A stretch of 64,000 nt of DNA from Gammaproteobacteria bacterium (GTDB lineage: Bacteria; Pseudomonadota; Gammaproteobacteria; Steroidobacterales; Steroidobacteraceae). Position 1 is the first letter of the stretch; each line of letters starts with the position of its first letter. A program made the position numbers and the translations under genes. The stretch is taken from positions 1 to 64,000 of the forward strand of contig JANYAD010000214.1 of NCBI GenBank assembly GCA_025355165.1. The letters run 5' to 3'. Below are positions 1-64,000 of the stretch, piece by piece. The notes below the pieces were generated by a model. That model made no database searches. It was given only the letters and a program-made list of their open reading frames with translations, and was not told the origin of the DNA.

Positions 1-97
1 CATGCAATTGTCCTGCCAAGCTCACGGGTGTCTCCCTCTGCAAAGCGATTGCTTCGCCTCGGGTCGATTTATCGTACAGGCAGCGAGCGCTAATGAC

Positions 98-673
98 TCA
101 TGCGGCAGGATGTGCAAAGGCGCGCAGCAAAAAGACAATTCCCAACACTGCGAACAATACCGCAGCGCCGTAGTGAATCGCCTTAAGAGGCAGGCGGTTC
201 GCAAAGGCCCCTCCCAAGAACACCACGGGAATATTCGCCATCATCATACCCGCCGTGGTGCCGGCGACGACGGCCAGCAGATTGGGGTAGGCGGCGGCGA
301 GGGCTAGCGTGGCAAGTTGTGTTTTATCGCCAATTTCGGCGATGAAGAAACTGGTGAGCGTGGCGAGAAACGCGCCCATGGCAGTGCTGGCTCCGGTATT
401 TTCATCGAGCTTGTCCGGCTTCAACGTCCAGATTGCCATCGCGATCATGCTGAGGCCGACCACGATCTGAAGTATATGCGGGTTGAGGAAGCTGCCGAAC
501 CATTTTCCGGCGATGCCAGCGACCAGATGATTCGCCAACGTCGCGCACAAGATACCGGCGATGATGGGCCAGGGCCGCCGATAGCGTGCTGCCAGGACCA
601 GTGACAACAGCTGCGTGCGATCGCCGATCTCTGCGATGGAGATCGTAGTAATCGACACCAAAAATGCTTCCAT
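98..673 (-). CDS. TMEM165/GDT1 (UPF0016) family cation exporter
   Basis: A 191-residue, almost wholly hydrophobic protein with two repeats of three membrane segments each. Each repeat carries the family signature E-x-G-D-[KR]-T: E15-I-G-D-R-T-Q and E113-I-G-D-K-T-Q. This is the hallmark of the GDT1/UPF0016 family, whose bacterial members export Mn(II) (MntX/MneA type) and whose eukaryotic members move Ca and Mn. The length matches bacterial homologues. The start is supported by a GGAGAGG Shine-Dalgarno just upstream. Many relatives are controlled by a yybP-ykoY manganese riboswitch; I looked upstream (674-836) and could not recognise one. Family is certain; manganese as substrate is inference. 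Confidence 0.93.
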   Translation of the reverse strand: MEAFLVSITTISIAEIGDRTQLLSLVLAARYRRPWPIIAGILCATLANHLVAGIAGKWFGSFLNPHILQIVVGLSMIAMAIWTLKPDKLDENTGASTAMGAFLATLTSFFIAEIGDKTQLATLALAAAYPNLLAVVAGTTAGMMMANIPVVFLGGAFANRLPLKAIHYGAAVLFAVLGIVFLLRAFAHPAA

Positions 674-795
674 CCCGACCTCTCCGAAAAACGCAGGCAG
701 CGAAGTATGAATGCGCCACGCTGTGAAGCTCGCGCAACAGTTTCTGTATTACGCCTAAGTGGCAACAGCGAGCACAAATTTCCGACAACATTAAA

Positions 796-809
796 CGCCG
801 GTGCCGGCG
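796..809 (-). terminator. possible intrinsic terminator of the eRF1-like gene
   Basis: A perfect 6-bp stem (CGCCGG / CCGGCG, 2-nt loop) lies about 27 nt past the stop codon at 837 and is followed on the minus strand by a short T-rich stretch (TTTAATGTTG). The U-tract is imperfect, so this is a weak call. It would separate this gene from the GDT1-family gene downstream. Confidence 0.35.
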
Positions 810-836
810 CACTCGAAAAGCGGGCGCAAGCCGCGG

Positions 837-1220
837 TTACTGCATCCGATCAAGCGCAAGAAAATGCTTGCGGGCAAACGCCAGCACTTGAGCGTCGGAT
901 GGGTGGTCTGCATTCTCCACCGCAACGATGGATTTCCCGAGCTGCGGAAATTTATCACGCAGATAACCTGCGAACTCCTGCTTGGTCTGGGCGGGACCGA
1001 TGACTAGGATTTCATGCGCGCCGTTGAGCGCTTTCGCCACGTCGTCGAAGAAATGATGATCGGCAGAGGACTTGTGACCGCCGTGCGTACTTTTGCGGCT
1101 ATGCACGCGCTGGTGCTGATCCTTCGCATGAACGACGGTTTCTTCTTGTTCGGTGGGCGTGAAGTGCCAGGCGGTCGCTTTCTGGTGATCTATCCAAACG
1201 ACGGCGTGGTAGTGTGACAT
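837..1220 (-). CDS. small eRF1-like 'translational machinery' family protein
   Basis: A 127-residue soluble, histidine-rich protein beginning MSHYHAVVWIDHQKATAWHF. The C-terminal half (HEILVIGPAQTKQEFAGYL...) has the beta-strand plus helix pattern of archaeal/eukaryotic release factor eRF1 domain-3-like proteins, which in Proteobacteria are annotated as putative translational machinery proteins; their function is not established. A longer reading frame exists upstream, but the start at 1220 is the one with an AAGGAG Shine-Dalgarno at 6-nt spacing. It is divergent from ackA, so the 1221-1298 interval must hold both promoters. Family assignment is from general sequence resemblance; function is unknown. 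Confidence 0.7.
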   Translation of the reverse strand: MSHYHAVVWIDHQKATAWHFTPTEQEETVVHAKDQHQRVHSRKSTHGGHKSSADHHFFDDVAKALNGAHEILVIGPAQTKQEFAGYLRDKFPQLGKSIVAVENADHPSDAQVLAFARKHFLALDRMQ

Positions 1221-1298
1221 CGTCATCTCCTTGTAAGCATATGCGCGCATTGTATGCTGTTGCTGTGTTCGCGTGTGGCTGTCGGTGTTTATCCTACT

Positions 1299-2414
1299 AT
1301 GCCCCAAATCTTGGCGATCAATGCAGGCTCATCGAGCATTCGTTTCGCTTTATTGGCGAGCAATGAGAACTTTTCACGAGTGCTTGATGAAAGGCTTGAG
1401 CGCGTCGGCAATCAATCGGCCGGCGCGAGCGTCGATGCGTTGATGGAAAGGCTGAGAGGAGAGTGGGGTACACCCGATGCCATCGGTCATCGAGTGGTGC
1501 ATGGAATGTTGCATACCCGACCCGAACGGGTGACGCCTGAGTTGCTGCAGGAGCTAAAGCAGATCATGCCTTATGACCCTGAACACCTGCCGCGCGAGAT
1601 TGCACTCATTGAGGCTGTGCAAGAGCGATTTCCCGGTGTACCACAGGTGGCATGCTTCGACACTGCCTTTCATCGGCAGATGCCGCCTGTGGCCACGCTA
1701 TTGCCCATCCCCCGCCGCTATGCGGCGCGCGGCGTGCAACGTTATGGCTTCCATGGCCTCTCTTACACGTTTCTCATGCGGGAATTGAAACGCCTGGGAG
1801 ATCCCGCCGCCGAGCGCGGGCGTGTGATTTTGGCGCATCTCGGCAGCGGTGCGAGCGTGGCCGCCGTGCGAAATGGCAGGAGCATCGATACCAGCATGGG
1901 CTTCACGCCGGCGGCGGGGCTGGTGATGGGTACTCGATCGGGGGATCTGGATCCGGGGATCATGAGCTATTTGGCGCGCAGCGAATCGATGACGGCGGCG
2001 CAGTTCCAGACCATGGTCAACCACGAATCGGGTCTAATCGGGATTTCTGAAACGAGCGCCGATATTCGCGATTTGTTGGAGGCCGAGAGCGTCGATGCGC
2101 GCGCGCGAGAGGCCATCGATGTCTTTTGCTATCAGTCCAAGAAATGGATCGGCGCCTTCGCAGCGAGCCTGGGCGGAGTGGACACAGTGGTGTTCGCAGG
2201 GGGCATCGGAGAGAACGCGGCGGGCGTGCGCCGGCGGATTTGCGAGGGGCTCCAGTTTATCGGCATTGAGATCGACGCCTCTCTGAATGAGAAGCATGCG
2301 GCACGCATCTCGAGCGGCGCTGTCGGCGTGCGTGTCATTCGTACCGACGAGGAATTGATAATCGCTGAGATGACTGCCCGTTTGCTCGATATGGAGCCAG
2401 GAGGGGATACATGA
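1299..2414 (+). CDS. ackA: acetate kinase
   Basis: A 371-residue ASKHA-fold kinase: acetyl phosphate + ADP to acetate + ATP. Visible signatures are the N-terminal phosphate-binding N8-A-G-S-S-S, the RYGFHGLSY segment, the adenosine region [14 protein letters not shown] and the late FAGGIGENA motif. The frame opens earlier, but the start at 1299 gives the normal N-terminus ([12 protein letters not shown]). Its last four bases (ATGA) overlap the start of the phosphoketolase gene, so the two are translationally coupled. Pairing with phosphoketolase means the acetyl phosphate made there is cashed for ATP here. Phosphotransacetylase is not in the window. Confidence 0.97.
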
Positions 2415-4789
2415 ACCAGGCTAGCGGCAAGGTCGCGCTCGATCGCGAGATGGCGCTTAAGATCGATGCTTACTGGCGCGCGGCAAACTTCTTGTCCGTC
2501 GGTCAAATCTATCTTTGCGACAACCCATTATTGAAGGAACCTTTGGAGGTTTCGCACATCAAGCGAATGTTGCTCGGGCATTGGGGTACCACACCCGGGC
2601 AGAACTTCATTTACACGCATCTGAACCGCGTCATCAAGAAATTCGATTTGGACATGATCTATATGTCCGGGCCAGGGCACGGCGGGCCTGCGGTGGTGAG
2701 TGGAACGTATCTTGAAGGAACCTACTCGGAGGTTTACTCGAATATCAGTCAGGACGAAGCGGGATTGAAGCGTTTGTTTACGCAATTCTCTTTTCCCGGA
2801 GGCATTCCGAGCCACGCCTCCGCAGAATGTCCCGGATCGATCCATGAGGGCGGCGAATTAGGCTATTCCTTAAGTCATGCATTTGGCGCCGTCTTTGACA
2901 ACACCAGTCTTATAGTGGCCTGCGTAATCGGCGATGGCGAGGCGGAAAGTGGACCTCTGGCGACATCATGGCATTCCAATAAATTCTTGAATCCAGCCAG
3001 CGATGGCGCGGTACTGCCAATTCTGCATCTCAACGGTTACAAAATCGCCAATCCCAGCCTATTGGCCCGCATTTCCCGGGATGAACTCACGCAGCTACTG
3101 CACGGTTACGGCTGGTTGCCCTTTTTCGTCGAGGGGCACGATCCTGCCCTCATGCATGAGGCGATGGCCTCGGCCCTGGATGCGGTTGTCGAAATGATCC
3201 GAGATATTCAGAGCGAGGCGCGCGGCTCGCGCGCCTCGGTGGGACGGCCGCAGTGGCCGATGATCGTGCTGATATCGCCGAAAGGCTGGACGGGGCCAAA
3301 GGTTGTCAATGGAAAACAAGTCGAGGGTACATTCCGTTCGCATCAGGTGCCGTTGACGGATCCGGCAAAGAATCCAGACCATCTCCGGCAATTGGAGGAG
3401 TGGTTGCGCAGCTACCGGCCCGCGGAACTGTTTGATGGGAACGGCCGGCTGAACGCGGAACTGCTTGAACTCGCGCCCCGCGGCGAGCGCAGAATGGGCG
3501 CGAATCCCAACGCCAATGGTGGATTGTTGTTGCGTGATTTGCGCATGCCGGATTTCGCGCAATATGCCGTGGATGTGCCCAGGCCGGGAGTGGTGGGCAT
3601 CGGCGATACGCACGTTGCGGGAAATTTCCTGCGAGATGTGGCCAAGCTCAATGCAGCACCGCGCAATTTTCGTATTTTCGGCCCCGATGAGACGCTGTCC
3701 AATGGTCTGGGGGCGGTGTTCGAGGTCACCGACCGGCAATGGATGGCTGAAACCCGGGAGGGCGATGAGTTCCTGGCGCGCAGCGGGCAGGTGATGGAGA
3801 TGTTGAGCGAGCATCAATGCGAGGGGTGGCTTGAAGGCTATCTGCTCACGGGGCGTCACGGGGTGTTCAATTGCTACGAAGCCTTCATTCATATAATCGA
3901 TTCCATGTTCAATCAACATGCCAAATGGCTCAAAGTGACCTCCGGCCTCGCGTGGCGGCGCAAGATTGCCTCGCTTAATTATCTGTTGAGCTCTCACGTC
4001 TGGCGTCAGGACCACAACGGTTTCACCCATCAAGATCCTGGCTTTCTCGATCATGTGATCAACAAGAAAGCCGAAATTGTGCGGGTGTATCTACCCCCCG
4101 ATGCCAACTGTCTTTTGTCGGTGATGGATCATTGCTTGCGCAGCCGTCATTACGTCAACGTCGTCGTGGCCGGCAAGCACCCGGCGCCGCAGTGGCTGTC
4201 GATGGAGGCGGCCGTCAAGCATTGCAGCGAGGGCATTGGGATTTGGCAATGGGCAAGCAACGATCAGTTCAGCGAGCCGGACGTGGTGATGGCTTGCGCC
4301 GGCGATGTGCCGACGCTGGAGACACTGGGCGCAGTCTCGATACTTCGCCAAGCGCTGCCGGAGCTAAAGTTGCGCGTGGTCAGCGTGGTGGATCTGATGA
4401 AACTTCAGCCCCAATCAGAGCATCCTCACGGCTTGAGCGACGATGATTTCGACGCCCTATTCACCAAGAACAAGCCCGTGATTTTCGCCTTTCACGCCTA
4501 TCCATGGCTGATCCATCGGTTGAGTTACCGCCGCCATAATCATGCCAACTTCCATGTCAGAGGCTATAAGGAGGAGGGCACCATCACCACGCCATTCGAC
4601 ATGACCGTGCTCAACGACATGGATCGCTTTCATCTGGCCATGGACGCGATCAATCGGCTGCCGCAGATCGGCAGCCGCGGCGATTATTTAAAACAACAGC
4701 TGCAGGATAAGCTGGTGGAGCATAAGCAGTACATTCGACATCACGGCGAGGACATGCCGGAAATTAGGAACTGGAGCTGGCAGTCCTAG
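2411..4789 (+). CDS. xfp: xylulose-5-phosphate/fructose-6-phosphate phosphoketolase
   Basis: A 792-residue thiamine-diphosphate enzyme, full length for the family. It splits xylulose 5-phosphate (and often fructose 6-phosphate) with phosphate to acetyl phosphate plus glyceraldehyde 3-phosphate (or erythrose 4-phosphate). Motifs: GPGHGGPA near residue 85, the ThDP/Mg site [14 protein letters not shown] near 173-187, [11 protein letters not shown], and the [13 protein letters not shown] block of the second domain. It overlaps ackA by ATGA, forming the classic phosphoketolase-acetate kinase pair. Whether it prefers Xu5P or also takes F6P cannot be read from the sequence. Confidence 0.97.
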
Positions 4790-4928
4790 CGCCAATCTGT
4801 CCTACACGCCCTGATGCCGCAAACCGACAGTCCCTCCGCCGCTCGGACTACGTCTCTTGGGATGCGAAGAACAATAATGCGGCGGTAACAATGGTCATTG
4901 CGCATTCCCGCGTGTCGAGGATTCCGAA

Positions 4929-7076
4929 ATTTCGAGTAATTTAGAACGGTCAAAGCAGACTGCGGGATCGCCGTTTCCGCGAGGCGCCAACTGGGACGGG
5001 CGAGGGGTCAATTTCTCGCTGTTCTCGGAATCTTCCGAGTCGGTGGAGCTGTGCCTCTTCGAGGGGCCGGAGAATATCGAGAGACGCGTCCGCATTCGTG
5101 AGCGAACCAACGGCGCGTGGCACGTCTACGTTCCGGGTGTCGGCCCGGGTCAGCGGTACGGCTATCGTGTGTACGGTCCCTATGTTCCCGAGAGCGGCTT
5201 GCGTTTCAATCCGAACAAGTTGCTGCTCGATCCGTATGCGAAGGCGCTTGGGCGCGATCTGAAGTGGGCGGACGAATTATTTGCCTATCATCTGGGCGAT
5301 CCCAGTGGCGATTTGTCTTTTGACGACAGAGATAGCGCCCCCTTCGCGCCGTTGGGCGCAGTCATCGACTCGAGTTTCGACTGGAGCGGCGAGCAGCGGC
5401 CTATCCATCCGGCGCATGAGACGCTCATTTATGAGGCTCATGTCCGCGGCATGACCCGCCTGCATCCAGATGTGCCGGAACATTTGCGCGGCACCTATGC
5501 TGGGATGGCGTCCGAGCCGGTCATTGCGCACCTGCACAAGCTGGGCGTGACAGCGCTCGAGCTCATGCCCGTGCACTATTTTGCGCACGACCGCCATCTT
5601 GTGGATCGAGGCCTACGCAACTATTGGGGCTATAACACGCTGGGATTTTTCGCCCCACACACGAGCTATGCGTCCAACTCATCGTCGCCGCAGGAGGTGA
5701 TCCGCGAGTTCAAAGGCATGGTCAAAATCCTGCACAATGCAGGCATCGAAGTCATTCTAGACGTGGTCTACAACCACACCGCCGAAGGAAACCACGCAGG
5801 TCCCACACTCTCTTTCCGAGGAATCGACAATATGGCGTATTACCGGGTAGTGCCGGGCGATCCGCGGCACTATATGGACTACACGGGGACGGGTAACACG
5901 CTCAACATGGTTCATCCGCATTCCATTCAACTGATGATGGATAGCCTTCGCTACTGGGTTACCGAAATGCATGTCGATGGGTTCAGATTCGATTTGGCCT
6001 CCGCGTTGGCGCGCGAACTCAAAGATGTCGATCAGCTGGGGGCCTTTTTCGACACGATTTATCAGGACCCGACACTGGCGCCGGTGAAATTGATCGCTGA
6101 GCCGTGGGATTTGGGAGAGGGGGGTTACCAAGTGGGAAATTTCCCGCTCGGTTGGATGGAATGGAACGGCAAGTACCGAGACACGGTGCGTAGGTTCTGG
6201 AAGGGCGACATGGGTCTGCACTCGGAAATCGCCACGCGCCTGGCGGGCAGTGCCGACCTTTACGAGATCACTCGCCGTCTGCCCTCGGCGAGCGTCAATT
6301 TTGTCACCGCGCACGACGGCTTCACGCTCAAGGACCTCGTGAGCTACGAGCATAAGCACAATCAAGCAAACGGAGAGGACAATCGCGACGGTGCGGATGA
6401 TAATAACCCCTGGAACTGCGGAGTCGAGGGGCCGAGCGACGACCCAGCCATCCTCGAACTGCGTGGCAGGCAGCGGCGAAATTTTTGGTGCTCGCTGATG
6501 TTCGCCCAGGGCTCGCCGATGATCAGCGGCGGCGATGAGATCGGCCGCACGCAGCTGGGCAACAACAATGCCTATTGCCAGGACAACGAAGTATCTTGGT
6601 ACGATTGGGACTTGTCTCTCGACGATGCGCAGTTCTTTGAGTTCGCTCAGCGCGTGGTGCAATACCGCAAGCAGCACCCTAATCTTCATCGCAGTGCCTT
6701 TTACGACTCAGATCCCGACGCAGTACACCCGGACAAAAATATCGTATGGTTCAGGGCGGATGGTAAGCGGATGGAAGGCAAAGATTGGGAAGTCGGCGGG
6801 TGGATGCGCACGCTCGGCATGTTTTTAAACGGCACGGCATCGGAAATCCGCGATTCTCACGGGGACTGCACCGATGACGCAGATTTTCTGCTGCTTATTA
6901 ACTCGCATCATAAGCCTGTGCCCTTTCGTATTTCCCACGAGCTGTATCACGGCGGATGGAGAATAGCCTTCGACACGGAGCGGCCGACACTAGAGATCGG
7001 CAAGGAAGCCGTGAAGCGCAATCGACTGGTCAATCTGGCGGCTCGCTCGCTGGTACTTTTAAGTCATGAACGCTAG
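4929..7076 (+). CDS. glgX: glycogen debranching enzyme GlgX (non-canonical start)
   Basis: A GH13 isoamylase-type enzyme that hydrolyses alpha-1,6 branches of phosphorylase-trimmed glycogen. It has an N-terminal CBM48-like domain, then the barrel motifs DVVYNHTAEG, DGFRFDLA, AEPWDLGEGGYQVGNFP and TAHDGFTLKDLV. The first canonical start codon in frame is GTG 5043 (giving MELCLFEG, 677 aa), yet the frame upstream encodes the conserved family N-terminus (SPFPRGANWDGRGVNFSLF), open back to a TAA at 4875. No ATG, GTG or TTG occurs in that stretch. ATT 4929, preceded by GAGG at 8-nt spacing, would give 715 aa, normal for GlgX. I therefore place the start there; a mutated start or an upstream indel is the alternative. 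It overlaps treY by 11 nt. Confidence 0.9.
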   Translation: MSSNLERSKQTAGSPFPRGANWDGRGVNFSLFSESSESVELCLFEGPENIERRVRIRERTNGAWHVYVPGVGPGQRYGYRVYGPYVPESGLRFNPNKLLLDPYAKALGRDLKWADELFAYHLGDPSGDLSFDDRDSAPFAPLGAVIDSSFDWSGEQRPIHPAHETLIYEAHVRGMTRLHPDVPEHLRGTYAGMASEPVIAHLHKLGVTALELMPVHYFAHDRHLVDRGLRNYWGYNTLGFFAPHTSYASNSSSPQEVIREFKGMVKILHNAGIEVILDVVYNHTAEGNHAGPTLSFRGIDNMAYYRVVPGDPRHYMDYTGTGNTLNMVHPHSIQLMMDSLRYWVTEMHVDGFRFDLASALARELKDVDQLGAFFDTIYQDPTLAPVKLIAEPWDLGEGGYQVGNFPLGWMEWNGKYRDTVRRFWKGDMGLHSEIATRLAGSADLYEITRRLPSASVNFVTAHDGFTLKDLVSYEHKHNQANGEDNRDGADDNNPWNCGVEGPSDDPAILELRGRQRRNFWCSLMFAQGSPMISGGDEIGRTQLGNNNAYCQDNEVSWYDWDLSLDDAQFFEFAQRVVQYRKQHPNLHRSAFYDSDPDAVHPDKNIVWFRADGKRMEGKDWEVGGWMRTLGMFLNGTASEIRDSHGDCTDDADFLLLINSHHKPVPFRISHELYHGGWRIAFDTERPTLEIGKEAVKRNRLVNLAARSLVLLSHER

Positions 7077-9666
7077 GTGGATCGCGACCTATCGCCTGCA
7101 GCTGCACGCAGGGTTTCCTCTGAGTGCGGCTCAAGCCGTACTGCCCTACCTGTCCGAATTGGGTATAAGCCATGTCTATTTGTCCCCATGCTTGCAGGCC
7201 GTTCCGGGAAGCCAACACGGGTACGACGTCGCGGACCCGACTCGCATCAGCGAGGATCTGGGCGGCGAGGCCGCTTGGGCAAGATTTGTAGAGGCGGCCC
7301 GAGCCTTAAGGCTTCGAATCCTGCTCGATATCGTGCCGAACCATATGGCCGCATCACATCACAACCCGTGGTGGGATCAGGTGCTGCAACATGGACCGTA
7401 TAGCCAATACGCGGAGTTTTTTGACCTCAGAAATACGATGGACGCAGCGTTTTGCGTGCATTTGTGTTCGCTCGCGAAAGCCTACGGCGCCGCTCTCGAC
7501 GCCGGCGAACTGACCCTGGAGATAGTCGATGGCAAACCGCGCGTAAAGCACTACGACAATTCGTGGCCGTTGGCGCCAGGCTCGTGGGGCGTGCTGCTTG
7601 ACGCCGGCGGTGAAGGTTGCTTTGGCGAGCTGAATCGCTTGCAGCATATCGCCGCGCCCGCCGCGGATGACCTCGCCGCCTACCGGCGAAGCGCGTTGAG
7701 CGCCGAGCAGCTTCTTAACCAGGCCAACCAAAATGGGCGCCTGCAAGCGGCGATGATAAGGATGCAGGGCGACAAAGACTCGCTCGATGCAGTACTACGC
7801 ATGCAGTTCTTCCTGCTGCATCACTGGAAGCTTGCGGGCGAGTTCACCAATTACCGGCGTTTCTTCGACATCGACACACTGATCGGTATCCGCACGGAGC
7901 TTGCTCAGGTAGTCGCGGCCACGCATGCGCGAATTGAGCAAATGATTGCGAACGACGAGATTGACGGTGTGCGTGTCGATCATCCGGACGGCTTGCGCGA
8001 ACCGCTGCAGTATTTCGAGTGGATGCGCCGGTTACTGCCGCATGGCAGGATTTATATCGAAAAAATCCTCGAAAATGACGAGCGGCTCAACGCAGATTGG
8101 CCGATCGATGGGACGGTCGGTTATGAGTTCCTCGCAAAGGTCAACCGACTGTGGATGGATGACCAGCGCATCGATGTATTGACGGCCACCTATGCCGATT
8201 TCACCGGCCAACCGGTCGACTTTGGAAAGCTGGTGCGCGAGAAGAAACGCGAAATCTTAGATTCCACATTTTCCGCCGCTCACCAGGAACTGGCTGCGAT
8301 GGCGCTTGCCATCGCGCGCAGCGACTGGCGGACCCGCGATTTGAGCCCGCGCCAATTGAGCATGGCTTTGGAAAGGTTGATCACCGCGCTGCCGATCTAT
8401 CGCACCTATCGCACGTCGGATACGCTTCACGAGCAGGATAAACGCGTTTTGGTCGAGGCTTTGCAGAGTGCGCGCATTGGCTCCCCCGAGGCCGAGGCGT
8501 CCGCATTTGATTTTTTGGCAGGATTGTTCACAAAGGCGCCGCTAAACGACATCGAGACGGATTTTATTGCCAAATGGCAGCAATTGACGCCCGCGGTGAT
8601 GGCCAAGGGGGTGGAGGACACCACGTTCTATTGCTTCGACCGGTTGGTTTCTTGCAACGAAGTGGGCTCACAAGCTTCTCTGGTCGGAATTTCCGCAGAC
8701 AGGTTTCACGAGTTCTGCCACTACTTGAGCGATCGCTGGCCCAACAGCATGCTCGCGACCTCGACCCATGACAACAAGCGCAGCGAGGATGTGCGCTCGC
8801 GCATTTCCATTATCTCGGAGATTCCGGAGCGCTGGTCCGAAGCGCTGCATCTATGGTCGCAACTCAATGCCAATGCTTGGCAGAACCGCTTGCCGGATCG
8901 GCACGCCGAGTATTTGTTGTATCAGACCCTGATTGGCGCATGGCCGATCGATCGAGAGCGCGCCTGGCAATACATGCTGAAGGCTTGCCGCGAGGCAAAA
9001 ATCAATACCTCGTGGCACGAGCCGAACATCAGCTTCGAGGAAAAAATCCGCGGCTTCGTCGGGGGTGTATTCGACACGCCGGAGTTCATCGCCAGCCTCG
9101 AGCGATTCGTACAGCCGCTAATACTGCCGGGCCGCATCAACAGCCTGGCGCAAACGCTGATCAAAATGGTGGCCCCCGGGGTACCCGATTTCTACCAGGG
9201 CACCGAGCTGTGGGACTTGAGTCTGGTCGATCCGGACAACCGCCGCCCGGTGGATTTTGCTTCTCGGTTGCAGTTGATACAACGTGCGCGGACCTTAACG
9301 GCGGGCGATGCTCTAAAGGAATGGGATTCGGGAATGCCCAAACTATGGATGACTGCGCGTCTTCTTGCAGTGCGCCGCGAGCGGGCCGAGGATTTTTCGG
9401 CCCAAAGCAAGTATCAGCCGCTGGTAGCTCAGGGTAGTCATCTGGGCCGCTTGCTGGCTTTCCGTCGCGGCGAGAATCTCATCGCTGTGGTGCCTCGCTT
9501 CACCTTGACGCTGGCCGGAGCATGGGAGGACACACGGTTGCCGCTGCCGGGCGGCGTGTGGCGCAACTTCTTTACCGGCCAAACCATTCAGCGCGAGATT
9601 TCACCCGGCGAACTATTCCTCTCATTTCCCGTGGCGCTGCTGATACGAGAGTCGAGTGATTTTTAG
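7066..9666 (+). CDS. treY: maltooligosyltrehalose synthase
   Basis: An 866-residue GH13 enzyme that isomerises the reducing-end alpha-1,4 bond of maltodextrins into an alpha,alpha-1,1 bond, the first step of the TreY-TreZ trehalose route. Motifs: the TYRLQLHAGF start, DIVPNHMA, VDGVRVDHPDG (nucleophile Asp region), the acid region IYIEKILENDE, and TSTHDNKRSEDVRSR. Length and both ends look complete. The start overlaps the end of glgX by 11 nt, so debranched glucans from GlgX feed this enzyme. The partner trehalohydrolase treZ directly downstream is destroyed in this window, so trehalose release would need a copy elsewhere. Confidence 0.96.
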   Translation: MNARWIATYRLQLHAGFPLSAAQAVLPYLSELGISHVYLSPCLQAVPGSQHGYDVADPTRISEDLGGEAAWARFVEAARALRLRILLDIVPNHMAASHHNPWWDQVLQHGPYSQYAEFFDLRNTMDAAFCVHLCSLAKAYGAALDAGELTLEIVDGKPRVKHYDNSWPLAPGSWGVLLDAGGEGCFGELNRLQHIAAPAADDLAAYRRSALSAEQLLNQANQNGRLQAAMIRMQGDKDSLDAVLRMQFFLLHHWKLAGEFTNYRRFFDIDTLIGIRTELAQVVAATHARIEQMIANDEIDGVRVDHPDGLREPLQYFEWMRRLLPHGRIYIEKILENDERLNADWPIDGTVGYEFLAKVNRLWMDDQRIDVLTATYADFTGQPVDFGKLVREKKREILDSTFSAAHQELAAMALAIARSDWRTRDLSPRQLSMALERLITALPIYRTYRTSDTLHEQDKRVLVEALQSARIGSPEAEASAFDFLAGLFTKAPLNDIETDFIAKWQQLTPAVMAKGVEDTTFYCFDRLVSCNEVGSQASLVGISADRFHEFCHYLSDRWPNSMLATSTHDNKRSEDVRSRISIISEIPERWSEALHLWSQLNANAWQNRLPDRHAEYLLYQTLIGAWPIDRERAWQYMLKACREAKINTSWHEPNISFEEKIRGFVGGVFDTPEFIASLERFVQPLILPGRINSLAQTLIKMVAPGVPDFYQGTELWDLSLVDPDNRRPVDFASRLQLIQRARTLTAGDALKEWDSGMPKLWMTARLLAVRRERAEDFSAQSKYQPLVAQGSHLGRLLAFRRGENLIAVVPRFTLTLAGAWEDTRLPLPGGVWRNFFTGQTIQREISPGELFLSFPVALLIRESSDF

Positions 9667-9927
9667 CGTAAGGGCGCCCGGGGCGAAAGGCGTCGATCTT
9701 GTGCTCGGGGAACGAAGAGTACCGCTCCAACGGCTCGCGGATGGGTATTGGCAAACGGATGCAAACGCCGAAAAGCCGCCGTGAACTTTAATGCCAGCGC
9801 CGGATGGCTGATCTTCGTTCACAATGGCGTGCTCGCGGTGTTTAATTTCAGCGCCCGCGCGCAACCGTTGCCGCTGCCGGCCGGTGAGTGGGCGCTGGTG
9901 CTGGCATCTGTTTCGCAAGATCCCTAG
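9656..9927 (+). pseudogene. treZ: treZ remnant: maltooligosyltrehalose trehalohydrolase with internal deletion
   Basis: Two pieces of one gene abut. From GTG 9656 (overlapping the end of treY) about 42 codons read FSVRAPGAKGVDLVLG...DGYWQTDA, the N-terminal E-set domain of TreZ, ending at TGA 9782-9784. From 9781, in a different frame, 48 codons read GWLIFVHNGVLAVFNFSA...PLPLPAGEWALVLAS, matching the C-terminal beta-domain of TreZ, to TAG 9925. The whole catalytic barrel (TreZ is normally about 600 residues) is missing. Gene order treY-treZ supports the identity. The assignment rests on family knowledge rather than an alignment. Confidence 0.72.
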
Positions 9928-9983
9928 GCGGCGGAAATGCCTGCTTACGCGACCTATATTTTATAAAGGAACCTAAACTCGAA

Positions 9984-11420
9984 ATGGATTTACCGGGCTT
10001 GCGTCAATTTGTGGAGCACCTCTGGCAGAAATCCGTCATCGGCCAGCTCGAGGCGTATGTTCGTATTCCCAATAAATCCCCGGCTTTCGATCCGCAGTGG
10101 CAAAGCCATGGATTCATGGACCAGGCCGTCGAACTGATGGCGCAATGGTGCCGCGCCCAGGCTCTGCCCGGTGCGAGTGTGGAGATCCGGCGGTTACCGG
10201 GGGTCACCCCTTTGCTACTGGTCGATATTCCCGGCGAACTCCCGCAAAGCGTGCTTCTTTACGGGCACCTGGACAAGCAACCCGAGTTCACAGGATGGCT
10301 GCCTGGGCTCGGCCCCTGGGAGCCGGTGATTCGCGACGGTAAGCTCTACGGCCGCGGCGGGGCGGATGATGGCTACGCCCTATTCAGCTCCTTGACTGCA
10401 ATTGCAGCATTGAAGGCGCAGTCCATTGCGCTGCCGCGTTGCTTGTTGCTGATCGAGGCGTCTGAGGAAAGCGGCAGTGTGCATTTGCCCGCGCACTTAG
10501 ATGCCCTTGGCGCCCGCATTGGCGAACCCGCATTGGTGGTGTGTCTGGATGCCGAGTGCGGCAATTTCAATCAGCTGTGGACGACCACCTCGCTGCGCGG
10601 GAATCTTGTCGGCACGCTCAAAGTGCGTGTGCTAACCGAAGGCGCTCACTCCGGTCTTGCATCCGGCATCGCGCCGACACCATTTAGGGTGCTGCAGCAA
10701 CTTATGGCACGGGTCGAGGATCCGATCACGGGGGAGATCGTGATCCCGGAGCTGCAGGCTGCCATTCCGGGCGATCGGCGTTCGCAAATCTGCGCGGCGG
10801 CGCAGGTGTTAGGGCCTCAAGTCTTGGATAAAATTCCCTTCGCGCCCGGCGTTCGGGCCGTGGTGCATGACCCCGCGGAACTGCTGATCAACAATACATG
10901 GCGGCCGTCCCTCTGCGTAACCGGTGCCGAGGGCCTGCCTGCGTTGGGCGCCGCCGGCAACGTATTGCTGCCTGCAATTACGCTGAAAATCTCTCTGCGA
11001 CTGCCGCCTAGCGTGGATCCATCGCAGGCGAGCGATGCAGTGCGGGCCGCATTCGAGCGCAACGCGCCCTATGGTGCCGAAGTGAGCTTTGAACCTGAAT
11101 CTACATCGGGAGGCTGGAACGCGCCCAAGTTTGCTGAGTGGTTTGAGCGCTCGATGCAGCGGGCATCACAACGTGTGTTTGGCCGCGAGGCGGTGAGCTT
11201 GGGCGGCGGTGGCACCATCCCGTTCTTAAGAATGCTCGGCGAGCGGTTTCCCGAAACGCAGTTCTTTGTAACCGGCGTTCTCGGGCCGCACTCCAACGCC
11301 CACGGGCCCAACGAGTTCTTGCATATCGGCTACGCCATGCGCCTGACGGAGTGCGTCAGCATGGTGCTGGCCGATTTCGCCGAGCACCATGCTCGTAGGC
11401 TGAGCTTGCCAGAGAAGTAA
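9984..11420 (+). CDS. M20 family metallopeptidase
   Basis: A 478-residue di-zinc amidohydrolase of the M20/ArgE-DapE-CPG2 group. Metal and catalytic residues are visible: H95-L-D97 (YGHLDKQPE), the LYGRGGADDG block with the bridging Asp near 128, and the general-base and metal glutamates E161-E162 (LIEASEESG), then a C-terminal GPHSNAHGPNE with the last metal His. The full length, with a dimerisation insert, resembles the M20 dipeptidase/carnosinase-like branch. The start at 9984 (MDLPGLRQFV) was chosen because the upstream extension has no family-like sequence; AAAGGA lies 13 nt before it. Substrate cannot be stated. It is followed by a degraded prolyl oligopeptidase on the other strand. Confidence 0.9.
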   Translation: MDLPGLRQFVEHLWQKSVIGQLEAYVRIPNKSPAFDPQWQSHGFMDQAVELMAQWCRAQALPGASVEIRRLPGVTPLLLVDIPGELPQSVLLYGHLDKQPEFTGWLPGLGPWEPVIRDGKLYGRGGADDGYALFSSLTAIAALKAQSIALPRCLLLIEASEESGSVHLPAHLDALGARIGEPALVVCLDAECGNFNQLWTTTSLRGNLVGTLKVRVLTEGAHSGLASGIAPTPFRVLQQLMARVEDPITGEIVIPELQAAIPGDRRSQICAAAQVLGPQVLDKIPFAPGVRAVVHDPAELLINNTWRPSLCVTGAEGLPALGAAGNVLLPAITLKISLRLPPSVDPSQASDAVRAAFERNAPYGAEVSFEPESTSGGWNAPKFAEWFERSMQRASQRVFGREAVSLGGGGTIPFLRMLGERFPETQFFVTGVLGPHSNAHGPNEFLHIGYAMRLTECVSMVLADFAEHHARRLSLPEK

Positions 11421-12040
11421 GTGTATTCGCGCGCGCACATCTTGGCCTGTTTAAGCGGGGGTTGCGCCGGCACCGTGGCCCCATTCGATGACCTCGAAAT
11501 CAAAATATGGAACGCCCATCGCCGATAGCTTGGCAGCGAACGTGCGGGCATGCTGCGGACCCACGCGAACCTCTTTGGTGGTCGTCCAGATCATCAAGGC
11601 TTCCGGATACGGCACGCCCGTTTTTAAATTGTGGTACGGGGAAATGGAGGCTAGGAATTCCCTTTCCACCGACATCGCTACGTTTCCGTACTCTGCGACC
11701 CAGGAGTTGCCGGCTTCGATCTGCTCGCAGCGGAGCATGTCGAACAGTGGAACTTGAATATCGAGGCGCGCCAGAGTCGCGGGTGCTGGATAAACTCGAC
11801 ACCCATGAGCAGTCCGCCATTGCAGCCTCCCATAATTCGAAAGTGTGCGGAACTGGTGAATCCCCTGGCGATGAGATTTTCACCCACAGCGGCGAAATCA
11901 TCATCATAGATCCGCTGGCGGTTCGTCTTTAGTCCCGCCTCATGCCAGGCGGGACCGAATTCTCCGCCGCCGCGTACGTTGGCCAGCACAAATGCGCCGC
12001 CGCGCTCGCTAAGATTGCGACATGGATGCGGGCCGCTGCC
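11400..12040 (-). pseudogene. prolyl oligopeptidase (S9 family) C-terminal remnant
   Basis: Read right to left, three frames carry consecutive pieces of the S9 catalytic domain. First comes ERGGAFVLANVRGGGEFGPAWH...GGCNGGLLMGVEF. After a shift near 11765 comes DMLRCEQIEAGNSWVAEYG...SISPYHNLKTGVPYPEAL...RVGPQHARTFAAKL...EWGHGAGA. After another shift near 11460 comes PLKQAKMCAREYTYFSGKL. The nucleophile motif G-G-S-N-G-G reads G-G-C-N-G-G, so the catalytic Ser codon is now Cys. The propeller domain and the rest of the N-terminus are absent. Its 3' end overlaps the end of the M20 gene by about 20 nt. Clearly non-functional as a protease. Confidence 0.85.
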
Positions 12041-12081
12041 AGCGGTGAAATATAGACGGCCGCACCCTAGATGCCGGTGGA

Positions 12082-12128
12082 CTGACGTTGCGTTTATTAT
12101 TGACAATACGTCAGAAATTGCCTACCGT
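12082..12128 (+). promoter_or_regulatory. tetR promoter with inverted repeat (putative autoregulatory operator)
   Basis: TTGACA (12100-12105) and TACCGT (12123-12128) are 17 nt apart, ending 7 nt before the chosen tetR start. A perfect inverted repeat CTGACGT / ACGTCAG (12082-12088 and 12108-12114) brackets the -35 box, and TGAC-N5-GTCA (12101-12113) forms a tighter palindrome within it. TetR-family genes commonly repress themselves from such sites; that this is the operator is inference. Confidence 0.4.
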
Positions 12129-12135
12129 TCAGTCC

Positions 12136-12798
12136 ATGTCGTATATCGCCGAGCGTCGCTTGCAGGAAAAGGAACGACGACGCGCCGACATCCTCGATGC
12201 GGCTGAAGCGCTTTACGCCAAAGGGGGATGGGACTTCGTCACCGTCGACCAGGTGGCCCGGGGTGCCCGATTGTCCCGCGCTCTGGTGTATGTGTACTTT
12301 AAGGACAAGCAGGACATCTTGTTCGGGATCGGCGAGCGAGCCATGGGTACGCTGCGCGATCGCTTCATCGCTGCGTCGGCGGGTGAGAAGCTGGGGATTG
12401 AGAAAGTCGAAGCCATTGGTCGCTCATACATGGCATATGCCTTTGAGTTTGCGCATTATTTCGATTTTTGCTCGAGATTCCATGCGCACTCCTCGGCGCC
12501 AGATCCGGGTTCCAATGATTTGGCCTGCCAAGCAGCGGGCGATGAGGTAATCCAGACGGTGGTAAAAGCGATCGAGTGCGGGATCGGCGATGGCAGCATC
12601 CGCAGCTCCATTGGCGACCCCAAAATGCTGGCGGTATCGCTTTGGTCGTTCACCCATGGCCTGATTCAACTCGCGATGGCCAAGGGAAATGAATTGGCGC
12701 GTTACCAGATAGGCATACCTGAATTGAGTAACTACGGTTTTGGATTGCTGCGCTTGGTTGCGCAAAGCCAGCCGCTACCGGCATCTAAATCGACGTAA
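12136..12798 (+). CDS. TetR family transcriptional regulator of the adjacent efflux operon
   Basis: A 220-residue repressor-type protein. The N-terminal TetR helix-turn-helix is clear: RRADILDAAEALYAKGGWDF, then VDQVARGARLSRALVYVYF, then KDKQDILFGI. The C-terminal ligand/dimerisation domain contains a run of aromatic residues (YAFEFAHYFDF) as in regulators of hydrophobic-compound efflux. The start at 12136 is preferred over an earlier in-frame ATG at 12088 because it puts the promoter-like boxes upstream. It lies 23 nt before the TolC-like gene on the same strand, so it probably heads and controls the tolC-mfp-rnd operon. The inducing ligand is unknown. Confidence 0.92.
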   Translation: MSYIAERRLQEKERRRADILDAAEALYAKGGWDFVTVDQVARGARLSRALVYVYFKDKQDILFGIGERAMGTLRDRFIAASAGEKLGIEKVEAIGRSYMAYAFEFAHYFDFCSRFHAHSSAPDPGSNDLACQAAGDEVIQTVVKAIECGIGDGSIRSSIGDPKMLAVSLWSFTHGLIQLAMAKGNELARYQIGIPELSNYGFGLLRLVAQSQPLPASKST

Positions 12799-12816
12799 TT
12801 TTTTTGCTTTGGGTTT

Positions 12817-12840
12817 GACACATGTCTAATTTGTGTACAA
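12817..12840 (+). promoter_or_regulatory. two short palindromes over the tolC-like start (possible operator)
   Basis: GACACATGTC (12817-12826) and TTGTGTACAA (12831-12840) are each perfect two-fold palindromes and sit across the start codon at 12822. They could be a second TetR site or a translation-control element; with such short words chance is a serious alternative. Confidence 0.22.
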
Positions 12841-14300
12841 GTGAGTCACCTCGCCCCGGCCGTACCAGCGCGATGTTGCTGGGGCTTGCCGCGCTGGCGT
12901 TCGCGACCGCTGCGGCGTGTTCGCCGTCCGGATCGGTGGAAGAAGCCGTGAACGATTTAGTTGCCGAGGCGTTGGTGGCGAACCTGGAAATCGAGAACGC
13001 CGGAGCCGGCGTAGCGCAGCGGCTGGCCGCGCTCGACCAAGCGCGCGCCCTGTATCTGCCAAGCTTGGATCTAAATGCGCGCTACACGCGCGCCAACGGC
13101 GGCCGCACAATCGATTTTCCCGTGGGTGATTTGCTCAATCCGGTGTATGCGAGTCTGAACCAGATCACCGGCAACTCGCGCTTTCCGGCAGTCCAGAATC
13201 AACAGATCAACTTTCAACGAACCCGCGAGCAGGATACGCGGCTATCGCTCACGCAACCCTTGTACGATGCCCGCATCAGCGCCGGCCGTCTCGCCGCGCA
13301 GTCGCAGTATGATGCCTCTGCGGCAGGCCGCGTCGCGCTCGCCGGGCGCATCGAACGCGACATGCGTGAAGCCTATTATCGGTGGCTGCAGAGCCGCGCG
13401 CAGATTGGCATCTTCGATGCAACGGTCGAACTGGCCGCGGAAAATCGCCGCGTCAATGAGAGCTTGCTGCGCAATGGCAAGATTACCCGCGACCTGCTAT
13501 TTCGAGCGGAAGCGGATCAACTTGAAGTACAGCAATCGCAGCTTGGGGCTCAAAATGCGGAACGTCTGGCGCAAAGCTATGTGAACCTCATTCGCAACGC
13601 TCCCTTCGATCGGGCGCTGCCGAGCGTCGCGGTCGAGGATCAGGACGTTGAGCGACTGCGTAGCGTCTTGGCCGCACAGGCTCAGAGCGCGCAGCCGGCC
13701 CTGGGATTGGCGGCGCTCCAGGAAACCGCCGTCCATCAGCGCTACGAGCTGCGCCAGCTCGATGCAATCGCCGCGGCGGCCGCGGCAGGCGAACAGCTTG
13801 CGCGCGCCGCTTTCAAACCGCGGCTCGCCTTCGCGTTCGACATCGGCACACAAGGTGAGACGTACACGCTTACCAGCGCGGACCGCTATCTGCTGGCCTC
13901 GGTGGTATTGAAATTCAATTTTTTCTCCGGTGGCGCCGACCAAGCAGGCGTGGCCGGCGCGCGCGCGGCTCAACAAGAAGCGCGCGCGAGTCGCTCGCTG
14001 CAGGAGCAGCAAATTCGCTTTCAAGTGCAGCAAGCCCTTCAAGATTTCCAGTTTAGGCAGGCTTCGCTCGGTACCGCTGCGAAGCGCGTCGAGGCCGCGG
14101 CCGGTGCCTTTCGTATTGCTTCGCGCAAGCGGGATTTGGGCCAGATCAATCAAGCCGAATTCATCGACTCGAGGCGCGCCATGACCGACGCACAGTTGAA
14201 CCTCAATGTCACGCGCTTCGCAGCGCTTGGCAGTATTGCCGAGCTGCAATACGCCCTCGGCGCCGATTCACATCACGCACCTCCGCAGAGTCAACCATGA
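12822..14300 (+). CDS. TolC-family outer membrane efflux protein
   Basis: A 492-residue outer membrane factor, the exit duct of a tripartite pump. After a basic N-terminus comes a hydrophobic signal (MLLGLAALAFATAAAC) ending in a weak lipobox-like Cys. The remainder is the two-fold helical repeat of the OEP family: long alanine/glutamine-rich coiled segments (ENAGAGVAQRLAALDQARAL; GARAAQQEARASRSLQEQQ) separated by beta-strand regions. Start at 12822 or the internal ATG 12873 are both possible; the latter gives a cleaner signal peptide. The last four bases ATGA overlap the adaptor gene. First gene of the pump operon under the TetR regulator. Confidence 0.92.
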   Translation: MSNLCTSESPRPGRTSAMLLGLAALAFATAAACSPSGSVEEAVNDLVAEALVANLEIENAGAGVAQRLAALDQARALYLPSLDLNARYTRANGGRTIDFPVGDLLNPVYASLNQITGNSRFPAVQNQQINFQRTREQDTRLSLTQPLYDARISAGRLAAQSQYDASAAGRVALAGRIERDMREAYYRWLQSRAQIGIFDATVELAAENRRVNESLLRNGKITRDLLFRAEADQLEVQQSQLGAQNAERLAQSYVNLIRNAPFDRALPSVAVEDQDVERLRSVLAAQAQSAQPALGLAALQETAVHQRYELRQLDAIAAAAAAGEQLARAAFKPRLAFAFDIGTQGETYTLTSADRYLLASVVLKFNFFSGGADQAGVAGARAAQQEARASRSLQEQQIRFQVQQALQDFQFRQASLGTAAKRVEAAAGAFRIASRKRDLGQINQAEFIDSRRAMTDAQLNLNVTRFAALGSIAELQYALGADSHHAPPQSQP

Positions 14301-15343
14301 CGCAACATCTGTTGATTTTCTGGTTAGCCACGATAGCCGCCGCGGTGTCCGGCCTTATGGGATGTACCGGCAAGGGCAACACCAGCGCCGTCGCGCCGCG
14401 AGTGATTCAAGTGACGCGCGTGCAATTCTCGGGACTCGATAACACCCTGCGTGCGGTAGGAATCTTGACGCCCAAGGACGAAATGCGGCTGTCCTTCAAG
14501 GTGGCCGGTCTGATCGAGTCGATCAATGTCGAGGAGGGCCAAGCAGTGAGAGCGGGACAAGTGCTGGCCGTGCTCAAGCAAGCGGAGATTGGCGCATCCT
14601 TGGAGCAGGCGCGGCAAGCCACTGCCAAGGCGCGGCGCGATCTTGACCGCGGCAAAGCGCTGCTCGCCGATGGCGTGACCACGGAAGAGCAGGTGCAGGA
14701 TCTGACGACGGCTTTCAGCGTGGCCGGCGCGGCGCAGCGCGGCATGGAGTTCAACGCCGCGCATTCACGCATCGCGGCTTCGGCCGCCGGGGTGGTGCTT
14801 CGCAAACTTGCCGAGGCCAACGAGCTGGTGCAGGCCGGACAAACGGTGCTGATACTCGGTGGCGCGAGCCGCGGCTGGGTAGTGCGCGTGGGACTTGCCG
14901 ACCGCGATGCGGTGCGAACCCGCGTGGGCGATGCGGCGCGCATCGAATTCGATGCCTGGCCTGAGCAGGTCTTCGCCGGGCAGGTGAGCAACATTTCCTC
15001 TGCTGCCGATTCCGGTACAGGCACTTTCACCGTCGAAGTGAAGGTCGCTCCGGGAAGCGCGCGCTTCATTCAAGGTTTGGTCGCCAAAGTGCTGCTTACA
15101 ACGCAGGGAGAGGGTCAGGTGAAAGTGATACCCGTGCAGGCCTTGCTCGAAGCCAACGACAAGGAGGCTGGAGTCTTTGTGCTCAACGAGGGCGCGCAAG
15201 ACGTGCACCGCGTCAGCATACAGATCGGCCGCATGAGTGCGGGACGGATTGAAGTGTTGGACGGCCTGGCTCCGGACGCGCAGGTTGTGACCGATGGTGC
15301 GGCATTCCTGGCGAACGGCGAGAAAGTGCGAGTCCTCCCTTGA
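14297..15343 (+). CDS. RND efflux periplasmic adaptor (MFP/HlyD) lipoprotein
   Basis: A 348-residue membrane fusion protein. The N-terminal signal ends in the lipobox L-M-G-C, so it is probably an inner-membrane-anchored lipoprotein. The lipoyl-like half-motif LIESINVEEGQAVRAGQVLA, a short alpha-hairpin (EQARQATAKARRDLDRGKAL) and the beta-barrel segment GWVVRVGLADRDAV are all visible. It overlaps the TolC-like gene by ATGA and the pump gene by TTGA, so the three are tightly coupled. Its pairing with a heavy-metal-free, AcrB-type permease suggests hydrophobic or amphiphilic substrates; none can be named. Confidence 0.93.
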   Translation: MTQHLLIFWLATIAAAVSGLMGCTGKGNTSAVAPRVIQVTRVQFSGLDNTLRAVGILTPKDEMRLSFKVAGLIESINVEEGQAVRAGQVLAVLKQAEIGASLEQARQATAKARRDLDRGKALLADGVTTEEQVQDLTTAFSVAGAAQRGMEFNAAHSRIAASAAGVVLRKLAEANELVQAGQTVLILGGASRGWVVRVGLADRDAVRTRVGDAARIEFDAWPEQVFAGQVSNISSAADSGTGTFTVEVKVAPGSARFIQGLVAKVLLTTQGEGQVKVIPVQALLEANDKEAGVFVLNEGAQDVHRVSIQIGRMSAGRIEVLDGLAPDAQVVTDGAAFLANGEKVRVLP

Positions 15344-18300
15344 GCATCTGGGCATTCGCGGTGCGCCGTTGGCAATTCACGCTCGTAATGTTCGCGATGT
15401 TGATTGCGCTCGGCCTTGCCAGTTTTGCCAATATTGCCCGTTCGGAAGATCCCTCTTTTCCATTTCCGGCGGCCGACATCAGCGTGGTGTGGCCCGGCGC
15501 CAGCCCCGCGGATATGGAACGACTGATCGTCAAGCCGATTGAAGATGCGGTCAACACGCTGGAGAACGTCAAGAAGATTCAAAGCTCTGCATTTGACGGA
15601 TTGGCTGTCGTGCACACCGAATTTTATTACGGCGGTGACCCGGAAAAGAAACAAGACGAGGTGATCCGCGAATTTAACCGGATACGCTCCACGCTGCCCG
15701 CCGATATCACGCAGATCGAGATTCGCAAGGACAGTCCGGGCCTCGTCAGTATCGTGCAAATGGCGCTGGTCAGCGATACGGCAAGCTGGCGCGAGCTGAA
15801 GGAGAAAGCGGAAAACTTAAAAGACATGTTTGAGTCAGTTGCGGGAGTGCGTACCGCAGAGACCTGGGCATTTCCAAAACCAGAAGTCCGCGTGGCGGTT
15901 GATTTGCAGCGTCTCGCCGGTGCGGGAGTCAGCCTCGATAAAGTGATCGGCACGATTCAGGGTCAGAACCAAAATGTACCCGGGGGTTCGGTGGACGTGG
16001 GGTTGAGGCGGTACAGTCTGCGCACCTCCGGCAGCTACACATCGCTTAATCAGATCGCCGACACTGTGGTCGCGGCCGGCGGCGGTCGAGAGGTGAAAGT
16101 GCGAGATATCGCCGAAGTGTCGTGGCAAACCGAGGAGCAGTCTTACACTGGCCGTTTCAACGGCAAGCGCGCGGTGTTCATCACGGCAAACCAAAAAGAC
16201 AACACCAATATCTTCAAGGTGCGGGACGGTATCTACGCGAAACTTGCGCAATTTGAAAAGACTCTACCCGCGGATATCAAGCTCGAGCGCGGCTTCGATC
16301 AATCGAGAAACGTGTCCAACCGTCTCGATCAGTTGGGCGAAGACTTTGGGATTGCCATTGCCTTGGTGTTGCTCACGCTGCTGCCGCTGGGGCTTCGGGC
16401 AGCGGGCGTGGTAATGATTTCCATTCCGCTGTCGCTGGCCATTGGTGTGGCTCTTCTGTATTTAGCCGGCTTCGGTCTTAACCAATTGTCGATCGCAGGG
16501 TTCGTTCTCGCGCTCGGCCTGCTGGTGGACGATTCGATCGTGGTTGTGGAAAACATTGCCCGATACGTGCGCAACGGCCACAGTCGCATGGAAGCGGCCA
16601 TCGCCGCGACCGATCAAATTTATCTTGCCGTGCTCGGCTGCACCGCGACGCTGGTGCTGGCATTCCTGCCCCTATTGTTTCTTCCCGAGGGGGCGGGCGA
16701 ATTCATTCGATCGCTGCCCGCGGCCATTTTGTTTACCGTCCTGGCATCTTTGTTTGTCGCCTTGACCATCATCCCCTTCTTGTCGAGCCGCATGCTGCGC
16801 GACAATGCTGCCAGGGCATCGGCGCCCGTAAGGCTGGCAGCGAGGCTCATTGCGCGCTTTGATGTGATTGCCGACAAGCTGCTGCATCGGGTCATGCAAG
16901 TTATCCATAATGTCTATGGCCCTGCCTTGCAATGGGCATTATCCAGGCCTAAGACCACGCTCATTGCAGCATTGGGTGTGTTCGTCCTGGTGGCTGCGGC
17001 GATCCCCACGATCGGCTTCAGCTTGTTCCCAAGTGCCGATGTACCCCAGTTCGTCGTGCGGGTGGATGCTCCGGACGGGGCCAGTGTTGAGGAGACAGAT
17101 CGGGCGCTGCGTTTCGTTGAGATGAGCCTGGCCGAACGGCCTGAGGTTAAACGCTGGTATACGCATGTCGGCCATGGCACGCCGTTCGTCTACTACAATT
17201 ATTTTTCGCAAGGGCTTACGGCGAACCTCGGCGAGGTATTCGTTGAACTGCATCAGTTCGATCCGGCGCGAACGCCGCGACTATTCGAGGCGCTGCGAGC
17301 GCGATTTAACGAATACGCAGCGGCGCGAATTTCGCTAAAGCAGTTTCAGCAGGGCCCGCCCGTGGACGCGCCCGTGGCGATTCGGGTCATCGGTCCAGAA
17401 ATCGACGGTCTGCGACAGTATGCGGCTCAAGTCGAACAGGTGCTGAAGAGCACACCGGGAACCCGCGACGTGACCAATCCCTCACGGTTGCTGCGCACGG
17501 AGCTGAACTTGGGTATCGATACCGAGAAGGCGGGGTTATTGGGTGTGTCCGCGCTCGAGGTCAATCGCACCGTCCGGCTCGCGGTGGCGGGCCTGTCTGC
17601 CGGTCATTTTCGCGCCGGCAACGGCGATGAATACGACATTACACTGCGGCTGCCGATGCGCTTAAGGCCGACTATCGAGGCGCTTGATGCCATCGAGGTA
17701 GGCGCTGCCAATGGTCGGCAGATTCCGTTGCGGGAGATCTCAAGGCCTCACTTTGAGACCGTGACGAACTCCATCACGCGCTACAACCGAGAGCGGCAGG
17801 TAACGGTGTCCGCCAATGTGCGCTTGGGTTTCAACACGGCACGCGTGACCGTGGAGGTGGCGAAGCGTCTCGGTGCTATCGGTTTGCCCCCCGGCTACCG
17901 ATTCGACGTGGCTGGTGATGCAGAGGCGCAACAGGAGAGTTTCGGAGGACTGCTGCCTGCCATTTTGGTGGCCATCTTCGGTATCTTGGCCGTGTTGGTG
18001 TTGGAGTTCGGCAGTTTTCGCTCAACGGCCATTGTCGCCGGCGTCATTCCGTTGGGGCTGACCGGGGCATTACTAGCGCTGTTGGTCTCTGGCTATACGC
18101 TTTCCTTCACCTCGATCATCGGGATGATCGCGCTGGTGGGTATTGAGATAAAAAATTCCATCCTGTTGGTCGACTTTACCAATCAATTGCGCGAGCGCGG
18201 CACGCCGCTAGATCAGGCCATTCGAGAAGCCGGAGAGGTGCGTTTCCTACCCATCCTCTTGACCTCCGCCACGGCCATTGGCGGATTGACGCCGCTGGCC

Positions 18301-18459
18301 GTGCAGGGGTCTGCGCTTTACTCGCCGCTCGCCATCGTGATCATTGGCGGCTTGATATCATCGACTTTACTGGCGCGGCTGGTGACGCCGGTAATGTATA
18401 AATTGTTGCCGCCGCCGGTTCAATCGACCGACTATGATCCGCGCTTCGCGCTTACGTAA
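15340..18459 (+). CDS. RND family efflux permease (AcrB-like), TTG start
   Basis: A 1039-residue inner membrane proton-antiport pump. It has the N-terminal membrane helix, two large periplasmic loops and two blocks of membrane segments. The relay-type segment GLLVDDSIVVVENIARYV with paired Asp is present in the first half, and GIEIKNSILLVDFTNQLRERG in the second. Length is typical. Translation begins at TTG 15340, whose bases overlap the adaptor stop (TTGA), the same arrangement as the ATGA joins upstream. The periplasmic loops are closer to the single-pump (VexF/MdtC-like) branch than to AcrB itself by general look; substrates are unknown. Confidence 0.94.
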   Translation: MSIWAFAVRRWQFTLVMFAMLIALGLASFANIARSEDPSFPFPAADISVVWPGASPADMERLIVKPIEDAVNTLENVKKIQSSAFDGLAVVHTEFYYGGDPEKKQDEVIREFNRIRSTLPADITQIEIRKDSPGLVSIVQMALVSDTASWRELKEKAENLKDMFESVAGVRTAETWAFPKPEVRVAVDLQRLAGAGVSLDKVIGTIQGQNQNVPGGSVDVGLRRYSLRTSGSYTSLNQIADTVVAAGGGREVKVRDIAEVSWQTEEQSYTGRFNGKRAVFITANQKDNTNIFKVRDGIYAKLAQFEKTLPADIKLERGFDQSRNVSNRLDQLGEDFGIAIALVLLTLLPLGLRAAGVVMISIPLSLAIGVALLYLAGFGLNQLSIAGFVLALGLLVDDSIVVVENIARYVRNGHSRMEAAIAATDQIYLAVLGCTATLVLAFLPLLFLPEGAGEFIRSLPAAILFTVLASLFVALTIIPFLSSRMLRDNAARASAPVRLAARLIARFDVIADKLLHRVMQVIHNVYGPALQWALSRPKTTLIAALGVFVLVAAAIPTIGFSLFPSADVPQFVVRVDAPDGASVEETDRALRFVEMSLAERPEVKRWYTHVGHGTPFVYYNYFSQGLTANLGEVFVELHQFDPARTPRLFEALRARFNEYAAARISLKQFQQGPPVDAPVAIRVIGPEIDGLRQYAAQVEQVLKSTPGTRDVTNPSRLLRTELNLGIDTEKAGLLGVSALEVNRTVRLAVAGLSAGHFRAGNGDEYDITLRLPMRLRPTIEALDAIEVGAANGRQIPLREISRPHFETVTNSITRYNRERQVTVSANVRLGFNTARVTVEVAKRLGAIGLPPGYRFDVAGDAEAQQESFGGLLPAILVAIFGILAVLVLEFGSFRSTAIVAGVIPLGLTGALLALLVSGYTLSFTSIIGMIALVGIEIKNSILLVDFTNQLRERGTPLDQAIREAGEVRFLPILLTSATAIGGLTPLAVQGSALYSPLAIVIIGGLISSTLLARLVTPVMYKLLPPPVQSTDYDPRFALT

Positions 18460-18471
18460 TCAAGGATTTTC

Positions 18472-19659
18472 ATGACCTCAGTTCCACTTCCTCAGGCTGT
18501 CCCCGAAGACGTTGGGCTCTCTGGTGCCGGTCTCGCCCGCTTAGGAAACGTGATCCGCGCCGAGATCGCTCGCGGCCGTGTTCCCGGGGCGGTGGCGCTG
18601 GTCGCTCGGCGTGGCTGCGTCGCCTATTTCGAGCGCTTCGGCGTGCGCGACCCGGCGAGCGAAGCGCCCATGGCCGAGGACAGCATATTTCGAATCTATT
18701 CGATGACAAAACCCATCGTCTCGGTGGCGGCGATGATGTTGTGGGAGGAGGGTCGCTTTTTGCTCAGTGACCCGATAGGCAAATATCTGCCGGAACTCGC
18801 CCATCCGAAGGTGGCGGTGGCGCGCGGCGCGGAAATCGAGTTAGCGCCCGCTGAGCGCCCTATCACAATTCAGGACCTGCTGCGTCATACCTCAGGCCTC
18901 ACTTATGAGTTTCGAGGCAGCGGCCCCGTGCATAAAATGTATACGGCGGCGAGGATTTATGTCCGCGATCAGAGCAACGCCGATCAAGTAGCGACGTTGG
19001 GAAAAATGCCGCTGCTCGATCAGCCCGGCACGAAATGGGAGTACAGCCGCTCGACCGACGTCATTGGCCGCCTGATCGAGGTTTTGTCGGGTTCAACGCT
19101 CGGGGAGTATTTGCAGCGCCGCGTGCTGACTCCGCTGCGCATGGTCGACACCGCTTTTCACGTACCGCCGAATATGCTCGGCCGCCTTGCGGAGGCATTT
19201 TCGAAGGATCCCGACAGCGGCAACGGCGTGCAGTTGATCAATGTACGCGATGCCCCGAAGTTTCAATCCGGCGGCGGCGGTCTGGTTTCAACCGCTGCCG
19301 ATTATGCGCGTTTCCTGCAGATGCTGTTGAACGGCGGCCGACTCGATGCGGTGCGGCTGTTGAGCCGCAAGACCATCGAGCTGATGACCTCGGATCACCT
19401 CGGACCCATCACTGGCGCGTCCGATCTGCTCTTGCCGGGCTACGGATTTGGCTTAGGTTTCGCGGTACGCCTGCAACCGGGAATGGCGCCCGTGCCCGGC
19501 TCCGTCGGCCAGTATTTCTGGGGCGGCCTCGCCGGAACCACCTTTTGGGTCGACCCCAAGGAAGAACTCTTCGCGATCCTGCTCATTCAGGCACCCGGGC
19601 AGCGGGATTATTTCCGAAACTTGTTCCGCGACCTGGTTTACGCCGCGTTTGATGATTGA
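18472..19659 (+). CDS. serine hydrolase, class C beta-lactamase-related
   Basis: A 395-residue penicillin-binding-protein-fold hydrolase. The nucleophile motif S-x-x-K is S-M-T-K (IYSMTKPIVSVAAMM), the second motif Y-S-R appears in WEYSRSTDVIGRL, and a glycine-rich third element lies near FWGGLAGTTFWVDP. No signal peptide is visible, so it is probably cytoplasmic, like the EstB/LovD-type esterases of this fold rather than true beta-lactamases. AAGGA lies 7 nt before the ATG, 12 nt downstream of the RND gene, so it may be a passenger of that operon. Its 3' end overlaps aceK (convergent) by 22 nt. Confidence 0.9.
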   Translation: MTSVPLPQAVPEDVGLSGAGLARLGNVIRAEIARGRVPGAVALVARRGCVAYFERFGVRDPASEAPMAEDSIFRIYSMTKPIVSVAAMMLWEEGRFLLSDPIGKYLPELAHPKVAVARGAEIELAPAERPITIQDLLRHTSGLTYEFRGSGPVHKMYTAARIYVRDQSNADQVATLGKMPLLDQPGTKWEYSRSTDVIGRLIEVLSGSTLGEYLQRRVLTPLRMVDTAFHVPPNMLGRLAEAFSKDPDSGNGVQLINVRDAPKFQSGGGGLVSTAADYARFLQMLLNGGRLDAVRLLSRKTIELMTSDHLGPITGASDLLLPGYGFGLGFAVRLQPGMAPVPGSVGQYFWGGLAGTTFWVDPKEELFAILLIQAPGQRDYFRNLFRDLVYAAFDD

Positions 19660-21329
19660 GCGGTCAATGCCGCCGCCGCTGCCGGTGCGAGGGAGGCTTG
19701 GGCGCGCCACCACGCGGCTGTGAGCAAGCTTGCGTGGTGACGATTGAACACATCTTTCAAGGCCGGTGGAATGCAAAGAAACGGCAGCCATTGCTCTGGA
19801 AATACATCGCGTGGTCCGCAGTGAAACCACGGCTCAGCGCTCGCTTCTTCTTCTTCTGTGCGGGCACGGGGCAGATCCCGAAAAATGCAATCGGATACCA
19901 GGCACAGTTCATCGTAATCATAAAAAATGACGCGGCCGTGGCTGGTGACACCAAAGTTCTTCAGCAGCAGGTCTCCGGGGAACACGTCGCTCGCCGCCAG
20001 GTCGCGCAGCGCGTTGCCGTAATCGATAATCGCCGACTCGGCGGCAGCCGGCTCCGCTTCCCGCAGAAATAGATTGAGCGGGCGCAGGCGCCGCTCGATG
20101 TAGCAGAGCTCGATGATGAGATCATCGCCTTCGACGCGGCAGCTCTCGCTCGCCTCGCGCAGCAGTTCATCGGTCAACGCCGGCATGAAGCGAGCGCAAG
20201 GAAGTCTCAAGCGTTTGAATTCCTGAGCGTCCACCAGCCGGCCCGCCCGGTCGTGCCGGAACACGAACTGATAGCGCTCGATGACTTCGGTACGCGTCGT
20301 GGTTTTCGGCGCTCCGAATTTGTCGCGTATGACTTTGAACACCAAATCGTGGGAGGGCAAAGTGAAGACAATCATGACCAAACCGCGCTCGCCCGGCGCA
20401 TGCACAAAACTGTCGATCGAGCGCTCCAAATGGCGCTGCAGCGCGAAGAAGCGTTCCGTCTTGCCCTGTTTAGCGCGGCCCAGCACGGTGTAGAGCTCGT
20501 CAATGGGCTTGCTGGGCATTAAGGAGCGCAGCAGCGTGATCGCGGCGCTGACCACGGGCAGATCCACGTGAAAGTAACTTCGCGCATAACCAAAAAGCGA
20601 TCCGACCTGCGCCCGCGACAGCATGACCGCCTCGATTTGCACGTTCTTTTGCTGATGGGTGAAGGCGAGCACCAGCGGTGTAATCGCGCCGTCGCCGATT
20701 AGTCTACCGACGACGAATGCCTGCAGTCCCCGATAAAATATCGGTTCGATCAGCTCCACCGATTCGGGAGCGCCGCTCGGCCGTCCGGTCGCAAAAAAGC
20801 GGCCGATTTCCGCGCTGATGCGATGTACCGCGCCGTCCATGTCGCCTATGCCTGCTCCGAAGGGCAGGTCGCAGAGAATGTCGCGAACAGTCGTGGGCAT
20901 GGACCCGGCGAGATGGTAGACGCGCAGCGGGACCGACCCGGAGGCGCGGCCCGCGCCGGTGGCGCAAAACTCAACCTGCCGATTGACGCCGACCGTGCCG
21001 AACAAATCCCGCGTGACTGAATTGAAGAACGTGCTGTAAAAATCTCTATCCGGCCGGCACGCGACCTGCTTTTCATAGCTGCTTTTGATTTCGCTCCACA
21101 GGCTGACGTCGGTGCGGCGCGCTTGCAACTCGCTGCCAACCGCCGCGACACACTGTGCCACTCTCTGTTCATAGAGGTCGATGCGCTCTACGGCGTCGCA
21201 TTGCGCCGAATGCCAGTCCTCAGCGAGGAAATTCCTTGCAGCACGCCGGGTGATGCGTCCGAACTCCTCATTGTACAAGCGGAAGTGTTCGGCAATGTGG
21301 CCGGCCGCGGCGGCGAAGTGCGGATGCAT
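19638..21329 (-). CDS. aceK: isocitrate dehydrogenase kinase/phosphatase
   Basis: A 563-residue bifunctional enzyme that phosphorylates and dephosphorylates isocitrate dehydrogenase, diverting isocitrate into the glyoxylate shunt. Family blocks visible: FYSTFFNSVTRDLFGTVGVN, the kinase core LVMIVFTLPSHDLVFKVIRDKFGAPK with the ATP-binding lysine, YIERRLRPLNLFL, and the DYGNALRDLAASDVFPGDLLLKNFGV / RVIFYDYDEL catalytic region with Asp residues intact. Lies 15 nt downstream of aceA on the same strand, the normal aceA-aceK order. No malate synthase is in the window. Confidence 0.96.
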   Translation of the reverse strand: MHPHFAAAAGHIAEHFRLYNEEFGRITRRAARNFLAEDWHSAQCDAVERIDLYEQRVAQCVAAVGSELQARRTDVSLWSEIKSSYEKQVACRPDRDFYSTFFNSVTRDLFGTVGVNRQVEFCATGAGRASGSVPLRVYHLAGSMPTTVRDILCDLPFGAGIGDMDGAVHRISAEIGRFFATGRPSGAPESVELIEPIFYRGLQAFVVGRLIGDGAITPLVLAFTHQQKNVQIEAVMLSRAQVGSLFGYARSYFHVDLPVVSAAITLLRSLMPSKPIDELYTVLGRAKQGKTERFFALQRHLERSIDSFVHAPGERGLVMIVFTLPSHDLVFKVIRDKFGAPKTTTRTEVIERYQFVFRHDRAGRLVDAQEFKRLRLPCARFMPALTDELLREASESCRVEGDDLIIELCYIERRLRPLNLFLREAEPAAAESAIIDYGNALRDLAASDVFPGDLLLKNFGVTSHGRVIFYDYDELCLVSDCIFRDLPRARTEEEEASAEPWFHCGPRDVFPEQWLPFLCIPPALKDVFNRHHASLLTAAWWRAQASLAPAAAAALTAQSSNAA

Positions 21330-21344
21330 CGGTAGTCCTTCGCG

Positions 21345-22619
21345 TTAAGCAACTACTCGTGCGGCCGGCATTGAGGCAGGCGCGAATTGCTCGGTTTCAG
21401 TGCTGCCGGTCATGCCTAAGGTCGAGCTCTTGGCGCTAATCGCCGTTTGCACCGCATCGAAGTAACCGGTGCCAACGAATGCCTGATGTTTCGTGGCCCG
21501 ATAACCGTAGCGTTCCTGTCCGAACTCGCGTTGTTGTAACTGCGAATAACCGAGCATGCCGTCCGCGCGGTAAGAGCAGGCCAATTCAAACATGGACAAG
21601 TTCAGTGCATGCCAACCGGCAAGGGTGATGAATTGAAAGCGGTAGCCGAGCGCCGCCAGTTCCTCGCGCCATTGTTTCATTTCCGATGCGTTGAGTTTCG
21701 CCGCCCAGTTGAACGAGGGCGAGCAGTTGTAGGCGAGCAATTTGCCCGGAAATTGCCCATGGATGGCGGCCGCGAAGTGCCTCGCCTCGTCCATATCCGG
21801 CTTGGAGGTTTCGCACCAAAGCAGATCGCAAAAGGGCGAATACGAGAGGCCCCGCGCGATCGCTTGCTCGATCCCCGCCTTGACATAGAAAAATCCCTCG
21901 CTCGATCGCGCACCGGTCAGAAAGCATCGGTCGCGGGGGTCGTGATCGGTCAATAATAGATCCGCCGCATCGGCGTCGGTACGCGCGATGATGACCGTTG
22001 GCACGTCCATGACGTCGGCCGCCAATCTCGCGGCGACTAGCTTGTTTACCGCCTCAGCGGTCGACACCAACACCTTGCCACCTAAGTGGCCGCATTTTTT
22101 TGCCGACGACAGCTGGTCTTCAAAGTGCACCGCAGCTGCACCCGCACGTATCAGCGCCTTAGTCAGCTCAAAGGCGTTCAAGTTGCCGCCGAAGCCCGCT
22201 TCTGCATCGGCGATGATGGGCGCCATCCAGTCGATGGACGAGTTGCCTTCCATATGATGAATTTGGTCGGTACGCAGCAAGGCGTTATTGATGCGCTCGA
22301 CCATTTTCGGTACCGAGTCGACCGGATAGAGGCTCTGATCCGGATAAACCTCTCCGGCTGAGTTGGCATCGCCGGCCACTTGCCAGCCGGAGCAATAGAT
22401 GGCGTTAAGGCCCGCCTGAACACTTTGGATGGCCTGATTGCCCGTCATGCAACCGAGCCCGGATACCACCGATTCGCCATGCAGCAAGCGCCAGAATTTC
22501 TCGGCGCCCTGGCGTGCCAGAGAGTATTCGATTTTAACCGAGCCGCGCAGGCGTGCCGCCTCGGCACCGCTGTAGGGGCGTTGAACGCCGTACCATCGGT
22601 CATTTAGCTGTGCAGTCAT
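21345..22619 (-). CDS. aceA: isocitrate lyase
   Basis: A 424-residue glyoxylate shunt enzyme cleaving isocitrate to glyoxylate and succinate. The catalytic loop K-K-C-G-H is present ([14 protein letters not shown]), along with the substrate/Mg region [13 protein letters not shown] and the C-terminal [12 protein letters not shown] signature. Length fits the short gammaproteobacterial subfamily. A strong Shine-Dalgarno (GAGGAGACGC) precedes the ATG. Divergent from an XRE/DUF3612 regulator with a shared operator-like region, and followed by aceK. Together these allow growth on acetate or fatty acids, which also fits the acetate-producing phosphoketolase route upstream. Confidence 0.97.
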
Positions 22620-22684
22620 TGCGTCTCCTCAGGCGTTCGCTTGATTGTTGGGATGAAGCCAGCATAGAGTGTTACTGATGCACA

Positions 22685-22713
22685 TTTATACAATAGAAAT
22701 TTCACAATGTGAA
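22685..22713 (-). promoter_or_regulatory. aceA promoter
   Basis: On the minus strand TTCACA (22708-22713) and TATAAA (22685-22690) are spaced by exactly 17 nt, a good sigma-70-type arrangement about 65 nt upstream of the aceA start. The -35 hexamer coincides with the middle half-site of the operator described at 22701-22720, so a bound regulator would block it. Confidence 0.45.
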
Positions 22714-22720
22714 TTTCACA
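22701..22720. promoter_or_regulatory. three alternating half-sites, likely operator of the DUF3612 regulator
   Basis: TTCACA-A-TGTGAA (22701-22713) and TGTGAA-T-TTCACA (22708-22720) are two perfect 13-bp palindromes sharing their central half-site, so the hexamer occurs three times in alternating orientation every 7 bp. It lies 7 nt before the regulator ATG at 22728 and over the -35 box of aceA, so occupancy could act on both genes. Confidence 0.5.
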
Positions 22721-22727
22721 GGGCGTC

Positions 22728-24200
22728 ATGGCAGGTCTGATCAGGCAGGGGCATTTTCTCGGTGCGAAATTACGTGCGCTGCGCAAGCGCAACGGCTTTA
22801 CCTTGGATGAGCTGTCAGCGCGCTGCATTCAAATGGATGCCGATGGCGCTCCCTCCGTGTCCTACTTGAGCATGGTGGAAACGGGCAAGCGGATGCCTTC
22901 GGCAGCCACGCTGGACATTTTGGCGGCAATCTTCAGCAAGCCAGCACGGTGGTTCCTCGATGAGAACACCGAGGCTGATGTCGCTCCGGCGCAGCGCGAG
23001 CGCGGCGGCTTGGAGGCCATGCCGCTCGAACCTGCCTTTCTATTCTCGCAAGAGTTGCTACAGAACGCATTGCCCGAACTTCTCACGCAGACCGGTACCA
23101 CCGGCCGTCAATTTGCACAATTGCTAATCCGAGTCTGGCAAGAAACGCGTCACAATAATTTCCCCGATATTGAAAGAGCGGCAGAGCAGTGCGGCCAGCG
23201 CCAGATGCCCTTGACGCTTGATGCCGTGCTGGAAATTTGCAAGCGCCATTCGTTGGACGTCGAATGGTTCGACGGGGATGGACACAAGCCAAGCGGTGCA
23301 CCGGTGCGTTCTCGCTTTGAAGCGCCGGGCACGGTGCTCATCAACAAGCGTCTGCGGCGGCAGGAAGAGCGGCTCAAATACGAGTTGGCATTCTTCATCG
23401 GCCACAAGATCCTTCATAACGGCGACGGCATGATCTCGCCGCACCGGGTCCAATCCGCCGAGGTCGAGTCGAGCGGTTCTGCCGCAGGCATGGGAGCGCA
23501 GGATGTGCTGCATGCCTGGCGGGATTTCGAATGCAGCTTTTTTGCCGGCGCGCTGTTGTGTCCACGCACTCCGTTTCGCCGTTTTTTAATTCGTGAAGCT
23601 CACAGTGTCGGCGCATGCCGCAAGGTCGGTGTAACGCCGGCGCTGGTCATGCGGCGCATGACGGCCGTTTCGCCCTACAGACATTGGCACTTTTTCGATG
23701 CGTATGCTCCCGGCTACTTGCGGGCGGTTTATCGAGGCAATGGAATCCCCCTTCCTTGGGGCAACATGAGCTTGGTGTCCGATCCATGTCCGCGATGGGC
23801 GGTGTTCCGCCTGCTGCACCAGACGAACGAAGCTGCGTCTGCGCAGAGGCCGAGATCGCAAATTTCGGTCATGGACGACGGTAAACGGGCGCGTCTCTAT
23901 TGTTGTCATTCGCTCCTCACGCGCGATGCCTTAGATGAATTGCATGTCCTGTCGGTGGGCGTGGATTTATTGCCCGCTTTGGACGCCCAAGGTTTTGCTG
24001 GCGAAGACATCGTGACCGCGGTCGCCGAGTCGTGCCGCCGCGGCGGCGGCGACGGCGTGATACCAGCCGAAGCAGCGGCTGCCATCCGTGCAGCCTCTCA
24101 GGTTCTCACCATCTCCTGGATCGCGGAGGCGCTCAACACCAAGGCGAGTGTCATCTGTCCGCGCAGCGGCGCATGTCCGAGGCACCCACCGTGCGCCTGA
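22728..24200 (+). CDS. XRE-family regulator with DUF3612, putative glyoxylate-shunt regulator
   Basis: A 490-residue protein. Residues about 10-65 form a Cro/CI-type helix-turn-helix (FLGAKLRALRKRNGFTLDEL...PSVSYLSMVETGKRMPSAATL). The middle contains an IrrE/ImmA-like stretch (RLKYELAFFIGHKILHNGDG) without a clear HExxH, and the C-terminal part carries the Cys-rich tail (ICPRSGACPRHPPC) common to ScfR/RamB/PrpR-type regulators of short-chain fatty acid metabolism. I recognise the whole as the DUF3612 group often found beside aceA. Divergent position suggests it controls aceA-aceK and itself through the 22701-22720 palindromes; the direction of control is unknown. Confidence 0.82.
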   Translation: MAGLIRQGHFLGAKLRALRKRNGFTLDELSARCIQMDADGAPSVSYLSMVETGKRMPSAATLDILAAIFSKPARWFLDENTEADVAPAQRERGGLEAMPLEPAFLFSQELLQNALPELLTQTGTTGRQFAQLLIRVWQETRHNNFPDIERAAEQCGQRQMPLTLDAVLEICKRHSLDVEWFDGDGHKPSGAPVRSRFEAPGTVLINKRLRRQEERLKYELAFFIGHKILHNGDGMISPHRVQSAEVESSGSAAGMGAQDVLHAWRDFECSFFAGALLCPRTPFRRFLIREAHSVGACRKVGVTPALVMRRMTAVSPYRHWHFFDAYAPGYLRAVYRGNGIPLPWGNMSLVSDPCPRWAVFRLLHQTNEAASAQRPRSQISVMDDGKRARLYCCHSLLTRDALDELHVLSVGVDLLPALDAQGFAGEDIVTAVAESCRRGGGDGVIPAEAAAAIRAASQVLTISWIAEALNTKASVICPRSGACPRHPPCA

Positions 24201-24207
24201 TGCGCAG

Positions 24208-25211
24208 CTAAGATCCTTCTACCGGAGCGTAGATTTCCGTTCGCACTTTCTCAGCCAATGTTGTGCTCGGATCATCGACGAAAGAGGAGAATATGGAGCC
24301 CTTGGCCACGTACCCGTGCGCTGCCAGGTACGCGCGCAGCTTCTCCTGCGTTTTCGGCAAGTTCTCGTACGCCCCGACATGCGTGGTCTTGAGTGCCTTG
24401 CCCGCGTAGCTTTGCACGGCACGGATCCCCTGCGACCCCGCGACATCGCCGCGATCCACCGGAATGCCGGCAGCGAAGGTGTAACTACCGCCGGTCATTT
24501 CACCCTCGATTCCTAACGGCGCTCCGTTTTGGTGAAGCTTGTTCTGGCCATGAATTTGCCGATTTGCGCAAAGGCTTCCGCATACGCCTTTCCAATGGCT
24601 GCCGGCGGCACCGATTCGTCCACGATCAAAATGGGGGCCGGCGTCAGGTTAACAGGCTGCGCCTCGAAACCTGCGATGTCCGCATTGGGCATGCCCTCGA
24701 GAAGGGACTTAAGCTTAGCGAGCCCGTTGGCGAAATCTTTGCCAAGCATTCCGTCCATGGTCAATCCAATATAATGGCCGATGGGATTGGCGCCCATGTC
24801 CAAATCCACCGCCCAGGTGGCGCGGGTCGCGCTCCCTTCGGGCGTGAATGTCACCCGTGATTTAGCCGTGCCCATATTCCCAAAATCCAGATCGCTGGCA
24901 ACGGACTGATTCGGCGTCGAGGCCGTAATGACTTGCGTCCCCGCGCCGACTTTGTCATTGCCCTTCCAAACCAGTTTGGCCCCCACCCCGTCTCGCGGAC
25001 CCTCCGTCACCTGCGTCATGTTTGGATCCAAGTCCTGCCACGGCGACCATTTTGGAAACAGCACAAAGGAATTGACGGTCGCATACACCAGACTTGCGGG
25101 CCGATCAATGGTGACGGAACGCTGCACATGCGCGTGCCGCGGCAACAGCAGTCCCACCACGGCGACCAAGATCACGATGGAGATCACCGTAATTATTATT
25201 TTTTTGCCCAT
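24208..25211 (-). pseudogene. SRPBCC + GyrI-like two-domain protein, broken by a one-base frameshift
   Basis: The first part (start 25211, SD GGGGAG) encodes a membrane anchor (residues 5-22), an SRPBCC/polyketide-cyclase domain (about 30-170) and the beginning of a GyrI/AraC effector-binding domain, then stops at 24513. Reading from about 24545 in the next frame gives QNKLHQNGAPLGIEGEMTGG and continues (YTFAAGIPVDRGD...EIYAP) as the rest of the GyrI domain to 24208. Restoring one base near ATGGC|CAG (24544-24549) yields one continuous protein of about 333 residues, the usual length of this fusion. Either a real inactivation or a one-base assembly error. Confidence 0.8.
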
Positions 25212-25364
25212 CTGACTCTCCCCTTGAATAACACAAGTGCCATCCGAGAATGCTACAAGCTAAGCTCTATTCATTATGTCGAACCGGATTTCGATGTGAT
25301 GAAATACCGAGGTGAAATTTTTGCCCCAGCTTTTTAAAGATGTTTCCAATAAGCGGATTTTTAA

Positions 25365-26507
25365 ATGCGAATAATCAACATATTACGAGATGTTTCTACT
25401 CTAATTTGTATGATCTCACTGGTCGCAGGCTGTGGGAAATCCGGGGGCGCTGGACAAGCCCCGCCACCTCCGCAAGTGAGTGTGGCGCAAGTGCTGGAGA
25501 AGCGGGTCAAGGACTGGGACGAATTCACAGGTCGGATGCAGGCGGTGGAAACGGTGGAGATACGCCCACGGGTTTCAGGCTATATCGACAAGGTTGCTTT
25601 CACCGAGGGAAGCCTCGTCAAGCGCGGCACACTGTTGTTCGTCATCGATCCCAGGCCCTATCAGGCTGAATACAATCGAGCCGCGGCGGAGCTGAAGCGA
25701 TTCACGACCGCTCTGGACTTGGGACGCACCGAGTTGGTGCGCGTGCAGCGCTTGAAAGAAAGCGGCGCCGTGTCCGAGGAAGAATTAGACGAGCGTAAGA
25801 GTGCGGTCGCGCAGTCGCAAGCGAACGTCTCAGGCTCGCAAGCGGCGCTGGAAGCGGCCGCGCTCAACCTGAGTTTCACAAAGGTCTCCAGCCCCATCGA
25901 TGGGCGGGTCAGCCGCGCCGAAGTGACACGCGGCAATCTGGTCACAGGCGGCAACAACGGCGGGACGCTGCTCTCCTCAGTGGTGTCGATGGATCCGATC
26001 TACATCTACTTCGATGCGGATGAACAAAGCTACTTACGCTATTCCCAGAACTCGCATGAGTCGGGTAAACCGGTGCAAGTGGGGCTCGCCAACGAGGAGG
26101 GCTTCCCCCATCCAGGGACTCTGGATTTCGTCGACAATCAATTGAATCCGCAGACCGGCACGATCCGCGCGCGCGCTGTGCTGCAGAATAAGGATGGACA
26201 ATTCACACCCGGACTGTTCGCGCGCGTGCAACTGCTCGGTAGCGCCGAGTATTCCGCGATTTTGATCGACGATCGCGCGGTCAGCACCGACCAGAGTCAG
26301 AAATACGTGCTGGTGCTGGGAGCCAATAATCAAATCGAATATCGCAAGGTCAAACTCGGACGAGTGCTCGACGGGCTGCGTGTGGTGCGTGAAGGCTTAA
26401 AGGCGGGCGATGTCATCGTTGTAAACGGAGCGCAGCGCGTGCATCCGGGAATCACCGTGACTGCCCAGAAAGTGAGCATGGGCATGGCTTCGCCTACAGC
26501 GCCCTAA
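25365..26507 (+). CDS. RND efflux periplasmic adaptor, MexE/AcrA type lipoprotein
   Basis: A 380-residue membrane fusion protein with a signal ending in the lipobox V-A-G-C. The standard order is clear: lipoyl half (TVEIRPRVSGYIDKVAFTEG), alpha-hairpin (ELVRVQRLKESGAVSEEELD to the ALEAAALNLSFTKV helix), second lipoyl half (SPIDGRVSRAEVTRGNLV), then beta-barrel and membrane-proximal domains. It lies 9 nt before the broken pump gene and heads a second RND operon, divergent from the SRPBCC gene across a low-GC 153-bp gap. Confidence 0.94.
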   Translation: MRIINILRDVSTLICMISLVAGCGKSGGAGQAPPPPQVSVAQVLEKRVKDWDEFTGRMQAVETVEIRPRVSGYIDKVAFTEGSLVKRGTLLFVIDPRPYQAEYNRAAAELKRFTTALDLGRTELVRVQRLKESGAVSEEELDERKSAVAQSQANVSGSQAALEAAALNLSFTKVSSPIDGRVSRAEVTRGNLVTGGNNGGTLLSSVVSMDPIYIYFDADEQSYLRYSQNSHESGKPVQVGLANEEGFPHPGTLDFVDNQLNPQTGTIRARAVLQNKDGQFTPGLFARVQLLGSAEYSAILIDDRAVSTDQSQKYVLVLGANNQIEYRKVKLGRVLDGLRVVREGLKAGDVIVVNGAQRVHPGITVTAQKVSMGMASPTAP

Positions 26508-26516
26508 AGGATCGCG

Positions 26517-29500
26517 ATGAACATCTCTTCGTTCTTCATCGAGCGGCCCATATTTGCCACCGTGCTCGCCATTCTGATCACGGTGGGCGGCTTGTTGGCC
26601 ATGCCCAACCTGCCCATCAGCGAATACCCCGAAATCGTTCCGCCGACGGTCGTTGTCAGCGGCCAATATCCGGGAGCTTCGCCGAAAACCATTGCCGAGA
26701 CCGTGATCACGCCGCTCGAGCAGCAAATCAACGGCGTGGAAAACGCGATTTATACGAATTCCACCGCCACCCCGGACGGCACGTTTTCAATCACCGTGAC
26801 ATTCAGGTTGGGCACCGATCTTGATATCGCACAGGTGCAGACGCAGAACCGAGTCGCCCAGGCTGAGACTCGGCTGCCCGAGGTGGTGCGTCAAATAGGC
26901 TTGGTCACCCAGAAGCGCTCACCGGACCTGACCATGGTGGTGTTTCTGAAGTCAGGCGACGGACGTTACGACTCGTTGTACTTGCGCAATTACGCCATCA
27001 TTCAAATCAGAGACGTGCTGGCGCGCATACCAGGCATGGGCGATGTGAGGGTCTTCGGCTCAGGCGACTACGCCATGCGATTGTGGCTGGATCCGGGCAA
27101 AATCGCCGCGCGCAACATGGATGTGGATGAAGTGCTGGCGGCGGTGCGCGAGCAGAACGTGCAAGTGGCCGCCGGACAAATCGGCGGGCAGCCGGCGCTG
27201 CCCGGCACCCAGTTTCAATACATCGTCAATGCGCAGGGACGTCTGCAGACCGAGCAAGAGTTCGGCAACATTGTCGTCAAGACCGGCACGAATGGCGAGA
27301 CCACATATCTGCGCGACATTGCACGACTCGAGCTCGGTCCGGACAACTATGCCCTGCGCAGCATGTTGGATGGGGGTCCGGCCGTCGCCATTCCTGCGTT
27401 CCAACTGCCGGGTGCGAATGCGCTGCAGCTCTCGGATGCAGTTCGCGCCAAGATGAAGGAGCTCTCCAAGAACTTCCCGGAGGGAGTGAGTTACGAAATC
27501 GACTACGACCCGACGGTGTTTGTCCGCAGTTCCATCGAGTCGGTCATTCATACCTTGTTCGAAGCGGTGTTGTTGGTGGTGCTGGTGGTGGTTGTGTTCC
27601 TGCAAACCTGGCGGGCCAGCGTCATCCCTCTCGTGGCGGTCCCGGTCGCCATCATCGGCACCCTCGCGGTGTTGCTGCTGGCCGGATTTACCATCAATTC
27701 TCTGACATTATTCGGATTGGTGCTGGCCACGGGCATCGTGGTCGACGATGCCATCGTGGTGGTGGAGAATATCGAGCGCAAAATTGAGGAGGGCCTTAAC
27801 CCGCATGCGGCTGCTCACGCGGCCATGGGTGAAGTGACGAGGCCCATCATTTCCATCGCTTTGGTGTTGTGCGCGGTATTTATACCGGTCGCGTTCGTTT
27901 CCGGTCTTACCGGCCAATTTTATCGCCAATTCGGCATCACCATCGCCGCGAGCACCCTGATATCGACCTTCAATTCGCTGACCCTGCACTGGCCGCTCTG
28001 CTCCTCAAGCCGCGAAATTCTCAACCTGACGTATTTCAGCGAGGCATCAACAAGGTTCTGGGCAGGTTTTTCCGGCTGTTCAATCGCGGCTTCCAGCGCG
28101 CGTCCGATCGCTACGGCCAGGGAGTGCGGCGGCTCACGGGGATCCGCTTGGTGGCTTTGGGGGTTTTCGCTTGTCTGCTGGTCGGCACCTGGGGAATGTT
28201 CCGGCTGGTGCCGGGCGGGTTTATTCCACCCCAGGATAAGCAGTATCTGATCGGCATCGTGCAATTGCCCGATGCCGCATCGCTCGATCGTACCGAGAAA
28301 GTGGTGCGGCAAATGTCCGTGATGGCCAAGGAAACGCCCGGGGTCGACCATGTGATCGGCTTTTCGGGCCTCTCGGTGCAAGGCTTCGTCAACTTGAGCA
28401 ATGCAGCCGTGCTGTTTTTTCCGTTGAAATCCTTCGATGAGCGTAAGACTAAAGACCTATCTGCGGCCGCCATCGCGCAATCTCTCAACCAGAAATTCTC
28501 GAGCATTCAGGATGCGACCATATTTGCAGTGCCGCCGCCGCCGGTGCAAGGGCTCGGCACGACGGGAGGATTCAAGCTATTCCTTCAAGACCGCGCCGCG
28601 CACGGCTACGATGAATTGGCACGGGTCAGCGGCGAGGTTTTGAACAGGGCGCGGCAGGATCATCAGTTGAATCCCTACGCCACCTACACTACTTTTCAAA
28701 ACAGCGTGCCGCAGCTGTTCGCGGACGTCGACAGAGTCAAGGCCAAACGGCAGGGCGTTCCCTTATCCTCGGTATTCGATACGCTGCAAACCTATCTAGG
28801 GTCGGTCTACATCAACGACTTTAACCAGTTCGGGCGCACTTATCGGGTCTATGCTCAGGCGGAGCCGCAATTTCGCAATCAGCCGGAAGACATCGCCAAT
28901 CTGAAAATGCGCAACCTGAGCGGCGCCATGGTGCCGATGGGTGCTGTCGCCGATATTCGCTTCGAAGCCGGCCCTGATCGCGTGTCGCACTACAATGTTT
29001 ACCTGGCCGCTGACATCAATGGGCAGGGTGCGCCGGGGGTGTCATCCAGCCAGGCGACAGCCGCCATGGAGCGCGTGTTGCTGGAAACGCTGCCCAACGG
29101 TTTCGGCTATGAATGGACCGATCTTACCTTCCAGCAAAAATCGGCGGGCAACACGGCGCTGCTGGTTTTTCCGCTTTGCGTGGTGCTGGTATTTTTGATT
29201 CTGTCGGCGCAGTACGAAAGCTGGGCATTGCCGCTCGCAGTGGTTCTGATTGTGCCGATGTGCCTGTTGTCGGCGATGGCCGGCGTTTGGCTGAAAGGAT
29301 CGGACAATAACGTCCTGACTCAAATAGGCTTCATCGTGTTGGTGGGGTTAGCTTGCAAGAATGCGATATTGATTGTGGAATTCGCTCGCGAGCGCGTGGA
29401 GCATGGAATGGCGCCCATCGATGCGGCGGTCGAAGCTTGCCGCTTGCGCCTGCGCCCCATTCTTATGACATCCTTCGCCTTCATCATGGGCGTCATTCCC

Positions 29501-29704
29501 CTCGTCATCGCCAGCGGGGCGGGCAGCGAAATGCGTCAGGCCATTGGTATTGCGGTGTTCGCCGGCATGCTGGGCGTTACCTCGTTCGGCCTATTTCTGA
29601 CCCCGGTGTTTTTCGTTACCATAGAAACTTGGTTGGCGGGCTTTAGTCATCAGTCGCCGCCATACCCTTCGGCATCTGCGAACGAGGAGCCTCCCCGTGC
29701 GTAA
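26517..29704 (+). pseudogene. RND efflux permease (MexF/AcrB type), split by a 7-base deletion
   Basis: The reading frame from ATG 26517 (MNISSFFIERPIFATVLAIL) follows the hydrophobe/amphiphile RND family through the first membrane block, including VVDDAIVVVENIERKIEEG, up to FNSLTL near 27986. It then shifts into nonsense, stopping at 28250. The continuation PALAALLLKP...GFIPPQDKQYLIGIVQLPDA...to the stop at 29704 is in another frame. The expected codons between LTL and PAL are missing: ACCCTGCA stands where ACCCTG-AGC-CCTGCA would be expected, so 7 bases appear lost between CCCTG repeats. With them restored the protein is 1064 residues, normal for the family. The adaptor and outer membrane partners remain intact. 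Confidence 0.88.
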
Positions 29705-31109
29705 CTGGCTGCTGAACGCCGCCGCCGGTGTCGCCGTGAGCGGGTGCGCGGTGGGACCGAACTACCATCCGCCCGAGACCGCTGTTGACACGCATTTTGC
29801 CAATGCCGGCCAGCCCGGCGTCGCGGAATCGGCTCCGATCGAACAGTACTGGACTCGTTTTGCGGATCCGGTGTTGAGCGGCTTGATCGAAGAGGCTCTT
29901 GCTCACAACAAAGACCTCGGCGTCGCCGAGGCGAACCTGCGCGCCGCCCGTGCCGAGCGTCGATTGGCAGGCTTCGACCTTTATCCTACGGTCACGGCGA
30001 GCGGTGGCTACTCGCGCGTCCTCGACGCCGAGGAACAATTGCCCGGAGTCAGCCGTCGCAACCGCGAATTCAACATAGCGCAAGTGGGTTTCGACGCGCT
30101 TTGGGAGCTGGATTTGTTTGGCCGGGTCCGTCGCAACGTCGAAGCAGCGCGTGCGGATGTTGGGGCGAGCGCGGCGTCGCTTCAGGACGCGCGGGTCAGC
30201 GTCATCGCGGAAACGGCCCGCGATTATTTCATCTTGCGGGGCTTACAAGACCAGCTGTCCCTCACCACGCGCAATGCCGACAATCAATTCAATACCTTGA
30301 AGCTTACCCGCAATCGATTGGAGGCCGGCAGGGGGAATCAATTGGATACCGCGCGCGCCGAGGCGCAATGGCAGACCACGCTGGCATCGATTCCCAGCCT
30401 GCAGACCTCGATTGCAACCACCGGTTATCGCTTGAGTGTGCTGACGGGCCGCCAACCCGCGGCGCTCGCGCCGACCCTCACGGCGCAAACACCGGCGCCC
30501 GCATTGCCGGACTTAAACGACATCGGTACGCCCGAGCAGCTATTGCGGCGCCGTCCCGACGTTCGCGTTGCGGAGCGCAGGCTGGCGGGCGCCACCGCCC
30601 GGGTCGGCGTCGCGGTGGGTGATCTCTTCCCGAAAGTGACGCTGACCGGTCAAGCGGGATATCTTGGCCCCGCTGTCGGCCAGCTCGGCACTGCCGAGGC
30701 GAGTTTTTATTCCTTCGGGCCGAGCATCACTTGGGCGGCTTTCGATTTGGGCCGAGTGCGCGCTCGCATCAATACCGCCAGGGCTCAAACCGAGGCGGCG
30801 CTGGCCGCCTATGAAGGTGCCGTGCTCGGCGCGCTGGCGGATACGGAGGGCGCCCTGATCAGCTACGGGCGATCGCAATCACGGCGCGATGCTCTGCAAA
30901 TAGCTGCTGCGGCGAGCGATAAGGCGGCGGAGCTGGCCCACAAGCGCTTCGAGGGAGGTTTAATTGATTTCCTTGAAGTGCTTGATGCCGAGCGCACGGC
31001 GTTGAGCGCTGAGTTGCTGCTCTCGCAAAGCCGCACCGACGCGGCCACCTCTCTCATCGCCGTCCACAAGGCTTTAGGTGCCGGATGGGGAGCGCCGTTA
31101 CCCAAATGA
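29697..31109 (+). CDS. NodT-family RND outer membrane factor lipoprotein
   Basis: A 470-residue outer membrane channel. It starts at GTG 29697, overlapping the pump gene by 8 nt, with a signal ending in the lipobox V-S-G-C followed by AVGPNYHPPE, the typical mature start of NodT/OprM proteins. Two OEP repeats follow, with the sequences YPTVTASGGYSRV, DALWELDLFGRVRRNVEAAR, RRRPDVRVAERRLAGATARVG and the matching ISWAAFDLGRVRARI-type second repeat. Third gene of the second efflux operon. Its stop overlaps the start of the exonuclease gene (ATGA). Confidence 0.94.
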   Translation: MRNWLLNAAAGVAVSGCAVGPNYHPPETAVDTHFANAGQPGVAESAPIEQYWTRFADPVLSGLIEEALAHNKDLGVAEANLRAARAERRLAGFDLYPTVTASGGYSRVLDAEEQLPGVSRRNREFNIAQVGFDALWELDLFGRVRRNVEAARADVGASAASLQDARVSVIAETARDYFILRGLQDQLSLTTRNADNQFNTLKLTRNRLEAGRGNQLDTARAEAQWQTTLASIPSLQTSIATTGYRLSVLTGRQPAALAPTLTAQTPAPALPDLNDIGTPEQLLRRRPDVRVAERRLAGATARVGVAVGDLFPKVTLTGQAGYLGPAVGQLGTAEASFYSFGPSITWAAFDLGRVRARINTARAQTEAALAAYEGAVLGALADTEGALISYGRSQSRRDALQIAAAASDKAAELAHKRFEGGLIDFLEVLDAERTALSAELLLSQSRTDAATSLIAVHKALGAGWGAPLPK

Positions 31110-31909
31110 AGATCTATTCGTGGAACGTGAACGGCATTCGCGCCGTGCACAAGAAGGGATTATTCCATTCGTTTCTCGAGGCTCACGAGCCGGATATTCT
31201 TTGCTTGCAAGAGACCAAAGCCGAGCGCGGTCAGATCGAAATCGAGTTGCCGAATTATCGGGAATACTGGAATTCGGCGGCAAAAAAAGGCTATTCGGGA
31301 ACGGCAATTTTCTCCAAGGGAGAGCCTCTTTCCATCTTGAAGGGGTTCCCACCCGAGTTTGCGCAGCGCTACACGTTTGCCGACGAATTGAGGCGCGACA
31401 GTGCCGAAGAGGGCAGGCTCATTACTGCCGAATTCCCCAATTATTATATCGTGACGGTTTACACACCCAATGCCAAGGACGACTTGAGCCGCCTGGCGCT
31501 GCGACACAAACATTGGGACCCGGCGTTCCTCGCCTATTGCAAGCAGTTGGAACTCACCAAGCCGGTGATATTCTGCGGCGATCTGAACGTGGCGCACACC
31601 GAACTGGATTTGGCGAACCCGAAGCCCAACCGCGGCAAGAAGGGATTCACCGACCAAGAGCGAGCGGGATTTCAAGCTTTCCTTGAGGCGGGTTTCGTGG
31701 ACACCTTCCGCATGTTCACGCAAGGCAACGGTCATTATTCCTGGTGGAGCAACTTTGCCAACTCGCGAGCGCGCAATGTTGGGTGGAGAATAGATTACTT
31801 TCTGGTGTCGGGCCTGTTGCGCGGTTCAGTCACAGGTGCGCAGATTCATCCTGCCGTCCTGGGCAGCGATCATTGCCCTGTGAGCATTACCCTCAAAGCG
31901 CTTCCATGA
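31106..31909 (+). CDS. xth: exodeoxyribonuclease III
   Basis: A 267-residue AP endonuclease/3'-5' exonuclease of the endonuclease/exonuclease/phosphatase fold. Motifs: MKIYSWNVNGIRA (Asn metal ligand), LQETKAE (catalytic Glu), VTVYTPNA (Tyr), CGDLNVAH (Asp/Asn), and the C-terminal GSDHCPVSI (Asp-His). The start at 31106 gives the family N-terminus and overlaps the NodT stop by ATGA. Sequence is nearer the ExoA/XthA2 type than E. coli XthA. Its role is base-excision repair; the coupling to an efflux operon looks fortuitous. Its 3' end overlaps the thiolase gene by 17 nt (convergent). Confidence 0.95.
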   Translation: MKIYSWNVNGIRAVHKKGLFHSFLEAHEPDILCLQETKAERGQIEIELPNYREYWNSAAKKGYSGTAIFSKGEPLSILKGFPPEFAQRYTFADELRRDSAEEGRLITAEFPNYYIVTVYTPNAKDDLSRLALRHKHWDPAFLAYCKQLELTKPVIFCGDLNVAHTELDLANPKPNRGKKGFTDQERAGFQAFLEAGFVDTFRMFTQGNGHYSWWSNFANSRARNVGWRIDYFLVSGLLRGSVTGAQIHPAVLGSDHCPVSITLKALP

Positions 31910-33029
31910 TCGTAGCGATGCCCTGCCCGCCGCCGATGCATTGGGTTGCCAAGGCGTAGCGGCCCTTGGTTCGGGCGAGCAGCGCCGCTGCCTTGCCCGT
32001 GATGCGCGCGCCGGTGGCGCCGAGCGGATGTCCCAGCGCCAGACCGCCACCATCCATATTTATATTCGCCGGATTGAGCTCAAGTTCCCGGATGCAAGCG
32101 AGAGCCTGCGAAGCAAAGGCTTCGTTAATCTCAATCACATCCAACGCGTCTACCCCTAAGCCGGCACGTGTCAAGGCTTTGCGAGTGGCGGCGATCGGTC
32201 CGATGCCCATCATGGCGGGGTTGCAGCCCATGGTTGCCGCCGAGCGCAGGCGCGCGAGCGGATGCAAGCCGTGACGGTGAGAAAATTCCTCGCCGGTCAC
32301 GAGCACCACGGATGCTCCATCGGTGAGCGGCGATGAGGTGCCGGCCGTCACGACGCCGTCGGCGGCGAAAGCGGGCTTCAACGCGGCCAGTGCCTCAAGG
32401 GAGGTGCCGGCCCGGATGCAGCCATCTTCAGTTACCAATTCGCCGGAGTCGAGTCGGATGGGCACAATTTCTTCATGCAGACGACCCTCCTCGCGGGCTT
32501 GCGCTGCTTTGCGATGTGACTCGACCGCCATAACCTCCTGGTCGCGGCGGGAAATGTTGTATTCCCTAGCCACGTTTTCTGCGGTCTGGCCCATGCTGAT
32601 ATAGGCATCCGGAAAACGGCTCGACAATTCTGGATTAGGGGAGCGGCTGAAACCTCCCTGGGGAACCATGCTCATGGATTCAACGCCCACACAAAGATAT
32701 GCCTCGCCCATGCCCGCCTCGACTTGGGCGGCTGCTATGTGAATGGCCGACATCGATGAACCACAAAAGCGATTGACCGTCATGCCGCCGACCTCGAGTG
32801 GCAAGCCCGCCAACAACACCACGATGCGCGCAATATTCGATCCTTGTGGCCCTTCCGGATACGCACACCCCAAAATCAGGTCCTCGATCAGGGCAGGATC
32901 AAGCTTGGTGCGTTCCAGCAAGCCGGTGACCACTTGCGCGGCCAGCGAATCGGGACGAAGTGCGGCGAGCGCACCCTTGCGTGCAAAATGCTGGGGCGAG
33001 CGTGCGTAGGCAGCGATGAGGGCTTTCAT
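31893..33029 (-). CDS. acetyl-CoA C-acyltransferase (thiolase)
   Basis: A 378-residue thiolase. The nucleophile Cys lies in VNRFCGSSMSAIH (about residue 89), the catalytic His in GGGLALGHPLGATGARI and the proton-transfer Cys in ATQCIGGGQG, so all three catalytic elements are intact. It resembles the FadA/FadI degradative class more than PhaA, but biosynthetic and degradative thiolases cannot be separated from motifs alone. No other beta-oxidation gene is adjacent. It could supply or cleave acetoacetyl/3-ketoacyl-CoA, consistent with acetyl-CoA-centred metabolism and the glyoxylate shunt nearby. Confidence 0.94.
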   Translation of the reverse strand: MKALIAAYARSPQHFARKGALAALRPDSLAAQVVTGLLERTKLDPALIEDLILGCAYPEGPQGSNIARIVVLLAGLPLEVGGMTVNRFCGSSMSAIHIAAAQVEAGMGEAYLCVGVESMSMVPQGGFSRSPNPELSSRFPDAYISMGQTAENVAREYNISRRDQEVMAVESHRKAAQAREEGRLHEEIVPIRLDSGELVTEDGCIRAGTSLEALAALKPAFAADGVVTAGTSSPLTDGASVVLVTGEEFSHRHGLHPLARLRSAATMGCNPAMMGIGPIAATRKALTRAGLGVDALDVIEINEAFASQALACIRELELNPANINMDGGGLALGHPLGATGARITGKAAALLARTKGRYALATQCIGGGQGIATIMEAL

Positions 33030-33031
33030 GA

Positions 33032-33592
33032 TTATTTCAGCTCGATGATCACAGCGCGGGCGTGGCCGCGCAAGAGAAGCTCGGTGTGGGTGCGATTGCC
33101 GCGATTAAAGCGGATTTCGCCAAATCGCGTTTCGTTGACGACGCTCTGGCCGTCCGGCGTCGTCGACTGCAGAGCGCCCGTAGCCTCGAAAATCACCACC
33201 GCGTCCTTGTTATGGAAGTGCATCGGGGTGGGCTCATGAAACCGCCATGTGTAATCCCAGACGATGACCTTGTCATTCTCAAACAACTTCTTGGCCCGCG
33301 GCCGAGGAAAGGCGAGTGGATAAGCAGTGTTGTTGGGGATTGGCGCCGTTGCTGAATCTTTCAATTCGATGACGACAGTGCGCGCACCCGCCTTACCGGG
33401 GGTGTCACCGTTGCGGCCAAAATACGCGGTGCCCTTTCGCGATAGCGGAACGGCGATGAAGTCATTCTGGGCACGCGGCATCGCACCCGTGGTATCCCAG
33501 ATCGCTACGCGCTCATTGTCGAGGGTGGGCTGCGAAGCGAAACTGGTTGCGGCGAAAGTCAGAAAGAACGCAGCAAAGAGAATTTTCAGCAT
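33032..33592 (-). CDS. exported protein with two degenerate cupin-like repeats
   Basis: Start at 33592 gives a 186-residue protein with a signal peptide (MLKILFAAFFLTFAATSFA). The mature part is internally duplicated. Half one opens with NERVAIWDTT and closes with ARTVVIELK; half two opens with NDKVIVWDYTW and closes with ARAVIIELK. Only the second half carries the H-x-H type metal pair (PMHFHNKDAVVIFEATG), so half one looks like a degenerate copy. Probably a periplasmic cupin-fold protein of unknown function. It ends 2 nt before the thiolase start and so may share its transcript. Confidence 0.68.
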   Translation of the reverse strand: MLKILFAAFFLTFAATSFASQPTLDNERVAIWDTTGAMPRAQNDFIAVPLSRKGTAYFGRNGDTPGKAGARTVVIELKDSATAPIPNNTAYPLAFPRPRAKKLFENDKVIVWDYTWRFHEPTPMHFHNKDAVVIFEATGALQSTTPDGQSVVNETRFGEIRFNRGNRTHTELLLRGHARAVIIELK

Positions 33593-33659
33593 AGCGCCGA
33601 TTGTACACATCGAGCGTGCGGCTGAGAATTCAACCTTTTAATTCACTCCAAGGGCCGGC

Positions 33660-34001
33660 ATGACCATATTATTGCTCTTCGCTTCTAACGTCTTTATGAC
33701 ATTTGCCTGGTACGGCCATCTCAAATACGGCCATGCGTGGCCGATGTGGAAAGCGATTCTCGTATCGTGGGGCATAGCGCTGATCGAGTATTGCCTGGCT
33801 GTTCCTGCCAATCGCTTGGGCTTTGGCACCTTCACGGGCTTCCAGCTCAAGATAATTCAAGAAGCCATAACGCTGACTGTGTTTCTCGTGTTCGCCGTTC
33901 TTTATCTCAAAGAAAAAATCGCCTGGAATTATGCTCTGTCCTTTGCATTGCTGATTGCGGCCGTGGTGGTGGCCTTCGCCTTCAAGCCAAGTGCGATCTA
34001 G
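33660..34001 (+). CDS. DMT-family small membrane protein (DUF486)
   Basis: A 113-residue inner membrane protein with four predicted helices (LLLFASNVFMTFAW; ILVSWGIALIEYCLAVPA; ITLTVFLVFAVLYL; YALSFALLIAAVVVAFAF). The FASNVFMTFAWYGHLK start and the IIQEAITLTVF segment are typical of DUF486, a small relative of the drug/metabolite transporter superfamily (EmrE size). The transported compound is unknown. Monocistronic by position, 45 nt before the molybdenum hydroxylase gene. Confidence 0.88.
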   Translation: MTILLLFASNVFMTFAWYGHLKYGHAWPMWKAILVSWGIALIEYCLAVPANRLGFGTFTGFQLKIIQEAITLTVFLVFAVLYLKEKIAWNYALSFALLIAAVVVAFAFKPSAI

Positions 34002-34046
34002 CGCTGGTTTGACAGAGCTGTCGATGAACCCTACCTTACTCTTCCT

Positions 34047-36311
34047 ATGCCCAACCTGAAGCGCCGTCACGTCATCCTCGGTGCAGCGGCAACCATGGGC
34101 GCACTGGCAATCGGGTGGTCGGCCGCTCCGCAGCGCCGCCGATTGAACACCGACCGTCCCCTGAGTGTTGACCCGGGTCAAGTAGCACTCAATGGTTGGG
34201 TCAAGGTCAGCGCCGACGGCGCCGTCACCGTCATGATGTCGCAGGCAGAGATGGGACAGGGTGTGCACACCGGGCTCGCTATGCTGTTGGCCGATGAAAT
34301 GGATGCGGATTGGGCAAGAGTAAAGCTCGAGCAGTCGACGCTGGATGCGATTTACAACAACCAAGCCGTGCTCTTGGATTCATTGCCATTTGCGCCGAGC
34401 GATCATGGCGTCCTGAAGCGGGCCTCCCAGCACCTGCTGGGCAAATTGTTGCGCGAGGTTTCCGGCTTGCAAGGGACCGGCGGCTCGTCCAGTCTCAAAG
34501 ACCAATGGTTACCCATGCGTGAGGCCGGCGCCCTCGCTCGTGCAATGCTCGTCAGCGCCGCCGCGGAAGTATGGGAAATCCCTGTGAGCGAATGCCGGGC
34601 TGAGGATGGCAAGGTGCTTGCAGCTTCGGGAAGGAGCTTAACGTTCGGTGAGCTCGCTGCGCGAGCAGCGCGTCAGCCGTTGCCGGAGGAAGTTTCCCTC
34701 AAAAGTCCGGATCAGTTCAAATTGATCGGCCGGCCGATACGACGCATTGATAATGCGCCAAAGCTCGACGGCTCGGCGGTTTACGCCATTGACGTGCTGC
34801 CGCCGGGGCTGCTGTACGCGAGCATCGCGATGTGTCCAACGGTGGGGGGCAGCGTGTTGAACTTCAATGGCGAAGCGCTGCAGGCCTGGCCGGGTGTACG
34901 TAAGGTGATGGCGGTGGATCCGGTAGCCGGTAGCGCCATCATGCCGGGGACCACATCCGGCGGCGTCGCAGTCATCGCCGATACGCCGTTCCATGCCATA
35001 CGGGCCTTGCGCGCACTGGAGGCGCAATGGGAACACGGCAAAGCCGCGGCTCTGTCGAGTTCGTCCATCCACGCTGCCTTGTCACACGCGCTCGACACAC
35101 AGGAGGGTAAGATTTATCTCGAGCAAGGTGATGTGACCTCGGCTCTCAAATCCGCCGCTAAAATTGTACATGCCGAATACCAAGTGCCGTTCCTTGCCCA
35201 TGCAACCATGGAGCCCATGAATTGCACTGCGCAGCTCAAAGATGGCGCCGCCACGGTATGGGCGCCGACGCAAGCAGCCGGTTTTGCCAATAAAGCGGTC
35301 GCCAAGGCATTGGGTATCTCGGCGGACAAAGTAACAATCAACGTACCGTATCTGGGAGGCGGCTTTGGCCGGCGTTACATGACCGATTTCATCGTGCAAG
35401 CGGCACTGCTGGCGCGCGAGACGGGCGGCGCTCCAGTGCAGCTGCTTTGGCCGCGGGAGCAGGATATGGCCCACGATTACTACCGTCCTACTTACCTGTC
35501 GCGCTGTACGGCGGGCTTGGACCGTAGCGGCGCGCTGCTCGCATGGAACACCACTTCCGCGGGCTCGAGCATGGATGCGCCATCTTTTCTCGATAAATCG
35601 ACGGATGGTGCTTCAAATTCGGCCTACGCTTTCCCGAATGCCAGGGTGTCGCACATCACAGTGGAGTCGGCGATACCCATGGGGATCTGGCGCTCCGTGG
35701 CGCACTCGCAAAACGCATTCTTTACCGAAAGCTTCATCGACGAATGCGCCGCCGCCGGGCAGGATCCGGTTGCATTTCGCAGCTCGCTGCTGAAAGACGA
35801 TCCGAGGCATCTGCGTGTATTGCAGCGCGCGGCCGAACTCGCCAATTGGCAAGAGCCCCTGACCCCTGCGGCCGACGGCGCAGAACGAGCCCGCGGCATT
35901 GCCATTCATGGCAGCTTCGGCAGCGTCGTCGCGCAGGTCGCGGAAGTGTCGTTGACAAAAGCTCAAGAAATACGCGTGCATCGGGTCATTTGCGTGATCG
36001 ATTGCGGCGTTGCTGTGAACCCAAATCTCATCCGACAACAAATGGAGAGCGCGATCATTTTCGGCTTGTCAGCGGCGCTGCACGGCGAGATCACCATCGC
36101 GCAGGGGCAAGTACAGCAAAGTAACTTCCATGACTATCGGCCGCTGCGATTCAAGGAGTGCCCGGTGATTGAGGTATCGATCCTGCCCAGCGGGGAAACG
36201 CCCAGCGGTGTGGGCGAGCCCGGTACACCGCCGATTGCCCCGGCCGTGGCGAACGCCGTTTATGCGCTCAATGGCGTGCGCCTCCGCCGCTTGCCTCTGA
36301 AAGTGGCATAA
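34047..36311 (+). CDS. molybdenum hydroxylase large subunit (isoquinoline 1-oxidoreductase / aldehyde oxidase type), Tat-exported
   Basis: A 754-residue molybdopterin-binding subunit of the xanthine oxidase family, single-chain IorB-like. The N-terminus has a twin-arginine signal (LKRRHVILGAAATMGAL), so the complex is probably exported folded. Cofactor regions seen: MSQAEMGQGVHTGLAML, the GGGFGRRY loop and the C-terminal GEPGTPPIAPAVANA, whose Glu is the conserved base of the family. The 2Fe-2S subunit follows with no gap, and XdhC, the sulfurated-cofactor insertion factor, lies at 39-40 kb. The substrate may be an aldehyde or N-heterocycle; not determinable here. Confidence 0.92.
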   Translation: MPNLKRRHVILGAAATMGALAIGWSAAPQRRRLNTDRPLSVDPGQVALNGWVKVSADGAVTVMMSQAEMGQGVHTGLAMLLADEMDADWARVKLEQSTLDAIYNNQAVLLDSLPFAPSDHGVLKRASQHLLGKLLREVSGLQGTGGSSSLKDQWLPMREAGALARAMLVSAAAEVWEIPVSECRAEDGKVLAASGRSLTFGELAARAARQPLPEEVSLKSPDQFKLIGRPIRRIDNAPKLDGSAVYAIDVLPPGLLYASIAMCPTVGGSVLNFNGEALQAWPGVRKVMAVDPVAGSAIMPGTTSGGVAVIADTPFHAIRALRALEAQWEHGKAAALSSSSIHAALSHALDTQEGKIYLEQGDVTSALKSAAKIVHAEYQVPFLAHATMEPMNCTAQLKDGAATVWAPTQAAGFANKAVAKALGISADKVTINVPYLGGGFGRRYMTDFIVQAALLARETGGAPVQLLWPREQDMAHDYYRPTYLSRCTAGLDRSGALLAWNTTSAGSSMDAPSFLDKSTDGASNSAYAFPNARVSHITVESAIPMGIWRSVAHSQNAFFTESFIDECAAAGQDPVAFRSSLLKDDPRHLRVLQRAAELANWQEPLTPAADGAERARGIAIHGSFGSVVAQVAEVSLTKAQEIRVHRVICVIDCGVAVNPNLIRQQMESAIIFGLSAALHGEITIAQGQVQQSNFHDYRPLRFKECPVIEVSILPSGETPSGVGEPGTPPIAPAVANAVYALNGVRLRRLPLKVA

Positions 36312-36803
36312 GTGAAGACGACGCTCAACATTAACGGCAAGCTGACAGCGGTGGAGGCCGAGCCCGACACGCCGCTGCTGTGGGTTTTGCGCGGCGAGCT
36401 CAAGCTCGTGGGCACCAAGTTCGGCTGCGGCAAGGCATTGTGCGGTGCTTGCACTGTGCACGTGGATGGAAAGGCGGTGCGCTCGTGCGTGATACCGATT
36501 GCCGATATTCTGGCGCGGGAGGTTCGCACCATCGAGGGGGTGCAGGGAACGCAAATCGAGGCCTTGCGTCGAGCTTGGACTGATATCGATGTGGTGCAAT
36601 GCGGCTACTGTCAGAGCGGGCAATTGATGTCCGCCTGCGCCTTGCTGATGCAAACGCCGCGGCCCACGGATGAAGAGATCGATGCCGCCATGAGCGGCAA
36701 CATTTGCCGCTGCGGCACCTATCCGCGCATTCGAGCTGCGATTCACGCGGCCGCGCAAAACGCGGCCAGCGATTCTCAAGGGATCCCAGTGGTGAATACA
36801 TAA
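36312..36803 (+). CDS. molybdenum hydroxylase [2Fe-2S] subunit
   Basis: A 163-residue electron-transfer subunit. The N-terminal plant-ferredoxin-type cluster is [16 protein letters not shown] with a further Cys in VRSC, and the second cluster Cys set is CGYCQSG with [11 protein letters not shown]. Translation starts at GTG 36312, immediately after the TAA of the large subunit, so the two are coupled. The large-then-small order and the lack of a separate FAD subunit fit the IorAB two-subunit form, in which electrons leave to a cytochrome. Confidence 0.93.
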
Positions 36804-36812
36804 AACACGGAA

Positions 36813-36893
36813 ATGACTGGCATCGAGCGACAGCGGCGCCAGCTAGCAGCCTTTAAGGCGAAGGTTGAGCAGGCCGAGGTGCCGGGGAGCTGA
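36813..36893 (+). CDS. possible 26-residue small ORF
   Basis: ATG 36813 to TGA 36893 encodes a short, charged, probably helical peptide (MTGIERQRRQLAAF followed by KAKVEQAEVPGS). There is no strong Shine-Dalgarno (only CGGA close by). It fills much of the 149-nt gap between the hydroxylase subunit and the cupin gene. No family recognised; it may be a chance frame. Confidence 0.2.
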   Translation: MTGIERQRRQLAAFKAKVEQAEVPGS

Positions 36894-36952
36894 GATGTCG
36901 GCCTTCATAAATTGGGTTATTCTCTTTCTTACATAAACTTCGGGGCAAATAG

Positions 36953-37438
36953 TTGAAGTCGAAACAGGCTTGGCGCGACGACGGCGTGAGGGTCATCAAG
37001 AGTGACCGCCTGGACAGTAACACGGCGCAAACGGCGGGCATGCAGCGCGCTGCGGCGATAAATTTGGCCCGCGTCGGTTCACAGAAGCTGTGGGCGGGGA
37101 CGGTGATTATTCAACCCAACGCCAAGACCGGTGCGCATCACCACGGCGCCCTTGAAAGTGTTATTTACGTCGTGCGGGGCGCGGCGCGCATGCGCTGGGG
37201 AGATCGATTGGAGTTCACCGCGAGGGCGGAAGCCGGCGATTTTATTTTTGTACCGCCCTACGTTCCTCACCAAGAAATCAATGCTTTGAGCGATGCTCCG
37301 CTTGAATGCGTCTTGGTGCGCAGCGACAACGAATCCGTGGTAGTTAATCTGAACATTGACGCGGCTGAGAGATTCGAAGAAGTTTACTGGATCGACCCCA
37401 TACACACCCCGCCTGGTGCCGGCCGCCGACAGTTATAG
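36953..37438 (+). CDS. cupin domain protein, TTG start
   Basis: A 161-residue single-domain cupin. Motif 1 is GAHHHGALESVIYVVRG (G-x-H-x-H-x3,4-E-x6-G) and motif 2 is AGDFIFVPPYVPHQEIN (G-D-x3-P-x2-x-H), so the metal site is complete (two His, Glu, His). The N-terminus DSNTAQTAGMQRAAAINLA is typical of a common small cupin family in Proteobacteria. The likely start is TTG 36953, since the next ATG would remove this conserved stretch. Function unknown; its position after the hydroxylase genes may be incidental. Confidence 0.83.
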   Translation: MKSKQAWRDDGVRVIKSDRLDSNTAQTAGMQRAAAINLARVGSQKLWAGTVIIQPNAKTGAHHHGALESVIYVVRGAARMRWGDRLEFTARAEAGDFIFVPPYVPHQEINALSDAPLECVLVRSDNESVVVNLNIDAAERFEEVYWIDPIHTPPGAGRRQL

Positions 37439-38125
37439 CGTGTGAAGCTCGTCCGTCTCTCTTCGTAGATCGGCAAGAAAATTCTCGAGTTCCGTTTTGC
37501 GTTGTGCAATCCGTGCGCGGCCGGCAGGCGATAAAATCCGTTCCGGCACCTTGTGTAAATTGTCGCTCAGCATTGCTAGCGCTTTGGGCCCGTCCGGATT
37601 GCCGCCGTGCGGGTCGACCAGAGCGATGATGCGCGCAATGCCTATCGCACCCAACCAGTCCAACGCGTCGGCGTCGTGCAAGTAAAGCGCTTCCGCGCCG
37701 AGAGGCTCTCGGTAATACATGTGTGTGCGGATCGCTCCACGCACGGCATCGATTTTTTCCATCGGAAATCCCGTGCCTTTCAATACCGATGCAACGACGC
37801 CCGCACCGACATCCGAGTGATCTAATTTTGAGTCTTCCCAAGGCGCAAATGCCGCAATATCGTGCAGGTAGGCAGCCGCAAACAGTACATCATCATCGAG
37901 ACCGACCTGGTCGGCGGCCGCCATTTCGCGGGCGAGCGCATAATCGCGCACACAGTGGGAGTAGCCCCACGCAGGATGCTTGAAGTGGCTCGCTGCAAAT
38001 TCTCGCACCGTCGCCCGCCAATCCGCAGTTGCCGGCGAAGATGCCGAAGCGGCTCCCAGAGTTAAGCAGACTCCGAACGCCGTCAGTAGCGATTCAAATA
38101 CCAGCATCCCAAGCGGCTTTTTCAT
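37433..38125 (-). CDS. exported HD-domain phosphohydrolase-like protein
   Basis: A 230-residue protein with an N-terminal signal (MKKPLGMLVFESLLTAFGVCLTLGAASAS), so it is likely periplasmic, unusual for an HD-domain protein. The HD metal motif is visible as SHCVRDYALAREMA (first His), AAYLHDIAAF (His-Asp) and a later KLDHSDVGAG / AIRTHMYY, then DADALDWLGAIG (last Asp), the order of the HD superfamily. Substrate unknown. The 3' end overlaps the cupin gene by 6 nt (convergent). It lies 9 nt downstream of the HDOD gene on the same strand and may share its transcript. Confidence 0.82.
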   Translation of the reverse strand: MKKPLGMLVFESLLTAFGVCLTLGAASASSPATADWRATVREFAASHFKHPAWGYSHCVRDYALAREMAAADQVGLDDDVLFAAAYLHDIAAFAPWEDSKLDHSDVGAGVVASVLKGTGFPMEKIDAVRGAIRTHMYYREPLGAEALYLHDADALDWLGAIGIARIIALVDPHGGNPDGPKALAMLSDNLHKVPERILSPAGRARIAQRKTELENFLADLRRETDELHTL

Positions 38126-38134
38126 TCGATAATC

Positions 38135-39055
38135 CTACGCCAAGGCCTCATGCACCTGGCGAATTTGCGCGGCAGCCGCGGTGAGTAGGGCGGCGCAATC
38201 GGCGGGAGTTACCCCGATACTCGAGAACGCATTGAGGCCGAACGTGTCGATGGTTCCGCGCTCCGGTGTGGGCAAGGCATCGGCAAGCAGCACACTGGCG
38301 ATCAGCACATCGACCAGCTTTGCGCCGTGTTTGCTTTTTCGATCGAGATCTCCTTGGTCTCCCACCGCATCACACATCTCCTCCGCAAAGCCCCAACTTT
38401 GCAGCACTGCCTTACCGATCGAGGCCTGCCAGCCGCTGATAAGCTCTATCCAAAGCTGATCCCCGGGCGACTCGCCGGCGCCGCTGACCACCCGCGCCAT
38501 GATGTACAACTTGCCGATACCATGTATCAGGCCGGTCAAAAAAGCCTCATCGGGAGGCACTTTCGTTCGCTGCGCGATCAATTTGCAGATGCAAGCCACG
38601 GCGATGCTTCTATTCCATAAATCGGACAGCGGTTTGGCAATGGCGCGTAGCGAGGACTCGTTTTTCATGTGTTGCATGGCATACGACATGGCCGTGCCTT
38701 GGACCATTTGATGGCCGAGGCGCGTGATTGCGGAGCGTAGATCAGCGAGCGGTTTGCCCGAGCTGTTGAAGGCCGCCGAGTTGGCAGTTTGCAGCACGCG
38801 GGCCGCAAGTCGAGGCTCGGCGCCGACCATGGTGACCACCCGCTCACTGCTACTGTTTGGATCAGCCAAGGCCTGGCTGATCCGGATCACGACGTCGGGG
38901 AAGCAGGGCAAATCGACGGTTCCTTGCGAGACTTGCGAGGCCAGAGTTTGCAGAAACTTCAGTGCGATCGCGCGCTCTTCCGGCGTGGCGGCCACATCGT
39001 TCGCCGGCACGGATTTGCCGCCGGAGCTATATGTTGGAGCAGTTACCTTTGCCAT
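38135..39055 (-). CDS. HDOD domain protein
   Basis: A 306-residue cytoplasmic protein carrying an HDOD domain, a catalytically dead relative of HD phosphohydrolases used in bacterial signalling. Visible features: LPCFPDVVIRISQALADPNS, the RLAARVLQTANSAAFN block, AITRLGHQMVQGTAMSYAM and FLTGLIHGIGKLYIM. No output domain is fused. Such proteins often act with c-di-GMP or chemosensory systems; a GGDEF/EAL protein lies 1.2 kb away but no direct link is shown. A second, broken HDOD gene is at 59.4-60.4 kb. Confidence 0.92.
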   Translation of the reverse strand: MAKVTAPTYSSGGKSVPANDVAATPEERAIALKFLQTLASQVSQGTVDLPCFPDVVIRISQALADPNSSSERVVTMVGAEPRLAARVLQTANSAAFNSSGKPLADLRSAITRLGHQMVQGTAMSYAMQHMKNESSLRAIAKPLSDLWNRSIAVACICKLIAQRTKVPPDEAFLTGLIHGIGKLYIMARVVSGAGESPGDQLWIELISGWQASIGKAVLQSWGFAEEMCDAVGDQGDLDRKSKHGAKLVDVLIASVLLADALPTPERGTIDTFGLNAFSSIGVTPADCAALLTAAAAQIRQVHEALA

Positions 39056-39067
39056 AGGAACATAAGG

Positions 39068-40054
39068 CTAGCTTAAAACCGCCTCGTTGTACTCACGCCC
39101 CGCCAGCCAAGCGTGAATCTGGCCAATGATGGACAGCGCGATGCCTTCGGGGGTGACCGCCCCCAGGTCCAGGCCCACCGGGCCGCGAATTCGAGTGCCG
39201 AGTTTCTCGGTTAACGGTCCCAATTCTTTTGCGAGGCGGCTACGTCGCGCTTTCGGACCGAGCAATCCGACGTAGGCAGGGAGGCCAGCTTGCGCCAACT
39301 CGCGCAAATAGAGTTCATCCGAGGGTAGATGATGGCTCATGACCACGGCTGCATGACAGCGAGACAAATCCATCTCGCTGCGTAACACTCTGGGGCTGGC
39401 AACGCGCACATCGCAGCCAGGAAAGCGCGCCTCAACCGCATACCCCGGCCTGTGATCGATTACCGAAACGCGCCAACCCAAGGTGCGCGCAGTACTCGCG
39501 ACCGGTTGTGCATCGGGCGCCGCTCCGCAGATCAGCAGGTGGGGCGGCGGAGCCAAGGCTTGCACGTATGCGCGCTCCATTTCCGCCGGCGGCAGGGATT
39601 GCCCCGCGTGATAAGTGCCAAGCAGAGCGTGGTCCGAATCATGCACCATGATCAACGTCGCGGATTCACCCATCTGCGTGGTACGCCCGGCCAAGGCCAG
39701 CGCCGCCTCGGCTCGCGTTCCGGAGCCCGCGGGCTCCAGAAGGACGCGCATGGTGCCTTCGCAGCCGGCCCCGACGCCGAACAGCGTATCGTCCGGTCCC
39801 CGCGTGTCGTATTCGAAGGCCTGCGCGGCGTCGCTGTCTGCCACCTTTCGAGCATGGATCTGCAGGTCTGACTCCAGACAGCCGCCGCTGAGCAAACCTA
39901 TATAGCTGCCGTCGGCCATGAGCAGCATCCGTGCCCCGGGCTTGCGGTAGGTAGATCCTGCCGTCCTGACAACCGTCGCTAACACACGCGAAGGATTCGC
40001 GCCGGGTAAGCGCTCCAGTAAAAGCTCAAGACTGGTATCAAGCCGAACGTCCAT
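39068..40054 (-). CDS. XdhC/CoxI family molybdenum-cofactor insertion protein
   Basis: A 328-residue protein from the preferred start at 40054 (MDVRLDTSLELLLERL); the frame stays open to 40129. The N-terminal XdhC/CoxI domain is recognised from VLATVVRTAGSTYRKPGARML and GGCLESDLQIHAR, the C-terminal Rossmann domain from LLICGAAPDAQPVA, VSVIDHRPGY and AAVVMSHHLPSDELYLREL. XdhC binds the molybdenum cofactor, protects its sulfurated form and loads it into xanthine-oxidase-type enzymes, so the 34-36.8 kb hydroxylase is its probable client. Same strand as the HDOD gene, 12 nt apart. Confidence 0.9.
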   Translation of the reverse strand: MDVRLDTSLELLLERLPGANPSRVLATVVRTAGSTYRKPGARMLLMADGSYIGLLSGGCLESDLQIHARKVADSDAAQAFEYDTRGPDDTLFGVGAGCEGTMRVLLEPAGSGTRAEAALALAGRTTQMGESATLIMVHDSDHALLGTYHAGQSLPPAEMERAYVQALAPPPHLLICGAAPDAQPVASTARTLGWRVSVIDHRPGYAVEARFPGCDVRVASPRVLRSEMDLSRCHAAVVMSHHLPSDELYLRELAQAGLPAYVGLLGPKARRSRLAKELGPLTEKLGTRIRGPVGLDLGAVTPEGIALSIIGQIHAWLAGREYNEAVLS

Positions 40055-40225
40055 GACGCATTGTTTCATACGCATGGGGGGAGTCCTACACGGGACTGTG
40101 GACCCCATATCGGTTACTTCAGAAGGCATCGCAGATACTCGGGGTAAGTAACCAGACTGTAAGTAGATTATGTCGCATCCTCACTTATTTTTGCAACCTG
40201 CCGGCCCGCCGGGTCTTGCGGTAGC

Positions 40226-42883
40226 ATGAGCCGGCTGGAATGGCTCCGGGCGTCGCTGGGAGGACGTGTCGGGTGGGTGGTGGGCGGCGGTGTAGTGTTG
40301 GTGGCGGCGCTCGGCGTTGCCGTGAACAGTCAGCGAAACTGGCATAGCCAGGCGACCCATCTTGAACGCGAATATTTGAACTTGCAGCTGGCTCAACTGG
40401 CGCACGAATTGAGCGCCGAATCCAGTCAGCTCGCGGACCGCGCTCGCGAGCTTGCCGAGTCCGAGGCAGTCATTCATCTGGTTCAGGAAAATAGCGACGC
40501 TGCTGCGGATCGCTTGGTCATTGCGGATACGGCGCGCCGGGGCGCCGACGCCCTGCTGGTACTGAACGCCTCCCACGCTGCGCGCATGAGTGTCCGCTTC
40601 GAAAGCGGCCAGCCGAACGAGCAAACGCCGGATCCTTCACCGGTGCAGCTGGTCGAGTCACTCAATCTTCCAGAATATACAAACCGAAGCGTACAAATAG
40701 CGACCTTTGCAGATGACCGGTGGATCGTCGCACGGCCTGTCATCGGGCATTCGGCAACGGCCTCGCTTCTCGGTTGGGTAGTGGTGAGCCGGTCACTGTC
40801 GCCGGCACTCCTTACCAGCCTGGCCAATTCCGTGGGCGGATCGTTGAGCCCGCAGCCGCTCAGCGGGTTCGAGCCCGCTCCGTTGGAAACGGCTGATGCT
40901 CTCAGTGTCACCACGAGTCTGTCGCGAGATCAGTCCTCAGGTCTCATTGCCGTGCGCGATGGCCGCGGACGGGCGGTGCGAGGGTTTCGCTTCGCCCCCA
41001 CCGGTGCGCCCGGGGCCGATTGGGTGCCGACTGAGCCTGCGCGCGACGGCCTTGCATATGCGTGGGCCGCGGCGCTGCTGCTGGCTGTCCTGGTCGTGAT
41101 CGGCATCTGGGCGCGGCGCTATGTTCGCCAACAACGCTCGGTTGACGCCCGCTACAAGGCCCTCATCGATCAAGCCAACGACGGCATCGTCATCGTGGAC
41201 ACCAAGAACCACCAGGTGCTGTACACGAACCCCGCATTTCTCAATCGCTTGGGTTACACCAATGAGGAAGCCCAGTCACTAACGCTGTCAGATATTTTTG
41301 CCGACGGCGAGGCCTCCCCGGAAAACGTGGTGGCGAGACTGAGCGACATCCACTCTCAAATGGCCGTGACCATGCAGCAACGCTGCAAGAATGGTTCACT
41401 TCTTGCCACCGAGGTGCGCTGCAATGCGCTCGACGTTGACGGACGCGAGGTCCTCGCTTACGTCACGCACGATGTGTCGCTGCGCAGAAAAGCAGAACAG
41501 CAGCTGATCGAGAATCAGCAGCGCCTGGATAAGATGGCGCATCACGATCAGCTGACCGGCCTGCCCAACCGTCACTACCTGACCACCTTTCTCCCACAGG
41601 CAATCACAGAGGCCAAGGCCGCCAACACCATGCTCGGCGTGGTGTTCCTCGATCTGGACCGCTTCAAGCACATCAACGATACGCGCGGCCATGAAACCGG
41701 CGACAAGCTGCTTCAAGAGGTCGCTGGCCGTCTTCGCGCTTGCGTGCGCGACTCCGATGTGGTCATCCGTATGGGCGGCGATGAGTTCGTGGTCGTATTC
41801 AGGAACGTCAAGAAGTACGACGAGATAACGCTGGGCTCGGGCCGCATCATCGAGACCCTGAACCGCCCCATCATCATCGATGGGCACTCTTTACAGACCA
41901 CGGGCAGCGTCGGTGTCAGCATGTATCCGCGTGATGGCGCCGACATGGTTGAACTGCTCAAGCATTCGGATACGGCGATGTACCAGGCAAAGGATCGCGG
42001 CCGTAACAACGTGCAGATGTTCAGTCACGCCATGAACCGCAAGCTCAAGCATCGAGTGGCCGTCGAGGCATCGCTGCGCGAAGCACTGCGGCTTAAGCAG
42101 CTTGACGTGCACTACCAGCCATTTGTCAATCTGGTTACGCGCAAGATAGTCGGACTGGAAGCGCTGATTCGCTGGTCGCATCCGGTGCATGGGATGATTC
42201 CCGCCGATCAATTCATTCCAGTAGCTGAAGAAACCGGCTTGATTGTGCCGATGGGCAATTTCGTGCTGCATCGAACCATGCAAAACATGAGCACATGGCG
42301 CAGTGCCGGTATTACCTTGGTACCGGTCTCCTTAAACGTCGCCCCGGCGCAGCTGCTACGCGGCGAGCTGCAATCCACCATCTCGACATTGCTGAAAAGC
42401 CACGGGCTGCGCCCGGAGCTGCTGCAATTGGAGATGACCGAACGGGCAGTGTTCGATTCGCATTCTCCCTCAGGCGAAAACCGTCAGGACACCTTGGCGC
42501 GGCTGCGCGATTCGGGAATCAAAATCGCTATCGATGATTTCGGAACCGGATATTCGAGCTTAAGTTACCTAAAAAATTGGCGGGTAGATGCGCTCAAAAT
42601 TGACAGAAGCTTCGTCAGAGACCTGGTCACTGACTCAAGCGATCTGGCCATTGTCAGTGCCATTATTGCGATCGCCCGGCATTTGCATATCGAGGTCATC
42701 GCCGAAGGCATCGAGGCCTACCAACAGGTTGAGATACTGCGAAAGCTGGGCTGCTCGGTGGGTCAGGGGTTCTTATTCGCGCGGCCCATGCCGGCCGATG
42801 AAGTGCTACAGCTGCTGAGGAGCGAAGCGACGCCGGTAAAGGAAGAAGAGGATATGTTGGCCGTCTTCAGCGCAATCTCCTAG
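40226..42883 (+). CDS. membrane PAS-GGDEF-EAL c-di-GMP protein
   Basis: An 885-residue receptor. TM1 is about 14-33 and TM2 about 279-299 (AWAAALLLAVLVVIGIW), enclosing a periplasmic sensor of about 240 residues, possibly CHASE4-like. A PAS domain (about 305-415: YKALIDQANDGIVIVD) and a short linker helix precede a GGDEF domain with an intact active site (M-G-G-D-E-F near 517) and an EAL domain with E-A-L-I-R-W near 645, DDFGTGYSSL and the KIDRSFV loop. Both synthase and phosphodiesterase motifs are intact, so net direction is unknown. Divergent from xdhC over 171 nt. Confidence 0.95.
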   Translation: MSRLEWLRASLGGRVGWVVGGGVVLVAALGVAVNSQRNWHSQATHLEREYLNLQLAQLAHELSAESSQLADRARELAESEAVIHLVQENSDAAADRLVIADTARRGADALLVLNASHAARMSVRFESGQPNEQTPDPSPVQLVESLNLPEYTNRSVQIATFADDRWIVARPVIGHSATASLLGWVVVSRSLSPALLTSLANSVGGSLSPQPLSGFEPAPLETADALSVTTSLSRDQSSGLIAVRDGRGRAVRGFRFAPTGAPGADWVPTEPARDGLAYAWAAALLLAVLVVIGIWARRYVRQQRSVDARYKALIDQANDGIVIVDTKNHQVLYTNPAFLNRLGYTNEEAQSLTLSDIFADGEASPENVVARLSDIHSQMAVTMQQRCKNGSLLATEVRCNALDVDGREVLAYVTHDVSLRRKAEQQLIENQQRLDKMAHHDQLTGLPNRHYLTTFLPQAITEAKAANTMLGVVFLDLDRFKHINDTRGHETGDKLLQEVAGRLRACVRDSDVVIRMGGDEFVVVFRNVKKYDEITLGSGRIIETLNRPIIIDGHSLQTTGSVGVSMYPRDGADMVELLKHSDTAMYQAKDRGRNNVQMFSHAMNRKLKHRVAVEASLREALRLKQLDVHYQPFVNLVTRKIVGLEALIRWSHPVHGMIPADQFIPVAEETGLIVPMGNFVLHRTMQNMSTWRSAGITLVPVSLNVAPAQLLRGELQSTISTLLKSHGLRPELLQLEMTERAVFDSHSPSGENRQDTLARLRDSGIKIAIDDFGTGYSSLSYLKNWRVDALKIDRSFVRDLVTDSSDLAIVSAIIAIARHLHIEVIAEGIEAYQQVEILRKLGCSVGQGFLFARPMPADEVLQLLRSEATPVKEEEDMLAVFSAIS

Positions 42884-44121
42884 GCGTCTGAGGGTACGGC
42901 GCTTTCCTTCAGATCGCCTTCCCATTTGGCGACCAACGTGCACGCCAGCGCATTGCCGATGACATTGGTGGCCGTGCGCCCCATGTCGAGCACGTGGTCG
43001 ACCGCGATAACAAACACCAGGCCCTGTTCCGGTAGCCCAAAATAGCCAAGCGATGCGGAGATCACCATCAATGCGGCGCGCGGCACGCCCGCGATACCTT
43101 TGCTGGTGACCATGAGGATGAGGAGCATCATGAGCTGCTGATCCACACTCAAGTCGATGCGATAGATTTGAGCAATGAACAATACACCAAATGCGCAATA
43201 CATGGCCGAGCCGCACAGATTGAACGAATAGCCCAAGGGCAGAACAAAGGAGGCAATGCGAGTGCTGACGCCAAAGGACTCCAAGCGCTGCAGTGTCAGC
43301 GGATAAGCCGCTTCGGAACTGGCCGTGGCAAAAGCTAACAGCAATGGCGAGCGGATAGTTCGCAACAATTCGCGGGAGCGCCGCCCAATGCTCAAGTACA
43401 GCACCAGTACGAAAAAAATCCACAAAAGCACAAGAGCCAAGTAAAAGCTCGCGATAAACTTTGCGTACACCAGCAACACGGCGGCACCCTGGGTCAGAAC
43501 TGTCGCGGCGAGCGCGGCGAAGATCGCCAGAGGAGCCAGTGCCATGATGTACCGGGTCATTTTCAAGATCACCGCGGCGATTTCATCGAGAGCATCGATG
43601 AGTTTTTCGACTTTGGTGCCGAGGCTGGACGCCGCCGCGCCAAACAAAACCGAGAACACGACGATTTGCAGCACCTCATTGCTGGCCATGGCCTGGACAA
43701 TGGAGCTAGGAATCACATGATCGAGTATCTCCGTCAGCCGTAGGGGAGCGTGTAGGCTGTTCCCGGGGTGCACGGCGGCGGAGGCGGTAAGGCCAAAGCC
43801 CGGCTTGAATAACTGTACGGCCAAGACCCCGATGGTCATCGAAATCAAGGTAGCGAGCACGAACCATCCCAGCGCTTTGGCGCCGATTCGAACGATGGAC
43901 GCTGCGCCCTCCATACGCGCAACGCCGACCACGAGGGTCGAGAACACCAAAGGCGCTATGATCATCTTGATGAGATGCAAAAAGCTCGTCGTCACGAGTG
44001 ATAATCCGGCTGCGGTATCATCGGTTGCAGGACCGGTGCCGAGGCTCTGATGCAAGATCAGGCCCACCGACGGTCCGGCAATCATGGCTAGAATGACGAA
44101 CCAAGTCAGACGCGATTTCAT
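42880..44121 (-). CDS. dicarboxylate/amino acid:cation symporter (DAACS family)
   Basis: A 413-residue secondary transporter of the GltP/DctA family. It has multiple hydrophobic segments and the family hairpin and TM regions: the serine-rich AFATASSEAAYPLTLQRLESFGV, the SFVLPLGYSFNLCGSAMY segment, and SKGIAGVPRAALMVISASL followed by VDHVLDMGRTATNVIGNALAC near the C-terminus (D-x3-D-x2-R-T-x2-N-V region). It imports C4-dicarboxylates or glutamate/aspartate with protons or sodium. The 3' end overlaps the GGDEF/EAL gene by 4 nt. It is divergent, 23 nt apart, from the PLP dehydratase gene. Confidence 0.94.
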   Translation of the reverse strand: MKSRLTWFVILAMIAGPSVGLILHQSLGTGPATDDTAAGLSLVTTSFLHLIKMIIAPLVFSTLVVGVARMEGAASIVRIGAKALGWFVLATLISMTIGVLAVQLFKPGFGLTASAAVHPGNSLHAPLRLTEILDHVIPSSIVQAMASNEVLQIVVFSVLFGAAASSLGTKVEKLIDALDEIAAVILKMTRYIMALAPLAIFAALAATVLTQGAAVLLVYAKFIASFYLALVLLWIFFVLVLYLSIGRRSRELLRTIRSPLLLAFATASSEAAYPLTLQRLESFGVSTRIASFVLPLGYSFNLCGSAMYCAFGVLFIAQIYRIDLSVDQQLMMLLILMVTSKGIAGVPRAALMVISASLGYFGLPEQGLVFVIAVDHVLDMGRTATNVIGNALACTLVAKWEGDLKESAVPSDA

Positions 44122-44144
44122 GTCCTACTTTTAGCATAGAGCCT

Positions 44145-45110
44145 ATGAACACACGTAGCCCGCCCACGCCCGCTCTTCGCATGGAAGCGATCCGCGAAGC
44201 CCACGCACGGATCCGCGACAAGATTCATCGAACGCCGGTGATGACCAGCGAGGTACTGGACCAGCTGGCGGGAAGCCGGCTGTACTTCAAGTGTGAAAAC
44301 TTGCAGAAAGTGGGTGCCTTCAAAGCGCGGGGTGCCACCAACGCCGTGTTCCTGCTCACCGATGAGGAGGCCGCCAGAGGTGTGGTGACGCATTCCTCGG
44401 GAAATCACGCGGCTGCGCTGGCGCGGGCGGCCGCGCTGCGGGGAATAGCTGCATACATCGTGATGCCGAGCAATTCACCGTTGGCGAAGCAAGCAGCGGT
44501 GCGGCGCTATGGCGGCGAAATCCTGCTGTGCGAGCCCACACTCGCGGCCCGCGAGACGACGGCGCGCCAAGTCATGGAGCGCACTGGAGCCGCATTTATC
44601 CACCCGTATGACGACTTGCGAGTGATGGCGGGGCAGGGGACGACGGCCATCGAATTTCTCGATGAAGTTCCGCAGCTTGATGTGATCCTATGCCCGGTGG
44701 GTGGAGGCGGACAGCTGAGCGGGGTTGCCGTGGCGGCCAAACACATCAATGCCGATATGCGCGTGATCGGCGTCGAGCCGGCGGGTGCGGACGATGCTGC
44801 GCGCTCGCTCAAAGCAGGAGAAATCCTTCCCATGGTCAATCCGCGCACCATTGCGGACGGTCTCAAGACTTCACTGGGTGAGAAGCCGTTCGCCGAAATT
44901 ATCCGCTTGGTCGATGACATCGTGACGGTGGGCGAAGAATCGATCGTTGAGGCGATGCGCCGGATCTTGGAAGTCATGAAGCTGCTGGTGGAGCCTTCCG
45001 GTGCCGTGCCCTATGCGGCCATCCTTGAAAGAAAGGTATCGGGGGCGGACATCGGCATCATATTAAGCGGCGGAAACCTCGACTTGGATCGCCTGCCCTG
45101 GCAGAAGTAA
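44145..45110 (+). CDS. PLP-dependent threonine/serine dehydratase or racemase
   Basis: A 321-residue fold-type II PLP enzyme without an ACT regulatory domain. The Schiff-base lysine sits in VGAFKARGATNAV, the substrate loop is SSGNHAAALA, and the phosphate-binding loop is CPVGGGGQLSG. This short form covers catabolic threonine dehydratase, serine racemase and threo-3-hydroxyaspartate ammonia-lyase, which motifs do not separate. The divergent neighbour is a dicarboxylate/amino acid symporter, which would suit a hydroxyaspartate or serine/threonine catabolic role; that is inference. Confidence 0.9.
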   Translation: MNTRSPPTPALRMEAIREAHARIRDKIHRTPVMTSEVLDQLAGSRLYFKCENLQKVGAFKARGATNAVFLLTDEEAARGVVTHSSGNHAAALARAAALRGIAAYIVMPSNSPLAKQAAVRRYGGEILLCEPTLAARETTARQVMERTGAAFIHPYDDLRVMAGQGTTAIEFLDEVPQLDVILCPVGGGGQLSGVAVAAKHINADMRVIGVEPAGADDAARSLKAGEILPMVNPRTIADGLKTSLGEKPFAEIIRLVDDIVTVGEESIVEAMRRILEVMKLLVEPSGAVPYAAILERKVSGADIGIILSGGNLDLDRLPWQK

Positions 45111-45118
45111 GCCAACCA

Positions 45119-46009
45119 TCAGTCCAGCAGCAGAGGGCTGACCGCATGCTCCTCTGCAATGCTGCCCGCGAGCGAGAGCGCTTGCGCACGTGTCGGTGTA
45201 TCACGCACCCATCCTGCACTCGACGGCAGGGGTTGATCGATCAGCAATGCAAGCAAGCTGGCGTTGGTGATTTCCACCGAATCGAATGGAGTTCCGTGGC
45301 GTGAGCCCTTCACGACGACCAATTCGGCGTCGAGCCTCGCGGCCAATTCCTGCTTTTCCGCCAGGGGCGTGAAGTCGTTTTCAGCAGCGATGAGCAAGGT
45401 GCGGCATTTCAGCAGATGGAGCCGATCGAAAATCGCCCAGCGTGCGAGGGCGAGGCCGGTGGCAAGATAGGAATTGGTCGGCACTGTTCCGAGCACGTGT
45501 GCGGCGTGCTCGCGCAGGGCCCGCTGCCAGGGTTCCGGAAATAATCGAGCCGACATCAGATAGGCCGCTCGAGGCATGCCGAACAAGCGCACGATGCTCG
45601 CTGAGATGTAAATCTCCAACCTTTTTCGAATGTCCCGCGGCTGGTAGGTGGCTAGACTGTTGATCAGACCGAGCCTCGGAACATGGGCCGGCCGCATCGT
45701 CGCCATTTCCAGCGCCACGGCACCACCCAGGGAAAATCCGACGATATTGGGCTTTTTCACCTCAAGATGATCCATGAGCTTCCATAATGCGCTCGCGAAT
45801 CCTGCAATAGTGTACCCAGTGCGCGGCGGCTGGCTATGACCGCTGCCTGGCAAGTCCGGAGTGATGATACGGAAGCGGTGCTCCAGCGCCGCTACTTGAA
45901 ACGCCCAGTCTGCGCCGGTGCTTCCCAAGCCGTGAATAAGCAATAAGGGCTCGCCCCGTCCCCGCTCAAGGTAATGAATCGAGAGGTCATCGTTACGAAA
46001 GAAAGGCAT
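45119..46009 (-). CDS. alpha/beta-fold hydrolase
   Basis: A 296-residue soluble hydrolase. Oxyanion region LLLIHGLGSTGADW, nucleophile elbow G-F-S-L-G-G (VGFSLGGAVALEMA), an acid in LLIAAENDFTPLAEKQ, and the His in VVVKGSRHGTPFDSVEI. The start at 46009 (MPFFRNDDLSIHYLERG) is the family-like N-terminus; the longer frame to 46141 has no such sequence. Substrate unknown. Convergent with the dehydratase gene, 8 nt between stops. Confidence 0.91.
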   Translation of the reverse strand: MPFFRNDDLSIHYLERGRGEPLLLIHGLGSTGADWAFQVAALEHRFRIITPDLPGSGHSQPPRTGYTIAGFASALWKLMDHLEVKKPNIVGFSLGGAVALEMATMRPAHVPRLGLINSLATYQPRDIRKRLEIYISASIVRLFGMPRAAYLMSARLFPEPWQRALREHAAHVLGTVPTNSYLATGLALARWAIFDRLHLLKCRTLLIAAENDFTPLAEKQELAARLDAELVVVKGSRHGTPFDSVEITNASLLALLIDQPLPSSAGWVRDTPTRAQALSLAGSIAEEHAVSPLLLD

Positions 46010-46179
46010 CGTCTTCGCTCCAAGGCACGCCCTAGAGTTTCTGCCGCGTGAGTGCGGGTGTCTACGACAGGAATTTCCCAGCGATCTGGTGGCACGCGCC
46101 AATCTTTCTGTAGGCGCAGTACCACAACTAGAATATGACAACTCAAGTGATGCCGTTGCAAGTAGCGCGCGGATTCAAA

Positions 46180-48384
46180 TCAATAGCGCACCACCACGCC
46201 AATATCGCCGTCGCATCTCGTTGGCGTAACGGTTATGTCGCTGCCATGTCGCTTCAGGAGCACATCGGCGCAGCCGCGCGTTAAACGCAGATTGCGCAAA
46301 TGCAGTTCGTCGAGAAAGCTGGGCAACGCTGGCCTGAAAAATGCAATTTCGTTGCGAGCTTCCGCCAACTCCAATCCCAAGCAGGCCTGCAACAACGCCA
46401 GCACGGTCGCGCTGGCCCAAGCTTGCGGTGAACACGCCACCGGATACTGCGTCGGCGCATTGCGCTCGCGGCGCAAGAAGCCGCAGAACAGCTCCGGCAG
46501 GCGCCGCAGGTCCATGTAGCTGGCCGCATCAAACATCGATGAGAAGATCTGTGCGGTCGCTGCTTTGTGACCATAGCGCGCCAATCCCAGGGCAATGAGC
46601 CCGTTGTCATGCGGCCAAACCGAACCGTTGTGATACGACATTGGATTGTAATGCGGCTCCGACAAGCCGAGAGTTCGAATGCCCCAACCGCTGAAGCACG
46701 CGGGTCCTAGCAGGGTCTGCGCCACGCGTAGCGCGCGGGCGGGATCGGCGATACCCGTCAGCAGCACTTGCCCGGAATTCGAGGACACCACGCGGCATGG
46801 TTGTTTTTGCCCATCCAATGCCAAGGCATATACGGATAGCTCTTCGCACCAGAACTTGGCTTCAAAATTCTGGCGCAGCGCTTGAGCCTGAGATTGCAAC
46901 TGCACCGATAGCAACCTGAATCCCAGCTCATCGGCAAGAATTGAAGCGTGGTGCTTAGCGCCGTAGACGTAGGCCTGCACCTCGCAAAGCGCGATAGGGC
47001 CCTGGGCGTACTGACCGTTGCGATGGAACACCGCATCCTGGGAGTCTTTCCAGCCTTGATTGGCCAAGCCGCTGTTTGTCTGACGATAGTATTCGACGAA
47101 GCCATCTGCGTCCCGGTCGCCAAAGGTGTCAATCCACTGCAATGCCGCCAGAGCGTTCGGCCATAACTCCCTGACTGTATCCAGATCCCCGGTACGCGAA
47201 AAATATTCTCCTAACAGCAACACAAACAACGGCGTGGAGTCGACGCTGCCGTAATATCTGCCGAACGGCACTTCGCGCAGATTCGCCATTTCGCCATGAC
47301 GCATCTCGTGCAGAATCTTTCCCGGCTCGGCGTCACGCTCCGGTTCGACGCTGGTAGCCTGGGTTGATGCCAGGAATCGCAGCACGCCTTTCGCGATGCT
47401 GGGGTCTACCCACAGCGTCATGAGGGCAGTAATGATGCCGTCACGTCCAAAGGGTGTGCTGAACCAAGGCGTTCCGGCGTAGGGATACGGACCTGATGGC
47501 GTTTCTGTCACCAGCATGTAAAGGTCCGAGATCGAGCGGCGCGCGACTTCGTTGAATAGCGAATTGGAGCTGTCAACGCTCGCGGCGCGACTGCTCAACT
47601 CGTGCAGCGCCTGCCGTGCACTGCGCATGTGGCGATAAAATGAGCGCCCCGTCCAGGCGCCCTCGGCGTTGGGCATGCCGACTCTGATGAAGATGCGCCG
47701 CACTTGACGGGGTCTTAAGGTCACTTCATAGGCTGCCCGCGCCGTGCCCAAAGATTGCGGCGCCGGACAGAACTCCAACGTTGTGATCCGCTCGATCTTG
47801 TCGAGTCCTGCGTAACGCAGGACAACCTTGCTGTCTGAGCTTCTCTCGGCGGATGAGTCACCGCGGGCCGCCCGGTGTTCGCCGCGCACCTCGAACAAGT
47901 CTGCAAAATCAGCGCCGAAACACAGCGCCAGATTTACCCGCAGCGGGTGATCGCCGAAATTACGCACGAGCAAGCGTTCGTAGCACGCTCCATTCCAGAG
48001 AAACTTTAGCCGATGCAAGTGAATCTGCTCGCGGCGAAAGGCGATCTGCTCGCCGATCATGAGATCCGGATTGCTAAGGTCGGCGCTGAACACGGTATTG
48101 TCGTCTTGAATCATGGAGCTCAGGAGCAGCGGCCGCGATTCTTCGAGCAGCAACGTTAGCCGCGACAGGATACGGGTGTCGCGGTTGTATAGACCTTCCG
48201 TGCTGCCGGCCTCGATCCCAATATCGCCGCGATGATCGAACACCGCAAAAGTGTCGCCATGTTTCAGCGTGCGCGTGCGGCGTTCCTGGAAGGTGGCGCC
48301 CGCCGCAATACTAAATTGGGCCGCCGGTGCCTGGTCTATGGAGTCGCTGGCTTCAGCGATGTCGATGAGGGCAGCCTCGTTCAC
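46180..48384 (-). CDS. amylo-alpha-1,6-glucosidase family protein (GDE_N_bis)
   Basis: A 734-residue protein with an N-terminal glycogen-debranching-type beta domain (TLKHGDTFAVFDHRGDIG, GLYNRDTRILSRLTLLLEESRP) and a C-terminal (alpha/alpha)6 barrel resembling GH133/GH15-like enzymes: GTPWFSTPFGRDGIITALM, the acid region GWKDSQDAVFH, and MSYHNGSVWPHDNGLIALGL. This group often clusters with trehalose/glycogen or GT4 genes and is thought to trim branched glucans. Start GTG 48384. Divergent from the GT4 gene at 48.5 kb, sharing a 150-nt region; it makes a second debranching activity next to GlgX in the window. Confidence 0.92.
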   Translation of the reverse strand: MNEAALIDIAEASDSIDQAPAAQFSIAAGATFQERRTRTLKHGDTFAVFDHRGDIGIEAGSTEGLYNRDTRILSRLTLLLEESRPLLLSSMIQDDNTVFSADLSNPDLMIGEQIAFRREQIHLHRLKFLWNGACYERLLVRNFGDHPLRVNLALCFGADFADLFEVRGEHRAARGDSSAERSSDSKVVLRYAGLDKIERITTLEFCPAPQSLGTARAAYEVTLRPRQVRRIFIRVGMPNAEGAWTGRSFYRHMRSARQALHELSSRAASVDSSNSLFNEVARRSISDLYMLVTETPSGPYPYAGTPWFSTPFGRDGIITALMTLWVDPSIAKGVLRFLASTQATSVEPERDAEPGKILHEMRHGEMANLREVPFGRYYGSVDSTPLFVLLLGEYFSRTGDLDTVRELWPNALAALQWIDTFGDRDADGFVEYYRQTNSGLANQGWKDSQDAVFHRNGQYAQGPIALCEVQAYVYGAKHHASILADELGFRLLSVQLQSQAQALRQNFEAKFWCEELSVYALALDGQKQPCRVVSSNSGQVLLTGIADPARALRVAQTLLGPACFSGWGIRTLGLSEPHYNPMSYHNGSVWPHDNGLIALGLARYGHKAATAQIFSSMFDAASYMDLRRLPELFCGFLRRERNAPTQYPVACSPQAWASATVLALLQACLGLELAEARNEIAFFRPALPSFLDELHLRNLRLTRGCADVLLKRHGSDITVTPTRCDGDIGVVVRY

Positions 48385-48534
48385 GGCAACCGACCTGTGC
48401 AGAATTTACAATGCATGCGTAAGAGTCCTCCGATGGCGCGCGCGTCTTACGCGACCTTGCGCATTTGAACCGGATCGGTTTGCATAGGTCAATGCTATTT
48501 TTCACAAAGCGCCAAGCTTAAAGGGAGATTATTC

Positions 48535-49659
48535 ATGCGGATTGCACAAGTGCCACCGTTGATAGAGGCCGTTCCGCCTAAACTTTACGGCGGAACCGAA
48601 CGCGTGGTCGCCTACTTGACCGATGCTTTAGTGGAGCTGGGGCATGAAGTAACCTTGTTTGCCTCGGGCGATAGTCATACCAAGGCGAAACTGGCGCCGA
48701 TTTGGCCCCGGGCATTGCGGCTTGACCCCACGGTACAGGATGTCTTCGCTCCGCTGTTCATGCAGCTAGAGACGGTGGCACGCCGCGCTCATGAGTTCGA
48801 CATCATTCATTGTCACCTCGACTATTTTGCATTCCCGACATTGCGTCTGCTCGGCGTGCCCTCCATCACCACGCTGCACGGCAGGCTTGACCTTCCGGAA
48901 CTGCCGCCTCTGTACAGGCTTTATCATGATATCCCGGTAGTATCGATTTCCGATTCCCAGCGCGAGCCCTTGCCGGAAGCGCACTACGCGGCGACCATCC
49001 ATCATGGGCTGCCGCAAAAGTCTCTGACTCAAGGGCCGGGCGGCGGTTATCTCGCATTTCTGGGCCGCATTTCACCTGAAAAGGGGCCCGATGCGGCCAT
49101 CAGAATTGCTACCCGTGCCGGTATGCCGCTCAAAATTGCGGCCAAGGTGGACAAGGTCGATCGCGATTATTTCCAGAGCAAAATTGAACCGTTGCTGGCA
49201 GGGGCGGACGTGGAGTTCATTGGAGAAATCGGCGAGGCACAAAAAGCTGAATTTTTAGGCAACGCCGCTGCGTTATTGTTCCCCATCGCTTGGCGAGAGC
49301 CCTTTGGACTGGTGATGATTGAGGCGATGGCCTGCGGCACCCCCGTCGTCGCTTTTAACAATGGCTCGGTTCCGGAGGTGTTGGAAAATGGACTGACTGG
49401 TTTTATCGTGAATTCCGAAGACGAGGCCGTGAGGGCGGTCCGCGACCTTGGGCGTCTAGATCGCGGCCGCATCCGCGCCGAATTCGAACGGCGCTTCACG
49501 GCGCAGCATATGGCGCAAAACTATTTGCGGTTATATTCGCGTTTGATCAAGAGTCGACGCCATTTAAGTCCAGCCCACGGCCAGGATTATTTGCCGCGGT
49601 CCATGAACGCGCCATCCGGGGCGATGGAGCCCGGCCTCAACGCGGTTGCTGGCATTTAG
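48535..49659 (+). CDS. GT4-family glycosyltransferase
   Basis: A 374-residue GT-B glycosyltransferase. N-terminal acceptor domain starts RIAQVPPLIEAVPPKLYGGTERVVAYL, with DIIHCHLDYFAF. The C-terminal donor domain has YLAFLGRISPEKGPDAAIRIA and the E-x7-E type loop FPIAWREPFGLVMIEAMACGTPVVA. GGGAG 7 nt upstream supports the ATG. Related enzymes are often annotated as glycogen or mannosyl transferases; with a debranching enzyme divergent next to it, a role in an alpha-glucan or glucosylglycerate-type pathway is possible but unproven. Confidence 0.91.
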   Translation: MRIAQVPPLIEAVPPKLYGGTERVVAYLTDALVELGHEVTLFASGDSHTKAKLAPIWPRALRLDPTVQDVFAPLFMQLETVARRAHEFDIIHCHLDYFAFPTLRLLGVPSITTLHGRLDLPELPPLYRLYHDIPVVSISDSQREPLPEAHYAATIHHGLPQKSLTQGPGGGYLAFLGRISPEKGPDAAIRIATRAGMPLKIAAKVDKVDRDYFQSKIEPLLAGADVEFIGEIGEAQKAEFLGNAAALLFPIAWREPFGLVMIEAMACGTPVVAFNNGSVPEVLENGLTGFIVNSEDEAVRAVRDLGRLDRGRIRAEFERRFTAQHMAQNYLRLYSRLIKSRRHLSPAHGQDYLPRSMNAPSGAMEPGLNAVAGI

Positions 49660-49734
49660 CGCCGCGACACCGGGATCGCTCACGCTGATCCCTGATAGCA
49701 TGCATGGTCAGGGTGCCGATGGGGGAGCGAGCGT

Positions 49735-50631
49735 GTGAATTGGCGGGGATGGATGGCCTTCATGGCGCTTGGAATTATTTGGGGATTCCCCTATTTTTTC
49801 ATCAAAGTTGCGCTTCAGGAAGTCGCGCCGCTTCTTCTGGCGTGTAGCCGTCTGGTGCTCGCTACCGCGATATTGCTACCTATCGCGTGGCGCAGTGGAG
49901 CGCTGCATCAGCTCGGCAACCACAAGGCGGCGATTTTCGCGTTTGGTCTGGTGGAGTTCGCCATCCCTTTTTCCCTGATCTCGATCGGCGAGCGATGGAT
50001 CAGCTCCTCCGTCACCGGAATTCTGATTGCCATGGTGCCTTTATCGATTGTATTTATTCAGCGCCTCTTCGGTATTCGCGAGTCATTGGGTGCGTGGCGC
50101 GTGATCGGGCTGGCGATGGGGTTTCTGGGCGTGGCGGCGCTCTTGGGAACAGGCTCGGTTTCCGGGTATCTCGGCTGGCTCGGCGTCGGATGTATGGTGA
50201 TCGCAACCCTGTGCTACGCGATCGGGCCTCTGATCATCGAGCGGCATATGCAGGGTTTGGATTCGATTGGGCCGCTGGCGGCCAGTCTGGCGGTGGGCAG
50301 TGTCATATTGTTGATACCGGCCCTGTTTCAGCTGCCCCGAAGTATCCCGTCCGCAACCGCGCTCGTGTCGATCGCCGTGTTGGGTATAGTTTGCACCGCG
50401 GCGGCGATGTTACTGATGTTTTACCTGGTGAATCATGCCGGTGCCTCACGGGCAACCGTGATTACCTACATTAACCCCGTCGTGGCGACGCTGCTCGGCG
50501 TGTGGGTGCTTAACGAACATCTCGGTATCGGCGGCGCCATTGCATTTGTAATGATTCTGCTCGGTTCGTGGCTCGCGACCCGCGGCAGGGTGGCTCGCGC
50601 ATCCACTCGCGAGGCGGCATTAGGCGCGTGA
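49735..50631 (+). CDS. EamA/DMT-family transporter (GTG start)
   Basis: A 298-residue inner membrane protein with ten hydrophobic segments in two EamA repeats (repeat one begins WMAFMALGIIWGFPYFFIKVAL; repeat two begins SGYLGWLGVGCMVIATLCYAIGPLII). It is a metabolite or amino-acid exporter by family; the substrate is unknown. GGGGGAG precedes GTG 49735. Its stop overlaps the GTG start of the SelO gene (GTGA at 50628-50631), so the two are coupled. Confidence 0.91.
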   Translation: MNWRGWMAFMALGIIWGFPYFFIKVALQEVAPLLLACSRLVLATAILLPIAWRSGALHQLGNHKAAIFAFGLVEFAIPFSLISIGERWISSSVTGILIAMVPLSIVFIQRLFGIRESLGAWRVIGLAMGFLGVAALLGTGSVSGYLGWLGVGCMVIATLCYAIGPLIIERHMQGLDSIGPLAASLAVGSVILLIPALFQLPRSIPSATALVSIAVLGIVCTAAAMLLMFYLVNHAGASRATVITYINPVVATLLGVWVLNEHLGIGGAIAFVMILLGSWLATRGRVARASTREAALGA

Positions 50632-52091
50632 ATTCCAGGAGTTATGCCAGCCTGCCTGAGCGTTTCTTTGCTCGAGTGGCTCCGACTCCGGTCGCCCAGC
50701 CGCGCGTTATTAAGGTCAACCTTGCGTTGGCAGCCGAGTTGAATCTGAGCTTGAAGGGCTTTCGAGGCGAGGGCGACGCCGCGTTTTTTTCCGGAAATGT
50801 ATTGCCTCCAGGCTCGGTGACCATTGCCATGGCGTATGCGGGGCATCAGTTCGGCCACTTCGTGCCGCAGCTGGGCGATGGCCGCGCGATCCTCATAGGC
50901 GAGAGGTCCGACGGGCATGGACGGCTATGGGATATTCAACTGAAGGGATGCGGCCGCACGCCATATTCGCGCAGCGGCGACGGGCGTGCAGCACTGGGTC
51001 CTGTGCTGCGCGAATACATTGTCAGCGAAGCCATGCATGCCTTGGGGATTCCTGCCACCCGATCCCTGGCGGCAGTCACAACCGGAGAAAGCGTGCGTCG
51101 CGAAGAACTCCTGCCGGGCGCCATCCTGACGCGCGTTGCCGCCAGTCACGTGCGTGTCGGGACATTCGAATATTTTGCAGCCCGCCGCGACTTTGCCGCC
51201 ACCAAAATTCTCGCCGACTTTTGTATTGGTCGCCACAGCGGACGCCTCGCGCATGACGAGGCGCCCTATCTGGCGTGGCTTCGCGAGGTTATCGCTCGCC
51301 AGGCAGCACTGCTCGCGGACTGGATGCAGGTTGGTTTCGTTCATGGCGTCATGAACACCGACAATATGGCTATCTCCGGCGAGACCATTGACTTCGGGCC
51401 GTGTGCGTTCCTGGATGCATTCGACCCGGCCGCCGTGTTCAGCTCCATTGACGAACACGGCCGCTACGCATACAGCAATCAGCCGCATGCCGCAGCGTGG
51501 AATTTAGCGCGACTTGCCGAATCGGTGCTCACCCTGCTGCATGAAGACCCCGCGCGGGCAGTTGATCTGGCGCAGCAGCTGATCGAGTCCTTTGCGGGGC
51601 AGTTCGCCGATCGCTGGCTTAAGGGTATGCGCCGCAAAATCGGCTTGAGTGTGGAGGAAGCAGGGGATCGTGCGCTCATCGAGGATCTGCTTGATGCGAT
51701 GCATCGTAATCAGGCGGATTTCACGCTTACCTTCCGGGGCTTATCCAACGCCGTAACGGACCCGCAACCGATAGGCGAGGCGCGCGTTTCATTCGAGCAT
51801 TCTCGCGACTACCAGGAATGGGTGCAACGCTGGCGCGTGCGCGCAGCACGCGAACCGATGTCGCCGGCCGCGCGCGCAGCAGCCATGCGGCAGGTCAACC
51901 CAGCCTACATTGCGCGCAACCATCGCATCGAACAAGTAATTGCCGCAGCGGTGGAGCAGCGCGATCTCGCGCCCTTTGAGCAATTGCTAGCCGTGCTATC
52001 GCAGCCCTATCTGGATCAAGCTGCATTTGCCGCGTATGCCAATCCGCCCGCCGCGAGCGAGCGGGTATTACAGACTTTCTGTGGTACCTAA
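50628..52091 (+). CDS. selO: protein adenylyltransferase SelO (YdiU/UPF0061)
   Basis: A 487-residue pseudokinase-fold AMPylase that transfers AMP to protein hydroxyls and is linked to oxidative stress. Signatures: MAYAGHQFGHFVPQLGDGRAILIGE, the glycine-rich QLKGCGRTPYSRSGDGRAALG with inverted nucleotide binding, HGVMNTDNMAISGETIDFGPCAFLD (catalytic-loop Asn-Asp set and D-F-G), and the C-terminal NPAYIARNHRIEQVI. No C-terminal selenocysteine/cysteine tail typical of the longest forms is obvious beyond the final CGT. Start GTG 50628 overlaps the EamA stop. It lies 65 nt upstream of the DipZ-Msr genes, consistent with a shared redox theme. Confidence 0.95.
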   Translation: MNSRSYASLPERFFARVAPTPVAQPRVIKVNLALAAELNLSLKGFRGEGDAAFFSGNVLPPGSVTIAMAYAGHQFGHFVPQLGDGRAILIGERSDGHGRLWDIQLKGCGRTPYSRSGDGRAALGPVLREYIVSEAMHALGIPATRSLAAVTTGESVRREELLPGAILTRVAASHVRVGTFEYFAARRDFAATKILADFCIGRHSGRLAHDEAPYLAWLREVIARQAALLADWMQVGFVHGVMNTDNMAISGETIDFGPCAFLDAFDPAAVFSSIDEHGRYAYSNQPHAAAWNLARLAESVLTLLHEDPARAVDLAQQLIESFAGQFADRWLKGMRRKIGLSVEEAGDRALIEDLLDAMHRNQADFTLTFRGLSNAVTDPQPIGEARVSFEHSRDYQEWVQRWRVRAAREPMSPAARAAAMRQVNPAYIARNHRIEQVIAAAVEQRDLAPFEQLLAVLSQPYLDQAAFAAYANPPAASERVLQTFCGT

Positions 52092-52156
52092 GGGAGGCGC
52101 TGCAATGTAATGGCCCGGTCGCCGGTCTTATGAGACAGGAGTAAGATTTTGCAGCC

Positions 52157-53938
52157 ATGACCATCGTTATTTTAGTGTTTTTAGGCGGCGTGCTGACCAT
52201 TTTGAGTCCTTGCATCTTGCCGGTTCTGCCCTTCGTCTTCGCTCGGTCCGAGCAAAAATTCCTCACCAGCGGTCTTCCGATGCTGGCCGGCATGACGGTG
52301 ACTTTTGCCGCGATTGCGACACTGGCAGCCGTCGGTGGTTCCTGGGCCGTCAGGGTGAACCAATACGGAAGAATTGCCGCGATGGTGCTGCTGATCGCAT
52401 TTGCTGCGACGCTGCTGTCGGAGCGGCTGGCTGACTGGATGGCAACTCCTTTCGTCGCCTTGGGCAACCGTCTCGCGCAACCCACCGCGGGAAAAGTTGG
52501 CCGCATCGGACTCGTGAATTCGTTGGCGCTCGGCGTGGCGACCGGCCTTTTGTGGGCACCCTGCGCCGGTCCCATTCTCGGCCTCATTTTGACGGGGGCG
52601 GCCATCTCCGGCCCTAATGCGCGTACGACCTTGCTGCTGTTTGCGTATGCCGCTGGAGCCGCCACCTCGCTGGCGCTCGCGCTGCTTGCCGGCGCGAAGG
52701 TTTTTGCTTTCTTGAAAAAATCGCTCGGTACCGGGGTGTGGATACGGCGCATTCTCGGCGTCGCAGTGCTATTTGCCGTCGTGGCCATCGCCTTTGGCTG
52801 GGATTCGAGCGTGCTAAAGCGTTTATCGTTCAGCACGACGAATAGTCTCGAGCAATCCCTGATCGGTAAGATCAAACCGCCCACCTCGCACGGCACCACG
52901 AGCGTGGCCCCGAACAATGCGAGGGATGGGCAGGGGATGAGGATGTCGGCTGAAACGTCGACGGGAGACTTGCCAATAGAGGGAGAAGTCCCGTCATTCG
53001 CCGGCGCGTCCCTGTGGATCAATTCAACGCCGCTCGGGCCGCAAGCCTTGCGCGGTAAAGTCGTCATGGTCGATTTTTGGACTTATTCCTGCATCAACTG
53101 CTTGCGAGCCCTTCCGTTTGTGGAAGCTTGGTATGAGAAATATAAAAATCACGGCTTGGTGGTGATCGGTGTGCACGCGCCTGAATTCGCATTCGAAAAG
53201 GACCCGGCTAATGTGCGCCGCGCCGTCGCCGATTTTAATATCACCTATCCTATTGCGCTCGACAACGACTATGCCATTTGGCAGGCATTTAATAATCAAT
53301 ATTGGCCTGCGCATTATTTCATCGATGCGCTCGGCCGTATCCGCGCCCACCACTTCGGCGAGGGCAACTATGCGGAGTCGGAACAGATTATTCGAAAACT
53401 GCTGAACGATGCGGGGCATAGCGATCTGCCGCCGCCAGGCTTAAGTTCGATGCGAGTCGTCGGCATACAGGCTGCGCCCGACGAGGCGCACGATCAATCA
53501 CCCGAAACCTATGTTGGCTATGCACGCGCCGAGAATTTCGCCTCGCCGGGGGGATTCGTCCAGCAGCAATTGCACCGCTATTCGTTGCCTCCGGCATTGA
53601 AATTAAATCAATGGGCCTTGAGCGGGACTTGGAACGTTGAGCCCGAGAAGGCCGTGTCAGGCGTTGCGACCGGGAAAATCATTTTCCGCTTTTATGCGCG
53701 CGATTTGCATCTTGTTCTCGGTCCCGGCGGCGGTAAGCCGGTGCGCTTCCGAGTGTTGCTGGACGGCGCGGCGCCCGGCGCGAATCATGGCGCGGATACG
53801 GATTCGGATGGCGCCGGCGCGATTGATGGACAGCGCCTGTATCAGTTAATTCGCCAGACCGGAGATGTGAGAGAGCATGTATTTTCAGTCGAGTTCTTGG
53901 ATCCCGGGGTTCAAGCGTACTCATTTACGTTCGGTTAA
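52157..53938 (+). CDS. dipZ: DipZ: fused CcdA membrane domain and thioredoxin-like domain
   Basis: A 593-residue protein carrying electrons from cytoplasmic thioredoxin across the membrane. The N-terminal CcdA/DsbD-like part (six or so helices) has the redox cysteines in SPCILP (C19) and APCAGP (C136). A linker leads to a TlpA/thioredoxin domain with C313-I-N-C316 (WTYSCINCLRALPF). The C-terminal about 150 residues form the beta-rich DipZ domain (NQWALSGTWNVEPEKA...). It is followed after 10 nt by an exported MsrB and then an exported MsrA, so its probable clients are these reductases. Confidence 0.94.
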   Translation: MTIVILVFLGGVLTILSPCILPVLPFVFARSEQKFLTSGLPMLAGMTVTFAAIATLAAVGGSWAVRVNQYGRIAAMVLLIAFAATLLSERLADWMATPFVALGNRLAQPTAGKVGRIGLVNSLALGVATGLLWAPCAGPILGLILTGAAISGPNARTTLLLFAYAAGAATSLALALLAGAKVFAFLKKSLGTGVWIRRILGVAVLFAVVAIAFGWDSSVLKRLSFSTTNSLEQSLIGKIKPPTSHGTTSVAPNNARDGQGMRMSAETSTGDLPIEGEVPSFAGASLWINSTPLGPQALRGKVVMVDFWTYSCINCLRALPFVEAWYEKYKNHGLVVIGVHAPEFAFEKDPANVRRAVADFNITYPIALDNDYAIWQAFNNQYWPAHYFIDALGRIRAHHFGEGNYAESEQIIRKLLNDAGHSDLPPPGLSSMRVVGIQAAPDEAHDQSPETYVGYARAENFASPGGFVQQQLHRYSLPPALKLNQWALSGTWNVEPEKAVSGVATGKIIFRFYARDLHLVLGPGGGKPVRFRVLLDGAAPGANHGADTDSDGAGAIDGQRLYQLIRQTGDVREHVFSVEFLDPGVQAYSFTFG

Positions 53939-53948
53939 GAGGCAAGCC

Positions 53949-54515
53949 ATGAGCGAATCAGTAAGTCGTCGTTATTTTGTCTTCGGATTGGCGGCGTTGT
54001 CCGCGATCCCTTTCGCCCGCAGAGCGTGGTCCGCGGCCGCACCGCCGGGGCCGGCGATCGACAATCAGGTGACCATCGAGAATTTCTCGGCTGCCGGCAA
54101 AAGCCTCGGCACCTTGCGGGTGGAGAAAGTCATTAAGACCGATGCCGAGTGGCAGGCGATGCTTTCCCCGCTCGCGTATCGAGTCGCACGCCGGGCCGGC
54201 ACGGAGATGGCCTTCACCGGGGAGTACGATAAAAATCATGCAGACGGCATTTATCACTGCGTATGCTGCGATACGGTCTTGTATGATTCCAAGACAAAGT
54301 TTGAATCAGGCACGGGTTGGCCGAGTTTCTGGCAACCGATTTCGGCCATTAATGTCGTCAAAAGCAGCGACCGAAGTTTAGGCATGGAACGGGATGCCAT
54401 CTCTTGCCGACGCTGCGACGCCCATCTGGGCCACGTTTTCGATGACGGTCCGCGGCCCACAGGCCTGCGTTATTGCATGAACTCTGTGGCATTGCATTTA
54501 ACCGCTCGCGCGTAG
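53949..54515 (+). CDS. msrB: peptide-methionine (R)-S-oxide reductase, Tat-exported
   Basis: A 188-residue MsrB. The start at 53949 yields a twin-arginine signal (SRRYFVFGLAALSAIPFA), so the enzyme is predicted to be extracytoplasmic. Zinc ligands are C104/C107 (H-C-V-C-C-D) and C153/C156 (S-C-R-R-C). The catalytic Cys is C176 in RYCMNSVAL. TGWPSFWQPI and HLGHVFDDGP are family blocks. C106, inside the first zinc pair, is an extra cysteine. An earlier in-frame ATG (53877) lies inside dipZ and is rejected. Second gene of the dipZ-msrB-msrA set. Confidence 0.95.
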   Translation: MSESVSRRYFVFGLAALSAIPFARRAWSAAAPPGPAIDNQVTIENFSAAGKSLGTLRVEKVIKTDAEWQAMLSPLAYRVARRAGTEMAFTGEYDKNHADGIYHCVCCDTVLYDSKTKFESGTGWPSFWQPISAINVVKSSDRSLGMERDAISCRRCDAHLGHVFDDGPRPTGLRYCMNSVALHLTARA

Positions 54516-54528
54516 GGAAGGAAACAGC

Positions 54529-55239
54529 ATGTCATTTAAAACTTTTGCATCTCCGCTGCGACTCGCCATCATCAGCGGCCTAGCGAGCGTCGGACTCCTC
54601 GTCTATCACTCGCCGCTGTTCGGGGCGGAGGCGCCGGTCATAATTGCGCCCCCTGCGCTTGACAACCCGAAAAGCGCGGGGCCTCTTCAGAGCGTGGTCT
54701 TGGCGGGCGGCTGCTTTTGGGGAGTTCAGGGCGTGTTCGAACACGCGAGGGGCGTGCAAAGAGTCGTAGCCGGTTACGCCGGCGGCGAAAAATCCACTGC
54801 ACAATACGAGACGGTGAGTTCGGGAGCTACGGGACACGCGGAATCGGTCAAGATCACGTTCGATCCAGCCCTCATCTCATACGGTCAGATTCTGCAGATT
54901 GCATTTTCGGTAGTGCACGATCCCACTGAGCTTAACCGTCAAGGTCCTGATGTCGGCACCCAATATCGCTCCGCAATCTTCTATGCGGATGAGAGTCAAA
55001 AGCGCATCGCGCAAGCCTATATCAGCCAGCTGGATCAAGCTCACGCGTATCCTAGGCCCATCGTCACGCGCGTCGATCCACTTAAGGGATTTTATGCCGC
55101 GGAAGACTATCACCAGGATTATCTGATCCATAATCCCACGCAGCCTTACATCGCCGTCTACGACCTTCCCAAAGTCGAGAATTTCAGGCGCACTTTTCCA
55201 GAATTGTATAGCGGGAAACCAGTGATGGCGCACAACTGA
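54529..55239 (+). CDS. msrA: peptide-methionine (S)-S-oxide reductase, exported, single-cysteine
   Basis: A 236-residue MsrA with an N-terminal signal or anchor (LRLAIISGLASVGLLVYHSPL). The active site is G-G-C62-F-W-G, with GYAGGEKSTAQYETVSSGATGHAESVKI, the acid-rich HDPTELNRQGPDVGTQYRSAI and YHQDYL blocks all intact. C62 is the only cysteine; the usual C-terminal resolving Cys is absent, so the sulfenic acid must be reduced by an outside thiol, plausibly the DipZ thioredoxin domain. GGAAGGAAA precedes the ATG, 13 nt after msrB. Confidence 0.95.
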   Translation: MSFKTFASPLRLAIISGLASVGLLVYHSPLFGAEAPVIIAPPALDNPKSAGPLQSVVLAGGCFWGVQGVFEHARGVQRVVAGYAGGEKSTAQYETVSSGATGHAESVKITFDPALISYGQILQIAFSVVHDPTELNRQGPDVGTQYRSAIFYADESQKRIAQAYISQLDQAHAYPRPIVTRVDPLKGFYAAEDYHQDYLIHNPTQPYIAVYDLPKVENFRRTFPELYSGKPVMAHN

Positions 55240-55323
55240 GACCCTAGCTGATTCTCGGCGACGCGCCATGTGTGCTTGCACGCGCCGGCCGGCCTGCGAC
55301 AACCAGGTCGAGCAAGCGGGGTC

Positions 55324-56376
55324 TTACGCCGTTGCCGGCTTATGCGGGCTCTGAACGTCGATTGCTGGAATGCCGCGGCGGATATCAGCAGAAAAGCTTT
55401 CGCTGTTTCCAGACAATTTGGCGCGCTCGGTGATTCGGCCGAGCGCTCTAAGCTCCTCCAAGCTGAAGCGCTGATCGAGTCCACCGACCTGATAGACATA
55501 TTCTGGAAGATACCCGGTGAGCAGCAGTTCATAGCTCCAAGGCAGGTGGCCTACGAAGCCTTTCATGATGTGATAGACGAGCGTCGTGCAATTTACCGTG
55601 ATCGTGTTGTAGAAGCGAGGCTCCTCGACCAGTTGGCTGGCCTGCTCGACGTATCCCACAAACAGCGCACGCATTGCGCTAGGTGGCATGCGGATGCGAT
55701 ACAGATAGTCGTCTTCGCCCCGTACGTTAGTACGTACACCAATCACATCGCGCTCATCGGCCGCGATGATGCTTAGCCCATAGTTCTTAAAGAAACCGCC
55801 GATCTCAGAATAACTCTTGTTCTTCAGACGCCTCACTTCCACGGAAAAAGCCACGTGCCCACCGTCTTGGAAGCCGAACGATACCAACATGTGCGCGATC
55901 GCCCGGCCGCTCCAATACGAGATAACCATGTCAACCGAATTAAGACCGGTCAGGTCGTAGACGCGTGTTTCCCATCGCTGGGTGTAGTCCTCATTAGTGC
56001 GCCACTCGAAATTGCGCACGTTGCGCAAGGTTACCAAGTCCCCGGCGATCGTGCCGCTGCAGATGCATGACACATCGTCCGCCCACGATAGATCGTTCGA
56101 GGGCGCAATGCCGTGCCACCAAAAAATCAGCCCGAGAAAGACCGCGACGAAGATCGCAACAGCGGCACCGGGTCGACCTTGCCACAATGCAATCAGGACG
56201 CCAATCACAAGGCCCGTCCACAGCGCGACCATCAGGGCCTTTGGGAGTTGTCCGGTCGGCCCTTGATACCATAACGCCAAGGCTGCCCAGCAGCCCGGCA
56301 AGCCGATAAGCCCCGTTGCCAGAAGCAGACTGATGAATCGCAGAGTATTCGCAGCGCCTGCACTCATGAAACTCAT
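55324..56376 (-). CDS. DUF4105 membrane protein
   Basis: A 350-residue protein from ATG 56376. Three N-terminal hydrophobic segments (FISLLLATGLIGLPGCWAALALW; ALMVALWTGLVIGVLIALW; AVAIFVAVFLGLIFWW) precede a large domain recognised as DUF4105: VYDLTGLNSVDMVISYWSG, GGHVAFSVEVRR, then NTITVNCTTLVYHIMKGF with a conserved Asn-Cys-Thr. Some authors suggest a protease-like role for this family; nothing is established. It ends convergently 84 nt from msrA. Confidence 0.88.
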   Translation of the reverse strand: MSFMSAGAANTLRFISLLLATGLIGLPGCWAALALWYQGPTGQLPKALMVALWTGLVIGVLIALWQGRPGAAVAIFVAVFLGLIFWWHGIAPSNDLSWADDVSCICSGTIAGDLVTLRNVRNFEWRTNEDYTQRWETRVYDLTGLNSVDMVISYWSGRAIAHMLVSFGFQDGGHVAFSVEVRRLKNKSYSEIGGFFKNYGLSIIAADERDVIGVRTNVRGEDDYLYRIRMPPSAMRALFVGYVEQASQLVEEPRFYNTITVNCTTLVYHIMKGFVGHLPWSYELLLTGYLPEYVYQVGGLDQRFSLEELRALGRITERAKLSGNSESFSADIRRGIPAIDVQSPHKPATA

Positions 56377-56450
56377 TGTGCCAGTAACGCGTGATGCGCG
56401 GCTTGGCATCCATGCATTGACAGCCTAGGGGACGCGCGGTACGGTTTCGT

Positions 56451-56867
56451 GTGAGCCAAGCGCCCGCAATTCGGCTTAACGTGCCTTTCATCAAGGAACT
56501 CGGTGTCGAGTTCATCAGTGCATCGGGCGGGCGTTCCGTGGTTGCGCTCAATCTTGAACCCTGGCATCTCAACAGCTGGTCGGTCGCGCACGGCGGAGTG
56601 CTCATGTCGCTGCTCGATGTGGCAATGGCGGTCGCGGGGCGCTCGCTAATAGAAGGTGCCGGGGGCGGAGTTACGGTTGAAATGAAGACCAGTTTTCTGC
56701 AGCCCGCGAAAGCCGGCTCGCGCCTGATGGTCTCTGGATACGCGTATCATCGTTCGACTACCATGGCCTTCTGCGAAGGCGAGGTACGCGATACGCATGA
56801 CCGCTTGATCGCCAAATCGATGGGGACATTCAAATATTTCAAGTCCGAAGCGGCTGCCGAGAGCTAG
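56451..56867 (+). CDS. PaaI-type hotdog-fold thioesterase
   Basis: A 138-residue single hotdog domain. The catalytic-type motif HGGVLMSLLDVAMAVAGRSL follows NSWSVAHGG, and FLQPAKAGSRLMVSGYAYHR, CEGEVRDTHDRLIAKSMGTFKYF complete the fold. Such enzymes hydrolyse acyl-CoA, often phenylacetyl- or hydroxybenzoyl-CoA. Starts at GTG 56451. The GST-like gene begins 11 nt downstream on the same strand, suggesting co-transcription. Confidence 0.88.
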   Translation: MSQAPAIRLNVPFIKELGVEFISASGGRSVVALNLEPWHLNSWSVAHGGVLMSLLDVAMAVAGRSLIEGAGGGVTVEMKTSFLQPAKAGSRLMVSGYAYHRSTTMAFCEGEVRDTHDRLIAKSMGTFKYFKSEAAAES

Positions 56868-56878
56868 GCCTTGGTCTT

Positions 56879-57802
56879 ATGAAACAACTCATTTTGCATC
56901 ATTATCCTATGTCGCCATTCGCGGAAAAGATCCGGCTTATTTTCGGATTCAAAGGGCTGCAATGGTCCTCGGTCATCATTCCCAATATGATGCCAAAGCC
57001 CGACCTGACAGCCCTCACCGGCGGTTACCGCAAGTCTCCGGTGATGCAAATAGGCGCGGATATCTATTGTGACACCGCACTGATAGCCGAGGTCATCGAG
57101 GCGAACATGCCGTGTCCGGCGCTGTACCCGAGCGGTATTGCAGCGGCATCGCGCACCCTGGCTCAATGGGCCGATTCAACGCTCTTTTGGACGGCGGTTC
57201 CCTACACCTTACAGCCGGCCGGCCTTGCAGCCCTATTCGAGGGCGTGCCTGCCGAGACCATCACCGCCTTTGCCGCGGACCGAAACGCCTTTCGCGCAAA
57301 CCTTCCGCGGATGCGGCCCGCAGACGCCACCACCGCCTTTACACTCTACCTTGAGCGTCTGGAAGAGATGATCGGTGAGCAAGATTTCTTTTTCGGACCC
57401 GCCGCAAGCATTGCGGATTTCTCGATTTATCACAGCCTATGGTTCGTCCGTCGCGGCGGCCCCGTTGCCAAGATTCTTGATTCCTTCCCAGCAATTCAAG
57501 CTTGGAGCGAGCGCCTGTCCGCGTTTGGCCACGGCACGCTCGACAAGCTCAGCAGCGGCGCTGCGATCAGCGTCGCTCACGACGCAGCCGCCGAGCCCTC
57601 CGTTGGGAGCAGCGACTCCCATGGCATCACCTTGGGCGAGAAGGTTATCGTCAGTGCAACCGATACCGGAACCGAGCAAATCGAGGGCACGTTGTATGGC
57701 GCCGCGAAGAACCGCATTTCAATCGCCCGGGAAGATCCTCGTGCCGGACAGGTCGTGGTGCATGTGCCGCGATTGGGATTTGAGCTGCGCCGCGCCAGTT
57801 AA
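56879..57802 (+). CDS. glutathione S-transferase family protein with extra C-terminal domain
   Basis: A 307-residue protein. Residues 1-75 are a thioredoxin-fold GST N-domain (LILHHYPMSPFAEKIRLIFG; DIYCDTALIAEVIEANMP), about 85-225 the helical GST C-domain (DFFFGPAASIADFSIYHSLWFV). A further 80 residues (about 225-307: GITLGEKVIVSATDTG, VPRLGFELRR) form a small beta-rich tail not present in ordinary GSTs of about 210 residues. The substrate is unknown. Probably cotranscribed with the upstream thioesterase. Confidence 0.86.
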   Translation: MKQLILHHYPMSPFAEKIRLIFGFKGLQWSSVIIPNMMPKPDLTALTGGYRKSPVMQIGADIYCDTALIAEVIEANMPCPALYPSGIAAASRTLAQWADSTLFWTAVPYTLQPAGLAALFEGVPAETITAFAADRNAFRANLPRMRPADATTAFTLYLERLEEMIGEQDFFFGPAASIADFSIYHSLWFVRRGGPVAKILDSFPAIQAWSERLSAFGHGTLDKLSSGAAISVAHDAAAEPSVGSSDSHGITLGEKVIVSATDTGTEQIEGTLYGAAKNRISIAREDPRAGQVVVHVPRLGFELRRAS

Positions 57803-57815
57803 AAACAAGATTAAT

Positions 57816-58499
57816 TCAAATGCGTGGGCCGCCGGGACGCCAAACTCGAAAGCCGCCTAAGAACGCAAAGTCGTTATTTCCCAGACGCGCATTTTTCGGC
57901 ATTTTTTTCAGTTTGCGGGCATTGCCGCCGCCAATCACCACGTAGTCCGCTTCCAACGCGTTGCTTAGCTGCTCGACTACTTCGGCAACTTCGCGTCGCC
58001 ACTTTTTTGCCCCCAAGCGGCGCCGTCCTCGCTCGCCGACATAATCTTCGAAGCTGCGGCCGCGTTTGTAAGGGAGATGCGCGAGTTCCATGGGGGCGAC
58101 AGTGCCATCGACGATCAGCGCCGAACCCAGGCCGGTGCCCAGTCCCAAAAAGAGCATACGGCCGCCTTCATAGCTGCCGATAGCCTGCATCGCGGCATCA
58201 TTCATCGCCAGAGTAGGTCGGCCAAAAGCCTTGCGAAAATCAAATCCGACCCAGCCGCGCCCCAGATTCCAAGGCTCGGTGATGATTTTGCCATGCACAA
58301 CAACGCCGGGATATCCGATGGAGACGGCATCGTATTTCAAATCGCCGACGAGTTTCATAACGCCCGAGACCATCTGGCGCGGCGTCATGGTGGGACCCGA
58401 TTCAAACTGGCGCATCTCACGGCGACCCGAGACCCGAGTCTTCACATGATTGCCGCCGACGTCGATGACGAGCACGCGCCGTTGAGGCTTTCGTAGCAT
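57816..58499 (-). CDS. polyphosphate glucokinase-like ROK-family kinase
   Basis: A 227-residue ASKHA kinase from ATG 58499. The phosphate-binding motif D-V-G-G-N-H-V-K sits in VLVIDVGGNHVKTRVSG, the second in VSIGYPGVVVHGKI, then AMNDAAMQAIGSY and LFLGLGTGLGSALIVDG, and YVVIGGGNARKL near the end. The RGRSFEDYVGERGRRRLG segment is characteristic of the polyphosphate/ATP glucokinase (PpgK) group. It phosphorylates glucose, and so would handle glucose from the glucan enzymes elsewhere in the window. Whether polyphosphate is the donor is inference. Convergent with the GST-like gene. Confidence 0.85.
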   Translation of the reverse strand: MLRKPQRRVLVIDVGGNHVKTRVSGRREMRQFESGPTMTPRQMVSGVMKLVGDLKYDAVSIGYPGVVVHGKIITEPWNLGRGWVGFDFRKAFGRPTLAMNDAAMQAIGSYEGGRMLFLGLGTGLGSALIVDGTVAPMELAHLPYKRGRSFEDYVGERGRRRLGAKKWRREVAEVVEQLSNALEADYVVIGGGNARKLKKMPKNARLGNNDFAFLGGFRVWRPGGPRI

Positions 58500-58580
58500 G
58501 ATTCGTACACAATAGCGCACTTAAGCGCCGCTAGTCAGGCGTACGCTGACATAATGCTGCGCTAGCGGGGGTTAAGCACG

Positions 58581-59117
58581 ATGAATCGTATGAAGTTAAA
58601 TCCGATCGCGCCACTGCTCGGGTTAGCGGTGTGCATGGCTGCTGTGGGATGCGCTACCGCCCCGCCGGTCCCAAAACCGCTGCAAGTGCCCCGCGGGCAG
58701 GAGCTTCTGTTGCAGCTGCATGCGACGGGCGTGCAGATCTATCAGTGCCAGGCCCAGCGTGATGCCTCGCAGTTCGAATGGGTATTCAAATCTCCGGAAG
58801 CCACTTTATTCACCAAACGAGGCAGGAATATCGGCAAGCACTATGCGGGACCCACCTGGGAGGCCAACGACGGCAGCAGGGTCATAGGCGATATGCTTGC
58901 TAGTCAGCAGAGCCCAACGGCGCACGCAATTCCGTGGCTGCTGCTGCGTGCCAAGGTCACTGTAGGCCGCGGCGCATTCTCGAATGTTAAGTACATTCAG
59001 CGCCTGAATACCGTCTTGGGCAGTGCGCCGGCGGTGATTTGCCAGCAGGACCAGGCCGGTCAACAGCTGCGCGCGTCGTATTCCGCCGACTACCTTTTTT
59101 TCGGCATCAAGCGCTAA
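58581..59117 (+). CDS. DUF3455 lipoprotein
   Basis: A 178-residue exported protein. Signal and lipobox are clear: LLGLAVCMAAVGC with Cys at residue 24, followed by ATAPPVPKPLQVP. The mature domain is DUF3455: GVQIYQCQAQRDASQFEWVF, FTKRGRNIGKHYAGPTWEA, WLLLRAKVTVGRGAFSNVKY and the two-Cys pattern ending in VICQQDQAGQQLRASYSADYLF. Function unknown; likely outer-membrane anchored. SlyX follows by 4 nt. Confidence 0.9.
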   Translation: MNRMKLNPIAPLLGLAVCMAAVGCATAPPVPKPLQVPRGQELLLQLHATGVQIYQCQAQRDASQFEWVFKSPEATLFTKRGRNIGKHYAGPTWEANDGSRVIGDMLASQQSPTAHAIPWLLLRAKVTVGRGAFSNVKYIQRLNTVLGSAPAVICQQDQAGQQLRASYSADYLFFGIKR

Positions 59118-59121
59118 CCCA

Positions 59122-59325
59122 ATGCCGCACGACTCGTTGGAAGAACTGCAGTCGAAGATCGCCTATCTCGAGCATGCTATGGCTGAGATCGGCGAAGTGG
59201 TGTTTCGACAGAACCGGGAAATCCAGGCGCTGGAAGCTAAAATCGGCGCCCTAAGAGATAGGTTTGAGGCCGCCGCGTCCTCGGAGTCGCGCTCTGCGGA
59301 TCCGGAACGTCCGCCGCACTATTGA
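59122..59325 (+). CDS. slyX: SlyX family protein
   Basis: A 67-residue protein with one predicted coiled coil (LEELQSKIAYLEHAMAEIG, EIQALEAKIGALRDRF) and the signature C-terminal P-P-H-Y. SlyX is a small conserved gammaproteobacterial protein of unknown role, classically beside slyD; slyD is not here. It starts 4 nt after the DUF3455 stop. Confidence 0.92.
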   Translation: MPHDSLEELQSKIAYLEHAMAEIGEVVFRQNREIQALEAKIGALRDRFEAAASSESRSADPERPPHY

Positions 59326-59382
59326 ATTTTAGGATTTACACTTCGCCCACGGGTAGGCCGATTTATTCGGAGGTGTAGAAGG

Positions 59383-60440
59383 ATGCTTCTGGCTGCCATC
59401 TCGATCGCAAGTGTGCTCGCCGGAATTGGTACATGGGCCGCGCTGCATCGTTATCGCATGCGGACATCGATTGACAGCACATCGGCAGCGGGGCACTCCA
59501 GCAGGCCGCAGCGAAGCGAGACGCTCGCGCCTACCCCTCAGGCGAGTGGTGTGGAACTGGCAAACAGCTTGGTTACGGAGCGATTATGGAAGCTGGCTTT
59601 TGCCGCGCCTTCGCAAGCACAGTTTTTAGAACCCTCTGATGCCCAAATCCGAGATGCCGTGTCGGCCGTGCTAGAAGCCGCGTCCCCCGATCCGAACTAT
59701 TTTCCTCGCCGCCCAACCTTGATGCCCCAGCTGATGCGCGCTGTGAATGATCCCGCAGCGGGGCCGGAAAAACTTTCCCGAATGATCGCACATGATCCGG
59801 TATTTCATCGGATGTACTGCGGCTCGCCAATTCTTCGCTCTATCGAATTGCTCCAGCGCCGATCGAAACCATACAGCGCGCAATCGTCGTTCTCGGCGTC
59901 GATGCACTGCGAGGCCTGATTGCAACCGCAATGTTGCAGCCCGTATTTCGTGCAACACGTACAAATTTCCCGCGCTTCCCGCGCATGTTATGGGAGCGCA
60001 CCGAACGTGCGGCACGCGCCGCCGAGATGTACGCGTTTAATATTCACCCACAAGATCGCTTTGAGGCTCAGCTGGTTATCCTGCTGAGCGCGCTGGGACC
60101 CTTAGTGGTTTACGGTGCAGCTTTGAATGCCTACTCGCAGCGTGCCGATGTTGCGCCGAATCCATCGCTATGCGTTGCATTGACCGCAACGCTCGGCCCG
60201 CAAGTAGCACTGCGTATTGCGCGACTGTGGGAAACTTCACCGCGTCTTATTGCAGCCATTGAAAAGTCGCCGCAGGAAAGGCTGACGATGGCACTCTGCA
60301 CGGGTGAATTGCTTGGCACCTTGTCGCTGCTGCACACTCAAAACGTAATCACTTCCGAGGACGCATTGGCCACGGCGAAAGATGCGGGGCTCGACGACAC
60401 GATTGTGGTTCCCATCTGGAGGAGGCTGACGACGGGATAA
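59383..60440 (+). pseudogene. membrane-anchored HDOD domain protein, broken by a one-base frameshift
   Basis: From ATG 59383 (GGAGG upstream) the frame encodes a TM segment (residues 2-20), a linker and the beginning of an HDOD domain (RRPTLMPQLMRAVNDP... RMIAHDPVF), then becomes nonsense and stops at 59919. In the next frame, reading from about 59805, the domain resumes: SSDVLRLANSSLYRIAPAP, then IETIQRAIVVLGVDALRGL, into IATAMLQPVFRATRTNF and on to the stop at 60440. One base restored in the TTT near 59803-59806 gives about 352 residues. Sequencing error or genuine disruption cannot be told apart here. Confidence 0.85.
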
Positions 60441-60448
60441 CCTCCGCT

Positions 60449-61993
60449 ATGGCATCATGCGTCATGTCACTTTGCAAGGATCCAAGCGATTGGATTGAGG
60501 AGGCCGCTGCCCTCCCGCACCGGTTGTTTTTAAGGACTCCAGCAGGCCGGGAAATCGGCTATGCCGAGTTGCGTGAGCAGTCCGGACGCATCGCAGCGGC
60601 GCTGAGACTGCGCGGCGTGCTGCCTGGAGACCGGGTGGCTGCGCAAGTGGACAAATCTCCTGAAGCTGTCCTGCTGTACGTCGCCTGCCTCAGAATGGGT
60701 GCGATATTTGTGCCCATAAACACAGCAAATACGTCGAACGAGGTCGAATATTTTCTGCGCGACTCGCAGCCCCGAGTCATCATCGTACGGCCAAGCGAGT
60801 GCAACGCGATCGAACCGCTTGCGAAACAAGCGGGCGCGATGCATGTCGAGACGCTTGGGACGGGCGGGGAGGGGTCATTGACCGAACTCTCCGGCAAGTG
60901 TGGCGCGGATTTCCAGCCCGTAAAATGTAATACGGTCTCGACCGCGGCCATCGTTTATACCTCGGGCACGACCGGCCGCTCGAAGGGCGCCATGCTGACC
61001 CGAGCAAATCTTGCGTCGAATGCGCTCGCGCTCGCTGAAGCGTGGCGCTTCAATGAAAACGATGTGCTTCTGCACGCTTTGCCTTTGTTTCATATCCATG
61101 GATTGTTCGTCGCCATCAATACCGTGATGGCCTCCGGATCGAGCCTGCTGCTGTTGCCGAAATTCGATGCCGCGGAGGTTTTGGCGCATTTGCGCGACGC
61201 GACCGTTTATATGGGAGTTCCCACACACTACGCTCGCTTGCTGCAGCAGGTAGATTTGAATCGCGACACAACGGTGCGGATTCGCGTGTTCATTTCCGGT
61301 TCCGCGCCCCTGCTTCCCGAGACGCATAGGGCCTTCCGGGAGAGGACGGGCCACGTGATACTGGAACGTTACGGAATGACGGAGACGTTGATCAATACTT
61401 CTAATCCCTACCAAGGCCCCCGAATACCAGGATCCGTAGGACCAACACTAAAAGGCACGCAGATTCGGGTGAATCACGCTGAGAGCGGCGGCCTCGAGAA
61501 TTCGCGCGATGAGTTTGGAGTTCTGGAGGTGAAAGGGCCCAACGTATTTGCCGGCTATTGGCGGGACGCGGAAAAGACTCGCAGCGAGTTCACTGCGGAT
61601 GCATGGTTTAAGACAGGCGATGTCGGCCGAATTGATCGCGATGGCTACGTGCACATCGTGGGCCGGGCGAAGGATCTCGTAATTAGCGGCGGCTACAACG
61701 TCTACCCCATCGAAGTGGAATCCGAGCTTGACGCCCTCGCTGGGGTGCAGGAAAGCGCAGTTTTCGGGGTATCGCATCCGGACTTAGGCGAGGGCGTCAC
61801 GGCCGCCGTCGTAGCCAAGGCCGGGGCCGTTTTGTCTGAGCACGGGATCCTCGAGGCGGTCAGAATGCGGCTGGCCCGCTACAAAATACCGAAGCGCATT
61901 CTCCTGGTTGACGAGTTGCCCCGAAACGCAATGGGCAAGGTGCAGAAAAATGAACTGCGCAAGGCGTTCGCGACGATTTATTCCGCCAATTGA
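60449..61993 (+). CDS. malonyl-CoA synthetase-like acyl-CoA ligase
   Basis: A 514-residue member of the AMP-forming acyl-CoA synthetase family (start 60449, or M6 at 60464). P-loop YTSGTTGRSKGAMLTRANLASN, A5-type segment RYGMTETLINTSNPY, A8 loop GRAKDLVISGGYNVYPIEVE and the catalytic Lys in NAMGKVQKNELR are intact. The LPLFHIHGLFVAINTVMASG segment is typical of MatB malonyl-CoA synthetases, which make malonyl-CoA from malonate. Malonate specificity is inferred from resemblance only. It lies 8 nt after the broken HDOD gene on the same strand. Confidence 0.87.
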   Translation: MASCVMSLCKDPSDWIEEAAALPHRLFLRTPAGREIGYAELREQSGRIAAALRLRGVLPGDRVAAQVDKSPEAVLLYVACLRMGAIFVPINTANTSNEVEYFLRDSQPRVIIVRPSECNAIEPLAKQAGAMHVETLGTGGEGSLTELSGKCGADFQPVKCNTVSTAAIVYTSGTTGRSKGAMLTRANLASNALALAEAWRFNENDVLLHALPLFHIHGLFVAINTVMASGSSLLLLPKFDAAEVLAHLRDATVYMGVPTHYARLLQQVDLNRDTTVRIRVFISGSAPLLPETHRAFRERTGHVILERYGMTETLINTSNPYQGPRIPGSVGPTLKGTQIRVNHAESGGLENSRDEFGVLEVKGPNVFAGYWRDAEKTRSEFTADAWFKTGDVGRIDRDGYVHIVGRAKDLVISGGYNVYPIEVESELDALAGVQESAVFGVSHPDLGEGVTAAVVAKAGAVLSEHGILEAVRMRLARYKIPKRILLVDELPRNAMGKVQKNELRKAFATIYSAN

Positions 61994-62000
61994 GCAGGCG

Positions 62001-64000
62001 TCAGTCGGAAGGAAGCAATGTAACCATGGTGAGGGTTCGAGCGCCGGTCGCCGCGCCACCTTCGGATTGATCGATGACAACGTAGAAGCTCTTCGGTTGA
62101 GCGCGTTTCGCGGCTTTCAAGGGAACGCTGAGACTAATGCTGGATTTTCCATCGCCGATGTAGGCGAGCTGTGGCACCACCGGCGAAAAATCCATGCCTG
62201 GCTTGGCGGTGCCCGATTCAGTCCACCAAGTGAAGTGAGTCTCACCGCGCAGACTCCCTCTCCTCCGTACCGTGACTTCGGCTGAAGATTCAGACGGCGG
62301 AACATCGATGGTGTCGACGGTCATTTCTAATTTGGGCGGCCCCGCAGGGACGGCCGCCGGCGGTGCACTGATAGAGGGAGTAACCGGCGTCACCGCTGCA
62401 GGCGCTGTGGGAAGTGTCGCAAGCGGCGGTCTTGCGAGGGGCGGAGTTGGGGTGGGCGATGCCACTGGTGCCGGTGCTGTTTGCACCGGTACGTTTGAAA
62501 TGGGCGCTGGCGAACCGCTGTCGATTCCGGGCTGTCCTCGATTGCTCACAAACCAAAAAAAGCCGGCAATGATCAAAGCGACGGCAAGGGCTGTGGCGGC
62601 GTCCATACCGTGGTAGGACTCCTTGGGTTCAGGCGCCTCAAGAAGATCGGCGAGAGGGGCCAAGTGTTTAGCTGCCGCACGCAGCTCAAGCTGATCCAAC
62701 CATTTCTGCATGTCGGTCGGGCGGCCTTTGCGGTCCCAGCAAAGGCCAGCACGAAGTGCCTGCCATTGCTGAGAGCTTAGCTGCGGCGGCCGCCGCGGTT
62801 TTATTCCCGCTTGCCGAGCTTCGATGGCGGTTCTGCGAAAGAACGGATGCGTCCCCGAGACAAGCCAATAGGCGATGCAAGCCAACGAAAAGATATCATC
62901 GCTCGTCTCAGGTTCCTCACCCTCCAGCACTTGACAACTGGCGTAGCCCGAGGTGGAAAAGGGCAGGGTCAATTCATAATCTGACAATGCGATGCGGTGC
63001 AAGCCGCGCGTCGCTGCGAAGCCAAGGACGCGCAGGTCGCCTGAGTGGGCAACAAAAATATTTTGCGGGTTGATGTTCCCATGCACGACCCCGCGAGAAT
63101 GTGCATATGCGATGGCGGCACCCGTATCTCGCAAGACTGCTAGCGCTTGCGATCGCGATAGGGGAATGAGCTTTCGCCCCTCCAGCACGCGGCCTAGTGC
63201 AGTGCCTTCCAGCAGTTCCATGGTGAAAAAAGCCACTGCGCCGTCACGGTCAAACTCGAACACGCGCACGATGTGTGGATGCGACAGCAATTGCAGCTGC
63301 TGGAATTCTTGCCGCAGTTCGCTGAGTGATTCCGCACGCTTCGCAACGCCCGCGTGCAGCACCTTGACCGCTATATGCACGCCCGGCGCGGACTCCAAAC
63401 GATACTCATCGAGTGCTTCAAAAACCGTTCCCAAACGGCCGCGGCCCAAAATCTTCTCGAGTCGATAACGGCGACGCAGAATGGCGCCTGGCTTGAGCTC
63501 AACGCCGGCATCAATGGGAAGTGGGTCTACCGGTGGCTGGCGGGTTTCCCGAGGCACAGCTGGCTCTCGCGCCAAGGGGTGATCGCGCCGCGCGGCCGAT
63601 GCCCGTGGCGCGGAGATGGGTTGGGGTGGCACATCCCTCAACGCGGGCTCTCGCGCGGCAGCGGGCTCCTGCGCGGCAGCGGACTCTCGCGCCACAGCGG
63701 ACTCGCGCGGCACAACGGACTCGCGCGGCACAACGGACTCGCGCGGCACAGCGGACTCGCGCGGCACAACGGACTCGCGCGCCACAGCGGACTCGCGCGC
63801 CACAGCGGACTCGCGCGCCACAACGGACTCGCGCGGCACAACGGGCTCGCGCGGCACAACGGGCTCGCGCGCCACAGCGGATTCGCGCGGCACAACGGGC
63901 TCGCGCGGCACAGGCCGGTCGTGTGTCACACGTGAATTGGTGGTTCTTAACGCAGATTCTTCCAATGACTTTTTAAGAGTCTGGAATACCTCGGCCTCGA
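62001..64000 (-). CDS. kinase-fold (pseudokinase) membrane protein with hexapeptide repeats and Calx-beta domain, 5' end beyond window
   Basis: At least 654 residues from TTG 63965; the frame stays open to the window edge (EAEVFQTLKKS), so the true start is probably outside. Residue numbers count from that TTG. About 18-108: fifteen hexads of [AV]-x-x-R-E-[SP]. About 165-430: Ser/Thr kinase fold with glycine loop GRGRLG (174-179), Lys201 (IAVKVL) and a candidate helix-C Glu, but HRD reads H295-G-N and DFG reads L314-G-F-A, so both catalytic Asp are lost. About 456-474: one TM. About 480-545: Pro/Ala-rich stalk. About 546-654: Calx-beta domain (ESGTAKPGMDF; DGKSSISLSVPL). No neighbour downstream shares the strand. 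Confidence 0.9.
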   Translation of the reverse strand, partial: EAEVFQTLKKSLEESALRTTNSRVTHDRPVPREPVVPRESAVAREPVVPREPVVPRESVVARESAVARESAVARESVVPRESAVPRESVVPRESVVPRESAVARESAAAQEPAAAREPALRDVPPQPISAPRASAARRDHPLAREPAVPRETRQPPVDPLPIDAGVELKPGAILRRRYRLEKILGRGRLGTVFEALDEYRLESAPGVHIAVKVLHAGVAKRAESLSELRQEFQQLQLLSHPHIVRVFEFDRDGAVAFFTMELLEGTALGRVLEGRKLIPLSRSQALAVLRDTGAAIAYAHSRGVVHGNINPQNIFVAHSGDLRVLGFAATRGLHRIALSDYELTLPFSTSGYASCQVLEGEEPETSDDIFSLACIAYWLVSGTHPFFRRTAIEARQAGIKPRRPPQLSSQQWQALRAGLCWDRKGRPTDMQKWLDQLELRAAAKHLAPLADLLEAPEPKESYHGMDAATALAVALIIAGFFWFVSNRGQPGIDSGSPAPISNVPVQTAPAPVASPTPTPPLARPPLATLPTAPAAVTPVTPSISAPPAAVPAGPPKLEMTVDTIDVPPSESSAEVTVRRRGSLRGETHFTWWTESGTAKPGMDFSPVVPQLAYIGDGKSSISLSVPLKAAKRAQPKSFYVVIDQSEGGAATGARTLTMVTLLPSD
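63643..63918. repeat. 18-bp tandem repeat inside the pseudokinase gene
   Basis: About 15 head-to-tail copies of an 18-bp unit, consensus ggactcgcgcggcacaac on the plus strand, varying at a few positions (cgg/cgc, aac/agc, gga/ggg). The unit is a multiple of three, so copy-number change keeps the frame and lengthens or shortens the R-E-[SP] hexad stretch. On the plus strand the repeat opens long spurious frames. Confidence 0.92.

Follow-up and report, generated by a model that had tools for sequence, protein, structure and literature searches.

The gene at the right end of the window (the whole stretch of 64,000 nt analysed here) encodes a protein whose kinase-shaped domain lacks both catalytic aspartates, and which probably is a receptor-like pseudokinase that crosses the inner membrane once and signals by docking or allostery. 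This is the best reading of our data and is based on the loss of both aspartates, the recent date of this loss, the kept kinase fold, the continued selection on it and the kept outer domain.

Gene structure and domain order

The gene lies on the minus strand of contig G000:C136 (69,104 bp), with its larger part at 62,001-64,000 and the remainder beyond the window's right edge. An earlier note on this DNA had advised looking past this edge for the start, and the gene is indeed completed there by two ATG codons ~205-211 bp further on, giving a product of 734-736 aa. The first ATG opens a frame of 736 aa, and the second (734-aa start) has an AAGGA 5 nt upstream. The protein comprises, in this order, a helical domain of ~75 aa, the hexad linker, the kinase fold (residues 249-500), one transmembrane helix, a Pro/Ala-rich stalk and a Calx-beta domain (Table 1). 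The earlier note had proposed one transmembrane segment, a Pro-rich stalk and a Calx-beta domain, an arrangement that both hydropathy and the model (for the helix) and fold comparison (for Calx-beta) bear out. It had also counted fifteen hexads, which is exactly the number present, but had placed them as an N-terminal tail; they are not the N-terminus, because the TTG start assumed there is internal to the gene, and the conserved helical domain (W..LS.LDQYYRRG) precedes them. This N-terminal domain has no other match in the own genome, and in the loci examined it was found only in members of the kinase family and in one 128-aa fragment encoded immediately ahead of such a kinase. Across the family, this domain co-occurs with the kinase and the Calx-beta domain.

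Table 1. Features of the pseudokinase gene in the window
Feature	Position	Strand	Evidence
In-window part of the gene, codons of ~residues 72-736 and stop	62001..64000	-	open frame
15 hexads (P/A)(R/Q)E(S/P)xx in linker, 18-bp minisatellite with 54-bp super-period	63639..63908	-	tandem repeat; not in homologues
Pseudokinase domain, Pkinase PF00069	62712..63467	-	profile match; AlphaFold2 model; PknA fold match
Glycine-rich loop GRGRLG; 4th position Arg, Gly in all intact homologues	63429..63446	-	
IAVKVL, beta3 lysine kept (K72 equivalent, residue 283)	63357..63374	-	alignment
Catalytic loop HGNINPQN: D166->N (residue 379), K168->N, N171 kept (residue 384)	63060..63083	-	alignment
GFA at DFG position: D184->G (residue 397), G186->A (residue 399)	63015..63023	-	alignment
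Single transmembrane helix AATALAVALIIAGFFWFV	62547..62600	-	hydropathy 2.18; helix 303-322 of model
Pro/Ala-rich outer stalk, predicted disordered	62340..62546	-	pLDDT under 50 across most
Calx-beta domain without acidic Ca-ligand cluster	62004..62336	-	profile and fold match

A kinase fold without catalytic aspartates

The domain belongs to the protein kinase superfamily, as it scores 106.2 bits with the Pkinase profile over residues 249-500 of the full protein (curated cut-off 31.7) and adopts the two-lobed kinase fold. In the AlphaFold2 model (501 residues, mean pLDDT 81), the kinase blocks mostly reach a pLDDT of 86-98, with 55-70 around the activation loop, and PknA matches the kinase part with Z 30.4 and rmsd 2.3 over 262 aligned residues; with the entire model as query, kinases filled the list of fold matches, and the absence of other folds from this list is uninformative. 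Aligned with PknA alone, and also in a 43-row alignment (PknB, PKA and 41 family rows), HGN pairs with HRD and GFA with DFG. In PKA numbering, D166 and K168 are both replaced by Asn, D184 by Gly and G186 by Ala; kept are the beta3 lysine K72 (K283), the alphaC glutamate E91 (E302) and N171 of the catalytic loop. The protein thus has neither of the aspartates that an active Ser/Thr kinase carries in HRD and DFG, and it lacks two of the three residues (beta3 Lys, HRD Asp, DFG Asp) of which the absence of at least one defines a pseudokinase bioinformatically. ATP binding appears possible from the sequence, because K72, E91, N171 and most of the glycine-rich loop remain.

These results agree with the earlier note on the retained loop GRGRLG and ATP lysine and on HGN as the counterpart of HRD. 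Its LGF for DFG was one residue off, the aligned triplet being G-F-A, and its conclusion that both aspartates are missing still stands. The alignments place HGN and GFA at the catalytic positions, and the kinase profile and the structure prediction, which it had named as checks, confirm the fold. That the protein is not a kinase, as it had proposed, is well supported by D166N, D184G and G186A on top of a K168 already lost throughout the clade, and its reading as a cross-membrane scaffold or sensor is still the most plausible one.

Of 55 kinase columns that are invariant in 21 intact relatives, 50 are kept and five differ (G259R, D379N, T388A, D397G, G399A), four of these in the glycine-rich loop, HRD or DFG. 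Leaving out the intact members one at a time gave 0-3 differing columns each, none at HRD or DFG. The fourth position of the loop, G259 (window ~63,435-63,437), is not a catalytic residue, yet it tracks degradation, being Gly in 21/21 intact and non-Gly in 7/7 degraded relatives.

The outer domain and the hexad linker

The C-terminal part scores 26.9 bits with the Calx-beta profile against a Pfam cut-off of 27.0, and 13 of 19 homologues have a Calx-beta match at E <= 0.01. Modelled alone (pLDDT 84), it has the Calx-beta fold, with Z 13.8 to the Calx-beta domains of NCX1 and integrin beta4. The top 21 fold rows are all Calx-beta domains of NCX1, CALX or integrin beta4 (Z ~11.5-13.8), and the first unrelated row follows at 10.1. 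It thus shares the fold of these domains (Z ~13-14) but lacks the acidic ligand clusters of calcium-binding Calx-beta domains: in the profile alignment to CALX, the acidic DDD...EED cluster lies opposite the non-acidic KAAKRAQPK. Because this cluster is lost, a role as calcium sensor is unlikely.

At the DNA level, the hexads correspond to 15.1 tandem copies of an 18-bp unit (89% matches), with 91% matches for the 54-bp super-period. They are absent from the sister protein in genome G010 and from all other homologues examined, whose linkers are Ala/Pro/Thr-rich and of variable length. By this comparison, the hexads are a young, species-specific minisatellite in a spacer and not a conserved signal, although they may influence its reach or flexibility. 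We rejected a conserved docking tail, since the repeat occurs in no homologue, and for the same reason there is no support for reading its Ser and Pro residues as phospho- or SH3-type sites. A 1732-aa relative (L077 3568-8763, G042:C73) has a QQPYPGQPP repeat linker before its kinase, which indicates that linker repeats expanded independently in the wider group.

Relatives and history of the loss

A family match at E <= 1e-35 was found in 18 of 23 genomes of the genus and in none of the remaining five; a scan of genome contigs with the protein alone as query had returned no relative in its first pass. Nearly all orthologues in the genus have HGD and DFG. Even the intact members of the protein's own clade are atypical, since Asn or Ser invariably stands in place of their HRDxK lysine, their HRD reads HGD and their APE reads SC(Q/E); the clade II paralogues (HGDLKPxN) mostly keep the lysine. 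Because same-genus orthologues mostly keep HGD and DFG, the loss of both aspartates is, by the alignment, a recent one.

The G010 protein (58% identity over the kinase region) is the sister of the protein on an IQ-TREE tree from which the catalytic columns were left out (support 100/99). Both are degraded, at different residues: over K72, E91, D166, K168, N171, D184 and G186, the protein reads K-E-N-N-N-G-A and the sister, with K72R, E91A and DFA, R-A-D-N-N-D-A. The earlier note had asked for homologues with the same substitutions; the sister is degraded at other positions and shares G399A. Changes on the tree number four for D166, six for D184, and five each for E91 and G186, and the relatives lost such residues several times independently. 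Together with the loss in the protein itself, this suggests that binding, and no longer phosphorylation, is the task of the kinase-shaped part. Other Ser/Thr kinases sampled from the order have both aspartates in 40 of 40 cases, a sample chosen among good matches that leans toward intact kinases; Fisher's test of 6/29 versus 0/40 gave p = 0.004 on related rows that are not independent. Nearly all other kinase matches of the own genome also have both aspartates, and the exceptions are weak and divergent. A link between catalytic loss and the presence of a clade II paralogue was rejected, as G013 and G017 are degraded with a single family match.

The kinase domain has a dN/dS of ~0.18 against the sister, at high dS, and is thus still under purifying selection. 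Measured against the Calx-beta branches, the kinase branches are 2.5-fold longer in this pair than elsewhere in the family (1.7-4.1, 95% range from 100 column bootstraps). Within the pair, Calx-beta is the slower domain (70% identity versus 62% for the kinase), whereas the kinase is mostly the slower one in the rest of the family.

Gene surroundings

One side of the gene is occupied by a convergent CoA-ligase gene, the other by a DUF2214-like membrane gene and MoxR-DUF58-VWA genes (named by inspection of translations, not by family search). G010 keeps both flanks, G014 and G015 the ligase flank, and the shared flanks indicate true orthology. A conserved neighbour such as an active kinase, a phosphatase or an FHA protein, which the earlier note had thought worth seeking, is not adjacent across the clade; no adjacent gene is conserved there. 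The neighbours vary, and what the nearest species have in common is limited to the CoA ligase and the MoxR cluster. Elsewhere in the own genome there are six FHA and two PP2C matches, one set of them beside a kinase on contig C181.

Comparison with known systems

The closest parallel in motif state is human VRK3, which has HGN and GFG, lacks K168 and is experimentally inactive (PMC2639636). Both proteins have HGN for HRD, GFG or GFA for DFG, a lost HRDxK lysine, a kept fold and an origin from active relatives. VRK3 differs in its ruined glycine-rich loop (TRDNQG), of which the frame remains here together with the beta3 lysine and the alphaC glutamate, in having neither transmembrane helix nor Calx-beta domain, and in its unrelated lineage. 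MviN of M. tuberculosis (ActPs3) is likewise a bacterial membrane protein with a dead Ser/Thr kinase domain, which docks FhaA after phosphorylation by PknB; no FHA gene lies beside the gene described here, and MviN has lost all three motifs including the beta3 lysine and has a different architecture. EssB/YukC shares the single-pass bacterial pseudokinase layout, but all its motifs and the glycine-rich loop are degraded, it is a T7SS component, and there is no family-level homology. Receptor kinases of the PknA/PknB type have the same kinase fold (Z 30.4), one transmembrane helix and an outer sensor domain, but carry PASTA or other outer domains and intact HRD and DFG; the PASTA kinase model (NF033483) matches the kinase part only, at 122 bits against a curated cut-off of 450.

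Among bacterial pseudokinases, the DLHK family has lost the beta3 lysine, keeps the HRD aspartate and has no transmembrane helix, and the DYD family has Arg for the beta3 lysine, no alphaC glutamate and a DYD motif (PMC12599244). The protein shows the reverse of DLHK in all three traits, and against DYD it keeps K283 and E302 and has GFA; the G010 sister has K->R and E->A, but DFA. ActPs3 members are marked by three degraded motifs and an activation-loop deletion, and VAVK is intact here. Judged by these motifs, the protein fits none of the three families compared. A review of seven bacterial pseudokinase families does not mention Calx-beta (PMC12599244), and in the literature we found neither a Calx-beta kinase nor losses of this kind.

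How the protein may act

We propose that the Calx-beta domain binds or senses a periplasmic partner outside, while the kinase-shaped domain inside would no longer transfer phosphate and would serve as a binding or allosteric module. It could dock a partner or dimerise with an active Ser/Thr kinase, for example the own paralogue at G000:C155. We infer the topology, the actual loss of activity and the docking role; the partner is a guess. We liken this mode to that of MviN, STRAD and VRK3, which act without catalysis. The missing aspartates, the 5/55 changed columns, the sister degraded in another way, the dN/dS of ~0.18 and the motif state of VRK3 argue for a docking or allosteric receptor, as do the repeated changes of D166 and D184 on the tree, the raised kinase-to-Calx-beta rate ratio and the co-occurrence of the three domains. 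Against it stand the lack of a conserved neighbouring partner, the kept K72, E91, N171 and most of the glycine-rich loop, and the precedent of CASK and SelO, pseudokinases misjudged from sequence alone; the faster evolution of the kinase domain would also fit slow decay.

Decay itself, in which paralogues make catalysis dispensable and the kinase domain drifts toward loss without function, would account for the relative acceleration of this domain, for losses that arose several times independently and struck other residues in each species and for the five of 23 genus genomes without a match at E <= 1e-35. We consider it unlikely in view of the intact 736-codon frame, the low dN/dS, the 50 of 55 invariant columns kept, a Calx-beta domain 70% identical within the pair, and the presence in other species of an orthologue that occupies the matching chromosomal position next to this CoA-ligase gene. 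An enzyme with unusual chemistry, either weak metal-independent phosphotransfer as in CASK or another transfer as in SelO, would agree with the retention of K72, E91 and N171. CASK, whose DFG site reads GFG, is active in the absence of Mg (PMC4718504), but it keeps the HRD aspartate, which is Asn here with K168 also lost, as in inactive VRK3 (PMC2639636). As the changes moreover fall exactly on catalytic columns, such an enzyme seems rather improbable. Hardly credible is a sequencing or assembly error in this metagenome-assembled genome: the closest orthologues do have HGD, and close homologues with intact motifs, which the earlier note had named as a sign of error, do exist, but three separated codons are changed (AAC, GGC, GCA) without a frameshift, and G399A is common to a sister that is itself degraded at other residues.

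More tentatively, a whole clade of uncultured soil Gammaproteobacteria may hold a Calx-beta receptor kinase family that works mainly by binding, with the kinase domain as a docking module in which catalytic residues are dispensable and were lost independently at least four times. If so, the family would present bacterial stages between kinase and pseudokinase as a natural series. Little work has been done on pseudokinases of bacteria, and most of the families described so far are recognised by losses that all their members share and that are fixed. Here one genus has intact, half-degraded and dead members, some at the same chromosomal place, and would allow direct study of how a kinase becomes a non-catalytic signalling protein. 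Neither the hexad repeats nor the Calx-beta domain should by themselves be read as function, the former being a minisatellite and the latter lacking its Ca ligands.

Further observations

The own genome contains a second degraded kinase-like frame (L018, G000:C11:22241-22924) with HGQ at the HRD position. At five loci (L050, L060, L061, L063, L065), a PAS/GGDEF-type cyclase gene, named from its translation, lies near or next to family members in both orientations. In the window itself, at 50,568-55,239 on the plus strand, genes for SelO, a membrane CcdA-like/thioredoxin fusion, MsrB and MsrA form one co-directional row. SelO is a protein adenylyltransferase, a kinase-like fold turned to a different chemistry, and this redox-repair cluster fits its proposed redox role.
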